Shown here one piece after another: positions 1 to 55,292 of a DNA stretch of 55,292 nucleotides. A model generated the notes under the pieces. It made no database searches and was not told the origin of the DNA. It worked only from the letters and a program-made list of their open reading frames with translations. The position numbers and the translations under genes were made by a program. Every line of letters starts with the position of its first letter. Position 1 is the stretch's first letter. Source of the DNA: Nitrospirota bacterium (lineage in GTDB: Bacteria > Nitrospirota > Nitrospiria > Nitrospirales > Nitrospiraceae); contig JACQQM010000110.1 in NCBI GenBank assembly GCA_016207025.1, forward strand, positions 1 to 55,292. Direction: 5' to 3'.

Positions 1-815
1 GAGGAAAAGCAGGAGAGGCAGGGCGGCCAGATGGCCTCAAGTGCTCGCGCACCGCGCACACAAGAACATTTAGAAATTTCGAGTAGGATGGCGGTGCTCG
101 GTGGACGCGCGCAGTCTGACGCCACCTGGCCACCCTGCCTCTGATCGGGACTGATTCGATTCAGACCGGCCACAAGGAGAGAGGGAAGGAAAGGGAAAAC
201 TAACAGACAGCATCTGTTCGGCAAGTACGGTGCCCCGAGCGCTCCACGCAATTCGCGACTCAGGCCCGACCGTCCACCGCCTTAACTTATGGGCAAACCG
301 GCCACAGGGAAGGGAGAGGTGGGCGCTTCGCTCACCAATCAGCACGGCGCATTAGCTACGGATGCTCTCTACTGCCTATGCACCCGATGCTACCCTACAG
401 AAGGGTAAAGGGAAGAAATGTTCGCTCGACGGCCGCACCTGTCATCGCCTGGGAGTTCTCAATCCGTCATTGGGATTTTCAGTGAAGCTTATAGATTGCA
501 TAGAGACCCCAAAGATCTCTGTAAGTTCCTTCTGTCTCGCCATAATCAGCAAGCTTGATAAACCCACCAGTGGCCTTATAAGTATCGAGCTTCCTTCCAA
601 GAGAACTCCATCCTGCCCCCCTAGCACCTAATGGTCTTTTCCCATGGCTTTCCCCCATCCACCATTTCTTTATCTCAGGATTCCACGTGAAGGCCAAAAG
701 CAATCCAGGAGGGTCAGAGTGAGGGTCAGGTCTTGCAATCACACATTGTTCACCTGCCTGCACGGTGATCCGCCGCTTCTGTAGCCAGAAAAGGTGTCGA
801 GAACCTTTTCGGCGT

Positions 816-1010
816 TCAGAGCTTCCCCTGGCGGGATTCGCGCCAGAGCAGGAACGCCAGCCCGCCGGCGATGATCAAGCCGAGGTAGCTCGCCCACATC
901 GGGACTACTGCCCCCTGGATCATGACCTCCCATCCCATCAGGATACGCAGGAGGTGCACCACCGCGACGATCGTGAAAATGGCAACGGCAAGGGTTGTGA
1001 ATGGTTTCAC
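816..1010 (-). CDS. small membrane protein, hypothetical
   Basis: 64 aa ORF with two hydrophobic segments and a plausible N-terminus (MKPFTTLAVAIFTIVAVVHLLRI). Confidence 0.6.
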   Translation of the reverse strand: MKPFTTLAVAIFTIVAVVHLLRILMGWEVMIQGAVVPMWASYLGLIIAGGLAFLLWRESRQGKL

Positions 1011-1335
1011 GGCGGGCCTCCTTAAGTTTACCTAGTAGTACGCCGACCGGCGGAAAAAATCAACGGGACCAGTTGCGTGTCAAGAGGGGACTTCGCCCCT
1101 CCTTCTCTGGCCGTCAGCGCGGAGCGTCTGGGGGTCTTGCACCATTTATTCAAACGGCTTAGCGAATCTGCGTCTTCCTTCCCTGCGATTCCTGACTAGA
1201 CACTTTCAACCAACCGGGTATAATGGCCTCACGCACGGATATGTCGCTCTCACAGTGAGTCAACGAGGCAACCAGTGGAGAGACAGCACACGCGTTGGAT
1301 TGCCATCGTCGCAACCCGCGTAAAGAGGCAGAGCC

Positions 1336-1554
1336 ATGCCCAAAAACTATGAATGGTTCCTCCGGGCGGATTTGACCGCCTACGAAGGACACTACGTTGC
1401 CATTGCAAACGAGACCGTCGTCGCTTCCGGCGATGACCCCGGCGAAATCTACGAACGCGCTAAAGCGCTACACCCCGGGGCTGAGGTCATTCTCTGGAAG
1501 GTTCCGATCGGCGAAGCCTTTGTCTTTCTGGTGAGCACGAATCTTGGCCATTGA
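1336..1554 (+). CDS. DUF5678-like small protein
   Basis: 72 aa; 'Y.G.YVAIANETVVASGDDPGEIYERAKALHPGAEVILWKVP' pattern; overlaps the next gene. Confidence 0.65.
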   Translation: MPKNYEWFLRADLTAYEGHYVAIANETVVASGDDPGEIYERAKALHPGAEVILWKVPIGEAFVFLVSTNLGH

Positions 1555-1960
1555 GTTCCGCTATCGGCAAGAACGTGGAGCTGGAGGTGCCCTTATTGCA
1601 AGACCGGTGGCCCAGGCAACTCTCATGGGACCAAGTGGCCGCGACATCGTGCAGTTTTTCTACATTGATTCGGGCGCGGATTTCACCGTCATTCCCTATC
1701 GTATCGGGCAATATCTTGGACTCAGCGCCCAAGGCCAGGCAGTTCATGAAGTGCAGGGCATCAATGGCGCGGTCGGCGTGATTTACGCTACCTTGTCCAT
1801 GACGCTTGGAAGCCTTACGTTCCCCGTCGAAGTCGCATGGGCGCAGCTTGAACACGTCCCCCTCCTGCTTGGTCGGAAAGATGTGTTCGACCGCTTCGAG
1901 ATCGTCTTTCGACAAAGGGATGGAGTTGTGGAATTTCGTGAGCCGGGAACGGAGACCTAA
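1544..1960 (+). CDS. retropepsin-like aspartic protease family protein
   Basis: 138 aa with 'FYIDSGADFTVIP' (D-S-G-A-D catalytic-type motif) and 'LLLGRKDVFDRFEI'; coupled to the upstream DUF5678-like gene. Confidence 0.7.
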   Translation: MAIEFRYRQERGAGGALIARPVAQATLMGPSGRDIVQFFYIDSGADFTVIPYRIGQYLGLSAQGQAVHEVQGINGAVGVIYATLSMTLGSLTFPVEVAWAQLEHVPLLLGRKDVFDRFEIVFRQRDGVVEFREPGTET

Positions 1961-1998
1961 ATATCCTTACTCTATAGACCTGCCGTGCATAACAAGGT

Positions 1999-2223
1999 AT
2001 GGAAACGAAAATAAAGCTGTTCTTCGACCCTATCGGCAACACGTTAACCGTATGGTTTGGCGATCCAGCGCAAGAACACCTCTGTGAAGAGACCGAGGAT
2101 GACGTGGTGTTGATGAAAGATAAGGAAGGGCGCGTCATAGGATTCGAGAAATTAAATTTTGCTCCCAGCGGCCAGGGCATGCCGCTGGTCAGCTTTGAGA
2201 CCATGGCCACCCCAGGCCGCTAA
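1999..2223 (+). CDS. DUF2283 domain protein (antitoxin-like)
   Basis: 74 aa; 'FDPIGNTLTVWFGDP..E..CEETEDDVVLMKDKEGRVIGFEKLNF' typical of DUF2283. Confidence 0.7.
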   Translation: METKIKLFFDPIGNTLTVWFGDPAQEHLCEETEDDVVLMKDKEGRVIGFEKLNFAPSGQGMPLVSFETMATPGR

Positions 2224-2244
2224 GCCGCCGTAGATTGAGACTGT

Positions 2245-2472
2245 ATGGTGTGTGACATTTGTGGAAAAGACGGCACGTGTGTCCGAAAGATCTCAAGAAC
2301 CTACGGTAAAGGGAAGCGCACACTGGTCATCGAGAACATCCCTTTTGTGACCTGTCCCCACTGTGGAGAAAGCTACCTTGAAGCAGACACCCTTCATGAA
2401 ATCGAGCGCATAAAGCATAAACGAAAGAGCTCTGCGCTTGAGCGCCAGGTAGCCGTGGCGAACTTCGGCTGA
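2245..2472 (+). CDS. YgiT/MqsA-type zinc finger protein (antitoxin-like)
   Basis: 75 aa with paired CxxC motifs (CDICG, CPHCGE) and a YgiT-like tail. Confidence 0.7.
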   Translation: MVCDICGKDGTCVRKISRTYGKGKRTLVIENIPFVTCPHCGESYLEADTLHEIERIKHKRKSSALERQVAVANFG

Positions 2473-2488
2473 TTTTCTACTTGAGGAA

Positions 2489-2722
2489 TTGAGCGTTGTG
2501 ACAGGGAAACCGTCTCCTGCGCCAAGCAAACCTTCCAACCGTTCCGCGAAAGAGCAAGATCGACAGGACGCCCTCTTCGAGTCTGATCCCAGGTTCATCG
2601 CCCGCATCGAGTCCCTCCGTCGCCAGTACCAACGGGAAGGCGGCACGAAGCTCGAAGACGTCCGCAAACAACTTGGGCTTTACTCCCGGACCACACACAG
2701 AAAGGTACGCCGCTCAAAGTAA
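2489..2722 (+). CDS. hypothetical small basic protein
   Basis: 77 aa ORF directly downstream of the YgiT-like gene; TTG start in the track, true start uncertain. Confidence 0.4.
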   Translation: MSVVTGKPSPAPSKPSNRSAKEQDRQDALFESDPRFIARIESLRRQYQREGGTKLEDVRKQLGLYSRTTHRKVRRSK

Positions 2723-2734
2723 TCCTGGAAAACT

Positions 2735-2887
2735 ATGAAGCAAGTCCTCACGATAGCCGGGTCGGATTCAGTGGGAGGAACTGGGTTTCAGGCGGCCCTG
2801 AAGGCCATGGCGGCGAATGGGGTGTTCGGGATGTCGGTGGTCACCTCGATCAAGAGCCAAAATGCTAAAGGTGTGGCGGCAGTCCAT
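2735..2887 (+). pseudogene. thiD 5' fragment, copy A (51 codons)
   Basis: [51 protein letters not shown] aligns to the intact ThiD N-terminus at 4128; similarity stops after GVAAVH. Confidence 0.9.
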
Positions 2888-2913
2888 AGTCAGCGTATCC
2901 TACGAGTGTCTGG

Positions 2914-3227
2914 ATGAGGGTGCTGCGTGACTATCAAGGCCTGTCCGTCCGGCTCACAGACGAGCGTCTCGCACATATCCTAGAGCATCCGGAGATGAAC
3001 GGACTCGTAGAGGCATCGAGGAAACATTGAAACAGCCTCAATGTGTTGTCGAGTCGTTCAGTGATCCGCAGGCTCGGCTCTATTACCGCTTTTATGTCGG
3101 TACACTCATGGGCGAAAAATATCTTTGCGTGGTGGTCAAGATCATAGGAGAGGATGCTTTTGTCCTTACCGCCTACCTTACCGATAAGGCGAAGAAAGGA
3201 GTACAGGTATGGCCGAGAGAAAAGTAA
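2914..3227 (+). pseudogene. PBECR-fold nuclease-like toxin gene, apparently frameshifted near 3013
   Basis: Frame 1 gives [34 protein letters not shown]; frame 3 continues IEETLKQPQCVVESFSDPQARLYYRFYVGTLMGEKYLCVVVKIIGEDAFVLTAYLTDKAKKG. One missing base in 'gaggc-atcgag' would restore a single ORF. Confidence 0.65.
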
Positions 3228-3409
3228 AAATCTGGTATGACTCTGAAGGAGATTACTTGGAGGTAATCTTTGACCAGAAACCTGGTTATTTCCGTGAGAC
3301 CTCCAGTGATCAAGTCATGGAAAAAGTAGACGAACAGGGCAATATCCTGGGATTCTCCGTGCTAAAAGTGAGTTCTCTCAAAAAGACCCCTCTTGAGGTT
3401 GCGCTGTAA
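3209..3409 (+). CDS. DUF2283 domain protein (antitoxin-like partner)
   Basis: 66 aa 'KIWYDSEGDYLEVIFD..PGYFRETSSDQVMEKVDEQGNILGFSVL'; overlaps the 3' end of the PBECR-like gene. Confidence 0.75.
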   Translation: MAERKVKIWYDSEGDYLEVIFDQKPGYFRETSSDQVMEKVDEQGNILGFSVLKVSSLKKTPLEVAL

Positions 3410-3448
3410 GTTCATCCGTCACTGGAGACGTGTTCCAAAGAAACGGTT

Positions 3449-3598
3449 ATGAAACAGGCGTTGACAATTGCCGGGGCGGATTCAGGCGGAGGGGCTGGGA
3501 TCCAGGCGGACTTCAAGGCGATGTCGGCTAACGGCATGTTCGGGACGTCGGTAATCACCTCGAGCACGGCGCAGAACACGAAGGGCGTGACGGCGATT
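3449..3598 (+). pseudogene. thiD 5' fragment, copy B
   Basis: [50 protein letters not shown] aligns to the ThiD N-terminus and ends at essentially the same codon as copy A; the ORF stays open to a TAG at 3620-3622. Confidence 0.9.
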
Positions 3599-3658
3599 CG
3601 CATTAGTGGTAAAAGAAGGTAGGTCGACTTACTACAGTAAGGCATAAGAGGGTTACCT

Positions 3659-3901
3659 ATGCGCTATTCCGTCTTTTTGGAACCAGTGAAGGAGCCGGAA
3701 TTCCAAGGCTATTACTATGCACATATTCCGACACTGGATCTGACCACTCACGGGCAAGGCATGGAAGGGGCGCTCACGGCTGCACAGGAACTGGCTGAAG
3801 CATGGATTGCCGAGAAGCGGGCACGCGGCGAGTCAGTTCCTGTCGAATCGAAATCCCTGATCGCTCAGATCGAAGTCCCCGATGCCCTTCTCCGCTCGTG
3901 A
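3659..3901 (+). CDS. hicB: HicB-family antitoxin
   Basis: 80 aa 'YSVFLEP....[34 protein letters not shown]'; overlaps hicA by 20 nt. Confidence 0.8.
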
Positions 3902-4088
3902 GGTATTGGCCAAACTCCTGCGCGCCGGGTTTGTGGAAGTTAGACAAGCCGGAAGCCATAAGATTCTTCGCCACCCTGACGGCAGGCAGACATACGTGGC
4001 CATGCATCCTGGCACCCTCCCAACCGGAACATTCCGCAAGATTCTGAAACAAGCCGGTTTCACGGAAGAGCAATTTCGGGATTTGTAA
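3882..4088 (+). CDS. hicA: HicA-family mRNA interferase toxin
   Basis: 68 aa with '[44 protein letters not shown]' including the conserved GSH. Confidence 0.88.
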
Positions 4089-4127
4089 AAGGTCTGTTAG
4101 AAGACCAGAATGGACACAAGCTACAAC

Positions 4128-4916
4128 ATGAAACAGGTCCTCACAATTGCGGGATCGGATTCGAGCGGAGGAGCCGGGATTCAGGCGGACCTCAAGGCCA
4201 TGGCCGCCAACGGCGTGTTTGGGATGTCGGTGATCACCTCGATCACGGCGCAGAACACGAAGGGCGTGGCGGCGGTCCATGACCTGCCGGTCTCGGTGAT
4301 CGAGGCGCAATTGGACGCGATCTTCGATGATTTTGATGTGGCAGCGGTGAAGACCGGCATGCTCTCCTCGGCGGCGATCGTGGACGCGGTCAGCCGGAAG
4401 CTGCAGAAGTACGGCGTCACTGCGCTGGTGGTGGATCCGGTCATGGTCGCGAAGAGCGGTCACCCCCTGTTGCAACAGGACGCCGTGGATCACCTCAAGG
4501 CCACGCTGATTCCGCTCGCGCTGCTGGTGACGCCGAACGTCCATGAAGCCGAGCGCCTGTCCGGGCTCGCGATCAAGTCCCTGGCCGACGCGCGGCAGGC
4601 GGCCAAGGCGATCCACAAGCTGGGCTGCAAGCATGTCCTCATCAAGGGCGGTCACCTGCTCGCGGAGAAAGGGACCGACCTGCTGTACGACGGCCGGTTC
4701 TTCAACGTGTACAAGGGCGAGTTCATTGACACGCCCCACACCCACGGGACCGGCTGCACGTTCGCCTCGGCGATCGCGGCGCAACTGGCCAAGGGAAAGC
4801 CGCTGCCGGATGCCGTCCAGACGGCCAAGACCTATATCACCGAAGCCATCCGGCACGGCCTGGCCATCGGGCACGGCAAGGGCCCGACGAACCCGTTCTA
4901 TTTTCTCCCGAACTGA
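4128..4916 (+). CDS. thiD: bifunctional hydroxymethylpyrimidine kinase/phosphomethylpyrimidine kinase
   Basis: Full Thi[48 protein letters not shown] ... HGTGCTFASAIAAQLAKG; alternative start at 4110. Confidence 0.95.
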   Translation: MKQVLTIAGSDSSGGAGIQADLKAMAANGVFGMSVITSITAQNTKGVAAVHDLPVSVIEAQLDAIFDDFDVAAVKTGMLSSAAIVDAVSRKLQKYGVTALVVDPVMVAKSGHPLLQQDAVDHLKATLIPLALLVTPNVHEAERLSGLAIKSLADARQAAKAIHKLGCKHVLIKGGHLLAEKGTDLLYDGRFFNVYKGEFIDTPHTHGTGCTFASAIAAQLAKGKPLPDAVQTAKTYITEAIRHGLAIGHGKGPTNPFYFLPN

Positions 4917-4926
4917 GGAGGCCCTG

Positions 4927-6207
4927 ATGTTCATGGAGTTCCGTCCCCCCTTGTTCTGGTTCACCGGGCTGCTCTGGTTGATCCTGTCCTCGGTGCTGGG
5001 ATTGACGCTCTTCCTGGGAATGATGACGGGGACGCCCCTGCCCCAGGCCCTCCGCCTGCTCCACGTCCATGGCGCCTTGATCGGAGGGGTGGCCCAAATC
5101 ATCCTCGGAGCCATGCTGAATTTCATTCCAACGCTCTTGATGACCGGCCGTGGCCGCTCGGACTCCCACCCGCTCTACTTCGCGGCCATCAATTTGGGCA
5201 CGATCGGCGTGCTCGCCGGGTTCTGGATCGGACGCTCTACGCTTGTCGCCGCATTTGGCCTCCTCGTCCTCTTGGCGTTTCTGGCTCTGGCGGGGGATGC
5301 GATCCGTCTGGCGCGCGCCAGCCTGATCTCCCCCCCGCTCAACCTGTGGTTCTACGGGGTCGCGCTGCTTGCGCTGCTGGTGGGGCTCGGCCTGGGAGAG
5401 GCCATGGCCTTTCGACTATTTCCCGCCACGTCCTTCGGGCACGCCCGTCTCGCGCACATCCACCTCAATCTGCTGGGATTCGTGACGTTGACGATCGTGG
5501 GCACCATGCACAACCTGTTTCCCACGGTGCTCAACGCGCGCCTGCACAGTCCGCTGCTGGCGCGCCTGACGTTTGCTCTCCTGCCGCTGGGCGTCGTGGT
5601 GTTGCTCGCCGGCTTTCAGCTCACCATGCCGTCGGTCCAGATCGCGGCGGGCCTGCTCCTCCTGGCCGGCGCCGGGCTTTACGGTTACAACATGGTGCGC
5701 ACGTGGATGAGCGCCGGACGCCCCAGAAACGCCGCATCGGACCATTTGATGATGGCCACGTTCTTTCTGATCCTGGCGGTGACCACCGGCCTTCTCGTGT
5801 CTGTCAACGCCCTGTGGGATCCGCCGCCCGTGCCGTATGGCACTCTCCACCTGGTCGCCTACACGCACCTGGCCCTCTTTGGGTTTGTCTTCCAAACGAT
5901 TGTCGGCGCCCTCTCGCACCTGCTGCCGATCACGCTGGCGGTCGCCCGCGTCCAGAGCAACAAGAAACGTGGATCCTACCTGGCTGAATTGACTCGCCTC
6001 GTGGAACAGTGGCGCCCCCTGCAATTGTGGGCGCTGAACCTGGGCACGATCACGCTGGCCATGGTCGCCGAGCTGGTCTGGCAACTCAACCTCGGCGCGC
6101 CCGCCGTCCAGATCACCACCTGGATCAGCACCGGCCTGCTGCTTCTCGGCTTCACGCTGTTTGCCGGCAAAGTCGGGCTCCTCCTCGCACGCCGCCCACC
6201 CGAATAA
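4927..6207 (+). CDS. heme-copper oxidase subunit I-like polytopic membrane protein
   Basis: ~426 aa, ~12 hydrophobic segments with conserved-looking His (HVHGALIGG, HIHLNLLGFVTLTIVGTMHNLFP, THLALFGFVFQTIVGALSHLLP); start set at ATG 4927 after the thiD stop, not the 4543 extension. Confidence 0.7.
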   Translation: MFMEFRPPLFWFTGLLWLILSSVLGLTLFLGMMTGTPLPQALRLLHVHGALIGGVAQIILGAMLNFIPTLLMTGRGRSDSHPLYFAAINLGTIGVLAGFWIGRSTLVAAFGLLVLLAFLALAGDAIRLARASLISPPLNLWFYGVALLALLVGLGLGEAMAFRLFPATSFGHARLAHIHLNLLGFVTLTIVGTMHNLFPTVLNARLHSPLLARLTFALLPLGVVVLLAGFQLTMPSVQIAAGLLLLAGAGLYGYNMVRTWMSAGRPRNAASDHLMMATFFLILAVTTGLLVSVNALWDPPPVPYGTLHLVAYTHLALFGFVFQTIVGALSHLLPITLAVARVQSNKKRGSYLAELTRLVEQWRPLQLWALNLGTITLAMVAELVWQLNLGAPAVQITTWISTGLLLLGFTLFAGKVGLLLARRPPE

Positions 6208-6566
6208 CGAGTGTCCCGCGTGGCACCTTATCGCTCTCGCAGGTCGTGAGAGACGTTCGGTCTTCGTTGCTCTGCACACCCGGCAGTCGATGGTGAAATT
6301 TCGCTATTGAAACAACGCAGTCGGTCAATCTCATCGCCTTCTGTTTCGGTCCGGCTTTTGACCATCCATGTAACTATCGAATGTTCTTAAGTTATTGTTC
6401 ATTGTTCGTAACAGTACAGATTGGACAAATGCCGTTATTTGTATCAACGCTGTAGGTCAATCCCTTCACCTCCTCTTTTCGACCACGTTCCGAATCAACT
6501 GCGGAACAGCTCAATCTTTCTAAATAAATGGTGAAAAATGAGGTGTGCGGATTATGTTAATCCCTC

Positions 6567-6582
6567 AGGCACCGGCTTTGCT
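6567..6582 (+). promoter_or_regulatory. candidate sigma-54 (-24/-12) promoter
   Basis: AGGCACCGGCTTTGCT against consensus TGGCACNNNNNTTGCW; GG and GC elements separated by exactly 10 nt. Confidence 0.45.
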
Positions 6583-6687
6583 TTTCTTTCCCGGTACCGG
6601 CCTTGCTCACTTCCGGTGAACAACACATCAATCAGATGCCAGGCCGTGGTACCCCGGGAGCCAATCACACAAGAGGAAGGGACACCG

Positions 6688-7926
6688 ATGCTTCAATCAA
6701 TCGCCAACCTGGTGCCCGAGCAGTGGCAGAGTCTCTTTGAATTCCTGACCGGCCCCATTTCCTGGATTCCCGAGATGCAACAGTCCATCCTCTCGTTCGT
6801 CTTCACGTCCTCCTCCGGCTGGCTGGCCGTCGTCTACTATCTCCTTCTTCTCTTCCCGGTCATGCTGTGGATCGGCGCCGTCTGGTGCACCCAGCTCTCG
6901 ATCTACACGCTGCCGTTCCGCTCAGGCCGCGTGGAGTTCGCCAAGTTGATGCTCCTCGCCTGGTGGGATGCGGCGCTCGCGGTATGGATGTACTGGGTGG
7001 GGCTAGCCAGGTTTGTCGTCGTGGTCGCAGGCTGGGCCTTCACGATGGCCCGCCTCGCGCTGAAGTTGATCGCCGAGACCGGCCGCCAGGTGGTGATGCT
7101 CCCCTTCACGATGACCGGGCAGATGACACGGAGCTACTTCCAGCCCGGCGTCCCGTGGATCGCGTTCCTGTTAGTGGTGTTTTGGTGCCTGCTCGAGGCG
7201 GTGATCTTCACCTACACCCTCTTCCCGACCGTGTCTGAGGTGCTGGCCGGCATCGTGGGCGCAGAGGCTTCCCCTTACACCGGTTCGGTTCTGTTCGTCT
7301 TTCTGTTCCTTCTCATCATGGGAAGCTTTGCCTGCCTCCAGGTCCTCGCGGACGCCGTCAAGAACCGGGAGTACAAGTTCCTTGTTCAGATGATCCTGGT
7401 CGAGCTGTTCGTGATGACCTTCGAGGTGATGTTCCTGTACCGGGAGTTGGTGGATGCAATCACCCCCTGGATCGCCCAGCAGACCGGCGAGAAGATCCGG
7501 CTGGGGATTCTCTTCACCCTGTCGCTGGCAACGTTCGGGTGGGTGGGAGTCCGCGGCATGACCTGGTTTCTGTTCGGGCAGTACGGCACACCCCCCTTGC
7601 TCGCCTTTATTTCTCGACGGCCGATGGTCCAGCCGGAGGCAGAGGCAGGGAAGGTCACCGCTCCGACGGAGATGCAGAGCTGGTGGCGTGCCACCATCGA
7701 AGAGCTGAAGCACGAGATCGCGTGGTTGCATGAGAAGGGCAACGAGCTCATGGAGTACCTCGCGCTTCCTTTCATCCACGTGGTGGCCGCGGCGTTGAAC
7801 TTCGCCATGATCTTGGTCACCGCACGCCCGGTCTTCAGTATCCCGTTTAAGAGCCTCAACGAGGTCCTGCAGGCCCGGGAAATCCTGCCCACTGTACGCT
7901 TACAACCAAAGAAGGTCAGCCCATGA
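6688..7926 (+). CDS. multi-pass membrane protein, hypothetical
   Basis: 412 aa from ATG 6688 preceded by AGGAAGGG; multiple TM segments; overlaps the next gene at ATGA. Confidence 0.75.
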   Translation: MLQSIANLVPEQWQSLFEFLTGPISWIPEMQQSILSFVFTSSSGWLAVVYYLLLLFPVMLWIGAVWCTQLSIYTLPFRSGRVEFAKLMLLAWWDAALAVWMYWVGLARFVVVVAGWAFTMARLALKLIAETGRQVVMLPFTMTGQMTRSYFQPGVPWIAFLLVVFWCLLEAVIFTYTLFPTVSEVLAGIVGAEASPYTGSVLFVFLFLLIMGSFACLQVLADAVKNREYKFLVQMILVELFVMTFEVMFLYRELVDAITPWIAQQTGEKIRLGILFTLSLATFGWVGVRGMTWFLFGQYGTPPLLAFISRRPMVQPEAEAGKVTAPTEMQSWWRATIEELKHEIAWLHEKGNELMEYLALPFIHVVAAALNFAMILVTARPVFSIPFKSLNEVLQAREILPTVRLQPKKVSP

Positions 7927-8705
7927 GACGCTTCCGCTCCGCCGTCACAGCCTCGCTGATAAGCGCCGCGATCCTGCTGGCTATCCTCGCGGGGTGTAAT
8001 TTGCAACCCAGCGAGCAGCGCAAATTGCGAACGACCCTGTTCATCGGCGTGGATGCCAGCGGCTCATTCAAGCATTCTGGTTACTACGACAACGCCCTGA
8101 CGTTCCTGGCCCACTACATCTATGGCCACCTCCATGAGTTGGGCGGGCTGGAGAAACCTCACGCGCTGTTTGTCGCCAGCGTCGGCGGCAAAAGCCGCAG
8201 CGAGCCGAAAACCTTCCACCCCATCCACGACTTCGAGGGAAAGGACGTTGCCCAGATTGAGGCCGATCTTCGGACCTGGTTTCCTCCCTCCGACACCATT
8301 ACGGACTTTAACCCGTTCTTCCAAGAGGTCGCGCGGATCACGAAGGAGAGAAATTTGGTCCTGGCCCCGATCACGCTGATGATCGTGACAGACGGCGTCC
8401 CTGATGCGGCCACGCCGAGCGTCAAGGCCGGGGCTCAGGCCCTGTACGAGCAGATTGACCTCAACCCGCTCGAGTACCTGTCCCGGAATATCACCATCCG
8501 GCTGACCTATGTGAGCCCCAAGGTGGGTGAACAGTGGCGAACCCACGTCCCCCGAACACGGGTGCGGCTGTGGACCGTTGATGCCGAGGTGATGAAGGGA
8601 TGGAAGGATCAAATCCAGCCGGGTGTTGACACTGGCCGGCAGGACCGGTTCTGGAAGTGGGTGCAGGATAACGTCGACTTCCGCGTGCGCTCGAAGAAGA
8701 TCTAA
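7923..8705 (+). CDS. lipoprotein with VWA-like (MIDAS-type) motif
   Basis: Signal peptide with lipobox (AILAGC), 'FIGVDASGSF' DxSxS-like motif and 'ITLMIVTDGVPD'. Confidence 0.7.
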   Translation: MRRFRSAVTASLISAAILLAILAGCNLQPSEQRKLRTTLFIGVDASGSFKHSGYYDNALTFLAHYIYGHLHELGGLEKPHALFVASVGGKSRSEPKTFHPIHDFEGKDVAQIEADLRTWFPPSDTITDFNPFFQEVARITKERNLVLAPITLMIVTDGVPDAATPSVKAGAQALYEQIDLNPLEYLSRNITIRLTYVSPKVGEQWRTHVPRTRVRLWTVDAEVMKGWKDQIQPGVDTGRQDRFWKWVQDNVDFRVRSKKI

Positions 8706-8761
8706 ACATTCATAGTCAGTATCGCGTTCAGCTCATCCCAACATCACTCCATCAATTCGTA

Positions 8762-9577
8762 TTAGAACGCATCCTGGGCACATCGGATGCCAACATATGG
8801 GCCTCTGTCATCGGGGAAGTAGCTCTCTCGAGAAGCGGATTTCAGGAGGCGCGTTGGGTCGTCAAACGATCCGCCTCTGAGCACCTTCTGTTTGCCGCGA
8901 GAGGGTCCCGGCGGATTGCTCTCCGGGCTGCTGGCGTAATACTTTTCATCGTACCAGTCCGCCACCCACTCCGAGGCGTTCCCTGCCATGTCGTAGACCC
9001 CATAGGGACTCTTGCCAGCCTCGTAGCTGCCCACTGGCGTGAGGCTGTCACTATAACTATAGCGTGAGGACTTATCGTAATTCGCCAGTTTGGAAGTGGG
9101 CTCTTCATTGCCCCAGGGGTATTGTCGACTGTCCGTCCCTCGCGCCGCCTTCTCCCATTCAGCCTCGCTGGGCAGACGCTTCCCGACCCAGCGACAGTAG
9201 GCTTCCGCTGCTTTCCAGGTGACCCCAATCACCGGTCTATCACCGTGGTTGGCCAGGTCGACTTGGTCCCACAACATCGGCACAAGCCCCGGGTGATTTG
9301 GCCCGGTTGCCTCCAAGAATTCGGCATAGCGCGCCGTGGTCACCTCGTACACGTCCATGTAGAACGCATAAAGATACACCCGATGCGCAGGCTTTGCCTT
9401 GGAGAGCCCGTCCTGGCTCCCCATCATAAACTCTCCGTCCGAGACCCACACCATCGGGGTCCCGTGCTTACGGGCCTCCGCTTCCAACGCTCTGCGTGTC
9501 TCGGCGTGTGCGGGTGTGGCCAAGCTGATCGCAGCAAGCCCAGCCAGAAGCGTGATGGTCACAGTGACGTGTCGCAT
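8762..9577 (-). CDS. exported SUMF1/formylglycine-generating-enzyme-fold protein
   Basis: 'MVWVSDGEFMMGSQDG...HRVYLYAFYMDVYEVTTARYAEFLEATG...RPVIGVTWKAAEAYCRWVGKRLPSEAEWEKAARG...VLRGGSFDD'; signal peptide; start at internal Met. Confidence 0.9.
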   Translation of the reverse strand: MRHVTVTITLLAGLAAISLATPAHAETRRALEAEARKHGTPMVWVSDGEFMMGSQDGLSKAKPAHRVYLYAFYMDVYEVTTARYAEFLEATGPNHPGLVPMLWDQVDLANHGDRPVIGVTWKAAEAYCRWVGKRLPSEAEWEKAARGTDSRQYPWGNEEPTSKLANYDKSSRYSYSDSLTPVGSYEAGKSPYGVYDMAGNASEWVADWYDEKYYASSPESNPPGPSRGKQKVLRGGSFDDPTRLLKSASRESYFPDDRGPYVGIRCAQDAF

Positions 9578-9647
9578 GGAAGGCCTCCCAGCACTACATG
9601 GAGAAACTGAACGTTCCATTCCTTGGGTCTCCTCGGTCCTCGATTCC

Positions 9648-9998
9648 TCAGCTCCACGTACGATGGACCTCGCTCACATGCTCCACCCCGCCAGCCTTCT
9701 CGATCTCCCATTGGACATCGTTCGGAATCTCCACAATCTTCAGTTCCGCGCAGTGGCCGTTCGCCTGAGATCCCATCTCCTCCACAACCTGCACCAGCTT
9801 CTGATCGTCTCGGGGGATGAGCGCACCACACATATTCAGACTCGGCTCTCGTGGAGTCGCCCCGCTGGGCCAGTACGCACCGAGGTCCGGTTCTTGGAGC
9901 GCCTCGCGTTGGCCCAACTGTCGCAACCGCAGAAATGCAGTGTGACTGAGGCTAAATCCTCCATAGCTCTTGTTAATGACGATCTTTCTCATTGACAT
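9648..9998 (-). CDS. hypothetical protein ('KIVINKSYGGFSLSH' family)
   Basis: 116 aa; recognisable N-terminal KIVIN(K)xYGGFxLS motif. Confidence 0.65.
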   Translation of the reverse strand: MSMRKIVINKSYGGFSLSHTAFLRLRQLGQREALQEPDLGAYWPSGATPREPSLNMCGALIPRDDQKLVQVVEEMGSQANGHCAELKIVEIPNDVQWEIEKAGGVEHVSEVHRTWS

Positions 9999-10053
9999 GG
10001 TCTCCCTTTTCCGCCTCCTACCTGTATCAGAGGTAACCCTCTCCGGTGACTAT

Positions 10054-10401
10054 TCAAAGAGACTCTACAAACCTGTCGTCAGTGAACATTCCGTGGAGCT
10101 GCCCAGTGACGTGGCGGCGGTAGTCAACTTTCTGCTTGCCCATTATGGCAAGACCCTCATGATCCGTGAGAATCAGGAGATCCTCCTCTGCGGCCAATTT
10201 CCTCCGTTCGGACGAGCCCACATCAATACGATACTGAGTCCGCCCATCAGGATTCCGACCTGGACCGGTAATGATCTCCGTCAGACCATCAATGAACCCT
10301 TCATGCCCCTCTTGACGGTGCCTGACCTTCGTTCCATCAGGAATTCTCACCCAATTCTTCTTTCCAGTATCCAACCGTCCCGGTTTCCCTTCGTTCACCA
10401 T
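10054..10401 (-). CDS. hypothetical protein
   Basis: 115 aa ORF with coherent composition 'W VRIPDGTKVRHRQEGHEGFIDGLTEIITGPGRNPDGRTQYRIDVG'. Confidence 0.6.
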   Translation of the reverse strand: MVNEGKPGRLDTGKKNWVRIPDGTKVRHRQEGHEGFIDGLTEIITGPGRNPDGRTQYRIDVGSSERRKLAAEEDLLILTDHEGLAIMGKQKVDYRRHVTGQLHGMFTDDRFVESL

Positions 10402-10558
10402 GGTGATGCCTCATGTAGTGGTTCTGGGTTGAGGAGCGAGCTTGTCTTAATGCCATCGCCTCGTGATCCCATGCCTGATCGGCGGCCTCAGGGACCCCCC
10501 GGGGCTGCATTGCTGCGCACGCCGAGAGAATGCAGCAAGAGGTCTGACTGAGACACCC

Positions 10559-10813
10559 TTAGCCCTTTCCCCGGATCTCCCGCTCCGCCTGGAGCCAGTT
10601 ATTAAGGGCATGGCCTTCTTGGCGGCCTCCCCGCTCGTAAAGTTCATAGGCCCGGTTGGCGATCCGCGCGTAAAAATCAACAGGCTCGTGGGGCTCGTCA
10701 GAACCTGGCCCGCTGCGGCGACCGAGATCCGCATCGGCGACCGAGGATCCCGGAAGACCAACTGTAGGTTTTCGCTTCTTCTCGCGTATTATCGGAGATT
10801 GTTTTGGCTCCAT
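10559..10813 (-). CDS. DUF2934 domain protein
   Basis: 'RIANRAYELYERGGRQEGHALNNWLQAEREI'. Confidence 0.75.
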   Translation of the reverse strand: MEPKQSPIIREKKRKPTVGLPGSSVADADLGRRSGPGSDEPHEPVDFYARIANRAYELYERGGRQEGHALNNWLQAEREIRGKG

Positions 10814-10992
10814 GTTCTTTTTCTTTTTCCCTTGTTCTGCAGCTTGACCCTATAGGTCCCTTCGCCCATCGACGTCACCCACAATTGCCCCCTTCGGCTC
10901 AAGCGATCGACTTCGAGAAAGACCTGGTTCCAGGTGAGACCTGGTAAGCTAACCACCAAGTCATCAAGCTGACAACCAGGAGCGCGGCGCAC
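10789..10992 (-). CDS. small hypothetical protein, winged-helix-like composition
   Basis: 67 aa 'LDDLVVSLPGLTWNQVFLEVDRLSRRGQLWVTSMGEGTYRV'; overlaps the downstream DUF2934 gene. Confidence 0.55.
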   Translation of the reverse strand: MRRAPGCQLDDLVVSLPGLTWNQVFLEVDRLSRRGQLWVTSMGEGTYRVKLQNKGKRKRTWSQNNLR

Positions 10993-11041
10993 CGCTTCAA
11001 GGATCCGGGACTCGGACCATCCCTCTCACCCACCTCTTCCC

Positions 11042-11105
11042 CTCAGTAAGGAAAGGATAAGGTGAGGGAATGATCTGAAGGCCCAGATCAATTCACTTTA
11101 CTGAG
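11042..11105 (-). terminator. candidate terminator hairpin of the 11098-11604 gene
   Basis: Outer stem ctcagtaa/ttactgag and inner stem gatctg/cagatc. Confidence 0.35.
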
Positions 11106-11604
11106 CTGACCCAGAACTCGGTGTCTCCGTCCCATACTGCTCAGCCCCGGACCTCGGAACCGCGATCCCGTATTCCTGGACCGGTGTCACCATCTGCGCG
11201 AAGTTAGTCAACTCATCCGCAGCGACCTCGCTGATGCCATGGGCCCGCTTAGCGAGCATCTTGAAGAACGCACCCATCTCCCCCTTCACGGCTCGCCGAT
11301 CTCCACGGCCCACCGCGTCCCGGACTGCATTCAGTTTTGTCAGGTAGGGGGCAAAATTGGAGGTGGGATAGTTCGCCTTGTAGATGCTCAGCGAGTTCAC
11401 GATCTCATCGACCCAGGCGCTCTGAGCCGAGCCAGTCCCCAGCACAGGCGCATCGGACTGCATGGTGGGCTGCACTTGCATGATCTCAGGAATGCCCGCT
11501 CCCGGAAGTTGATCAGCCGCCTGTGTTGACAGCACCGGAAGCCACGGAATCAACGCCAGCGAGGCGACGATGCCTATCCGCCTTATAAACAGAGAGGCTT
11601 TCAT
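11098..11604 (-). CDS. exported hypothetical protein
   Basis: MKASLFIRRIGIVASLALIPWLPVLSTQA signal peptide; start set at ATG 11604 rather than 11934. Confidence 0.65.
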   Translation of the reverse strand: MKASLFIRRIGIVASLALIPWLPVLSTQAADQLPGAGIPEIMQVQPTMQSDAPVLGTGSAQSAWVDEIVNSLSIYKANYPTSNFAPYLTKLNAVRDAVGRGDRRAVKGEMGAFFKMLAKRAHGISEVAADELTNFAQMVTPVQEYGIAVPRSGAEQYGTETPSSGSAQ

Positions 11605-11752
11605 AGTACCTATCTCCTTTTGAGTCGGGGCCTCAGGGTTTGGTGCTTCGTCGCGTGGCCCCACACGATGAAGCGCACGGGTGTCCTGACCTTGGCATCT
11701 CCAACCAACAGGGGGGATCCTTCGTCCCTCGATTCCCGTACTGGAACAGGCG

Positions 11753-12085
11753 TCATGTTCTCGTCTCCTTGCGCTTGGAGCTACCTGACCCCGCTGGCAA
11801 CGTGCCAGGAGGACGAGCCCCATTCCGCCTCGGTTCCTGATGACCTTTCCGATTAGCTGCGATGCCGGAATCATTGATCTCGCCACATAGCAGACATTGC
11901 CACCCGAAGAAGCAGCGCGTCGAGCTTCCCACATCTTCCAACTTGATGCTCACCATCAGGCCTTGACAACGTGGGCAGCTCACCTGTTGACCTCCCCCGG
12001 CTGGATACAGCTCACGGAGCCAGCACGCCCTCCCGCCATCCACAAACGGCATGCAGCAAGTCCACGCGGCCAGGAACCCATCCAT
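11753..12085 (-). CDS. small zinc-ribbon protein
   Basis: 'VSCPRCQGLMVSIKL...GWQCLLCGEIND' paired CxxC; start uncertain. Confidence 0.5.
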   Translation of the reverse strand: MDGFLAAWTCCMPFVDGGRACWLRELYPAGGGQQVSCPRCQGLMVSIKLEDVGSSTRCFFGWQCLLCGEINDSGIAANRKGHQEPRRNGARPPGTLPAGSGSSKRKETRT

Positions 12086-12371
12086 GGCCCGACATCGGCC
12101 TCTGATATACGAAAGGCCACGGTCCTGGTGTTCAGATCAATGCATACCGCGCTGGCGAGAGACTCTGGCGTAGAAGCGGCGGAGACTGGAGAATCGGTCG
12201 CGCAGGAAGGATCAGGAAGCGCGATGGATAGGACAGCCAGCGTGGCTCAATACGTCGTGGATTCATACTACACCCACAGGGTGAGTCTGTTCAACCTGTA
12301 TTTATTGGGCCTACGCTCCCCCGATTTCTTCCACAAACTCTGCTCAAACCTCTGTGGCGAAGTCTGCTACA

Positions 12372-13166
12372 ATGCCGGCCATGGGCGTCATCGAGCAGCC
12401 GCTCTCGTTTAAGGATTCGGCTGGCCATACGGTCTCGGCGGTGCTGGCCTCCCCCTCGGACGGCACGGACCGCGTGGCCGTCCTGTGCCACGGATTTCTC
12501 TCCACCAAGAATAGCACGACCAACAAGACCCTGACGCGCCTGCTCGTGGAGCGAGAGATCGCCACCTTCCGGTTCGATTTCTTCGGTCAGGGCGAGAGCG
12601 AGGGGCCGTTCGAGCGTACCACGACGACCGTGGCCGTGAACCAGACCCTGGCCGCCCTCGACCTCGTCACAGCCAAGGGGTATCGTCGCATCGGGCTCAT
12701 GGGCTCCAGCTTCGGGGGGCTGGTGGCCATTTTGGCCGCGGCCCAACGACCGGCTCTCTCGGTTGTGGCCCTCAAATGCCCGGTCCCGGACTTTCCGGAG
12801 ATGCTTCGGCTTGAATTCGGCAAGGCCGGCATGGAACGGTGGAAGCAGTCCGATGAGATCCCGAACGTGACGGGCGGCCAGCAACCGGTCCGCTTGCGCT
12901 ACACGTTCTATGAGGACTGTCTGAGGCATGATGCGTACAAGGCGGCGGAAACCATCCTGGCGCCGGTGCTGATCGTGCAGGGCGATCGGGACGAGTACGT
13001 CCCGCTGCATCAAAGCCGGCGACTCTACGACGCGGTGCGGACTGAGAAACATCTGGAGATCCTTCCCGGCGCGGACCACGGCTTCACCGAGGCCGAGGAC
13101 TTTCGACGGATGACGATGTTGTTAGCCGACTGGCTGACCACGCACCTCTCGGCCAAGCAGGCATAA
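12372..13166 (+). CDS. alpha/beta hydrolase (serine aminopeptidase-like)
   Basis: 'VAVLCHGFLSTKNS', 'IGLMGSSFGGLVA' nucleophile elbow, 'VLIVQGDRDEYVPL', 'GADHGF'. Confidence 0.9.
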   Translation: MPAMGVIEQPLSFKDSAGHTVSAVLASPSDGTDRVAVLCHGFLSTKNSTTNKTLTRLLVEREIATFRFDFFGQGESEGPFERTTTTVAVNQTLAALDLVTAKGYRRIGLMGSSFGGLVAILAAAQRPALSVVALKCPVPDFPEMLRLEFGKAGMERWKQSDEIPNVTGGQQPVRLRYTFYEDCLRHDAYKAAETILAPVLIVQGDRDEYVPLHQSRRLYDAVRTEKHLEILPGADHGFTEAEDFRRMTMLLADWLTTHLSAKQA

Positions 13167-13182
13167 CGGAACGGACACGACC

Positions 13183-13659
13183 ATGCCGGAGACCCAGCAT
13201 CTGCGCGAGGAACAACTGGAGGTCCTGAAAATCCTCTACCCCTGGTACAAGGAAGAGGTGTTCCGGCGGCGTGAGCAAATGATGCGGCTGACCGCCTTCG
13301 CCAGCGCGTTTCTGGTCCTGCTCCTGATCACGATGCTGGCGGTCCCCTCAGTCCCGAGCCGGCCCCGCCTCGACTTCACGGTGGCGCTCTTCGCGATCAC
13401 CGGCGTCGCGCTGTTCTCCGCGATCTTCGCCTATTTGATCCTCCAGCAGCGGAATCGCCACCAGATGGCCAAGCAAGCGCTCATCGAGATCGAACGCGTG
13501 CTGGGGCTTTACGATGAAGGGCTGTATCTGGTGGGGAAGGCCTTGTACCCGGAGGACTGGCAGACGTCCTGGTTGGGAGATCGAAGCGTGACCGTCTACC
13601 TGACGGTCTTAACCGCGCTCACCGTCCTCGTCATCGCCGCAGTCCTGGTGAGACCGTGA
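13183..13659 (+). CDS. membrane protein, hypothetical
   Basis: 158 aa with three hydrophobic segments; 17 nt after the hydrolase. Confidence 0.65.
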   Translation: MPETQHLREEQLEVLKILYPWYKEEVFRRREQMMRLTAFASAFLVLLLITMLAVPSVPSRPRLDFTVALFAITGVALFSAIFAYLILQQRNRHQMAKQALIEIERVLGLYDEGLYLVGKALYPEDWQTSWLGDRSVTVYLTVLTALTVLVIAAVLVRP

Positions 13660-13757
13660 TGCGTGAAGCGTGGTACGTGTGGTACGTGATGAGCTAGCTG
13701 CCGGGATATCCTGTTCCGTATCATCTTCGCGCATCACGCATCACCGATCACCCATCA
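13658..13757. repeat. degenerate GTGATG-type imperfect hairpin repeat
   Basis: Left arm gtgatgcgtgaagcgtggtacgtgtggtacgtgatgagc; right arm gcgcatcacgcatcaccgatcacccatcacgctc. Confidence 0.7.
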
Positions 13758-14577
13758 CGCTCTTGGCGCAGCGGAAGCCCGTATAGCTATTGCGCGTGGT
13801 CGGGGGCAATTTGAATCGCCCATAGGTCAGGAGATACTTCGGCAGCTCGGACCATGATCCGCCGCGAAGCACCTTGAACTGCCCCTGCTCCGGCCCGATC
13901 GGGTTCCGTTCAGGGCTCCGCTCGTAATACCCGCCGTCATACCAGTCCTGGACCCATTCCCAGACGTTGCCGGCCATGTCGTAGAGACCGAAGGGACTCG
14001 CGGCCTTGTCATACCGACCCACCGGCATCAAAGCCTGGCTGTAGCTGAATCGCGCCCCCACGGCATGGTTCGCCAGCTCGGCCGTGGGGACCTGATTGCC
14101 CCAGGGGTATCTCCGCTCGTCCGTGCCCCGGGCCGCCTTTTCCCATTCGGCCTCGGTGGGCAAGCGCTTGCCGGCCCAGCGACAGTAGGTGTCGGCGTCG
14201 TACCAGTCCACGCCGATCACAGGCCGGTCCCCGTGGATCGCGAGGTTGACCGACTCCCACAGCCAGGGCGGCGTGCGCCCGGTGGCGGCGAGAAATCTCG
14301 CGTAGCGGCTGGTGGTGACCTCGTAGTGGTCCATCGCAAAGGCCTCCAGCCAGACCTTGTGCCGGGGACGCTCGTCATCGAGCCCGATCGGGCCATCCAC
14401 GCCCATCCAGAACTCTCCCGCCGGAATCAACGCCATGGGCGCAGCATCGCCCGTTACGGCCTCAGCCTCCTTCTTGGACTTGCGAAATTTGTCGAGTTGG
14501 GCACCAGCAGGCAGGATCCACGCCACGACAACCACGACCATGAACATTCCAACGAGCCCTGACCTCACTTCATTCAT
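13741..14577 (-). CDS. exported SUMF1/formylglycine-generating-enzyme-fold protein (paralog of 8762-9577)
   Basis: 'LIPAGEFWMGVDG...HKVWLEAFAMDHYEVTTSRYARFLAATG...GKRLPTEAEWEKAARG...FKVLRGGSW'. Confidence 0.9.
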   Translation of the reverse strand: MNEVRSGLVGMFMVVVVVAWILPAGAQLDKFRKSKKEAEAVTGDAAPMALIPAGEFWMGVDGPIGLDDERPRHKVWLEAFAMDHYEVTTSRYARFLAATGRTPPWLWESVNLAIHGDRPVIGVDWYDADTYCRWAGKRLPTEAEWEKAARGTDERRYPWGNQVPTAELANHAVGARFSYSQALMPVGRYDKAASPFGLYDMAGNVWEWVQDWYDGGYYERSPERNPIGPEQGQFKVLRGGSWSELPKYLLTYGRFKLPPTTRNSYTGFRCAKSVMGDR

Positions 14578-14605
14578 CGTTCATCATTCATCGCTCATCG
14601 TTCAG
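14571..14605. repeat. tandem degenerate ttcatcg/ttcatca repeat
   Basis: ttcattcatcgttcatcattcatcgctcatcgttcag; overlaps the start codon region of the SUMF1-like gene. Confidence 0.65.
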
Positions 14606-15264
14606 TAAATTCTTCCCCCGACCACCCAGTGGCGGTCGTCCGGCACGTCGATCAGCAGCCGGCTGAGGTTCAGCTCCGCCAACTGCGCCGCCACCTCATC
14701 CTCCGTGAAGGCGGCGAGGAGCGAATGATAGAAATCGCGCCGTAAAATCGCCGGCTCCCCTTTGGCGTACTGATCCACGATGGCCTGCGCCGACTCCGGC
14801 GACTCGGGACGGAGCAGGTCCATCACCAGCACGACCGAACCGGGCTTAACCAGTTTCTTCAGCCAGTACCAGAACTGCAAGGGGTTGTGCAGATGATGGA
14901 GAAGGCTGTTGGAAATCGCCGCATCGGCCGGCTCCGGCAGCACCAGATTCTGGAAGCGCTCGCACCGCAGCGTGATGCGGTCGGTCAACCCGGCCTTCCG
15001 CACGGCTTCTTTGGCCAGGCGGATCATGGGCGGTGAGGCATCTACGCCTGTCACTCGGCACCTTGGCAGCGCGCATACCAACCGGATCGGGATATCGCCG
15101 GGACCGCAGCCCAGATCCAGCACGTGCCCCTCCGTCATGTCCGGATTGTATTCCCGGAACCGGTCCACGAAGCCCTGGTTCTCTTCCTCGAAGTCGGCTT
15201 TCGCATAGGCCACGGCCTGCTCGGGGTCATCCATCACCTCCGGCTCGAGGACACGCGATATCAT
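14602..15264 (-). CDS. class I SAM-dependent methyltransferase
   Basis: 'VLDLGCGPGDIPIRL', 'VTGVDASPPMIRLAK', 'DAAISNSLLHHLHNP'. Confidence 0.9.
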   Translation of the reverse strand: MISRVLEPEVMDDPEQAVAYAKADFEEENQGFVDRFREYNPDMTEGHVLDLGCGPGDIPIRLVCALPRCRVTGVDASPPMIRLAKEAVRKAGLTDRITLRCERFQNLVLPEPADAAISNSLLHHLHNPLQFWYWLKKLVKPGSVVLVMDLLRPESPESAQAIVDQYAKGEPAILRRDFYHSLLAAFTEDEVAAQLAELNLSRLLIDVPDDRHWVVGGRIY

Positions 15265-15271
15265 AGTAACC

Positions 15272-15365
15272 CTTCGGATTTGTTGATTTCGAGATTTGGT
15301 GATCTGCTGATCTGACCCTCCCTTTTCAAAATCATCAGATCAACAAATCATCAAATCACAAAATC
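15272..15365. repeat. degenerate GATTTGTTGATTT-type imperfect hairpin repeat
   Basis: Left arm ggatttgttgatttcgagatttggtgatctgctgatctga; right arm aaaatcatcagatcaacaaatcatcaaatcacaaaatcg. Confidence 0.7.
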
Positions 15366-15865
15366 GTCACTTCATCGCCTTGCTTGACCACTCCCTCGGC
15401 AAGTACCCGCGCATACAGTCGGCTCCAGCCGGGATGCCGTTTCTGGGAGATCCGCTTGTAATCCCCGTTGAGAAACCAACCGGCGTTGTTTTCGCACGGG
15501 GAGGTATAGCTCACGATTTCTAATTGCACCGACTTCCCCACGCGCACCCGGTCCCCTGGTTTGAGCGTGGTCCACTCCACCCCCGCCAGGGTCAGGTTCT
15601 CTCCGCTGGAACCAGGGGCGATCTGATGCCCTTCGGTGCGGAGCGCCTCGATCACTTCCAGGGAGAAGAGGCACACCGCGCGATCGGGTCCGCCGTGATT
15701 CTTCAGGCTCCGCTGGCGATCCCCGACCACGCCATCCTTCATGATGCGAGCTTCCGGCACCGGCAGTTTTGGCACGCCGCCGTTCGAGACGTTGATCTGG
15801 TGCAGGTGCGGATATGACGGATATGATCGAAGTGCCACGTGCTCCATTACGAGGACCCTTCGCAC
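15356..15865 (-). CDS. MOSC domain protein
   Basis: 'HQINVSNGGVPKLPV...GDRQRSLKNHGGPDRAVCLFSLE...GSSGENLTLAGVEW...CENNAGWF'. Confidence 0.85.
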   Translation of the reverse strand: MRRVLVMEHVALRSYPSYPHLHQINVSNGGVPKLPVPEARIMKDGVVGDRQRSLKNHGGPDRAVCLFSLEVIEALRTEGHQIAPGSSGENLTLAGVEWTTLKPGDRVRVGKSVQLEIVSYTSPCENNAGWFLNGDYKRISQKRHPGWSRLYARVLAEGVVKQGDEVTIL

Positions 15866-16725
15866 GGTTCAGGGACAATGACCTCAAGCGCCAGCCAGCC
15901 GTCACGCTCCCGCGAGGCGCGCACGACCCCACCCACCTCCAGGAACGCATCCGAGATGTCCGCCCGGCTTTCCGTGAGCATGCCCGAGAGCAACAGCCTG
16001 GCGCCGAGGTTGAGGTAGGGTGCAAATTCGTGAATCGAATCCAGGATGGTCTGCCGGTCCAGATTCGCCAGCACGATATCAAACCGCTCATTCTCTGTGG
16101 CCTGAAGATCCCGAAGCGTGGCGATTCGAAGCTCCAGTGCCGGGCCGAGTCCGTTTGCAGCCGCGTACTTCCGCGCGCACCCGATCGCGACCGGATCATG
16201 GTCAATCCCTATCACGGCCTTGGCCCCCAGCCGGAGGGCCACCATGGCCAGGATGCCGCTGCCGGTACAGACATCCAGCACCTGCTCGCCCCCTCGGATC
16301 AACTCTTCGAGCCATTCGATCAGCAACTGGGCGGCGGCATGATGGCCGGTCCCGAATGCCTGCGTGGGGTCAATAATGAGTTCTATCTCTCCCGGTTGTA
16401 ACTCTACATGCTCCCAGCTCGGTCTGACGATGATGCGCCGGCCGATCTTGAGCGGTTTGACCGACCGCGCCCAGAGCGCGTTGCAATCTCGTTCGGGAAG
16501 CATGTCAACGGTGATAGCCGGTCGATCCGATTCATTCCCCAGCTCCCTCAGCACTTGTTTCAGATCCTGCAGGGCATCCGGGTTCCACCGGTCGGCCGGC
16601 CAGTACAGATGTATGACGCCATTCTCCTGCCAGGCGCCGGTCGCGGCCGGATCGCTCAATATGCCGAGTAGCTCCCCTGAGTCTACGGAGGACTCGATCC
16701 GCACGTCGATCCAATCGTGTGCCAT
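15847..16725 (-). CDS. prmA: ribosomal protein L11 methyltransferase
   Basis: 'PTQAFGTGHHAAAQLLIEWLEEL...VLDVCTGSGILAMVALRLGAKAVIGIDHDPVAI...IVLANLDRQTI'; start likely Met10 (16725) because the 16752 ATG lies in a repeat end. Confidence 0.88.
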   Translation of the reverse strand: MAHDWIDVRIESSVDSGELLGILSDPAATGAWQENGVIHLYWPADRWNPDALQDLKQVLRELGNESDRPAITVDMLPERDCNALWARSVKPLKIGRRIIVRPSWEHVELQPGEIELIIDPTQAFGTGHHAAAQLLIEWLEELIRGGEQVLDVCTGSGILAMVALRLGAKAVIGIDHDPVAIGCARKYAAANGLGPALELRIATLRDLQATENERFDIVLANLDRQTILDSIHEFAPYLNLGARLLLSGMLTESRADISDAFLEVGGVVRASRERDGWLALEVIVPEPCEGSS

Positions 16726-16743
16726 TGCGGTTGCCAACACGCT

Positions 16744-16935
16744 AACCCGCATTATTCACGAAGCGTGAACAATGCGCCCTACGGGCTTCGACTGCGGCCC
16801 CATCGGAACAGGGCCTCCGCTCAGGGTTAGCCCTGAGCAGGTGCGAAGCACCGTGTCGAAGTCTGCCAGCAAGCAAGGGGCTTGCTGGCAGACGGTTATG
16901 AATGAAAGCGAAAGCTTTCATGAATAATCCGGGCT
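16744..16935. repeat. MITE/REP-like palindromic element, ~192 bp
   Basis: Imperfect terminal inverted repeats aacccgcattattcacgaa / ttcatgaataatccgggct (16/19 pairing), plus internal hairpins: perfect 14-bp stem gtctgccagcaagc-aaggg-gcttgctggcagac at 16861-16893, ctcaggg/ccctgag at 16820-16837, atgaaagc-gaaa-gctttcat at 16902-16921. Confidence 0.7.
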
Positions 16936-17254
16936 AAGGGGCAGGTAAGTTCATATGCGAAAAGTTCGCCACCAAGCAGTACGGACAAGGGCCTAGCGGC
17001 ACGGTATCTTAACAGGCTGGAATGGCCGATGCATCCGTACCGGCTAGGCTCCCGGTCGACACGACCCGCAACAAGTCAAAGGGATAGATTGTGTCGTTGT
17101 CTTTGCAACATCGAAGACAATCGTGCAAGTCGGCAGCCGTTGTGTCAGGGCATAGCCTGTTACTTGACAGGCAGAGAGTGGACTGCTAGTTTTCTCGCAG
17201 AGGATAGTACCCGCACAAGGGTCATCAGACCGACCCGAGCCAGGAGGTAGGACC

Positions 17255-17692
17255 ATGAGAATCCCCGGACGGCATGTGTGGTATCTGCTCCCGATCGTGG
17301 CGCTTTTGTTTGGGCTCTCAGCTTGCACATTCAAGGCCTCCACCAAGGCCGTCACCGACGTGTTTACGGATTTTTCATCGAGCACATCGGGGAAATCCTG
17401 GGTGACGCCGGACGGGCTCGTGAAGGAGAATCACCGGGTCACGGTCTTCACGACCGAAACCTTTGAAAATTTGAAACAAGACATGGCCCAAGGTCAGGGG
17501 GAATACCTTGCATCGCTGGGGTCCCTCCTGGGCGTCACAAGGGATCGGGAGGTGGAGTTCTCCACCTTTGCGCAGGACAGGTACCTGACTCTGATTCTTT
17601 CAGAGAGCACCTCGCCGCAAGAGATGCTGGTCGCCTTGTATCACGAGCTGTCAGCCAGTCCGACTCTCCGCGACACGGTCGTCGGGGACTGA
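17255..17692 (+). CDS. DUF3015-like lipoprotein
   Basis: Lipobox 'LSAC'; 'FENLKQDMAQGQGEYLASLGSLLGV' typical DUF3015 core; preceded by AGGAGG. Confidence 0.7.
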   Translation: MRIPGRHVWYLLPIVALLFGLSACTFKASTKAVTDVFTDFSSSTSGKSWVTPDGLVKENHRVTVFTTETFENLKQDMAQGQGEYLASLGSLLGVTRDREVEFSTFAQDRYLTLILSESTSPQEMLVALYHELSASPTLRDTVVGD

Positions 17693-17729
17693 CTTCAGCG
17701 AGCCGCTTTCACCCAGGCCGGGCCCGCGA

Positions 17730-20700
17730 TCAAGACCACCTGTAATGAACCAAAATCGCTGACCGCGTGTCTAGGGGGACCGGTTCGCGAATCGAACCCG
17801 AACGGATCGGGACGCCGTCGCGGTAGACCACGTAGTTGCTTGGGACGGCCGGCACGCGGGGGCCCGGCAGGATGATGCCGACCAGATTCAGGGGGTCGGC
17901 GCCCGAGATCTTGATCTCCTGAGACGTCCTCGCGTCGGCCCCGGCCCGCCGCATCGCCCGCAGGGACTCGAGCGCTTCCGGCAGCGCGAACTGCTCCCCG
18001 GTGAAGCCGGCCACGAAGCGCCCGCCCCGAATTTCGCCCCGCGACTCCAAGCGCCGGTACTGGACCAGGAGATCCCGCCAGGCGAGGCTCAGCGACTCGC
18101 GGCCGAGCAGATCGCGAAACACCACGCCATAGCGGCGGAGGAGCTGACGCGCGACCTGCTCCACAGAGCTGATGGCTAATGGCTGCCCGCCTTCGCCGTA
18201 GGCTTCGGCGGGTCCGCCAGAGCGCGTCGTGCGCGCGTCGGCGGAATGGCTGACCGCTTGGCGGAGCAACGTCCAGCGGCCTGCGCTGTGACGGGGACGC
18301 CTGGCGCGCTCGCGGCCCTCGGCGCGCCGGCGGCGCGGGTCCAGCAAGGCGCGCAGGTTATCGAACCCGTCCGCTGTGACCAGCCCGGCTGCAGCCAACT
18401 CCCACAGCCCGTCCTCCACCTGAGACTGAAGGTGCCCCGTGCCCTTGACCAGGTCGGCGAAGAAGCTCGCCCCGCGCGCCCGCAAGTAGCGAACAAGATC
18501 CTGGGCGATCGGGCTCAACGCCGTCATTCGATCAAGTCCAGCAACACCGGCCTCCTCGCCGAACACGTTCAGCAGCCACTCGGCGTCTTCCCGGGGAAAC
18601 ACGCTGATCGGGGCGACGCTGGTCGGAAGAATCCGACGTGGCCGACCGGCACTGAGTTCGCTGCTCATCTGCGCGTCGAGGCGAGGATGCGGGGTGAGTC
18701 GGCCCCACGTCACGGCGCCGCTGAGGCAAAGTCGATCCAACAGGTCGGGCGCGTACTTCGACATGCGAAGCGGCAGCAGATACCGCTCCCAAGCCGAAGC
18801 GGCGGCCTCGAAACCGGCCAGTTGACGGGTGATTTCGAGCAAGCCGGCCTCGCCGTGCAACCGTGATCCGGACGCGACATGCTGCCAATGAAACAGAAAC
18901 CGCATGAAGTCCGCCGCCGTCACCGGCTCGATTTCCCGCCGGAGCGTCCCGATGGTGAGGCGATGGATGCGGGCCAGGAGCCGGCGGTCGCACCACTCCG
19001 GCAACGGAACTGATGGCTGATGGCTGATGGCTGATGGCTGGACTGGTCGGAACGACCCGCGGAGAACTTGGCCTTCCGCTTCAAGCTGGAGCAGGCTTTG
19101 GGAGACCGCCTCGGTCGGCAAGTGGAGTTTTAGCGCCAGTTCCTCGGCAGTGGTCGGCCCCGTGCTTTCCATCCAGCCTTGGACGATGGCCATAGTGGCG
19201 TCCTCACGTTCGGGGAACGCCGCCGTTTCGACCGACCCGACCGGCGGAGCGCACTCGATAGCAGGGAACACGGCCCGAACTGTGGCCAGGCGCTCAGCCG
19301 CAATCCAGCCTCTTACGAAGCTGGGCGCGGGGCGCGGGGCGCGGGGCGAAGGGTGCAGGGTGACCACAGTAGCCCGACCGGACTGGCTCAAGGCCGGGAG
19401 GTAGGCGGCCCATTGCTTCCCCTGATCTTCCGGCACCCAGATCAGCGTGAGCAACGCATCATGGAGTTCATCCGGGTCTCGGACCACCGGCCAGGCTTCT
19501 TCCGCCACTTCGGCTATGGCCTCGGGCGATAGCGCGCCGACATTGCCGGCGAGCTCGGGCGGCAGGCTCCGGCGCATCTCCACCGCGCGCGCCCGGCGTT
19601 CCTCAAGCGGCGCGTCATCGAGGTAGGCATATGGATTCGCGTTCAAGATCTCGTGGCAGAACGGCGATGGCACGGTCGTGTCCACCGCGAGGCACTCGAT
19701 GTCTCCCTGCTCGATCCGTTGCAACAACGCCACGAGTCCTTCTACATCCATCGCCTCGGTGAAACAGTCGCGAATGGTTTCCTTGACCAGCGGATGATCC
19801 GGTATGTCCAGCGCCCCTTGTTCGTCCCGATGATTGTCCTGGCAGGCTGTCGCCGCCGGGAAGACCGACGTCAGCAGATCTTCCGCGCGCATCCGTTGAA
19901 TCTGGGGAGGCACGCGCCGCCCGTTGGCAAACCGTAGCAGGGCAAGCGCACGCGAGGCATTCCAGCGCCAGCGAGTGGCAAACATGGGCGCGGCCAGGAT
20001 GGCCTGGGTCAGCACTTCCCGCAAAGTCTCTGAGAGCAGGAACGCAAAGACCGCAATCAGCGGAAAGCTGTGCCGCTCGCCCAGCGAGATGACGATCCCC
20101 TCGTCCGTGGCGGCCGCTTGGAGTTCGTAGTCGAACGTCACACAGAACCGCTTGCGAAGCGCCATCCCCCAGGCGCGGTTGAGGCGGCCGCCGAACGGCG
20201 CATGCAGGACCAGTTGCATCCCGCCGCCTTCGTCAAAGAACCGCTCCGCGATGATGGTCTGCTGAGTCGGCACTGCCCCCAGGATCGCCCGGCCGGCCGC
20301 CACATACGCCGTGGCCTGCTCGGCGCCTCGACGGTCCAGCCCGCACTCGGCCTGCAACCAGTCAATCACAGTGGAAGGGGGCCCCGCAGACGCCCCTCCC
20401 ACACCCACCTCAGTGGAAGGGGGCCCATCACCCGTTGCACCCCACACCCGTTGCACGCAGCCAGGCAACGGGTCCCCGGCAACGGGTCCCCGCGCCCCTC
20501 CCACACCCACCTCAGTGGAAGGGGGCCCCGCCGGCTCATTGAGATTTGGCAGACGTTGATCCACTTCAGCTCGGATCGCAGCGACTTCCGCCGAGAGCTC
20601 GGCCGTGCGCGACGGGGCCTCGCCACGCCAGAAGGGAATGGTCGGAGGGGCTCCATGAGCATCCTCCACCCGGACCTTCCCGGTCTCGACCCCGCGAATG

Positions 20701-22442
20701 CGCCAGGACGAGTTGCCCAGCAGAATGATGTCCCCGGCCAGACTTTCCACCGCAAAGTCCTCGTCCACCGAGCCGACCAGGGTGCCGTCCGGCTCCGCAA
20801 TGACGGCGTAGTTGGCCGTGTCCGGGATCGCCCCGCCCGAGGTAATTGCCGCCAGGCGAGCCCCCCGACGCGCGCGGATGCGCCGGTTGATCCGGTCGTG
20901 ATGCAGGTAGACGCGCCCCCGTCCACGGCGTGTGCTCATGCCGTCTGCCAGCATCCGCACCACTGCATCAAAATCCCGCCGGTCCAGATCGCGGTAAGGG
21001 TACGCCCGACGGCACAGGGCATACAGGTCATCCTCTTGCCACTCCTGGGTGGCGGTCGCCGCTACGACCTGCTGCGCCAGGATGTCCAACGGCGCAGGCG
21101 GCACCTCGATGCGATCGAGCGTCCCGGCCCGGATCGCTCGAACCAGCGCCGCGCATTCGATCAGCTCGTCCCGGGTGGTCGCAAAGAGGCGTCCTTTCGG
21201 CATCGCGCCGACCCAGTGACCGGACCGCCCGATTCGCTGCAGGCAGACGGCGATCGACCGAGGCGAGCCGATCTGGCACACCAAATCCACCGTCCCCACG
21301 TCAATGCCCAGTTCCAGCGAGGCGGTTGCCACGACCACGCGGGTCTGTCCCCGCTTGAGCCGGTCTTCGGCCGACAGGCGGATCTGCCTGGACAGGCTGC
21401 CGTGGTGGGCCGCCACTGCCTGCTCTCCAAGACGCTCGCCCAGATGATGCGCCACCCGTTCGGCCAGCCGTCGGGTGTTTACGAACACCAGGGTGGAGCG
21501 ATGCTCGCGGGCCAGGTCGGCCACCCGATCGTAGAGCTCGCTCCAGATCGCGTTCGTGGCCACGGCCCCCAACTCGTCTCTGGGAACCTCCACCGCCAAG
21601 TCCATCTGGCGACGGTGACCAACGTCAATGATCCGGCAGGGCGGAGTTGCCTGATCGGGAGGAGGCGTCGCAGAGGTAAGACCTGGCCGGCTCACCGTCT
21701 CATCACCCGTTGCACGAAGCCCAGCAACGGGTCCCCGGTCCGCAAACTTGCCGCCGGGTACCTGCTTGGCGGGTGTTCCTCGCGGCGCGGACCCCACCAG
21801 AAACCGCGCAATCGTCTCGATCGGCCGTTGGGTTGCCGAGAGGCCGATCCGAACCGGTCTCGAGAGGGTGATCGCCGCCAGCCGTTCGAGGGACAGCGCC
21901 AGATGTGCGCCGCGCTTGTTCGACGCCACGGCGTGGATTTCATCCACGATCACGGTCCGGACGTCGCGCAGGATCTGGAGGCTTTTCTGGGCCGTCAGAA
22001 GGAGATAGAGCGATTCCGGGGTCGTGATCAGGATGTGGGGCGGCCGACGGAGCATCTGTTGTCGGTCACGGGCCGGCGTGTCGCCGGTGCGGACCGTCAC
22101 GCGAATCTCCGGCATCAGCAGCCCGGCCGCCAGCGCCGCATCCGCGATCTCGCCTAAGGGCTGTTGCAGGTTCTTCTGAACGTCGTTGCTGAGCGCCTTC
22201 AGCGGCGAGACATACAACACCTGCGTACGGTCCTCCAGCTCACCCGCGAGCGCCTGTTTGAAGAGAGCATCCACGCAGGACAGGAAGGCCGCGAGCGTCT
22301 TGCCTGACCCGGTCGGGGCGGCAATCAGCACATTGGCTCCCGACGCGATCGCGGGCCAGCTCCGGGCCTGGACCTCAGTGGGCGAGCCAAAGCGCTCCTG
22401 AAACCATCTCGCAATGATCGGATGAAAGAGGAACTCGTCCAT
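17730..22442 (-). CDS. lhr: Lhr-family ATP-dependent helicase
   Basis: 1570 aa; 'APTGSGKTLAAFL' Walker A, 'VDEIHAV' DEVH-like box, 'GLSATQRP', 'CLQRIGRSGH', 'EEWCDRRLLARIHR'-like Lhr C-terminal region. Confidence 0.95.
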   Translation of the reverse strand: MDEFLFHPIIARWFQERFGSPTEVQARSWPAIASGANVLIAAPTGSGKTLAAFLSCVDALFKQALAGELEDRTQVLYVSPLKALSNDVQKNLQQPLGEIADAALAAGLLMPEIRVTVRTGDTPARDRQQMLRRPPHILITTPESLYLLLTAQKSLQILRDVRTVIVDEIHAVASNKRGAHLALSLERLAAITLSRPVRIGLSATQRPIETIARFLVGSAPRGTPAKQVPGGKFADRGPVAGLRATGDETVSRPGLTSATPPPDQATPPCRIIDVGHRRQMDLAVEVPRDELGAVATNAIWSELYDRVADLAREHRSTLVFVNTRRLAERVAHHLGERLGEQAVAAHHGSLSRQIRLSAEDRLKRGQTRVVVATASLELGIDVGTVDLVCQIGSPRSIAVCLQRIGRSGHWVGAMPKGRLFATTRDELIECAALVRAIRAGTLDRIEVPPAPLDILAQQVVAATATQEWQEDDLYALCRRAYPYRDLDRRDFDAVVRMLADGMSTRRGRGRVYLHHDRINRRIRARRGARLAAITSGGAIPDTANYAVIAEPDGTLVGSVDEDFAVESLAGDIILLGNSSWRIRGVETGKVRVEDAHGAPPTIPFWRGEAPSRTAELSAEVAAIRAEVDQRLPNLNEPAGPPSTEVGVGGARGPVAGDPLPGCVQRVWGATGDGPPSTEVGVGGASAGPPSTVIDWLQAECGLDRRGAEQATAYVAAGRAILGAVPTQQTIIAERFFDEGGGMQLVLHAPFGGRLNRAWGMALRKRFCVTFDYELQAAATDEGIVISLGERHSFPLIAVFAFLLSETLREVLTQAILAAPMFATRWRWNASRALALLRFANGRRVPPQIQRMRAEDLLTSVFPAATACQDNHRDEQGALDIPDHPLVKETIRDCFTEAMDVEGLVALLQRIEQGDIECLAVDTTVPSPFCHEILNANPYAYLDDAPLEERRARAVEMRRSLPPELAGNVGALSPEAIAEVAEEAWPVVRDPDELHDALLTLIWVPEDQGKQWAAYLPALSQSGRATVVTLHPSPRAPRPAPSFVRGWIAAERLATVRAVFPAIECAPPVGSVETAAFPEREDATMAIVQGWMESTGPTTAEELALKLHLPTEAVSQSLLQLEAEGQVLRGSFRPVQPSAISHQPSVPLPEWCDRRLLARIHRLTIGTLRREIEPVTAADFMRFLFHWQHVASGSRLHGEAGLLEITRQLAGFEAAASAWERYLLPLRMSKYAPDLLDRLCLSGAVTWGRLTPHPRLDAQMSSELSAGRPRRILPTSVAPISVFPREDAEWLLNVFGEEAGVAGLDRMTALSPIAQDLVRYLRARGASFFADLVKGTGHLQSQVEDGLWELAAAGLVTADGFDNLRALLDPRRRRAEGRERARRPRHSAGRWTLLRQAVSHSADARTTRSGGPAEAYGEGGQPLAISSVEQVARQLLRRYGVVFRDLLGRESLSLAWRDLLVQYRRLESRGEIRGGRFVAGFTGEQFALPEALESLRAMRRAGADARTSQEIKISGADPLNLVGIILPGPRVPAVPSNYVVYRDGVPIRSGSIREPVPLDTRSAILVHYRWS
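18170..18252. repeat. in-frame palindromic insertion within lhr (double hairpin)
   Basis: gatggctaatggct then gcccgccttcgccgtaggcttcggcgggtccgccagagcgcgtcgtgcgcgcgtcggcgga then atggctgacc. Confidence 0.6.
19012..19043. repeat. 7-bp tandem repeat (gatggct)n within lhr
   Basis: tgatggctgatggctgatggctgatggctgg; encodes QPSAISHQPS on the minus strand. Confidence 0.8.
20370..20531. repeat. compound mini-repeat array within lhr
   Basis: agtggaagggggcccc occurs three times; cgcccctcccacacccacctcagtggaagggggccc twice; cccgttgca and gcaacgggtcccc in inverted pairs. Confidence 0.85.
21704..21737. repeat. second in-frame acccgttgc/gcaacgggt palindrome within lhr
   Basis: cacccgttgcacgaagcccagcaacgggtcccc; 9-bp perfect stem, same core as the 20430-20490 repeat. 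Confidence 0.8.
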
Positions 22443-22510
22443 GAGGACGGCATCTTAGAGCGAATTTTCTCGTTGTCAACAGCCACTACCCTTCGCCCAT
22501 TCAATGTCAC

Positions 22511-24799
22511 ATGCCTGATTTTTACGACCGGCCTAAACTGCGTTCGCAATTTGCACGCAAACACTTCGTAGGGTATAGTTTTGAGTCGGACGTGCAACGG
22601 GGAACCACCGAGTCAGCCCCTCCAGAGGACGAGAGTCTCTCACAGATCATGGGCAGAGCGAACAAACCAGGGGGGAAGAAGCGGCCCAAGGCATCACGGG
22701 GCAGGTCCGCGCTTAAGCATTCCGACGAACAGTTCCAGCGGGCGCAGGAGGCGTCCCGCGAATCGGAAGAGCGGCTGGCGAAGATCAACGAGTGCTTCTT
22801 ACATTTCGGAACCAACCCGGACGAGAATATCAATCGCCTGACGGCATTGTGCGGCGAACTCTTGGGGGCCACCTGCGCCCTGTACAGCCGCCTGTATGGT
22901 GACATGCTCTGCTCGCTGGGGCAATGGCACACCCCTCCGGGCTTCAACCCGGTGGAGAAACCCGAAGGGCACCTCTGTTATGACATCATTCAGAGAAGCG
23001 AGGATCGCTTACTGGTGGTGCGCAATTTGCCCCAGACTCCCTATGCCCAGACCGACCCCACTGTCACGCGCTGTCAACTGCAGACGTATATCGGGCAAGC
23101 CGTCAAATGCGGTGGCACCGCCGTCGGCTCTCTGTACACCATGTTTCGACGCGATTTCGTCCCTTCCGAGGCGGACGAGAAGCTTATGGGGCTTCTCGCC
23201 TCGGCCATCAGCGTGGAGGAAGAACGGAAGGCGGCTCTCGAGACGCTGCGCCGGAGCGAAGAGAAGTTCCGACAGCTGGTTGAAACGACCAGAGATTGGG
23301 TTTGGGAAGTGAACGAGGACGCGGTGTACACCTACGCCAGCCCGAGAATCCACCAGATTCTGGGGTATGCGCCCGAAGAAGTCCTGGGCAAAACCCCCTT
23401 TGACCTGATGCCTCCCGAGGAAGCCCAGCGAGTGGCCGAAATCTTCCACCACATTGCGGACGCGCGGCAGCCGTTCTTGCTCCTCGAAAACACGACCCGT
23501 CACCGAGATGGTCACCTGGTCGTCCTTGAAATCAGCGGCGCCCCGATTTTCGATGACCAGGGCGTATTTCGAGGCTATCGCGGCATCGCTCGCGACATCA
23601 CCGAGCGCAAGCGCGCGGAAGAGGCATTCCGGCGAAGCGAAGAACAGCTGCGCCATTCCCAGAAGATGGAAGCGATAGGACGGCTGTCAAGCGGCATCGC
23701 CCATGATTTCAGCAACCTGCTGATGGCCATCACGGGATACTGCGATATGCTGCTGGCTCGGCTTGGGCAAGCCGATCCGTTGCGGGAGCCCGTCCAGGAA
23801 ATCAAGAAGATCAGCGAAAGCGGGAGCGAGCTGAACCGCCAGCTTCTGGTCTTCAGTCGTAAGCAGGCGCAGCAGCCGGTCGAGTTAAACTTGAATAGTG
23901 TGGTCTCCCCGATGTCCAAAATGCTCCGCCGCCTGATCGGCGAGCATATCGAGTTGGTCACCACACTTGACCCGTCCTTGGAATGGGTCAAGGCGGATCG
24001 AGGACAGCTTGAGCAGGTCATCGTGAATCTGGCCGTCAATGCCCGTGACGCGATGCCCGAGGCCGGCACGCTCACCATCGAAACCGCAAATGTCGACCTG
24101 GATCAGTCCGCCGCTGAGGAACTCCTGTTCACCAAAGATGGACGCTGCGTGATGCTGGCCGTGCATGACACCGGGGTCGGGATGGATCCCGAGACGCAGA
24201 CGCATTGCTTCGAGCCGTTCTTCACCACCAAAGGGCAGGAGAAGGGAACAGGTCTCGGGTTGTCCACCGTCTACGGCATCGTGAAACAGCACGGCGGACA
24301 TATCGAAGTGTTCAGCGGAGTCGGACGGGGGACGGTGTTCAAAATTTACCTGCCGCGGATCGACGCGCCGGTGGAGACCGCCCCGGCCGCCGAGGCCCCT
24401 GTCCCGACGGCCTCCGGATCGGAGACGATTCTGTTGGCCGAAGATGAACGGATCATCCGAGGACTGGTACGCGGCATGCTGAAAATGCGCGGCTATACGG
24501 TGCTGGAGGCGAGTCAGAGCCAGGAGGCGTTGAGGATCTGCGAGGAACACCCGGGCCCCATCCATCTGCTGCTGACCGACGTCGTGATGCCCGGAATGAA
24601 CGGGCGTGAGCTGGCTGAGCGGGTGGTGAGCTTGCGGTCCAATACGCGCGTGCTCTACATTTCGGGCTACTCGTACGACACCATCTTCCAACACGGCGTG
24701 TTCGAACCAGGGGTCGCCTTTCTCCAGAAGCCCTTTTCGCCTGAGGCGCTGCTCCGGAAAATCCAGGAAGTTCTGACCGCCGCCCCGCAAGGGTCGTGA
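22511..24799 (+). CDS. PAS/GAF-containing hybrid histidine kinase with C-terminal receiver
   Basis: 'RHSQKMEAIGRLSSGIAHDFSNLL' HisKA; '[15 protein letters not shown]' HATPase; 'ILLAEDERIIRGLV...LLLTDVVMPGMNG' REC; start may be 22650. Confidence 0.93.
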   Translation: MPDFYDRPKLRSQFARKHFVGYSFESDVQRGTTESAPPEDESLSQIMGRANKPGGKKRPKASRGRSALKHSDEQFQRAQEASRESEERLAKINECFLHFGTNPDENINRLTALCGELLGATCALYSRLYGDMLCSLGQWHTPPGFNPVEKPEGHLCYDIIQRSEDRLLVVRNLPQTPYAQTDPTVTRCQLQTYIGQAVKCGGTAVGSLYTMFRRDFVPSEADEKLMGLLASAISVEEERKAALETLRRSEEKFRQLVETTRDWVWEVNEDAVYTYASPRIHQILGYAPEEVLGKTPFDLMPPEEAQRVAEIFHHIADARQPFLLLENTTRHRDGHLVVLEISGAPIFDDQGVFRGYRGIARDITERKRAEEAFRRSEEQLRHSQKMEAIGRLSSGIAHDFSNLLMAITGYCDMLLARLGQADPLREPVQEIKKISESGSELNRQLLVFSRKQAQQPVELNLNSVVSPMSKMLRRLIGEHIELVTTLDPSLEWVKADRGQLEQVIVNLAVNARDAMPEAGTLTIETANVDLDQSAAEELLFTKDGRCVMLAVHDTGVGMDPETQTHCFEPFFTTKGQEKGTGLGLSTVYGIVKQHGGHIEVFSGVGRGTVFKIYLPRIDAPVETAPAAEAPVPTASGSETILLAEDERIIRGLVRGMLKMRGYTVLEASQSQEALRICEEHPGPIHLLLTDVVMPGMNGRELAERVVSLRSNTRVLYISGYSYDTIFQHGVFEPGVAFLQKPFSPEALLRKIQEVLTAAPQGS

Positions 24800-24871
24800 C
24801 GTTTCCTCTTCCTCCGACCGGCCACAGACCCGGTCTTCTGTTCCAGAAGCTGGGGCCTTCTTCAGCACCCG

Positions 24872-26365
24872 CTAAAACCGCAGCAGCCAGATCACCGTCA
24901 GAGAGACGATGAGATTATTCAGCGAGTGAGCGAGGATGCCGGGAAGCAAGCTGCCGGTCTTCTCGTAGGCCCAGGCCCACAGCACGCCGCTCCAGAAGAC
25001 GTTGGCAAAGCCGAGCACGCCGTAGCCGTGCGCGATCGCAAAGATCGCCGCGCTCATCCCAGCCGACGCGGACCACCCGAACTTGCGGCGGAGGGTCGCA
25101 AACAGAAGCCCGCGGAAAGTCATTTCCTCGAAGACCGGCGCAAAGATCACGTACTCCAAGAGACTGGTCGTCACCACCGGAAGGGGGCCCCAGACCAGAT
25201 CGCCGTCGAACCATTCCGTCCAGTGGTTCGGCAGGGACACCGACTCGGCAACCAGGCCCATCCCCCACTCACCGATCAGCCCCGCGGCCATCAGGGCCGG
25301 CACGGCCAAGCCGAGTCCCTGCCACGCTCCCGGCGACGGCCAGAGGCCCAGCCCTTGCCGCAGCCCCGACCCCAACGGATTCAGCAGATGCCGGCGCGCC
25401 AGAAGGATCGCCGGCAGATTGACCGCCGGAATCGCAAGGACCCTGATAAGCGGATTCTCCGTTCCCATGAACAGGAAGCCCAGCATCAGCGCTCCCCCGA
25501 TCGCCCCGCCCCTGATCAGCACCACGGTCCCCTCACGCCCGCGCCACTGCGGCGGGATCGGGGCCTCCCCCACCTTTAAGGCACTCCAGTCCCTTCGCCA
25601 TCGAGCGGACAGCGCGAGCAGCGCAACGGTTCCGACCAGAATCACCGTAAGGTCGAGAGCGAGCAGCACGCGTGTTCGCCACAGGAGCGGAACTCCACGT
25701 TCAGCCAGCGCGTGCTCGATCGTTGAAAGAGCCGCGCGGTCACCTGTGCGCGTCGCCAAGCTCATCGCGAGCCGGTCATAAAACCAGCCGTCCTGGAGCG
25801 CTTTCTCCAGTTCAGCCTTCAGCGTGAGTTCTGAGGCAGGATCAGGCTTTGACTCCAGATAGCCGGCACGGATGAGGCGGGCGAAGGTTGGAAGAGGATC
25901 CTTGCGGGACTCCCATCGAGCGATGCTTTTTTGGACTCGGTCCAGGCGACCGTCTTCCGCCTCCAGGATCGCCAAGTGCACCTGGACGAGAGGATCGCCG
26001 GAGTACGCGGCCAGTTCCTCGTACCAGGAAATGGCTTGCTCCAACTCGTTGCCGCCGCCACCGGTCATCTCGTACAGCAACCGTTCCCATTCGGGTGCGT
26101 GCGCGATGGCCTCTTCGAGGTCCATCATGCGGCTGACCGTCAGCGCGAGCGCCCGCTCCGGCGACGAGACCCGATCGAGGCGAGGCACTTTGAGCTGGAG
26201 CCATCCGAAGAACAGAATACAGCCGAGCAGGACCGTCGCGGAGAGGATCGTCAACACCTGCGAGAAATGAGGTCGGTCCGGACCGGAGATCGCCGGGTCG
26301 AAGGGTTCGTGCGGAGAGGGAACTGCTCCCTCGTCGTGGCCTGTGGGGTGCTGGGATGTGAACAC
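24872..26365 (-). CDS. CPBP/CAAX-type intramembrane protease
   Basis: 'FEEMTFRGLLFATLRRKFG' (EExxxR), 'IAHGYGVLGFANVFWSG', 'ILAHSLNNLIV'; start assigned to GTG 26365, the 26608 extension overlaps the divergent gene. Confidence 0.8.
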   Translation of the reverse strand: MFTSQHPTGHDEGAVPSPHEPFDPAISGPDRPHFSQVLTILSATVLLGCILFFGWLQLKVPRLDRVSSPERALALTVSRMMDLEEAIAHAPEWERLLYEMTGGGGNELEQAISWYEELAAYSGDPLVQVHLAILEAEDGRLDRVQKSIARWESRKDPLPTFARLIRAGYLESKPDPASELTLKAELEKALQDGWFYDRLAMSLATRTGDRAALSTIEHALAERGVPLLWRTRVLLALDLTVILVGTVALLALSARWRRDWSALKVGEAPIPPQWRGREGTVVLIRGGAIGGALMLGFLFMGTENPLIRVLAIPAVNLPAILLARRHLLNPLGSGLRQGLGLWPSPGAWQGLGLAVPALMAAGLIGEWGMGLVAESVSLPNHWTEWFDGDLVWGPLPVVTTSLLEYVIFAPVFEEMTFRGLLFATLRRKFGWSASAGMSAAIFAIAHGYGVLGFANVFWSGVLWAWAYEKTGSLLPGILAHSLNNLIVSLTVIWLLRF

Positions 26366-26494
26366 GGCGTCTCGGACGCGAGGAGTATAGCATGATAGCT
26401 GGTGCGCGTGAGAGGCATCCGGTATAATGAGCGCCCCATCGGCCTTTCCGGTCAATGCGTGGCGGATGCAACGCCAGGTGCGGAGATCACGTTC

Positions 26495-27694
26495 ATGACA
26501 GAACGCGTGGGCGAATTCGTTCCCACACCGCGGCTGCTCCTCGGTCCCGGCCCGAGCATGGTCCATCCGCGCGTGCTGCGCGCCATGGGCGCGCCCCTGC
26601 TCGGCCATCTGGATCCCGAGTTCCTGCGGCTGATGAACGAAATCCAGCAGATGCTGCGGCGCGTCTTCCGGACCGCAAACCGCTTTACGATCGCTCTCTC
26701 CGGAACCGGCTCGGCCGGCATGGAAGCGGCGCTGGTGAATCTGGTTGAGCCCGGCGATGCGGTGATCGTGGGCGTCAACGGGGTGTTCGGATCCAGAATG
26801 GCCTCGATTGTAGAGCGCTGCGGCGGGAAGCCGGTTCGGGTGGAAGCCTCCTGGGGCCGGATTGTGGAAGCCAATGCGATCAAGTCAGCGCTTGCCCGAT
26901 CCGGGCCGGTGAAGGCAGTAGCCGTCGTCCACGCGGAGACCTCCACCGGAGTCCACCAGCCGCTGGAAGAGATCGGCGCTCTCTGTCGGCAGCACGACGC
27001 CCTGTTCATCGTGGACGCCGTCACGTCCTTGGGAGGGCTGCCGCTGGAAGTGGACCGGTGGGGAATCGACGCCTGCTACAGCGGGACCCAAAAGTGCTTG
27101 AGCTGCCCGCCCGGCCTGGCCCCGCTCACGCTGAGTGAGCGTGCGCTGGCGGCGATTCGGAATCGAAAGGCACCCTGCCAAAGCTGGTACCTGGATGTGT
27201 CGTTGATTGCGGACTATTGGGCGGAAGCCAAGCGGGCCTATCACCACACCGCGCCGATCTCGATGCTCTATGCCTTGCGGGAAGCGCTGCGGCTCATCGA
27301 AGAGGAAGGGCTGGAGGCCCGGTTCGCGCGACATCGGCTGCACAGCGCCGCCCTGATGGCCGGCCTTGGCGCGCTCGGCCTGCTCCCGTTCGCGGAGGAA
27401 GGTCACCGCCTGCCCAGCCTGAACAGCGTCACGCTGCCGGCTCAGGTCGAGGACGCCGCGGTCAGGGCCGAACTCCTGCAGGAGTTCGGCATCGAAATCG
27501 GCGGGGGCCTCGGCGCCCTCCAGGGGAAACTCTGGCGCATCGGTCTCATGGGCGAGTCGTCTGCCCGGGAGCACGTGCTGTCGCTGCTGAGCGCACTCGA
27601 GGTGCTTTTTCTTCGCCATAAATGGATCAGTCGGCCCGGGATCGCCCTGGAGGCTGCTTCGCGGATCTATGCCGGTGACGGAAGAAAGGAGTGA
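26495..27694 (+). CDS. alanine/serine-glyoxylate aminotransferase family PLP enzyme
   Basis: 'LLGPGPSMVHPRVLRAMG.PLLGHLDPEF', 'VDAVTSLGGLPLEVDRWGIDACYSGTQKCLSCPPGLAPL'. Confidence 0.92.
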   Translation: MTERVGEFVPTPRLLLGPGPSMVHPRVLRAMGAPLLGHLDPEFLRLMNEIQQMLRRVFRTANRFTIALSGTGSAGMEAALVNLVEPGDAVIVGVNGVFGSRMASIVERCGGKPVRVEASWGRIVEANAIKSALARSGPVKAVAVVHAETSTGVHQPLEEIGALCRQHDALFIVDAVTSLGGLPLEVDRWGIDACYSGTQKCLSCPPGLAPLTLSERALAAIRNRKAPCQSWYLDVSLIADYWAEAKRAYHHTAPISMLYALREALRLIEEEGLEARFARHRLHSAALMAGLGALGLLPFAEEGHRLPSLNSVTLPAQVEDAAVRAELLQEFGIEIGGGLGALQGKLWRIGLMGESSAREHVLSLLSALEVLFLRHKWISRPGIALEAASRIYAGDGRKE

Positions 27695-28302
27695 CAGACT
27701 ACATTATGAAAAGAGCAGCCCTCTGGGGAACGTGGGCAGTGATGCTTGTGGTCGCTGTGGGAGTGGCGTACTGGGCCGCTGCCTCCCTCTTGAAGGAGCG
27801 GGAAGCGCCCGTCTCGATCCCCCCGGAAACGGTCGCGAACTATGTCCATGCCGTGATTGATGCGAACCGGACCGTGTACACGCGGCACATCGTGGAGAAA
27901 ATGCAGGCGACGGGCGTCGTGGAAGCAGCGGAAACCTGGAAACAGGAGAATGCGCTCCCGCTTCCAGCCCAGTTCCTGATCGAGACCGGCAAGCTCATGG
28001 CAGAGAAGGGCGTCGGCATCAGGTACCGGCTCGCAAGCCTGACGCCCATTTACGTCTGGAACGGGCCCACCACGGACTTCGAGCGCAAGGGCCTGGAGGC
28101 TGTCCTCAAACATCCCGAGCGGCCCTTTACCGGATTTTTCCGGACCGGCCGGGATCGGTACTTTCAGGCCATCTACGCCGACGTGGCCGTCTCCCAAGCC
28201 TGTGTCGCATGCCATAATACGCACATGAACAGTCCCCGTCGTGACTACAAACTCCACGACGTGATGGGCGGGATCGTGATCACCATTCCGGTGAATCCAT
28301 AG
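27691..28302 (+). CDS. DUF3365 (Tll0287-like) c-type heme protein
   Basis: N-terminal TM, 'YFQAIYADVAVSQACVACHNTH' with CxxCH; start may be ATG 27706. Confidence 0.8.
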   Translation: MTDYIMKRAALWGTWAVMLVVAVGVAYWAAASLLKEREAPVSIPPETVANYVHAVIDANRTVYTRHIVEKMQATGVVEAAETWKQENALPLPAQFLIETGKLMAEKGVGIRYRLASLTPIYVWNGPTTDFERKGLEAVLKHPERPFTGFFRTGRDRYFQAIYADVAVSQACVACHNTHMNSPRRDYKLHDVMGGIVITIPVNP

Positions 28303-28326
28303 CTGATCGGGTGTGGGAGAGCGGGC

Positions 28327-29550
28327 ATGAAACTGGTCATCCGGCATGCGCGTGTGATCGACGGCCGCGGCCGCGCGCGCGAGCGCGCGACGCTCGTGAT
28401 TCAGGAGGACCGCATTACCGCGGTCGGCGACGAGAGGACAGTACCGCTGCTCCGTGGCGCGGTGGAGATCGATGCCCGCGGGAAGACGGTGCTGCCCGGG
28501 CTGATCGATTGCCACGTCCACCTCTGCCTGGGCGGCGACGCGGACGTCATCCGGACGATCCGGGAGGAAGACCCCGCCCTCACGCTCCTCAAAGCGGCCC
28601 GCTTTGCCCGCGCCACCCTTGAGGCCGGCTTCACGACGGTCCGCGATGTCGGATTTCGGGACCACTCCATCTTCGCCCTCAGACAGGCCATTGCGGCAGG
28701 CATCCTACCGGGTCCCCGCATCCTCGCGGCCGGTCTCGCCATCTGCCAGACCGGCGGCCACGCCCGCTTCATCGGCCGCGAAGCCGACGGCCCGGTGGAA
28801 ATCGTGCAGGCGGTCCGCGAGCAAGTGGCCGCCGGCGCGGAGGTCATCAAGTTCATCGCCTCCGGTGGCGTGCTCACGCCGGGCACTTCCCCGGAACATG
28901 CGCAGTTGAGCCCCGAGGAACTGGCGGCCGGCGTAGCCGAAGCCCGCCGGGCCGGTCGGCGCGTGGCCGCGCATGCTCACGGCGCCGAGGGCATGAAGAA
29001 CGCGATCCAGGCGGGCGTCCATTCGATCGAGCACGCCACCCTGATGGACGATGAGGCCGCCGCCTTGATGCGCAAACATGGCGTCTTCATGGTTCCGACG
29101 CTGTCGGCGCTGGCCGCCACCGCCGACTGCGGCCTGACCTGCGGGGTCCCCGAGACGGTGGTAAGCAAGGCTCAGACCATGCGAGCTCGGCATGAAGCCA
29201 GCTTCAAGAAGGCTCACCGCACCGGCATCCCCATCGCGATGGGGACCGACGCCGGGACGCCGTTCAACCATCACGGAGCGAACGCGCAGGAACTGGAGCG
29301 CATGGTTGCCCTGGGCATGAGTCCGATGGAAGCCATCGTGGCGGCGACCGCCGCCGCGGCCAGGCTGCTGGGGATTGATCAGTTGGTCGGCACGATCGAG
29401 GCGGACAAGCTGGCGGATTTGGTCATTGTGGACGGCAACCCGCTCACGCGGATCAGCCTGCTCCAGGATCGGGGGAAGATCGCCGGGGTCATGAAGGCCG
29501 GTCGCTTCGTCAGCGGGCCGCTGAAGAATGAGCATATGGCCAATGGCTGA
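28327..29550 (+). CDS. amidohydrolase (imidazolonepropionase-like)
   Basis: 'VLPGLIDCHVHLCLGGD', 'VAAHAHGAEGMKNAIQAGVHSIEHATLMDD', 'MGTDAGTPFNHHG'. Confidence 0.92.
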   Translation: MKLVIRHARVIDGRGRARERATLVIQEDRITAVGDERTVPLLRGAVEIDARGKTVLPGLIDCHVHLCLGGDADVIRTIREEDPALTLLKAARFARATLEAGFTTVRDVGFRDHSIFALRQAIAAGILPGPRILAAGLAICQTGGHARFIGREADGPVEIVQAVREQVAAGAEVIKFIASGGVLTPGTSPEHAQLSPEELAAGVAEARRAGRRVAAHAHGAEGMKNAIQAGVHSIEHATLMDDEAAALMRKHGVFMVPTLSALAATADCGLTCGVPETVVSKAQTMRARHEASFKKAHRTGIPIAMGTDAGTPFNHHGANAQELERMVALGMSPMEAIVAATAAAARLLGIDQLVGTIEADKLADLVIVDGNPLTRISLLQDRGKIAGVMKAGRFVSGPLKNEHMANG

Positions 29551-29613
29551 TGGCTAATGGACCAGGGAAACACCTTCAAGCCATCGGCCATAAGCCATTA
29601 GCTATTGGCTCCT
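29534..29613. repeat. degenerate GGCTGATGGCTAATGG-type imperfect hairpin repeat
   Basis: Left arm atggccaatggctgatggctaatgg; right arm gccatcggccataagccattagctattggc; between convergent genes. Confidence 0.75.
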
Positions 29614-29616
29614 CGT

Positions 29617-30258
29617 TTAGCGCCTCACGTACAACAGCTCCAGCGCGTCGCGGAACCCGTTGAGGCGGCCGCGCTGGAACGTCTCCTGGAATCGCTGCTT
29701 CGTCTCCTGCACTCCCTCCGCATCATCCTGCCTGACGACCCGCTGGGAGATCATCATCTGCACCGCCACGTCCAGCAACCGTTTCTTGCGGCTCTCCATC
29801 TCAGGGGTCACGAATTCAGGCAGCACCTCGGCGGCGCGCTGGAGGACGACGCTCTCCTTGAAGGCATCGTAGCCTTGACGCTCGACGGTCCGCTCACGGA
29901 TGAGCGCCAGCTCAGCCTTCACCCGTTTGATGTCCTTCATCAGGATCGCGAAGACCTCCTTCCGCCCTTCCTCATACAGTTTTCGATCCATCTCCTCGAG
30001 GATGACGACCGGATCGGGGGGTTCCTCAGGGACTTCATAGGCTCCATATCGCAAGCGTTCGTAGGACTGGCGCGTCTCCGGATCGCCGAGCACCTCATAG
30101 GCGGCGTTGATCTCGCGAATCTTGGTTTCGGCGTCCCGGTTGTCCGGATTGCGGTCGGGATGATACTGGAAGACCAGCTTCCGATAGGCCTTCTTGATCT
30201 CTTCGTCGGAGGCATCACGCGAGACGCCGAGCGTCTCGTAGTAGTCCAGGCGGGCCAT
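29617..30258 (-). CDS. J-domain (DnaJ-like) protein
   Basis: '[34 protein letters not shown]' with HPD. Confidence 0.93.
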
Positions 30259-30391
30259 ACCTGCGCGAGACTATAACATCGGGCCGACACACCTGCAACA
30301 CACCGACACGACATGGATACCCGAGGGTCCGGCTCCCCGGCGCGTCTCTGCTTGACTCTCACCCGAAACCTGCTTAGCCTGGCACGCCAAC

Positions 30392-31714
30392 ATGCCCAAG
30401 GACTCGGCCGCACAGCCACCTTCCTGGCGTCATGGGATCACTCGCTATCAATGGCTGGTTTTGTTCGTCGCCTGGCTCGGGTGGGTCTTCGATTCCATGG
30501 ACGCCACCATCTACGCGATCGTGCTCCACCCGGCGCTGGAAGAACTGCTCGGCGTCTCTGCCGCAGGTGGGGTGGCGAACCATGAAGCCATCGGCCCGGA
30601 GGTGATTGGATGGTACGGTGGAATTATCTTCTCGATTTTCCTGGTCGGTTGGGCACTGGGCGGCGTGCTGTTCGGTATCGTCGCCGACTACATCGGGCGG
30701 ACCAAGACCCTGATCGTGACGATTCTCATTTACGCCGTGTTCACGGGGCTGGCGGCCCTGTCGGAAACCTGGTGGCATTTGGCGATCTACCGATTTGTGA
30801 CGGCGCTGGGGATCGGGGGGGAATGGGCGTCCGGAGCCGTGATCGTGGCCGAAGTCTGGCCGGAAGAAAAACGCGCCAAAGCGGCCAGCATCCTGCAATC
30901 AGCCTGGGCTGCAGGCTTTTTCCTGGCCGCCGCAATCAATCTGCTCTTGCGCGGATACGGCTGGCGTGTCCTGTTCGTGGTGGGGATCCTTCCGGCCTTC
31001 GTGTCGGTCCTGATCTTCGTGTGGGTGAAGGAACCGGAGCGATGGGTGAAGGCCCGCACAAAAGAGCTGGTCTCCGGAGCGGTTCGGCGTGCGAAGCTCC
31101 CGGAACTGTTCCACGGCCATCTCCGCCGGCCGACTCTGGTCGGGTCGGTGCTGGCCTTCGTGGCGGTGTTCGGGCTCTGGGGCGCAACCAATTGGACACC
31201 CACGCTCATCGGGGCCCTGCCGGAGCTGCAGGGCCTGGCTCGCACCGAGCTGGCCGGATACGTCAGCTACGCCATCATGGCGCTCAACGCTGGGGCTCTG
31301 GCCGGGTATCTCAGTTTCGGTCCATTGGCCGACCGGTTCGGGCGCCGGCCTGTCTTCGCCCTCATGTGCGCGGGCAGTCTCGTGATGCTGCCGGTCACTT
31401 TTCTGACGCCGCACGCGTATACCCATGTCTTGCTGCTGCTCCCGATCTTAGGATTCTTCAATAACGGCATTTTCAGCGGCTTTCCGATTTACCTCCCGGA
31501 GCTGTACCCGACTCGCCTGCGCGCCACCGGCGCGGGATTCTGCTTCAACGCCGGCCGCGTGTTGGCTTCGACTGGGCCTTTTCTGACCGGATTTCTGGTG
31601 GCGACGTTGGGCAGCTTCGGACGAGCCGCCAGCGCCATCGCGCTGATCTATGTCGTAGGGCTGGCGGTGCTGCCGTTTGCGCCCGAGACGCGGGGACGGC
31701 CGCTGCCGGAATGA
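30392..31714 (+). CDS. MFS transporter
   Basis: ~12 TM; 'GVLFGIVADYIGRTKTLI', 'FGPLADRFGRRPVFAL', 'YLPELYPTRLRATGAGFCFNAGR'. Confidence 0.93.
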   Translation: MPKDSAAQPPSWRHGITRYQWLVLFVAWLGWVFDSMDATIYAIVLHPALEELLGVSAAGGVANHEAIGPEVIGWYGGIIFSIFLVGWALGGVLFGIVADYIGRTKTLIVTILIYAVFTGLAALSETWWHLAIYRFVTALGIGGEWASGAVIVAEVWPEEKRAKAASILQSAWAAGFFLAAAINLLLRGYGWRVLFVVGILPAFVSVLIFVWVKEPERWVKARTKELVSGAVRRAKLPELFHGHLRRPTLVGSVLAFVAVFGLWGATNWTPTLIGALPELQGLARTELAGYVSYAIMALNAGALAGYLSFGPLADRFGRRPVFALMCAGSLVMLPVTFLTPHAYTHVLLLLPILGFFNNGIFSGFPIYLPELYPTRLRATGAGFCFNAGRVLASTGPFLTGFLVATLGSFGRAASAIALIYVVGLAVLPFAPETRGRPLPE

Positions 31715-31797
31715 AGCTCCCCGCAGCAAGCTACGGGGTATTCGGCGAAGGAGAATAAAAGTCGCGGGCCTGATCACGGGACTACGTACGTCGTGGC

Positions 31798-32535
31798 TCA
31801 TCCTTCGAGAAGCGCCCGCAGCGTGTGAGCGTTTTTGACGGCGGCCCCGTGGGCGTCATTGTTGAAATAAACATACACATCTTCCCCTTCACGTTCGTAG
31901 CGTCTGATCGCGCGCGCCTCGCGGGACAGTTGGGAGTCGGTATAGGAGGAGGCGAACAACTGTTCCCGGCCGTGGAACCGAACGTAGGTGAAGTCGGCCG
32001 TCAGGACATCCTGACGCGGGTAGCTGGGCGAATCGGCGATGCAAAGCGCCGCGTGATGCCGCTCCAACGCACGATAGACCCTGTCTGTGAACCAGGACTC
32101 GTGCCGAAATTCACAAACCAGCCGTAACCCGCGAGGGCTTCCTCGGCGGGCCATCGAGAGAAAGTCGGCCAGGCGCTGCGTGTCTTGTGGAAAACTGGCA
32201 GGAAACTGCAGCAGGATCGGGCCGAAATGCGTCCCCAGCGCACCGGCATTCTGCACAAAGGCGCGCCAGGGCTCCTCCACGTCGGAAAGCCGTTTCGTAT
32301 GCGTGATCAGGCGACTGGCCTTGAGGGCGAACACGAACTGTTCCGGAACCTGTCCCGCCCATTTCTCGTAGGTTGAGGGTCGGGGCAGGTGGTAGAAAGA
32401 ATAGTTCACCTCGGTGGTTGGAAACCGTCGGGCATAGAACTCCAAACGGCGGCTGGCGGGTAGCCCTTCGGGGTAGAACGAGTCGCGCCAACCTGGATAG
32501 CTCCATCCGGATGTCCCCACCAAGACCGTCGCCAC
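31798..32535 (-). CDS. DUF72 domain protein
   Basis: 'VGTSGWSYPGWRDSFYPEGLP...FYARRFPTTEVNYSFYHLP...FVFALKASRLITH...YVYFNNDAHGAAVKNA'. Confidence 0.93.
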   Translation of the reverse strand: MATVLVGTSGWSYPGWRDSFYPEGLPASRRLEFYARRFPTTEVNYSFYHLPRPSTYEKWAGQVPEQFVFALKASRLITHTKRLSDVEEPWRAFVQNAGALGTHFGPILLQFPASFPQDTQRLADFLSMARRGSPRGLRLVCEFRHESWFTDRVYRALERHHAALCIADSPSYPRQDVLTADFTYVRFHGREQLFASSYTDSQLSREARAIRRYEREGEDVYVYFNNDAHGAAVKNAHTLRALLEG

Positions 32536-32623
32536 GGATGATCTCCGATCACCGCTCTTGACCGCTCATGAAGCGCACGTAGGGACAGAATGTCTGGCCA
32601 TTCAAGGGGGGAGCCGGCGCGGC

Positions 32624-35059
32624 TCAGCTCCGGGTATCCAGAGCGTCCCGCACTTTCAACGCCAACTCTTCCGGCGTAAACGGCTTCTTGAGCAACATCA
32701 TCTCGGGTCCGACCGTGCTGCGGTGAGCAAGCGCGTCCTCGGCGTAGCCGGAGAGAAACAGGACCTTCATGTCGGGCCGTGAAGCGGTCAGCAGGGTGGC
32801 CAGTTCCGGTCCGCTCATCTCCGGCATGACCACATCGGTGACCAACAGGTCGATCGGGCCGGTCTGCTCCGCCGCAATCGTGATCGCTGCGGGTCCGGAG
32901 ACTGCATCGAGCACGGTATACCCCTGTTGCTCGATAATCTTGCGGATCAACGTCCGCACCACGCCTTCATCTTCCACAACCAAGATGGTCTCCGTGCCTT
33001 GGGGAATGACTCTGGAGGCCGGGGCTGTCGCCAATGCTTCATCTGTGGACGCCAAGCACGGCAGATAGATCTTCACCGTCGTCCCCTGTCCCACCTGGCT
33101 GTGGATATCGACGGCGCCATCGCTCTGCTTCACGATCCCATACACTGTCGCCAAACCCAGACCGGTCCCCTGTCCTAGCGGCTTGGTGGTAAAGAAGGGT
33201 TCGAAGCAATGCGCCAGGGTAGAGGCATCCATGCCCACGCCGGTATCCCGAACCGACAGCCTCACGTATCGCCCGGGCCTGGTTCCGGGGTGTATCCGGC
33301 AGTAGGCCTGATCCAGCTCGACGTTGGCCGTCTCAATGGTCAGCGTGCCGCCCTTCGGCATGGCATCCCGCGCGTTGACCGCCAGATTCATAATGACCTG
33401 TTCAATCTGATTGGGGTCTTGCAGGACCTGGATCAGCTCCGGTTCGAGCTCTGTCTCCAGGCGGATGTCTTCACCCAGCAGCCGTTGCAACATCCTGGTC
33501 AATCCGGTGACCACCTCGTTGAGGTCCAGCGGGGAAGGCTGACGAGATTGCTTCCGGCTGAAGGCCAGCAACTGTTGCGTCAGGTCCGCGGCACGTTTGG
33601 CCGCCTTACGAATTTCCTCCACATCCTGATAGACGGATGTTTCTGGATCGAGCGAATGGAGCAAAAACTTGCTGTAGCCCGTGATGATCGTGAGCAGGTT
33701 GTTGAAGTCGTGGGCGATCCCGCCGGCTAGCTGCCCGATCGCCTCCAACTTCTGCGACTGGCGAAGCTGCTCTTCGCTTTCCGTGAGCGCTTTCTCCAGA
33801 GCCTCCTCCGCCCATTTCCGCTCGGTAATATCGCGGAAGCTCCAGACCCGTCCCACGGTGTCGTTGCCGAGCCGGTACGGCTGCGAGTAGCGCTCAAAGA
33901 GTCGTCCGTCTTTGAATTCCAACACGTCGTAACTCTCCGCGTCCGCGCGCGCGTACAGTTGGCGCACTTTTGCGAGAAACTTCTCGGGGTCCTTCAACTG
34001 GTCGAGGAGATAGGTCAATAACTGGTTGTCGTTCCGTGACGCCATCACGGACTCAGGCACTCTCCACATCTCCATGAATTTTTGATTGAAACTGACGATG
34101 TTGCTCGCTTTGCCGACGACGAGGATGCCGTCGCTCGTCGATTCAAGCGTCGCGGTGAGCAGCGCACGGGCTTGCCGGACTTCCTCCTCCCCCCGCTTGC
34201 GCTCTGTCAGGTCAGAGAACCCCCAGAGCAGCGACGGGGTCCCTTCGAACGTCAGCGGCTGAACTGACACGCTGGCCCAGAAGAGAGTCCCGTCGACTCT
34301 CTTGAACATGACCTCATAGTGCTGGAGGTGCCCGTGTTTTTTGAGCGCCGACTGCAAGGCCTGACGTTCCACGGGGTCATGGAAGAAGTCCGAGAGTTTT
34401 CGGCGGATCAATGCCTCGGACGAGCGACCAAACAGCAGGCCAAGCTGCTCGTTGGCGTACAGGATGAAGCTGTCCAACGCGCGACTGAGGGCCAGCGGGG
34501 TCGGGCTGGCATTGGCAATCGCACGGAAGCGCTCCTCGCTCTCCCGCAGCGCTTCTTCCCCTCGCTTACGCTCGGTCTCAATAAAATCGGCCAGAATGTT
34601 GGCATTGCTCATCAGGGCGGCGGTCTGCTCTCGCGCCGTTTTTAGTTGGCTGGCGAGTTCGCCGAACTGTTGTGTTTTGTCCTCCTCAAGGCCTTTGATC
34701 AGATTGGACATGGTCGCCAGCTCGGAGGCCATGAGCTGCAGTTGCCCGTCCAGAAGGCTTTTCTTCGCATCGAGTTCCTTGGTATTCGCTTCCCGCTCAG
34801 ACTCCAACTTGGATCTCGCCAGCTTCAGGAGCTCTTCGGTCGACTTTGAGAGGGCATCCTGCGAAAGGCTGCCAATGCTTGACTTCAGATTTTCGACGAT
34901 CGTTTCCAGATGAGCCTTGCGCTGAGCCTCGCTCTCCCGAAACAGTTCCTCGGCCAGTTCCCTCGCGGTCTTCGCGTGGCTGCGTTGCATGACCAACGCC
35001 GCCGCGAGCCCTCCCGCGAGCCCCAGACACAGCGCCAGGAATACCAACATCCAGTTCAT
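32624..35059 (-). CDS. membrane-anchored PAS hybrid histidine kinase with C-terminal receiver
   Basis: N-terminal TM, '[24 protein letters not shown]', '[15 protein letters not shown]', '[14 protein letters not shown]...[13 protein letters not shown]'. Confidence 0.94.
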
Positions 35060-35141
35060 GGCCTTGATGGATCGTCAGTGACGAGTGAACCGTATGCGCG
35101 TCAGCTTGGTTGTAAGTATACCCGAACCTCGCAAAGACGCA

Positions 35142-37787
35142 TTATGCGCTGGTCAATTCCTTCACCAGCTTTCGTTCGTCGGATTCGGTTTTGACCACAC
35201 CGTTGAGGCGGGCATCCAGCAACCGGCCCAGGATAGTTTTGTAGAGCGGCCCCGGCTTGAGTCCCAGAGCCTTGAGATCGGAGCCGGTCAGCATGGGTTT
35301 GACATGCTGGTACGTGGTCAAGAACGCGGAAATCTGGCGCTTGACGGAGTCGGACTTGGTCTTGGCCATCAGGAACAGCAGAGTTTCGTCGGAGAGGCCG
35401 GACAGCACACGATACGTCTCGGCCGGACAGGGGGGCGGGCGTTTCATCAGACGGCGGAGGATGCCGTTCGAAGACACGTGGCCTATCCGGATCTTTGTGG
35501 CATACCGCTCCGGAACGGTCAGTCGCTTCAGGGTCTCCCCGACCGCCTTGCCCGGCAGCACCTCCATCAGCGCCATGAAATAGAGGACCCAGGGGTCCAT
35601 CTTCCGATCCAGATACAGCAGCCTGTACCAATCCAAGGCCCCCTCGACGGCCTTCAGAAGGGCCTCCAGCCGAGGCGACCACTTGAGGGTCGGGTGAATG
35701 AACCGGAGCAGGTCTAACTCCCCAAGCCGGGCCACCGCCTTGCGCGGCTCCTCCTCGGAGAACAGGAGCATGAGTTCCTCGAGAAGCCGGTGGCCGGAGA
35801 GGCGGTGAAAGAGGTCCATCTTGGCCGCGCCCTTGATCAAGGCAAGCGTCTCCCGGCCCAGCCGGAACCCGAACCGCCGCTCAAAGCGGATGGCCCGAAA
35901 CACGCGGGTCGGATCTTCCACGAAGCTCAGGCTATGGAGCACACGGATGGTTTTCTCTTTGAGATCGCGCCGGCCGCCGTAGAAGTCCAGCAGCTCCCCG
36001 AACTGCCGCGTGTTCAGACGGACGGCGAGCGTGTTGATCGTGAAGTCCCGGCGATAGAGATCCTTCTTGATCGAACTGCGCTCAACGGTGGGCAGCGCGG
36101 TTGGGTATTCGTAGTACTCGGTGCGGGCGGTGGCCACATCCAGCTTGAAGCCGTCCGGAAGGACGACGAGGGCGGTGCCGAAGCGCTCATGGACCTTGAC
36201 ACGCGCTCCCTTCCGGCGCCCGAGCGTACGGGCAAAGGCGATCCCGTCGCCCTCGATCACCAAGTCCAGGTCCAGGTTCTCACGTCCCAACAAGAGATCC
36301 CGGACGAATCCCCCCACCACATAGGCCGACACGCCCACTTCGTCGGCCAGCTCGCCGGCCTGCTCCAACACGGAGAAGACAGGGCCCGGCAGTCGCTCTT
36401 TCATCATGCCGCGAATATTGCGCCGGTCGGCTGGGTGCGAGAGAGCTGCCTCTTCCTGCCCTTTGACCCGAGCCCTGGCCGCCAGCAGGACGTCGTCATG
36501 CAGCGTGCGAAGCAGATCGGTCCGGGTGATCACCCCGATGACCCTGGCGTCCACGAGGATCGGGACGAACCGCTGGTTCAGCTCGATCATCCGGCCCTCG
36601 ATCTCGAGAAACGGCGTCTCCGGCGTCGCGGTGTACTGATCGGTCTGGACGAAGTTCTGGACGGCGGTCGCCGCGAACCCGTGAAAGAGGGCTTTCTGAA
36701 CGATCTCGCGCGTAATCAGGCCCCAGTACCGCCCCTTGCTGTCCAGAACGGGCAGCACATTGATCCCGTACTTGGTCATGCGGCCTTCGGCGTCGGCCAC
36801 GGTGGCGTCTTCGCCGATGACGATGACCGGCTTTGTCATGACGTCCCGCGCAAGCAGCGTGGGGCGGTAGCGTCCGGTCAGCAACTGCACCAGCCGTTCC
36901 TTGACCTCGATCAGGGTCTGCCCCTTGACGCTGGCCGCCGCCGCCACGGCATGGCCGCCGCCGCCGAACTCCTGGAGAAGCCGTCCCACGTCGATCTCGG
37001 GCCGTCGGCTGCGGCCGATGATCTCGATCTTGTCCTCCATCGCGACCGCGACCACCACCGCATCGTACCCCTCCAGTTCGGCCAGCTTGTGGACGACCTC
37101 CGCAAGGTCGCCCCGATACCGGTCATAGGGGCTGGTCGAGAGGAGCACCTTGCGGCCGTCCAGGTAATAGGTCTCGCTGGAGCGGAGAAGATCATTGAGC
37201 AGCGCGATCTGGTCCGGGTCCAGGTGGTGACGCAACGTGTCGGACACCACATTCAAATCAGCCCCGGCACGCAAGACCGCGGCCGCGGCGTCGAGGTCGC
37301 GGGGCGTCGTGGACGCATAGGCCAGCGAGCCGGTCTCTTCATAGAGTCCCAGCGCCAGCACGGTCGCCTCAAACGGGGTCAGCGGGAGGCGCTGCTCCTC
37401 CAGGCGCTCAATCATGACCGTGGTGGTCGCCCCGACCGGTTCGACAACGCGGAGGCCCGCTTGGAACGGGACCGTGTCTGCAAGATGGTGTGTATCAGGG
37501 TGGTGATCGTACACGTGGACCGAGACGTTCGGTTTGCCGCACAGGTCCTTAAGAGGACCGATGCGGTCGGGGTCCTGTGTGTCCACCAGGATCAGTCGCG
37601 TGACCTGCGCGAGATCAATCTCTTTGAGCCGCGCGATCCCAAGATCGTGCATGGCCATGAAGCTGCGGACGGCTTCCTGGGCTCCCCCCGGAAGAACCAG
37701 CACCGCGCCCGGGTAGAGTTTGCGCGCCGCGACCATGGAGGCCAGCCCGTCGAAGTCGGCGTTGAGATGGGTGGCAATCAGGTCCAT
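35142..37787 (-). CDS. DHH phosphoesterase - CBS - tRNA nucleotidyltransferase (A-adding type) fusion
   Basis: 'ATHLNADFDGLASMVAARKLYPGA', 'VYDHHPDTHH', 'EFGGGGHAVAAAAS', two CBS segments, 'AYVVGGFVRDLLLGRENLDLDLVIEGDG', 'RRDFTINTLAV'. Confidence 0.93.
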   Translation of the reverse strand: MDLIATHLNADFDGLASMVAARKLYPGAVLVLPGGAQEAVRSFMAMHDLGIARLKEIDLAQVTRLILVDTQDPDRIGPLKDLCGKPNVSVHVYDHHPDTHHLADTVPFQAGLRVVEPVGATTTVMIERLEEQRLPLTPFEATVLALGLYEETGSLAYASTTPRDLDAAAAVLRAGADLNVVSDTLRHHLDPDQIALLNDLLRSSETYYLDGRKVLLSTSPYDRYRGDLAEVVHKLAELEGYDAVVVAVAMEDKIEIIGRSRRPEIDVGRLLQEFGGGGHAVAAAASVKGQTLIEVKERLVQLLTGRYRPTLLARDVMTKPVIVIGEDATVADAEGRMTKYGINVLPVLDSKGRYWGLITREIVQKALFHGFAATAVQNFVQTDQYTATPETPFLEIEGRMIELNQRFVPILVDARVIGVITRTDLLRTLHDDVLLAARARVKGQEEAALSHPADRRNIRGMMKERLPGPVFSVLEQAGELADEVGVSAYVVGGFVRDLLLGRENLDLDLVIEGDGIAFARTLGRRKGARVKVHERFGTALVVLPDGFKLDVATARTEYYEYPTALPTVERSSIKKDLYRRDFTINTLAVRLNTRQFGELLDFYGGRRDLKEKTIRVLHSLSFVEDPTRVFRAIRFERRFGFRLGRETLALIKGAAKMDLFHRLSGHRLLEELMLLFSEEEPRKAVARLGELDLLRFIHPTLKWSPRLEALLKAVEGALDWYRLLYLDRKMDPWVLYFMALMEVLPGKAVGETLKRLTVPERYATKIRIGHVSSNGILRRLMKRPPPCPAETYRVLSGLSDETLLFLMAKTKSDSVKRQISAFLTTYQHVKPMLTGSDLKALGLKPGPLYKTILGRLLDARLNGVVKTESDERKLVKELTSA

Positions 37788-37829
37788 GGGTAGATTCTAG
37801 CAGGAACGAGGCGGGGGGTTAAACTTCGG

Positions 37830-37860
37830 TTGACAAACGGCCGAACCCGCTACGCATAAT
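37830..37860 (+). promoter_or_regulatory. candidate promoter of the DsrE-like operon
   Basis: TTGACA at 37830-37835 and CATAAT at 37855-37860; 19-nt spacer is long. Confidence 0.3.
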
Positions 37861-37986
37861 GGGCGTGTCCGAGCTCATGGAGCTTCTCTCTCAGAGCTGG
37901 GAGGTGAGGAAAGCAGTGATTTTGATGTGAAATGGCGCAACGCATCATTCCATTATAGCCATTATAGGCGAGAAGGAGGTGCGGTT

Positions 37987-38313
37987 ATGGCGAAACATAT
38001 TTTCATCGAATCGCGTGATCCCTTCGATAGCGCCGACGTTGATTACTTTTCCGAGCTTGTTCAGGGAATCGCTAATCGTGGCCAGGAGGTAATCCTGTTC
38101 CTGGTGCAGAACGGCGTGCTTGCAACACGAAGGGGCTCAAAACACAACGAGAGGATCACGCAATTTATGAAACATAAAGTCAAGGTCGTGGCCGACGGAT
38201 TCTCGTTGAGAGAGCGAGGTATCAGTAAGCCCTTTGATGGGGTAGAAGTCGCCGATATGGATCACCTGGTTAAATTGCTCCTTGAACCAGGAACCAAAGC
38301 CATCTGGCACTAA
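37987..38313 (+). CDS. DsrE/DsrF-like family protein 1
   Basis: 'KHIFIESRDPFDSADVDYFSELVQGIANRGQEVILFLVQNGVLATRRG'; RBS AGAAGGAGG; ATG at 37987. Confidence 0.75.
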   Translation: MAKHIFIESRDPFDSADVDYFSELVQGIANRGQEVILFLVQNGVLATRRGSKHNERITQFMKHKVKVVADGFSLRERGISKPFDGVEVADMDHLVKLLLEPGTKAIWH

Positions 38314-38332
38314 CTTGAGAAGGAGGGGAATC

Positions 38333-38746
38333 ATGGCTTCCGGGAAAACCATCACAATCGCGATTATGGATGCCCCTTACGAGTCCGCCAATTCAACGAC
38401 CGCTTTGCGGATCATTCATGCTGCCTTGCAACAAGGGCACAACGTAAATGTTTTCGCCTATGAAGGGGCCGTTAATCTCACGATGAAGGCACAGCAGCCC
38501 CATGCCAACCCTGTAAAAGGGACCACAGTGGAACAGGAACAGCATCCGACTACCAAGGACTGGATCGCATCGCTGTTTAAGTTAGCAAAGGATAAGGGTG
38601 TTAAGCTGGATTGGAACAATTGCGGACTGTGTGTTGATGAGAGAGGTGCTGGGGATTGGATTGAAGGGCCCAGACGAGGAAGCCCTAAGGACTTTCTGGA
38701 AGCTTCGTCAGCGAGCGATGCCACGCTTGTGATCCCAACGAAATAG
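38333..38746 (+). CDS. DsrE-like family protein 2 (with CGLCVDERG)
   Basis: 'ITIAIMDAPYESANSTTALRIIHAALQQGHNVNVFAYEGAVNL...WNNCGLCVDERGAG'; RBS GAAGGAGG. Confidence 0.8.
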   Translation: MASGKTITIAIMDAPYESANSTTALRIIHAALQQGHNVNVFAYEGAVNLTMKAQQPHANPVKGTTVEQEQHPTTKDWIASLFKLAKDKGVKLDWNNCGLCVDERGAGDWIEGPRRGSPKDFLEASSASDATLVIPTK

Positions 38747-38760
38747 AAGGAGTGGAAACC

Positions 38761-39144
38761 ATGCCGAAGATTCTTAACATAGTTGAAACGGCCTATAGGG
38801 CAACTATCGAGGAACAGGACGACACCATTCTTTGGCTCACACACGCCCTGAAGAATGCCGGGGCGGACATCTCCCTTCTCCTCAGAGCCAATGCGGTCAA
38901 TTATGCCGTTAAAGGTCAGGACGCCTCCGGCCTGGTGTTCGGAGAAGCTTCTATGGCTCACTCTCCTGAAATCGACAAGGATCTGGAAAAACTGGCCGCG
39001 AAGGGAGTGCCTGTTTACCTTGTGGAAGAAGATGCCAAGGAGCGTGGCTTATCTGATGCAGATTTGATTTCCGGTGTTAAAAAGATCTCGCGCCGGGACT
39101 TGCCGGAACTTATTGATCAGCATCCTCAAGTCTGGCATTGGTGA
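38761..39144 (+). CDS. DsrE/DsrF-like family protein 3
   Basis: 'ILNIVETAYRATIEEQDDTILWLTHALKNAGADISLLLRANAVNYAVKGQ'; RBS AGAAGGAG. Confidence 0.75.
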   Translation: MPKILNIVETAYRATIEEQDDTILWLTHALKNAGADISLLLRANAVNYAVKGQDASGLVFGEASMAHSPEIDKDLEKLAAKGVPVYLVEEDAKERGLSDADLISGVKKISRRDLPELIDQHPQVWHW

Positions 39145-39165
39145 TCGGTTAGTATCCTTTTTACC

Positions 39166-39843
39166 TCAGCGAATATCCTGAAAGAACGCGCGAGGCCGAA
39201 CCGGCAGGCGAAACTCGACAGAGAGGATGATGAGAAGGACGCGGGCAAAGCTGCGCCAAACGCCCATCTTGACGAACTTACGCGAATCGGTAATCACCGG
39301 TGGTGCAAGGAGCACAGGAGTGGTCACGCGGACCAACTGCTCACAGAACGCGACATCCTCCAAGATCGGCTGATCCGGGAACCCGCCGAGCTGTTCGAAG
39401 AGCGACCGCCGGACGAACATCGCCTGATCGCCGTAGAGAACCCGACTGTGCCGGCATCGGAAATTGTCCAGAAGGGAGACCAGCCGCAGCCGCCAGTCGT
39501 TTCCTGAGAAGCGGTGTAAAAACCCACCAGCCTGGACCGACGCGTCTGTCTCCAAAGCGTTGAGCCGCGCGAGAGCGCCCTCCGGCAGCAGGGTATCAGC
39601 GTGGAGAAACAGCAGCCACTCGCCGGACGCACATCGCGCGCCGGCATTCATCTGTGAGGCGCGGCCCTTGGGCGCGGGTAGCAAACGGACTCGCGGTTCA
39701 ACCCGGACTATTTCGCAGGTCCGATCCACGCTCCCGCCATCGACCACGATCACTTCATAGTTGCCGGGCTGTTTGAGCAGATGGCGCAGCGTCGCCGGAA
39801 GGGCCACTTCTTCATTGTATGTCGGGATGATAACGGAGATCAT
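39166..39843 (-). CDS. TIGR04283-type (arsenosugar-associated) family 2 glycosyltransferase
   Basis: 'ISVIIPTYNEEVALPATLRHLLKQPG..EVIVVDGGSVDRTCEI...FLHADTLLPEGAL...YGDQAMFVRRSLFEQLGGFPDQPILEDVAFCEQL'. Confidence 0.88.
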   Translation of the reverse strand: MISVIIPTYNEEVALPATLRHLLKQPGNYEVIVVDGGSVDRTCEIVRVEPRVRLLPAPKGRASQMNAGARCASGEWLLFLHADTLLPEGALARLNALETDASVQAGGFLHRFSGNDWRLRLVSLLDNFRCRHSRVLYGDQAMFVRRSLFEQLGGFPDQPILEDVAFCEQLVRVTTPVLLAPPVITDSRKFVKMGVWRSFARVLLIILSVEFRLPVRPRAFFQDIR

Positions 39844-39933
39844 AGTTTCTAGTTTTGAGTTGTGAGTGTTGAGTTCTTAGTTGTTGCAGAGCCGGGCCAA
39901 CTCAAAACTAAAAACTCAGAACTCATAACTGCG
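39843..39933. repeat. degenerate TTTTGAGTTGTGAG-type imperfect hairpin repeat
   Basis: Left arm tagtttctagttttgagttgtgagtgttgagttcttagttgttg; right arm aactcaaaactaaaaactcagaactcataactg. Confidence 0.75.
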
Positions 39934-40583
39934 CTATTCGCGCCCGCTGGCACCAGCCAGTCGGGCAAGTAGCGCCTAGCGTCCGACGCATAGGCGGACG
40001 GATCTTCGTCAATGGATTCAAACAGATCCCTCAGCATGGTCACCATTTCCTCAGTGAGCGCGAGGTACTCCTGCGCGCGGGGTCGGAGGGCTTCCGGGGA
40101 AGTCTCACCGCGGGCAAAGGCTCGCTCCAGCATACGGTGGCCGAACGCGTGATGAGCCTCTTCTTGGCACAACAGGATGCGGCGCAGGCGACCGAAAGCA
40201 ACTTTCCGTCTCTCCAACCCTTCCTCGATCCGCCTAAGGATCGCCTCCCCAAGGCCTTCTAGAATGATCTGCTCGGCCAGGAGCGTCTCGGCGAAGTTGC
40301 CCTGACGGATCGCCTGATCTATGAGGGCGCGATAACGTTCCAACGGCGGGAGCAAGGGGCAGGCGCCGAGATGGCGCGGGGCCAGCCATGCGATGGCTCC
40401 CTGAAAAACCACGGCATGGTACGACTCTTGTCTGGCCTGTCCCAAGAGAAACCGGCGCATGCCCGGTTCAGGGGCCAGCGCGGCCTGTGCTGTGGCACAG
40501 TCATGGGCCAGGCGCTCGCCCTGCTCCAAGAATCGTAGGAGCCGTGCGATCGGCGCCCGCTCGTCAGGATAGACCAGCATGGC
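39849..40583 (-). CDS. ferritin-like-fold helical protein, hypothetical
   Basis: 'QARQESYHAVVFQGAI...ILEGLGEAILRRIEEG...ILLCQEEAHHAFGHRML' E/H pattern; C-terminus encoded by the adjacent repeat. Confidence 0.65.
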   Translation of the reverse strand, partial: AMLVYPDERAPIARLLRFLEQGERLAHDCATAQAALAPEPGMRRFLLGQARQESYHAVVFQGAIAWLAPRHLGACPLLPPLERYRALIDQAIRQGNFAETLLAEQIILEGLGEAILRRIEEGLERRKVAFGRLRRILLCQEEAHHAFGHRMLERAFARGETSPEALRPRAQEYLALTEEMVTMLRDLFESIDEDPSAYASDARRYLPDWLVPAGANSAVMSSEFLVLSWPGSATTKNSTLTTQN

Positions 40584-41364
40584 GAACCTCCACGGGAGGC
40601 GGGCCATTCAGCCGCCAGTCATAGTCGAGGAATCGCACGGCATAGGATGCGGTCTCCAGGTCTTGTGCCAAATCCGAGTCGGTCACGTAGTGCTTCACGT
40701 AGTTGATGAGTGAGCCGGAATGCGCCACAAAGTCCTCCTCAAACCAGTTGAAGATCATCGAGAGGTAGGCAATCTTCCGTTCGCGGTCAAATCGGTTCCG
40801 GGCTGGATCGTTGATGAAGTCTCGCGCGCTCTGCTCCAGTTGCTCGTCGAGCTTGTCCGCTGTGTAAACCCAGGACTGGAGTCTGGGACACGAGCTGGAT
40901 GCACATACGATGGCAAAGTGAATGCGCGGCTCCCGGAAGTCCGGGATCAGGAGTTTTCTCTCTAGGTCATAGAGGTTAATGGCCGCTCCTCCGACCACGT
41001 AGGCCCGGCCGATAAAGTAGCGGTACCGCCCGACAAGCGTCAGCGGGGAATAGCCGTCCAGGATGCCCTGGATCGCGAAGGCATTGTAGGCGTTGATCCA
41101 GAACACCAGTCGGTCCTGGCGCGTGGGCAAACTGTTCGGGTCAACCCGCGACAGTTGCCGGAGATAGGATTGGAACCGACCATCGGCCGCAATGCCCGGA
41201 TACTTCACGACGCCATCCATCACGTGAACCCGGAGGATCTCCCCGAAGGCCTGATGGGAGAAGTCCTTCGATGCAATGGGGTCCTGTGGATTGAACGCCC
41301 TTGGCACCGTCGAGCAGCCGGCCATCACGATCAGCACCGCCAGCAAGGCAGCACAGAGTCTCAT
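40564..41364 (-). CDS. DUF547 domain lipoprotein
   Basis: Lipobox 'VMAGC'; 'DRLVFWINAYNAFAIQGIL', 'RIHFAIVCASSSCPRL'. Confidence 0.88.
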   Translation of the reverse strand: MRLCAALLAVLIVMAGCSTVPRAFNPQDPIASKDFSHQAFGEILRVHVMDGVVKYPGIAADGRFQSYLRQLSRVDPNSLPTRQDRLVFWINAYNAFAIQGILDGYSPLTLVGRYRYFIGRAYVVGGAAINLYDLERKLLIPDFREPRIHFAIVCASSSCPRLQSWVYTADKLDEQLEQSARDFINDPARNRFDRERKIAYLSMIFNWFEEDFVAHSGSLINYVKHYVTDSDLAQDLETASYAVRFLDYDWRLNGPPPVEVRHAGLS

Positions 41365-41472
41365 TTCGTCCTCACGTCAGTCATCTCGAACCTCGGGTTT
41401 GACCGAAGCGGGCGTGATCAGTCTCCTCATCTCTCGGCCAGCAAGGCCTGAATCTGTTTCGAAGCGCGCCGT

Positions 41473-42285
41473 TCAATTGGTGGCCATTCTGAAAACGATG
41501 TCGCCGTAATACGCCGTTGCCGTCTCGCCCGTGTTGTCAGTATCGGTCATGATCGCTACCCCCGAGATCATCGGCGGGTCCTCACCGAAGGCCTTCTTGT
41601 AATCTTCGTACAGATTGCGTTCCTCACTGACCCATTGATTGAGGCGCTCGGCGCCGCTTTCGACCACGATCATCCTGGCTCGATCGGTATAAGGATTTGG
41701 CACCACCGTGCCTTTGGGCGCCTTGCTCTCCCAGATGTAGTTGATCGCGCCGATGGGCGGATACTGCCCGTACAGCAAGCGGGCCGTTTCGTATTTCGCC
41801 TTCTCAAAGATGCCGACCTTATCAGGATTGTATTCGAAGGTGATATAGAGCCGGGCCGGGTAATCGTCGCCCTCCTTCTTGGTGACATCACCCTTCTTGA
41901 ACACATTGGCGACTTTCCAGCGCCACTGGACAATCGGGTATTCCTGTGGATTGATCCTGATTTCCCTGGTCAGACCGGACGACGCCGCCTCGCTGGTAGC
42001 TTTCACTACTACGGCATCACCGTCCTTGATCAGCTCGTACGCCGTATGCCGCTCGATTTTTTTGAAGGTCAGGGGCTTCCAACCGTCTGGAGGACCGGCG
42101 CCTTCCTGTTCGGCGGAGAACTTGCCCACCTCGAGGACCGAGCCGGACTCGGAAAAGGCCACCGGCACCAGCACCGACAGACCCACAAACCCCAGCATGG
42201 CGGCCAGACGTCCCAGCTTCCTGATCGTAGAATCCACGCCGGCTGCTCCGAGAAACCCTTTTATTTCCTGGTCCAGGCGAACCAC
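41473..42285 (-). CDS. DUF3047 domain protein
   Basis: 'YELIKDGDAVVVKATSEAASSGLTREIRINPQEYPIVQWRWKVANVFKKGDVTKKEGDDYPARLYITF'. Confidence 0.85.
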   Translation of the reverse strand: MVRLDQEIKGFLGAAGVDSTIRKLGRLAAMLGFVGLSVLVPVAFSESGSVLEVGKFSAEQEGAGPPDGWKPLTFKKIERHTAYELIKDGDAVVVKATSEAASSGLTREIRINPQEYPIVQWRWKVANVFKKGDVTKKEGDDYPARLYITFEYNPDKVGIFEKAKYETARLLYGQYPPIGAINYIWESKAPKGTVVPNPYTDRARMIVVESGAERLNQWVSEERNLYEDYKKAFGEDPPMISGVAIMTDTDNTGETATAYYGDIVFRMATN

Positions 42286-43829
42286 TTCTTAAGCGTGTTT
42301 TTCTGGCCCTCGGTGAAGTGGGCCTTACGCCAGGCATTGGCTACTTTCTTGATCACCTCCGCCTGAGTTGGATAGGGATGGATCGTGCCGGCGATGGTCT
42401 TCAAGCCTGCGCCCGCCTTCATGGCAAACGTGAATTCACTGATCATGTCGCCGGCATGGGCAGCCACGATCGTGGCGCCGAGAATTTGGTCGGTGCCCTT
42501 TTTGACGTGCACCCGGGCCATCCCTTCGTCCTCGCCGTCCAATATGGCGCGGTCCACTTCGTCGAGTTTGTAGGTGTAGGTCTCCACCTCGATACCCTTA
42601 CCCTTCGCGTCGGCTTCGTACATGCCGACGTGGGCGATCTCCGGATCCGTGAAGGTACACCAAGGCATGATCAAGGATTCCACGCTGGCGTTCCCCAATC
42701 CGAAAGGATGCGGGAAAAGCGCATTCTGGATCACGATCTGGGCCATGGCATCGGCTGCGTGGGTGAACTTGTACTGGGAGCAGATATCCCCCGCGGCGTA
42801 GATATTTGGGTTGGTCGTTTGGAGCCGGTCGTTGACTTTGACGCCGATCTTGTCGTATTCGACGCCGGCCGTTTCCAGTCCCAGCCCGTCCACATTCGCC
42901 GCGCGGCCGGCGCCGACCAGGATTTCACCCACCGTGATATCGTAGTGTTGGCCGTGCGAGTCCACCGTCATCCGCTTGCCGCCATCCGTTTTGCCGATCT
43001 TCAATTCCTTGCCGCAACAGAGCAGCTGGATACCGTCGCGGAGCATCGACTGGTGGACGATTTCCGCCGCGTCGCGGTCTTCGTTCGGCATGATGCCATG
43101 CAGGGCCTCAATGAGGTACACCTGACTGCCGAAACGGGCAAACGATTGCGCCAGCTCGCATCCGATCGGTCCAGCCCCGATGACACCCAGGCTGGTCGGC
43201 AGCTCGGTCAGCGTAAAGACCGTTTCGTTCGTGAGATAGCCGGCTTCCTTTAACCCCGGAACGGGCGGAGCGGCCGCGCGGGCGCCGGTGCAGATCGCCG
43301 CTTTTTTGAAATGCAGGGTCTTGCCATCAACTTCAATGGTGTCCGGTCCGGTGAACCGGCCCTCGCCGATAAACACATCGACGCCCAGGCTCTTGTACCG
43401 CTGGGCCGAATCCGTATGGCTGATCCTCGCGCGGAGCCGCCGCATGCGGGCCATGGCCTGGCCAAAGTCGTACTGCACATGGTCCGGGATGTGTAAGCCA
43501 AATTCATGAGCCTTTTTCATCTCGGCCCAGGTCCGGGAAGCCCGAATGACGCCTTTCGAGGGTACACAGCCGACGTTCAGACAATCCCCGCCCATCAGGT
43601 GCCGCTCGATCAACGCGACCTTGGCGCCTAGAGCCGACGCGACCGCCGCCGTGACCAGCCCCGCGGTCCCGGCGCCGATCACCACCAGGTTGTACCGCCC
43701 GGTGGGCTCAGGGTTCACCCAAGTCGGGGGATGGACATTATTGACCAGAGCCCGGTTGTGTTCGTCCTCCGGAAGGACGGTCACTGCTTCTCGATGGGCC
43801 TCCGCCGTCTGTATCATAGGATCCCTCAC
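42261..43829 (-). CDS. mercuric reductase-like FAD-dependent pyridine nucleotide-disulfide oxidoreductase
   Basis: 'LVVIGAGTAGLVTAAVASALGAKVALIERHLMGGDCLNVGCVPSKG' redox CxxxxC, 'IYAAGDICSQYKFTHAADAM'. Confidence 0.92.
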   Translation of the reverse strand: MRDPMIQTAEAHREAVTVLPEDEHNRALVNNVHPPTWVNPEPTGRYNLVVIGAGTAGLVTAAVASALGAKVALIERHLMGGDCLNVGCVPSKGVIRASRTWAEMKKAHEFGLHIPDHVQYDFGQAMARMRRLRARISHTDSAQRYKSLGVDVFIGEGRFTGPDTIEVDGKTLHFKKAAICTGARAAAPPVPGLKEAGYLTNETVFTLTELPTSLGVIGAGPIGCELAQSFARFGSQVYLIEALHGIMPNEDRDAAEIVHQSMLRDGIQLLCCGKELKIGKTDGGKRMTVDSHGQHYDITVGEILVGAGRAANVDGLGLETAGVEYDKIGVKVNDRLQTTNPNIYAAGDICSQYKFTHAADAMAQIVIQNALFPHPFGLGNASVESLIMPWCTFTDPEIAHVGMYEADAKGKGIEVETYTYKLDEVDRAILDGEDEGMARVHVKKGTDQILGATIVAAHAGDMISEFTFAMKAGAGLKTIAGTIHPYPTQAEVIKKVANAWRKAHFTEGQKNTLKKWFAWTRK

Positions 43830-43835
43830 AGCTTC

Positions 43836-44576
43836 CTACTCGCCCTTGCGAGCGGAAAATTTGCGATAGAGAACCGGTACCAACGCCAGCAGGCCCAAGA
43901 GTGTAAAGGCCAGCAGGACATTGGGAGATGCGATTTCTTTCAATGAATTGATCATGCCGAGTTGGCGGCCGGCATACGCGTACACGAAACTCCCGGGAAT
44001 GATGCCGACAGACGTGGCAACGATGTAAGTGACAAGCTTTACCCGTGTGAGGCCCGACACTAGGTTGACCAGAAAGAATGGAAAAATCGGGATCAGCCGT
44101 AACGTCATCAGATAGCTAAAGGCGTTTTTCGAGAAACCGTCCTGGATCGCGCCGAGACGGGAGCCGAATTTGGCTTCCACCCAGTCTCGCAAGAGGTACC
44201 GCGCCGACAGGAAGGCAAGCGTCGAGCCGGTCGTGGCTCCGAGATTGACGTAGACTGTCCCCAGCATGCTTCCGAAGAGAAAACCTCCAGCAAGGGTCAG
44301 AAACACCGCGCCCGGCAGCGACACGGCAACCAGCAGGCAGTAGCCGCTGATGAACAGCGACACGGCCGTGAGATAGTGCGCTTCCGTGAACGCGAGCAGG
44401 CTGTCCCGGTTGGCCTTGAGGGCTTCCAGTGAGAGATACTGCGTGAGGTCGAAATAGAAAAACACCCCGATCGTCGCGGTCAAGAGGAGAAGAAGGATGA
44501 TCTTGCCGCGAGCGGACGAGCCGGTCGTCGAAGCAACGTGAACGGAGTCAGGCATGGCGGTATGTTCGCTCATCAT
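43836..44576 (-). CDS. TVP38/TMEM64 (DedA-like) family membrane protein
   Basis: 'VAVSLPGAVFLTLAGGFLFGSMLGTVYVNLGATTGSTLAFLSARYLLRDWVEAKFG...LRLIPIFPFFLVNLVSGLT'. Confidence 0.92.
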   Translation of the reverse strand: MMSEHTAMPDSVHVASTTGSSARGKIILLLLLTATIGVFFYFDLTQYLSLEALKANRDSLLAFTEAHYLTAVSLFISGYCLLVAVSLPGAVFLTLAGGFLFGSMLGTVYVNLGATTGSTLAFLSARYLLRDWVEAKFGSRLGAIQDGFSKNAFSYLMTLRLIPIFPFFLVNLVSGLTRVKLVTYIVATSVGIIPGSFVYAYAGRQLGMINSLKEIASPNVLLAFTLLGLLALVPVLYRKFSARKGE

Positions 44577-44619
44577 CGCTGCCTCCTCGAGACGCTGTCA
44601 ATGCCCCAGGGACCACACG

Positions 44620-45621
44620 TCAGGTTGCGACCGCGACGGTCACTTCATGCAACCCTGACGATCCATCCGGGTACGAACTGTGGGACTCGGCCTGCTGGCG
44701 CACACCGCGTGTGTCCATCGCGCGCACCACGAGAGTATAGCGACTCACTGCAGGAACGGTCCACGGAAAGCTCCAGAAGACCCAGGAATAAGGAGACAAG
44801 GGAGGCTCCAGTTGGGCTTCCCGGAAGGTTGCGCCTCCGTCGGTGCTGACCTCCACTTTGCGAATGCCGTACAGGCCGCCGAACGCGATACCACGGATCA
44901 CGTACTCTCTCCCCATGATCGTGTCGCCGTCGCCGGGCAGGTCGATCCGGGACCGCACCTTCACGATGGCCTCATCGGACCAGCCGCGTTTTTCCCAATA
45001 GCCCTGGTAATCATGATCCGCCAGTTCGAGCTCAGTCAGCCATTTCACGTTCTTCATTCCGTAAATCCCTGGAATGATCACGCGCGCCGGAAAGCCATGC
45101 TCCGGCGGCAGCAGCCCGCCGTTCATTTTCGTGACCAGCAGCACTTCCTCCTGCAGGGCCCGCTTGGCCGGAAAGCTGTCGGAATAGCCGTCGGCACCGC
45201 GCAAGACCAGATCCACCGCATTAGGATTCACCCCGGCCTCGTCCAAGATGGCGTTCAGCTTCACCCCTTCCCACTTGGCCGTGCTGATGGAGTCACCCCC
45301 AATGGGATTTCCGATGCACTCCAGGGTCGAGATCAGCGAAGTATTCGTCCGCTTCAGCAGATCGTCGTAACGGAGGGTGATCGGGTTTCTCACCAGCCCC
45401 GTGACGCGTAACGACCAGTCTTCTATCTTGACCTTCGGGGTGGACCCAATCGAAGTCAGGTAGAACTCCCCGGTGGGTGTGATGGGACTTGGCAACTTGG
45501 CGGGGCGTCCGAAGAAGCGGTCCAGCACGCCGGCCTCCAGGCGCTCTGGCCTGAAAGCTGACGCGACCAGCAACGACGCCGATCCCACCAAGAATCCTCT
45601 GCGCGAGACCCCCTTCATCAC
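44620..45621 (-). CDS. Tat-exported sulfite-oxidase-like molybdopterin enzyme
   Basis: 'SRRGFLVGSASLLVASA' Tat-type signal; 'LISTLECIGNPIGGDSISTAKWEGVKLNAILDEAG', 'PPEHGFPARVIIPGIYGMKNVKWLTELEL'. Confidence 0.9.
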   Translation of the reverse strand: MMKGVSRRGFLVGSASLLVASAFRPERLEAGVLDRFFGRPAKLPSPITPTGEFYLTSIGSTPKVKIEDWSLRVTGLVRNPITLRYDDLLKRTNTSLISTLECIGNPIGGDSISTAKWEGVKLNAILDEAGVNPNAVDLVLRGADGYSDSFPAKRALQEEVLLVTKMNGGLLPPEHGFPARVIIPGIYGMKNVKWLTELELADHDYQGYWEKRGWSDEAIVKVRSRIDLPGDGDTIMGREYVIRGIAFGGLYGIRKVEVSTDGGATFREAQLEPPLSPYSWVFWSFPWTVPAVSRYTLVVRAMDTRGVRQQAESHSSYPDGSSGLHEVTVAVAT

Positions 45622-45859
45622 CGCCTCCTACTCTTTGAGCTATAGTCTCATCCCCTCTGCAATCGTTACACAACTATCTAGTGGCTTGGAAAACACAGCT
45701 TCCCCCGTGTCAGGTCCAAGAAGGGCCGCAGGGAAACGATGTTCTCACCAGGCGGAATGGCTTGGCTATGGAGCGGTTCAGCGCCTGAGTGCGTGGCGCA
45801 GCAAGCACCTAACCTTGACACAATACCAATACGTATAGAACGACAAGCGGAAGGAGGGG

Positions 45860-46141
45860 TTATTTTGTCTTCCAAGTCCTGAACCGCTGAAGCAGTTCTT
45901 CTCGGACAGCAGGCGGGATCGGATCATTCGGCAGGTGCCCCAGCTTGTTGATCGTCTGCTTCATCTGTCGCAGATAAATGCGGCAGCCCAGGCACATACC
46001 CAGATGCATCTGAAAGCGCAGCCAGAACAGGAAACTCAGTTTCCCTTCCAGGTAGTCGGTGATCGCTTCAGTGAACTCCTTGCAGGTCACCTTGCCGGCA
46101 AGGGTGTCGATTACATGAAGCCTCAGTTCTTCTCGGTTCAT
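45860..46141 (-). CDS. zinc-binding anti-sigma factor-like protein
   Basis: 'CKEFTEAITDYLEGKLSFLFWLRFQMHLGMCLGCRIYLRQM' H-x3-C-x2-C ZAS motif; overlaps the sigma factor gene. Confidence 0.85.
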   Translation of the reverse strand: MNREELRLHVIDTLAGKVTCKEFTEAITDYLEGKLSFLFWLRFQMHLGMCLGCRIYLRQMKQTINKLGHLPNDPIPPAVREELLQRFRTWKTK

Positions 46142-46938
46142 GCTTGCCTGTTGCCTCCTTCGAGATACCGCTCAAGCGCCCGTCGGACCTTGGACCGAGC
46201 GCGGTGGAGCAGGACACGTTGATTCGTTTCGCTAATCTCGAGCAGAGCGCAGACTTCCTTTGAGCTCAACCCTTCCACGTCGCGCATAATTAGGACCTGC
46301 CGCAGATTCGGTGGGAGCGCTTGGATCGCCTCCTCCAGATACACGGAGGTTTCCTTGGACAACAGCAGTTTCTCCGGCGTACCCTCGTCCCAGGAGCGCG
46401 GCGGCGACGCCCAGTGATCCACCCAAAAGCCTGAGGTTTGAAATCGGGCAGGGTCTACCGCCGGTTCCTCGAGGTTATCATCCGAAGCGCTAACAGCAGA
46501 AAAGGATACATGGCGGCTTTCGCGTATCCCGCGCGTCTTGGCTTTGTTGGTCAGGATGCGGAAGATCCACGTCTTGAGCGAGGAGCGACCTTCAAACCGA
46601 TCGAGTCCCTCGAGAACTCCGAGCCAAGTTTCCTGCACCACCTCCTCAGCAACCGAGCGATCCGACACATGAGCCATAGCAAGCCGGATGAGCGACCCAT
46701 GATAACGGTTCAGCAGCGAAACGAACGTGGCCTCATTACCCTTCCGGAGCGCTTCCAGTAGTCGCTGCTCGTCGAGCGGCTGTTCGGTTTGGGTTGCTCC
46801 TGGTGCACTGGTCGAAGGTAAGACCGAGTCGGTCTGTCGGAGCCCTTGTTTTTGCATCGCCTTACGGGTTGGACTTGGCGCCCATGGAAAATGTGAGGCG
46901 ATAAGAGCCTGCGCGGCGCTATTGTAGCGTATCTCCAT
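46138..46938 (-). CDS. ECF-type RNA polymerase sigma factor
   Basis: 'HVSDRSVAEEVVQETWLGVLEGLDRFEGRSSLKTWIFRILTNKAKTR', 'LPPNLRQVLIMRDVEGLSSKEVCALLEISETNQRVLLHRARSKVRRAL'; start possibly internal. Confidence 0.92.
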   Translation of the reverse strand: MEIRYNSAAQALIASHFPWAPSPTRKAMQKQGLRQTDSVLPSTSAPGATQTEQPLDEQRLLEALRKGNEATFVSLLNRYHGSLIRLAMAHVSDRSVAEEVVQETWLGVLEGLDRFEGRSSLKTWIFRILTNKAKTRGIRESRHVSFSAVSASDDNLEEPAVDPARFQTSGFWVDHWASPPRSWDEGTPEKLLLSKETSVYLEEAIQALPPNLRQVLIMRDVEGLSSKEVCALLEISETNQRVLLHRARSKVRRALERYLEGGNRQA

Positions 46939-47220
46939 CCGACCTATCCAACAAGTGATCGATTAATTTCTTCGAGCAGACCGGCTGCAGTCCATGTACC
47001 TGACCGGCTCTTCACTTCGCGATGGTAATCGCCGGCGTCCTTACAGAGGGTTCGGGCAGGGTTCCGCAGCACCGGTCCGGTCCGCGGGTCTTTCTCCACG
47101 GAAAATTCCGGCCCCTTAGGTGCTCCTGGCTCGCTCTGGCCGGAGGGGGTGCTTACGAGACCTGGTACCGTATAGTCGCCCGAACGGGCTAAGCATTACA
47201 GGCCGATCCGCATCCAGGCC

Positions 47221-47466
47221 GTCACCTCCAACCCACACCTGGAGGCCTGCCATGACGACGTGCTCGTCGCCTGGAAATTGAGCGGGAAGCCGCTGACGAA
47301 AGAGCACGGCGGACCGGCGCGGGTGATCGTCCCGAAGCGCTATGCCTGGAAGGGCGCCAAGTGGGTGAAGGAGATCACGTTTTCCGATCGGGATCAGAAG
47401 GGTTACTGGGAGGTGCGCGGCTACTCCAACACCGCCTTGCCCTGGGAGAACGACCGGTACAGTTGA
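47221..47466 (+). pseudogene. remnant of a molybdopterin-dependent sulfite-oxidase/YedY-like protein
   Basis: 'SNPHLEACHDDVLVAWKLSGKPLTKEHGGPARVIVPKRYAWKGAKWVKEITFSDRDQKGYWEVRGYSNTALPWENDRY' is only the C-terminal part; no upstream catalytic region seen in frame. Confidence 0.75.
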
Positions 47467-47681
47467 TCGCTTACCCGGGCACTCGCATTTCTTGCAGCCC
47501 AGTGTCTGCCTCGCGCTGTCCCCTTCCCCTCTAGGCGTCGCGACTAGGTCTGCACAGGGTCATCTGAATCATCCCTTCGCTCGCGTGTCTCGCCAAGAGA
47601 TCCCTCCAAGAATCAAAGCCACCGAGCTCAGCCACCGTCGCGGCGCACATGGATCTTTCCCCCGTCAAATTTATGCGCTTG

Positions 47682-50600
47682 TTAGAGTGCGATTCGCAGG
47701 GCTTTGAGGCGTGGCTCGGATAGTATGCGGTCAAGGGTGTTCGTGAGTCGGTCGGCGTCCACCTTGCTGAACGTCATCGGTGGCTTGATCTTCAGGACGT
47801 TGTCGAACGGGCCGTCAATACCGGTCAGGACGCCGAGTTGTTTCATGCGCTCCGCCACATAGGACACTTCAGCGGCGGCCGGCTCCAGCGTTTCAGGGTC
47901 CCGGACGAGTTCCACGCCGAGGAAGAGGCCTTCCCCTCGGACATCACCGATCAGTAGGTGCTTCGCCTTTAGGCGGCTAAGCCCGTCTTTCAGATACGCG
48001 CCAACGGTCAAGGCGTTTCTCTGCAACCCTTCCTTCCCGATGACTTCCAGCACGGCGAGCCCGACCGCGCAGGATACCGGGTTTCCGCCGAACGTGTTGA
48101 AATATTCCATCCCGTTGGCGAACGACGCTGCAATCTCGGGAGTCGTCACGACCGCTGCCAACGGATGTCCGTTGCCCATCGGCTTCCCCATGGTCACGAT
48201 GTCGGGCATGATCCCCTGGGTCTGAAAGCCCCAGAAATGCGAGCCGACCCGGCCAAACCCCACCTGGATCTCATCGGCGATGCAGACGCCGCCGGTCTCC
48301 CTGACATACCGGTAGGCCTCCGCGAGATAGCCAGGCGGCAGGACGATCTGCCCACCGCAACTCAACATCGATTCGCAGATGAAGGCCGCGACTCGTCGGC
48401 CGTTTCGTTTGGCCCTCTCAAGGGCCTCCTGGATGTGCTGTGCGTACCGCCGGCCAGCCTCCGGGCGGTCCTTGTACGGTCCGCGGAACCGGTCCGGCAT
48501 CACCACCTTATGGACTTGAGGAGGCGCACCGGCACCGCCGGGGCCGTCGAACTTGTACGGGCTGATGTCGATGAGGGACGTCGTATTTCCGTGGTACGCG
48601 CCGTCAACGACGATGATGTCCGTCGCCTTGGTGTGGGTTCGCGCCATACGCAGGGCGAGTTCATTCGCCTCGCTGCCGGAACACACGAAGTAACAGACGC
48701 GGAGCGGTGCCGGCAGGGTGGCGCACAGACGTTCCGCATACGCCACGAGGTTGTCGTGCAAGTATCGGGTATTCGTATTCAGCACGGCCATCTGTTGCTG
48801 CGCCGCCCGGACGACGGCAGGATGGCAGTGGCCGACATGCGCCACGTTGTTCACGGCATCGAGAAATTCGTGGCCGAGGTGGTCGTACAGATACTGCATC
48901 CAGCCCTGAACAATTTTGAGTGGGGACTCGTACGAGACAGTCAAGTTTCTACCCAGGTGATGCTTCCGCGCCTCTAGAATCCCCTCGGGACTTCGCCCGC
49001 GGGTAGGCTTGAACAGGTGGGGGATCTGCAGGATCAGGTTTGGGTCGGGACACAGGCTGAGCCACAGCGCGCGGTCCTGCGCGGCGCAGACACCAGGGAA
49101 GTTTCCAGACTGATCGAGCAGGTCCGTGATGATCTGGAAATGCAGGTGCGGGGGCCAATCCCCGTTGACGGACGAGTCCCCAATCGCCCCGATCCGGGCG
49201 CCCTTGGCGACCGGTATGCCTTCAGAGAGCCCCTCGAGGGACTCCTTGCTCAGGTGGCCATAGAGCGTGAAGAACTCGCCCGCCCCCCCAATGTCATGCC
49301 GGAGGATGATGGTCGGCCCGTAGTCCTGTGCCTGGGCGTTGTTTGCGAAGCTGTGCACCGTGCCGTCCAGCGGGGCAAACACCGGGGAGGACGGTTCCAT
49401 GAACAGATCGATCCCCAGGTGGACCGTGCGCCAGTCCTCCACGTCGCTGCCGACGGGCCGGTAGCGCTCAGTGGTGTAGCTGCGGCGCGCTTCGTCATAT
49501 CGGCCGACCCCGACGCGGACCCCCGCGGCGCGCATGCGGTCGAACAGCGCCTCGGTGAAGCGGGGCGTGTCGGCGGGATCCCCGACCTCGGCCAGCTCGG
49601 CGCTGCCCGCGCTGAGATCGAAGGCGAAGTACTGGCCTGTCCTGACATCGGGTGCCACCACGGGGCCGAAGGCGGCAGAGTTCGCCTCCAGCCACTGCAC
49701 CACCGTCGTTCGCGGACAGGCGGGCAGCCCGCAGGCGTTGCGGAACGCGTAAGAGAAGAGCCGCGGGCTCACTTGGGCCAGGCGTTCCAGGGCGGCCCAG
49801 GCCGGACCTTCCGACACGGTGAGATAGGCGTTGTCGGGATGGCGCTTCTTCTGAAGAGCCGACATGGCCACGCTGGTGCACAATCGCATGGCGACGAGAT
49901 CGTAGAGCAGCTCCAGCTCCTGCTCCGTCAAGGGATTGACGCGATGGTAGCCGCCGACTACCTGCGCCGCCGCAGCCACCGGATCGTTCTTGCCGAGGAT
50001 CGCGTAGGCGGTGCAGACGGCCAGTTCGAACACGGTGTGCGTCTCGATGAGGTCCCCGAAATCGACCACCCCAGTCACTTCCCCGCCTCGAGACCGGATG
50101 CCGGTGACGAGGACGTTGTAGTCGTTCCCATCGTTGTGAATGACGCTGGCTCCCAGGCGCGGAAGCGCCGGCTCGACGCGCTCCCGGAATCGCTCCGCAA
50201 AGCGCTGCACCAGCGCACGCTGGTGAGGCGTGGCGAGGTGTTCCAGGTGCCGGGCTACGACGTCGCTCGCGTGTTTCAAATCCCAGTGGAGCTTCCGTTT
50301 CAGGGCCGGATGGCCAAAGCTTGCTAGGGCCTGGTCCAGCCGGCCGAAGAACGCGCCGAGGCTGTGGAGCAGGTCCGGGGGATGCGGGCTCACCTCGACC
50401 AGGAGGTGGCCAGGGACGTAGGTGAGGAGCCGGACGAAGTGCACGGAGACATCCGGCCGCCGAACCATCCCGATCGTTTCACCGGTCGTCGTCGCGCGGA
50501 CGCGCGGGCATTGTAGCGACGGAGCCTGACGGGCCAGGTGCTCCAGCACGGCGTTCTGGGCTTCGAGGACTCCCCGAGCCTCTGCCGAATTGGCGATCTT

Positions 50601-50774
50601 GAGTACAAACTCCGGCCCCGATCCGGTCTCGAGCAGAAAATTCTGGTCACGCTCGCTGGGCAGGGGCCGGGCCGTTGCGGTGACGCCGAACAGGTCGCGG
50701 GCCAGCGTGCGGGCCTCGTTCTCAGAAAACTGAGGCACAGGCTGTGTGATGGTCTCCAGACCCTTGTTCGTCAT
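47682..50774 (-). CDS. phosphotransferase(APH)-peptidase M23-class III aminotransferase fusion
   Basis: '[15 protein letters not shown]...VVDFGD' kinase-like; 'PHLHFQI' M23; '[21 protein letters not shown]' class III aminotransferase; start at MTNKGLETI. Confidence 0.92.
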
Positions 50775-50891
50775 AGTGGCAAGACCCGAAGACAACCGAA
50801 GCGTCCCCTCACGTTCAGGGGAATCATCCTCTAAACCCGATGGCGACCGCAAGTGCCGCCGCGGCACGTCATGCTTTCGTATAGGACCGGC

Positions 50892-51362
50892 TCAAGCCGT
50901 TCCTACTCCCCGCACGATCTCCGGCGGGAGCATCCAGGCGACCTGCCAGCCTGGCTCTGCTTTGACCAGCGCGACCACGCCTCCCATCTGGAACGTCACA
51001 ACCTCGGACTCTGTCCCGGTCAACACGGAGACCAACCGGGACAGGTGGGGCAAATGTCCCACCAGCATCAGGGGGCGGTCCGCCTGCTCGATCAGCACCT
51101 GGGCCACCGCAGGATCATCGAGGGGGGCCAGTCCTTCGATCTCCTCAACCGAGGCAGGCGCAAGGGACTGCGCGAAGAGTTCAGCGGTCTGTTTGGCACG
51201 AAGCTTCCCAGAATGACAGATCGTGGACACCGTCAGATTCAGCTTTGCAACAGCGGCCGCGACCCGCTGCACCTCGACTCTGCCTTCCTCGGTCAGGGGA
51301 CGGGTCGGGTCCTCCGCTTCGGATGCGGCTTTGCCGTGCTGAACGAGATAGAGCTGGTTCAT
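50892..51362 (-). CDS. sixA: phosphohistidine phosphatase SixA-like
   Basis: 'LYLVQHGKAASEAEDPTRPLTEEGRVEVQRVA', 'ICHSGKLRAKQTAELF', 'LMLVGHLPHLSRLVSVL'. Confidence 0.9.
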   Translation of the reverse strand: MNQLYLVQHGKAASEAEDPTRPLTEEGRVEVQRVAAAVAKLNLTVSTICHSGKLRAKQTAELFAQSLAPASVEEIEGLAPLDDPAVAQVLIEQADRPLMLVGHLPHLSRLVSVLTGTESEVVTFQMGGVVALVKAEPGWQVAWMLPPEIVRGVGTA

Positions 51363-51619
51363 CGCTCCGCCTGCAGGCTAGGGTCTCCAGTCTCCGAGCG
51401 GCACATTCTAGCTGCTCCGACACCATCGTACCAGCCTCAAGTCATTCCCCACGACGCTTGGTTTCCCGGTCTGTTTCGCGTAGCATGAAGGAAACTCCTA
51501 AGGCCCGGCAAATCCCCATCGCGTGACCGTGAGTCCAGCCTGATGCGCGAAGCGACGGATGGTGGATGATGATGATAAGGAGGACTGGGAGGAAGCTCAG
51601 ACGAAAGGAGGATGAAGCG

Positions 51620-51916
51620 ATGTCTACCTTTGCATTACTTACCAAGCTCGCGCCAGACGAAGCGCGCGATCCGCGAGTCCGAGAAGAGCACGGGAGGCAG
51701 TGGATGACCAAGGTCAAGGCCAAGTGTCCCGGCGTGAAGTGGCTCTCACATTATCTTGTTCTTGGTCCCCACGACTTCCTGGACCTCTACGAGGCGGCGA
51801 ACGAAGAGGAGGCGGCGAAAGTCGCCATGATCAGCCTCTCGCTTGGGGCGCTCTCTGCCGAGACCTGGACGCTCCTCCCGTATCAACGCTACCTCCAGCT
51901 TGCCAAGGAAATGTAA
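51620..51916 (+). CDS. GYD-domain-like protein
   Basis: 98 aa 'TFALLTKLAPDEARDP...VKAKCPGVKWLSHYLVLGPHDFLDLYEAANEEEAAKVAMISLSLGALSAETWTLLPYQRY'; RBS AAAGGAGGATGAAGCG. Confidence 0.85.
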   Translation: MSTFALLTKLAPDEARDPRVREEHGRQWMTKVKAKCPGVKWLSHYLVLGPHDFLDLYEAANEEEAAKVAMISLSLGALSAETWTLLPYQRYLQLAKEM

Positions 51917-52112
51917 GGCAACCCTCCGGTTTCGGGTGCACCGGTGACAGCACCCACGAGCTGTCCGAGACCGCGCAGCTTGAAGAGCGGCTGAGGAGCT
52001 GAACGAAATGAGAGGATCGAAGAAGGCCAGGTTAACTTTCAATTTGATCAATATTGCAGATAGGAGCTACGATAAAGAGGTTCGTTCTTAACCCTATTCA
52101 AGGAGGGTTGCC

Positions 52113-52574
52113 ATGGGACAAATCAATTGGAACCGAGTGCTTCTCGGAGGGATCGTCGCGGGGCTCATCATTGATGTGATCCAGTGGCTGCTTCACGGCC
52201 TGGTGCTCGGTTCGGAATGGCGTCAGGTCATGCAGGCACTGGGCAAGCCCCTTGAAGAAAACATGGGCAGGATCCTGTTCTACGTGGTGCTGGGGCTTGT
52301 GTACGGGATTCTGGCGATCGGGACGTACGCGGCGATTCGTCCACGATTCGGAGCCGGCCCGAAGACCGCGCTGTACGCGGGCCTCGGCGTCTGGCTCCTG
52401 GGGTATTGCCTGCCGACCCTCACCTGGGTTCCCATGGGGTTGTTCCCTCGACGCCTGGTGGCCATCGCGATGGTGGTCGGATTGGTAGAAATCCTGCTCG
52501 CCACCATGGCGGGTGCTTGGCTCTATCAAGAGCCGGCGCGAGGAGCGGAAACCGCCGCCCGGCGGGCGGCTTAA
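52113..52574 (+). CDS. membrane protein, hypothetical
   Basis: 153 aa, four hydrophobic segments, RBS AAGGAGG before the ATG. Confidence 0.8.
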   Translation: MGQINWNRVLLGGIVAGLIIDVIQWLLHGLVLGSEWRQVMQALGKPLEENMGRILFYVVLGLVYGILAIGTYAAIRPRFGAGPKTALYAGLGVWLLGYCLPTLTWVPMGLFPRRLVAIAMVVGLVEILLATMAGAWLYQEPARGAETAARRAA

Positions 52575-53199
52575 GTAAGCCCGGACTGCAGGAGCGGTCA
52601 TTGTTCCTGCTTCCTTTTTGCCGGCGAGATTTGCATTTCCGTCGTCCCTTGCTGAGCTAACCAGCAAGGGCGAGTAGGAGGGACAGCCAGATATAGTACC
52701 GTGGCCGAGCCTTGCTCCAGGCGTTTGCCTGCTTGGGCTCCGCAATTCCCTTGGTCATCTTGCCCCTCTCTGTTCAGCAAATGCTGGCCTTTAACTCTCC
52801 CTTTACCCTTCCAGAACGATAGCTCACAGTCTGGGTCATGTTTTCTGTTCGGCCCTAGCCGTCCGCTCACTCGCAAAGCCGGAAAAGCTGACCATCTCAG
52901 AAATTCAAGACCAAGCACCGGGCTACAAGCCGCAATTCAGGCGAACCCGAACATTTTTGAACTAATTCAGAGGACTTGACTTCAACCAACGCTGCACTGA
53001 GCTCAACGTAATTGCGAGTTTTAATAGGGAATTCCGTGATAGCTCCTGATTTGCCGGGATGGCATGCGCCATGCACAACCTGACGTTGCTCCCGCACGTC
53101 AGACTCAGACCGCGGTTGAGCCATCGCAGCCCCTGAAGCTGATGGGGCTCCAACCCTTGGCCTCGCAGCACGCGTGGGCGCCAATATTGAGGTCCGCGC

Positions 53200-53856
53200 A
53201 TGAGCGCCATCCGTCGCTCTCTCGCTCCCTCCTTGCTTCTCAGTTTAGCGCTCACCATGCTTGCCCAGGCTCCGAGCGGGGCAGAAGAGATGACCGTGAT
53301 CGCGGTAGCCCCACGGGTAGGCGAAGGCGGTGACTCTCCTTTGCGTGCCCAGGCTCTCGGCAGTAGAGAAGGGATGACCTTGATCAGGGTAGGCCCCCGA
53401 GTAGGCATCGGCGGCGACTCTCCTCTAGGCGAGGAGCAAAAGGCAAACTTCCAGCAGTATGACGTCGCCGCGCTCTTTCGGCTCCCTTGGGGAAGGCAGG
53501 AATGGGCCTCCGGCTTGAAATTCGACACGAGACTGCTGACCACTGCAGGGGAGCTTGCCGCGGCAGGGCAAACTAGCGTGATGGCTACCATGGTCCCTCT
53601 CCTTGCCGTGAGTAGCCGGAACGACGGAATATCCGTCGACATAGGGGTCGGCGGGGGACTGTTCAGCAACTACAACTTTGGAGTTCAAAATTTCGGCGGT
53701 CCATTTCAGATCGTTGGCACGGTCGGCATTGGGTTTCATCTGTTCCCTAATTTTCATGCAGGCTATCGGTTTCAACACTTCTCCGACGCGGGTATCTACG
53801 GTCCGACCAGCTTGGGGGCGGATATGCACATACTTGAATTGAGCTACCCTTTTTGA
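53200..53856 (+). CDS. PagL-like lipid A deacylase / acyloxyacyl hydrolase family protein
   Basis: Signal peptide; beta-barrel-like strands; 'FHAGYRFQHFSDAGIYGPTSLGADMHILELSYPF' terminal aromatic. Confidence 0.75.
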   Translation: MSAIRRSLAPSLLLSLALTMLAQAPSGAEEMTVIAVAPRVGEGGDSPLRAQALGSREGMTLIRVGPRVGIGGDSPLGEEQKANFQQYDVAALFRLPWGRQEWASGLKFDTRLLTTAGELAAAGQTSVMATMVPLLAVSSRNDGISVDIGVGGGLFSNYNFGVQNFGGPFQIVGTVGIGFHLFPNFHAGYRFQHFSDAGIYGPTSLGADMHILELSYPF

Positions 53857-54068
53857 CGCAGCTACACTTCAAGCCTGGTTTCGCAAACTCTTCGCCGAGC
53901 CGCTCCCAATACGGACCAACCGAAATGAAGGTCATCGCCCCATTCATCAGAACCTCCACGCTGCCATCCCTGGCCCGGGCGCGTGGCGTCTGAGTTTCGG
54001 CCACTCGGGCGGCCTAAGGGCTATGGGAGTGCTACAATAGCAGCCAGCAGACAGGAGAAGTCGGAACT

Positions 54069-55292
54069 ATGGCTGACGCTCGAGCACACGGGAAACGATC
54101 AGGCGAGCGGCACTGGGTGAGCTGGGTGCCCTTTGGGCTACACCAGCAGCATCCGAACAACTACAAGGACATCCTCGACGCGGTCTGGGAAAACCGTGAC
54201 AACCTCGGGTATGCCTACCGGATTCTGCGTGACGGTTGTTGTGACGGGTGCTCGCTCGGCACGACGGGCATGCACGACTGGACGATGAAGGATGTGCACC
54301 TGTGCTGGGTGCGGTTGCAATTACTGCGGCTCAACACGATGCCGGCCATGAACTGGCATCTGCTCGAAGATATAACACCGCTGCGCCACATGACCGGGAA
54401 AGCGCTCCGGAACCTCGGGCGCCTGTGCGTGCCGATGACCCGGCGTCGCGGGGACACAGGTTTCCGGCGCGTCTCCTGGGAGGAGGCCATCCGGCTCATC
54501 GCCGAGCGGATTCGCGCCACCGATCCCCATCGCCTTGGCTGGTTCCTCACCGCCCGCGGCTTGACCAACGAGGCGTACTACGCCCATCAGAAGGTGGCCC
54601 GCTTCATCGGCACCAATCACGTCGATACCAGCGCGCGCGTGTGCCATGCCCCGAGCACCGCGGCGCTCAAAGACACCGTCGGCTGTTCGGCGACCACCTG
54701 CTCCTATACGGATTGGATCGGCAGCGACCTCTTGGTCTTTGTCGGCGCCAACGTCGCCAACAACCAGCCGGTCTCGTTAAAGTACCTCTACTATGCGAAG
54801 AAGGCCGGCACCAAGATCTTCGTGGTCAATCCGTTTGTCGAGCCCGGCATGGAGCGGTACTGGATTCCCTCGGTAGCAGAGAGTGCCCTGTTCGGGACGA
54901 AGCTCGCCGACGCCTTCTTCCACATCCACATCGGCGGCGACATTCCGTTCTTCTACGGCGTGCTCAAGCATCTGGTCGAGCACGACTGGATCGATCGCGG
55001 ATTCATTGCCACCCGGACCGTCGGCTGGGAAGCGCTGGAAACGAAAGTGCGCGCCTTGCCCTGGGAGAGCCTCGAACGCGGGGCGGGCGTGACTCGCCGC
55101 GAGATGTACCGCTTCGCGGAGACCTTCGGTCGTGCCCGCCATGCGATCGTCGTGTGGAGCATGGGTATCACCCAACATCGGTACGGCACCGACAACGTCA
55201 AGGCGATCGTGAACCTGCAACTCGCCCGCGGGAACGTCGGCCGGCCGCATACCGGACTCATGCCGATCCGCGGGCACAGCGGGGTGCAGGGC
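54069..55292 (+). CDS. FdhF/YdeP-family molybdopterin oxidoreductase (truncated by window end)
   Basis: My translation from ATG 54069 stays open for 408 codons to the edge: MADARAHGKRSGERHWVSWVPFGLHQQHPNNYKDILDAVWENRDNLGYAYRILRDGCCDGCSLGTTGMHDW...VCHAPSTAALKDTVGCSATTCSYTDWIGSDLLVFVGANVANNQPVSLKYLYYAKKAGTKIFVVNP; absent from the ORF track because it has no stop. Confidence 0.9.
   Translation, partial: MADARAHGKRSGERHWVSWVPFGLHQQHPNNYKDILDAVWENRDNLGYAYRILRDGCCDGCSLGTTGMHDWTMKDVHLCWVRLQLLRLNTMPAMNWHLLEDITPLRHMTGKALRNLGRLCVPMTRRRGDTGFRRVSWEEAIRLIAERIRATDPHRLGWFLTARGLTNEAYYAHQKVARFIGTNHVDTSARVCHAPSTAALKDTVGCSATTCSYTDWIGSDLLVFVGANVANNQPVSLKYLYYAKKAGTKIFVVNPFVEPGMERYWIPSVAESALFGTKLADAFFHIHIGGDIPFFYGVLKHLVEHDWIDRGFIATRTVGWEALETKVRALPWESLERGAGVTRREMYRFAETFGRARHAIVVWSMGITQHRYGTDNVKAIVNLQLARGNVGRPHTGLMPIRGHSGVQG

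Follow-up and report, generated by a model that had tools for sequence, protein, structure and literature searches.

We found that a short, hairpin-rich feature next to prmA in a Nitrospirota genome is very probably a non-autonomous transposable element (MITE), whose ends would be recognized by IS1380-family DDE transposases. The analysed DNA is a contig of 55,292 nucleotides, referred to as the window. We put the probability of this reading, for an IS1380 subgroup with ends CCCGSATTATTCAYGA and a 4-bp YTAR target, at about 0.9. The likely mobilizer of the MITE belongs to the IS1380 family. A widespread repeat in raw Nitrospirota DNA is thereby tied to a likely transposase family, and its mobility becomes testable.

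Ends, target duplications and copies of the element

The element is directly bracketed by CTAA/CTAA, a perfect 4-bp target duplication, and its terminal inverted repeats are 17 bp each (Table 1). The end motif matched twice in the window and 0 times in 100 shuffles. A preliminary description of this DNA had proposed a MITE/REP-like element with inverted ends, a perfect 14-bp stem and no transposase inside. The ends were found where it placed them and agree at 16/19 positions when flanking bases are counted, the stem was recovered at 16861-16874 / 16880-16893, and the ORF list of the window contains no ORF of at least 80 aa within the 188 bp. The element also lies at the claimed place, but the proposed limits (16744-16935) were too wide and include 2 bp of each CTAA copy. 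Terminal inverted repeats, a target duplication, a short length without a transposase gene and multiple dispersed copies are all present, and an IS1380 transposase family carries the same ends. The term MITE-like is therefore upheld.

Table 1. Positions of the element, its parts and the neighboring prmA features in the window
Feature	Position	Strand	Basis
MITE, 188 bp, IS1380-type ends, transposase gene absent	16746..16933		ends, copies, target duplications
Target-site duplication, left copy, CTAA, 4 bp	16742..16745		sequence and YTAR duplications in other copies
Target-site duplication, right copy, CTAA, 4 bp	16934..16937		sequence
Left terminal inverted repeat, CCCGCATTATTCACGAA	16746..16762		matches IS1380-family element ends
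Right terminal inverted repeat, TTCATGAATAATCCGGG	16917..16933		motif search and end comparison
Left subterminal hairpin, end repeat pairing with inner inverted copy	16749..16775		fold and alignment
Multibranched module, closed by TTCGAC/GTCGAA	16787..16860		fold and alignment
Central hairpin, perfect 14-bp stem	16861..16893		sequence and covariation
Right subterminal hairpin	16895..16928		fold and alignment
prmA coding region from relative-supported start (MAHDW..)	15847..16725	-	relatives' starts
Upstream ATG from MITE end, not conserved	16750..16752	-	sequence and relatives

Target-site duplications, whose presence had been suggested as a check, were also found outside the window. Among 41 copies picked regardless of their flanks (33 from G012, a relative with a complete genome, and 8 from the host), 21 had identical 4-bp flanks, 0 of which extended to 5 bp, and about half of the 41 had imperfect flanks. 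When flank partners were permuted in 5000 trials, identical flanks averaged 9.6 and never exceeded 17, compared with the 21 observed. For full-length copies with an interior like that of the window's element, the 4-bp flanks were identical in 11/12. The target consensus is YTAR, 4 bp long. Asymmetric targets (TTAG, CTAA) in the 41-copy set were direct in 7 cases and palindromic in 0, and a model in which TTAG...CTAA is part of a palindrome was discarded on this count.

The copy-number check revealed a multi-copy element rather than a single-copy sequence without homologs. In the host draft (G000, 2.47 Mb and 85% complete), the end motif matches 23 times at up to 2 mismatches, against 0 for a reversed-pattern control. 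Most of these matches pair into elements 177-205 bp long, among which two or more further interior types occur. G012 holds 201 matches at up to 3 mismatches (control, 1). The interior type of the window is present full-length at 91% in another genus (G016), at a different locus and with its own CTAG/CTAG, while more diverged copies occur in G014, G010, G019 and G004. In a cross-phylum scan, the exact 21-mer TTCATGAATAATCCGGGCTAA occurred in at least 117 stretches, from Nitrospirota, Planctomycetota, Acidobacteriota, Armatimonadota, Myxococcota, Desulfobacterota, Bacteroidota and others.

Bacterial MITEs in general (reviewed in PMC10969869; e.g., MITEAba12, PMC6382973) are likewise short and ORF-less, with terminal inverted repeats, target duplications and many copies, whereas the family described here is linked to the ends of IS1380 and occurs across many phyla. 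IS1380 goes unmentioned in the text of that review. Among the papers covered by searches on the end sequence, on MITEs in Nitrospira and on IS1380 with MITEs, we met no description of the MITE family.

Compact 26-bp palindromes, CCCGGATTATTCATGAATAATCCGGG, occur in L087, L101, L107, L171 and others, and look as though both ends overlap by 8 bp. Additional interior modules in L341, L343, L344 and L345, e.g., CCCTTCGATAAACTCAGGGCCCTGAG..., are apparently nested palindromic repeats. A common stretch of ~45 bp (GGCGCACGGCGCG..GAATAAA..) lies in or near many elements (L173, L174, L075, L034, L275) and looks like a separate short repeat. One MITE with the family ends (L175:802-1043) sits on a contig that IMG/VR classes as viral.

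Interior fold and stop-codon targets

The interior architecture is common to copies that are just 67-91% identical. In the central hairpin, both sides have changed in 10/13 aligned pairs among relatives. A common fold of eight aligned interiors has 20/63 pairs changed on both sides with pairing kept, compared with a mean of 10.5 in shuffles and at most 8 with a sliding partner, in a structure derived from the very alignment tested. The minus-strand RNA fold of the element has z = -12, and an Rfam search with the element returned just a sub-threshold chance match.

The interior might be a functional structured RNA of the MITE, might act as its single-strand DNA signal, or might have been co-opted by prmA, any of which would add to the MITE reading. 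The double-changed pairs and the architecture kept among diverged copies favor such a function. However, replication-dependent copy correction of imperfect palindromes would yield similar covariation, and the eight sequences supplied both the structure and its test, so that we consider a functional interior possible but doubtful.

We also examined whether the target holds the stop codon that ends an ORF of at least 150 codons, using elements with a YTAA/YTAG flank and sufficient adjoining sequence. This was the case in 12/24 elements of the host and its relatives (2-3 in the two other frames) and in 20/59 elements of the cross-phylum scan, where the search pattern required CTAA at one end (6-7 in the other frames). 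The background for YTAR sites is 7-8% per strand, so about 15% for one side or the other. The window's own copy is not among such cases. The excess may reflect target choice or the survival of harmless insertions. Where the target overlaps the stop codon of a gene, the duplication would leave that gene whole.

A broader reading, in which selection keeps the specific folded interior of a cross-phylum, IS1380-dependent MITE family and its copies insert by preference at the stop codons of genes, is tentative, and the chances are against it. If true, target duplication would re-create stop codons and let MITE copies spread without gene breakage.

IS1380 elements as likely mobilizers

IS1380 candidates were sought by a PF13701 profile search of genomes carrying the MITE ends. 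An Armatimonadota MAG contig (L194) encodes an IS1380 transposase (PF13701, E 6e-144) between CCCGGATTATTCATGAA and TTGTGAATAATCCGGG, in an element of 1665 bp with the same ends as the MITE; its duplication is unreadable because the left end of the element is the contig end. Nitrospirota IS1380 elements (L244, L246, L247, L248) have MITE-like ends and CTAG/CTAG. The ends of L246 are CCCGCATTATTCATGAA / CCCGGATTATTCACGAA, and those of the other three differ by a few bases. ISBdi2 and ISSp1, annotated IS1380 elements on plasmids, have related ends and a CTAG duplication.

These IS1380 elements resemble the MITE in an end that begins CCCG..TTATTC and in the 4-bp CTAG/YTAR duplication. They differ from it in encoding the PF13701 transposase and in a length of about 1.6-1.7 kb; complete elements with MITE ends from Nitrospirota and Armatimonadota measure about 1.65-1.70 kb. 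Homology to the MITE is confined to the ends, and its interior is unrelated. In the 85% complete host draft, no IS1380 with MITE ends was found. The single IS1380 found there (G000:C9) is without them, so mobility in this host would require an unassembled or lost partner.

IS5 likewise has a 4-bp YTAR target. Mobilization of the MITE by another DDE family with this target, such as IS5, is nevertheless improbable, since the MITE ends match those around IS1380 transposases, and no IS5-family element with such ends was met in searches directed at the ends and at IS1380.

An origin as REP/REPIN-type palindromes, with a Y1 (RAYT) transposase as mobilizer, is very unlikely. REP, BIME and REPIN sequences share with the MITE its hairpins, extragenic position and repetitiveness, and the compact palindromes of some genomes fit them as well, but the terminal inverted repeats and the 4-bp duplications of the target contradict this origin, and DDE IS1380 elements carry identical ends. 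A REP is a single extragenic palindrome, RAYT-linked and without target duplication, and duplications are present here. REP-like is thus the less fitting half of the preliminary label.

IS110-family transposases (DEDD_Tnp_IS110 and Transposase_20) lie near the middle of a MITE in two Nitrospirota genomes (L075:831-2183 and L172:1447-2790). As they stand between two MITE ends, they were considered as the autonomous partner and rejected, because the alignment shows IS110 inserted mid-MITE. From these insertions, targeting of the repeat by IS110 is possible.

Probable insertion upstream of prmA

MITE ends near prmA were absent in 29/29 relatives with prmA examined. In relatives, prmA begins MxxxW, and this start corresponds to window position 16725, leaving 16 bp up to the left target duplication. 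As the preliminary description had noted, the left end of the MITE does contain the upstream ATG that opens the 301-aa prmA ORF (CAT on the plus strand). The description's suggestion that the insertion may have reshaped the prmA 5' region stands as to position, just before the conserved start. The ATG inside the element is not that start. Gene callers can be misled by a start codon within a repeat end, as in the case of prmA. A role for the element as a prmA riboswitch or conserved regulatory leader, to which the directly upstream position, the strong fold and the covariation among copies might point, is hardly tenable, since the element is missing at prmA in all of these relatives, its copies sit at unrelated loci and Rfam gives no family at a meaningful score.

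We infer for the MITE that a transposase of the IS1380 subgroup, acting in trans, put the 188-bp element into a CTAA target lying 16 bp before the start codon of prmA, where the empty site would have read ...CCAACACGCTAAGGGGCAGG... The inserted element would now part prmA from its earlier upstream sequence, and any leader transcribed through it would gain a very stable predicted fold, about -114 kcal/mol. Given the z of this fold, a regulatory effect of the MITE on prmA is a possible candidate. The MITE probably does prmA no service, and it probably persists because the prmA coding region was left intact.

Further upstream, window positions 16996-17033 resemble a stretch, read as coding from its sequence, of the gene that divergently adjoins prmA in L308, L309, L314 and L329. 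This gene-like remnant indicates that the region has also lost a gene.
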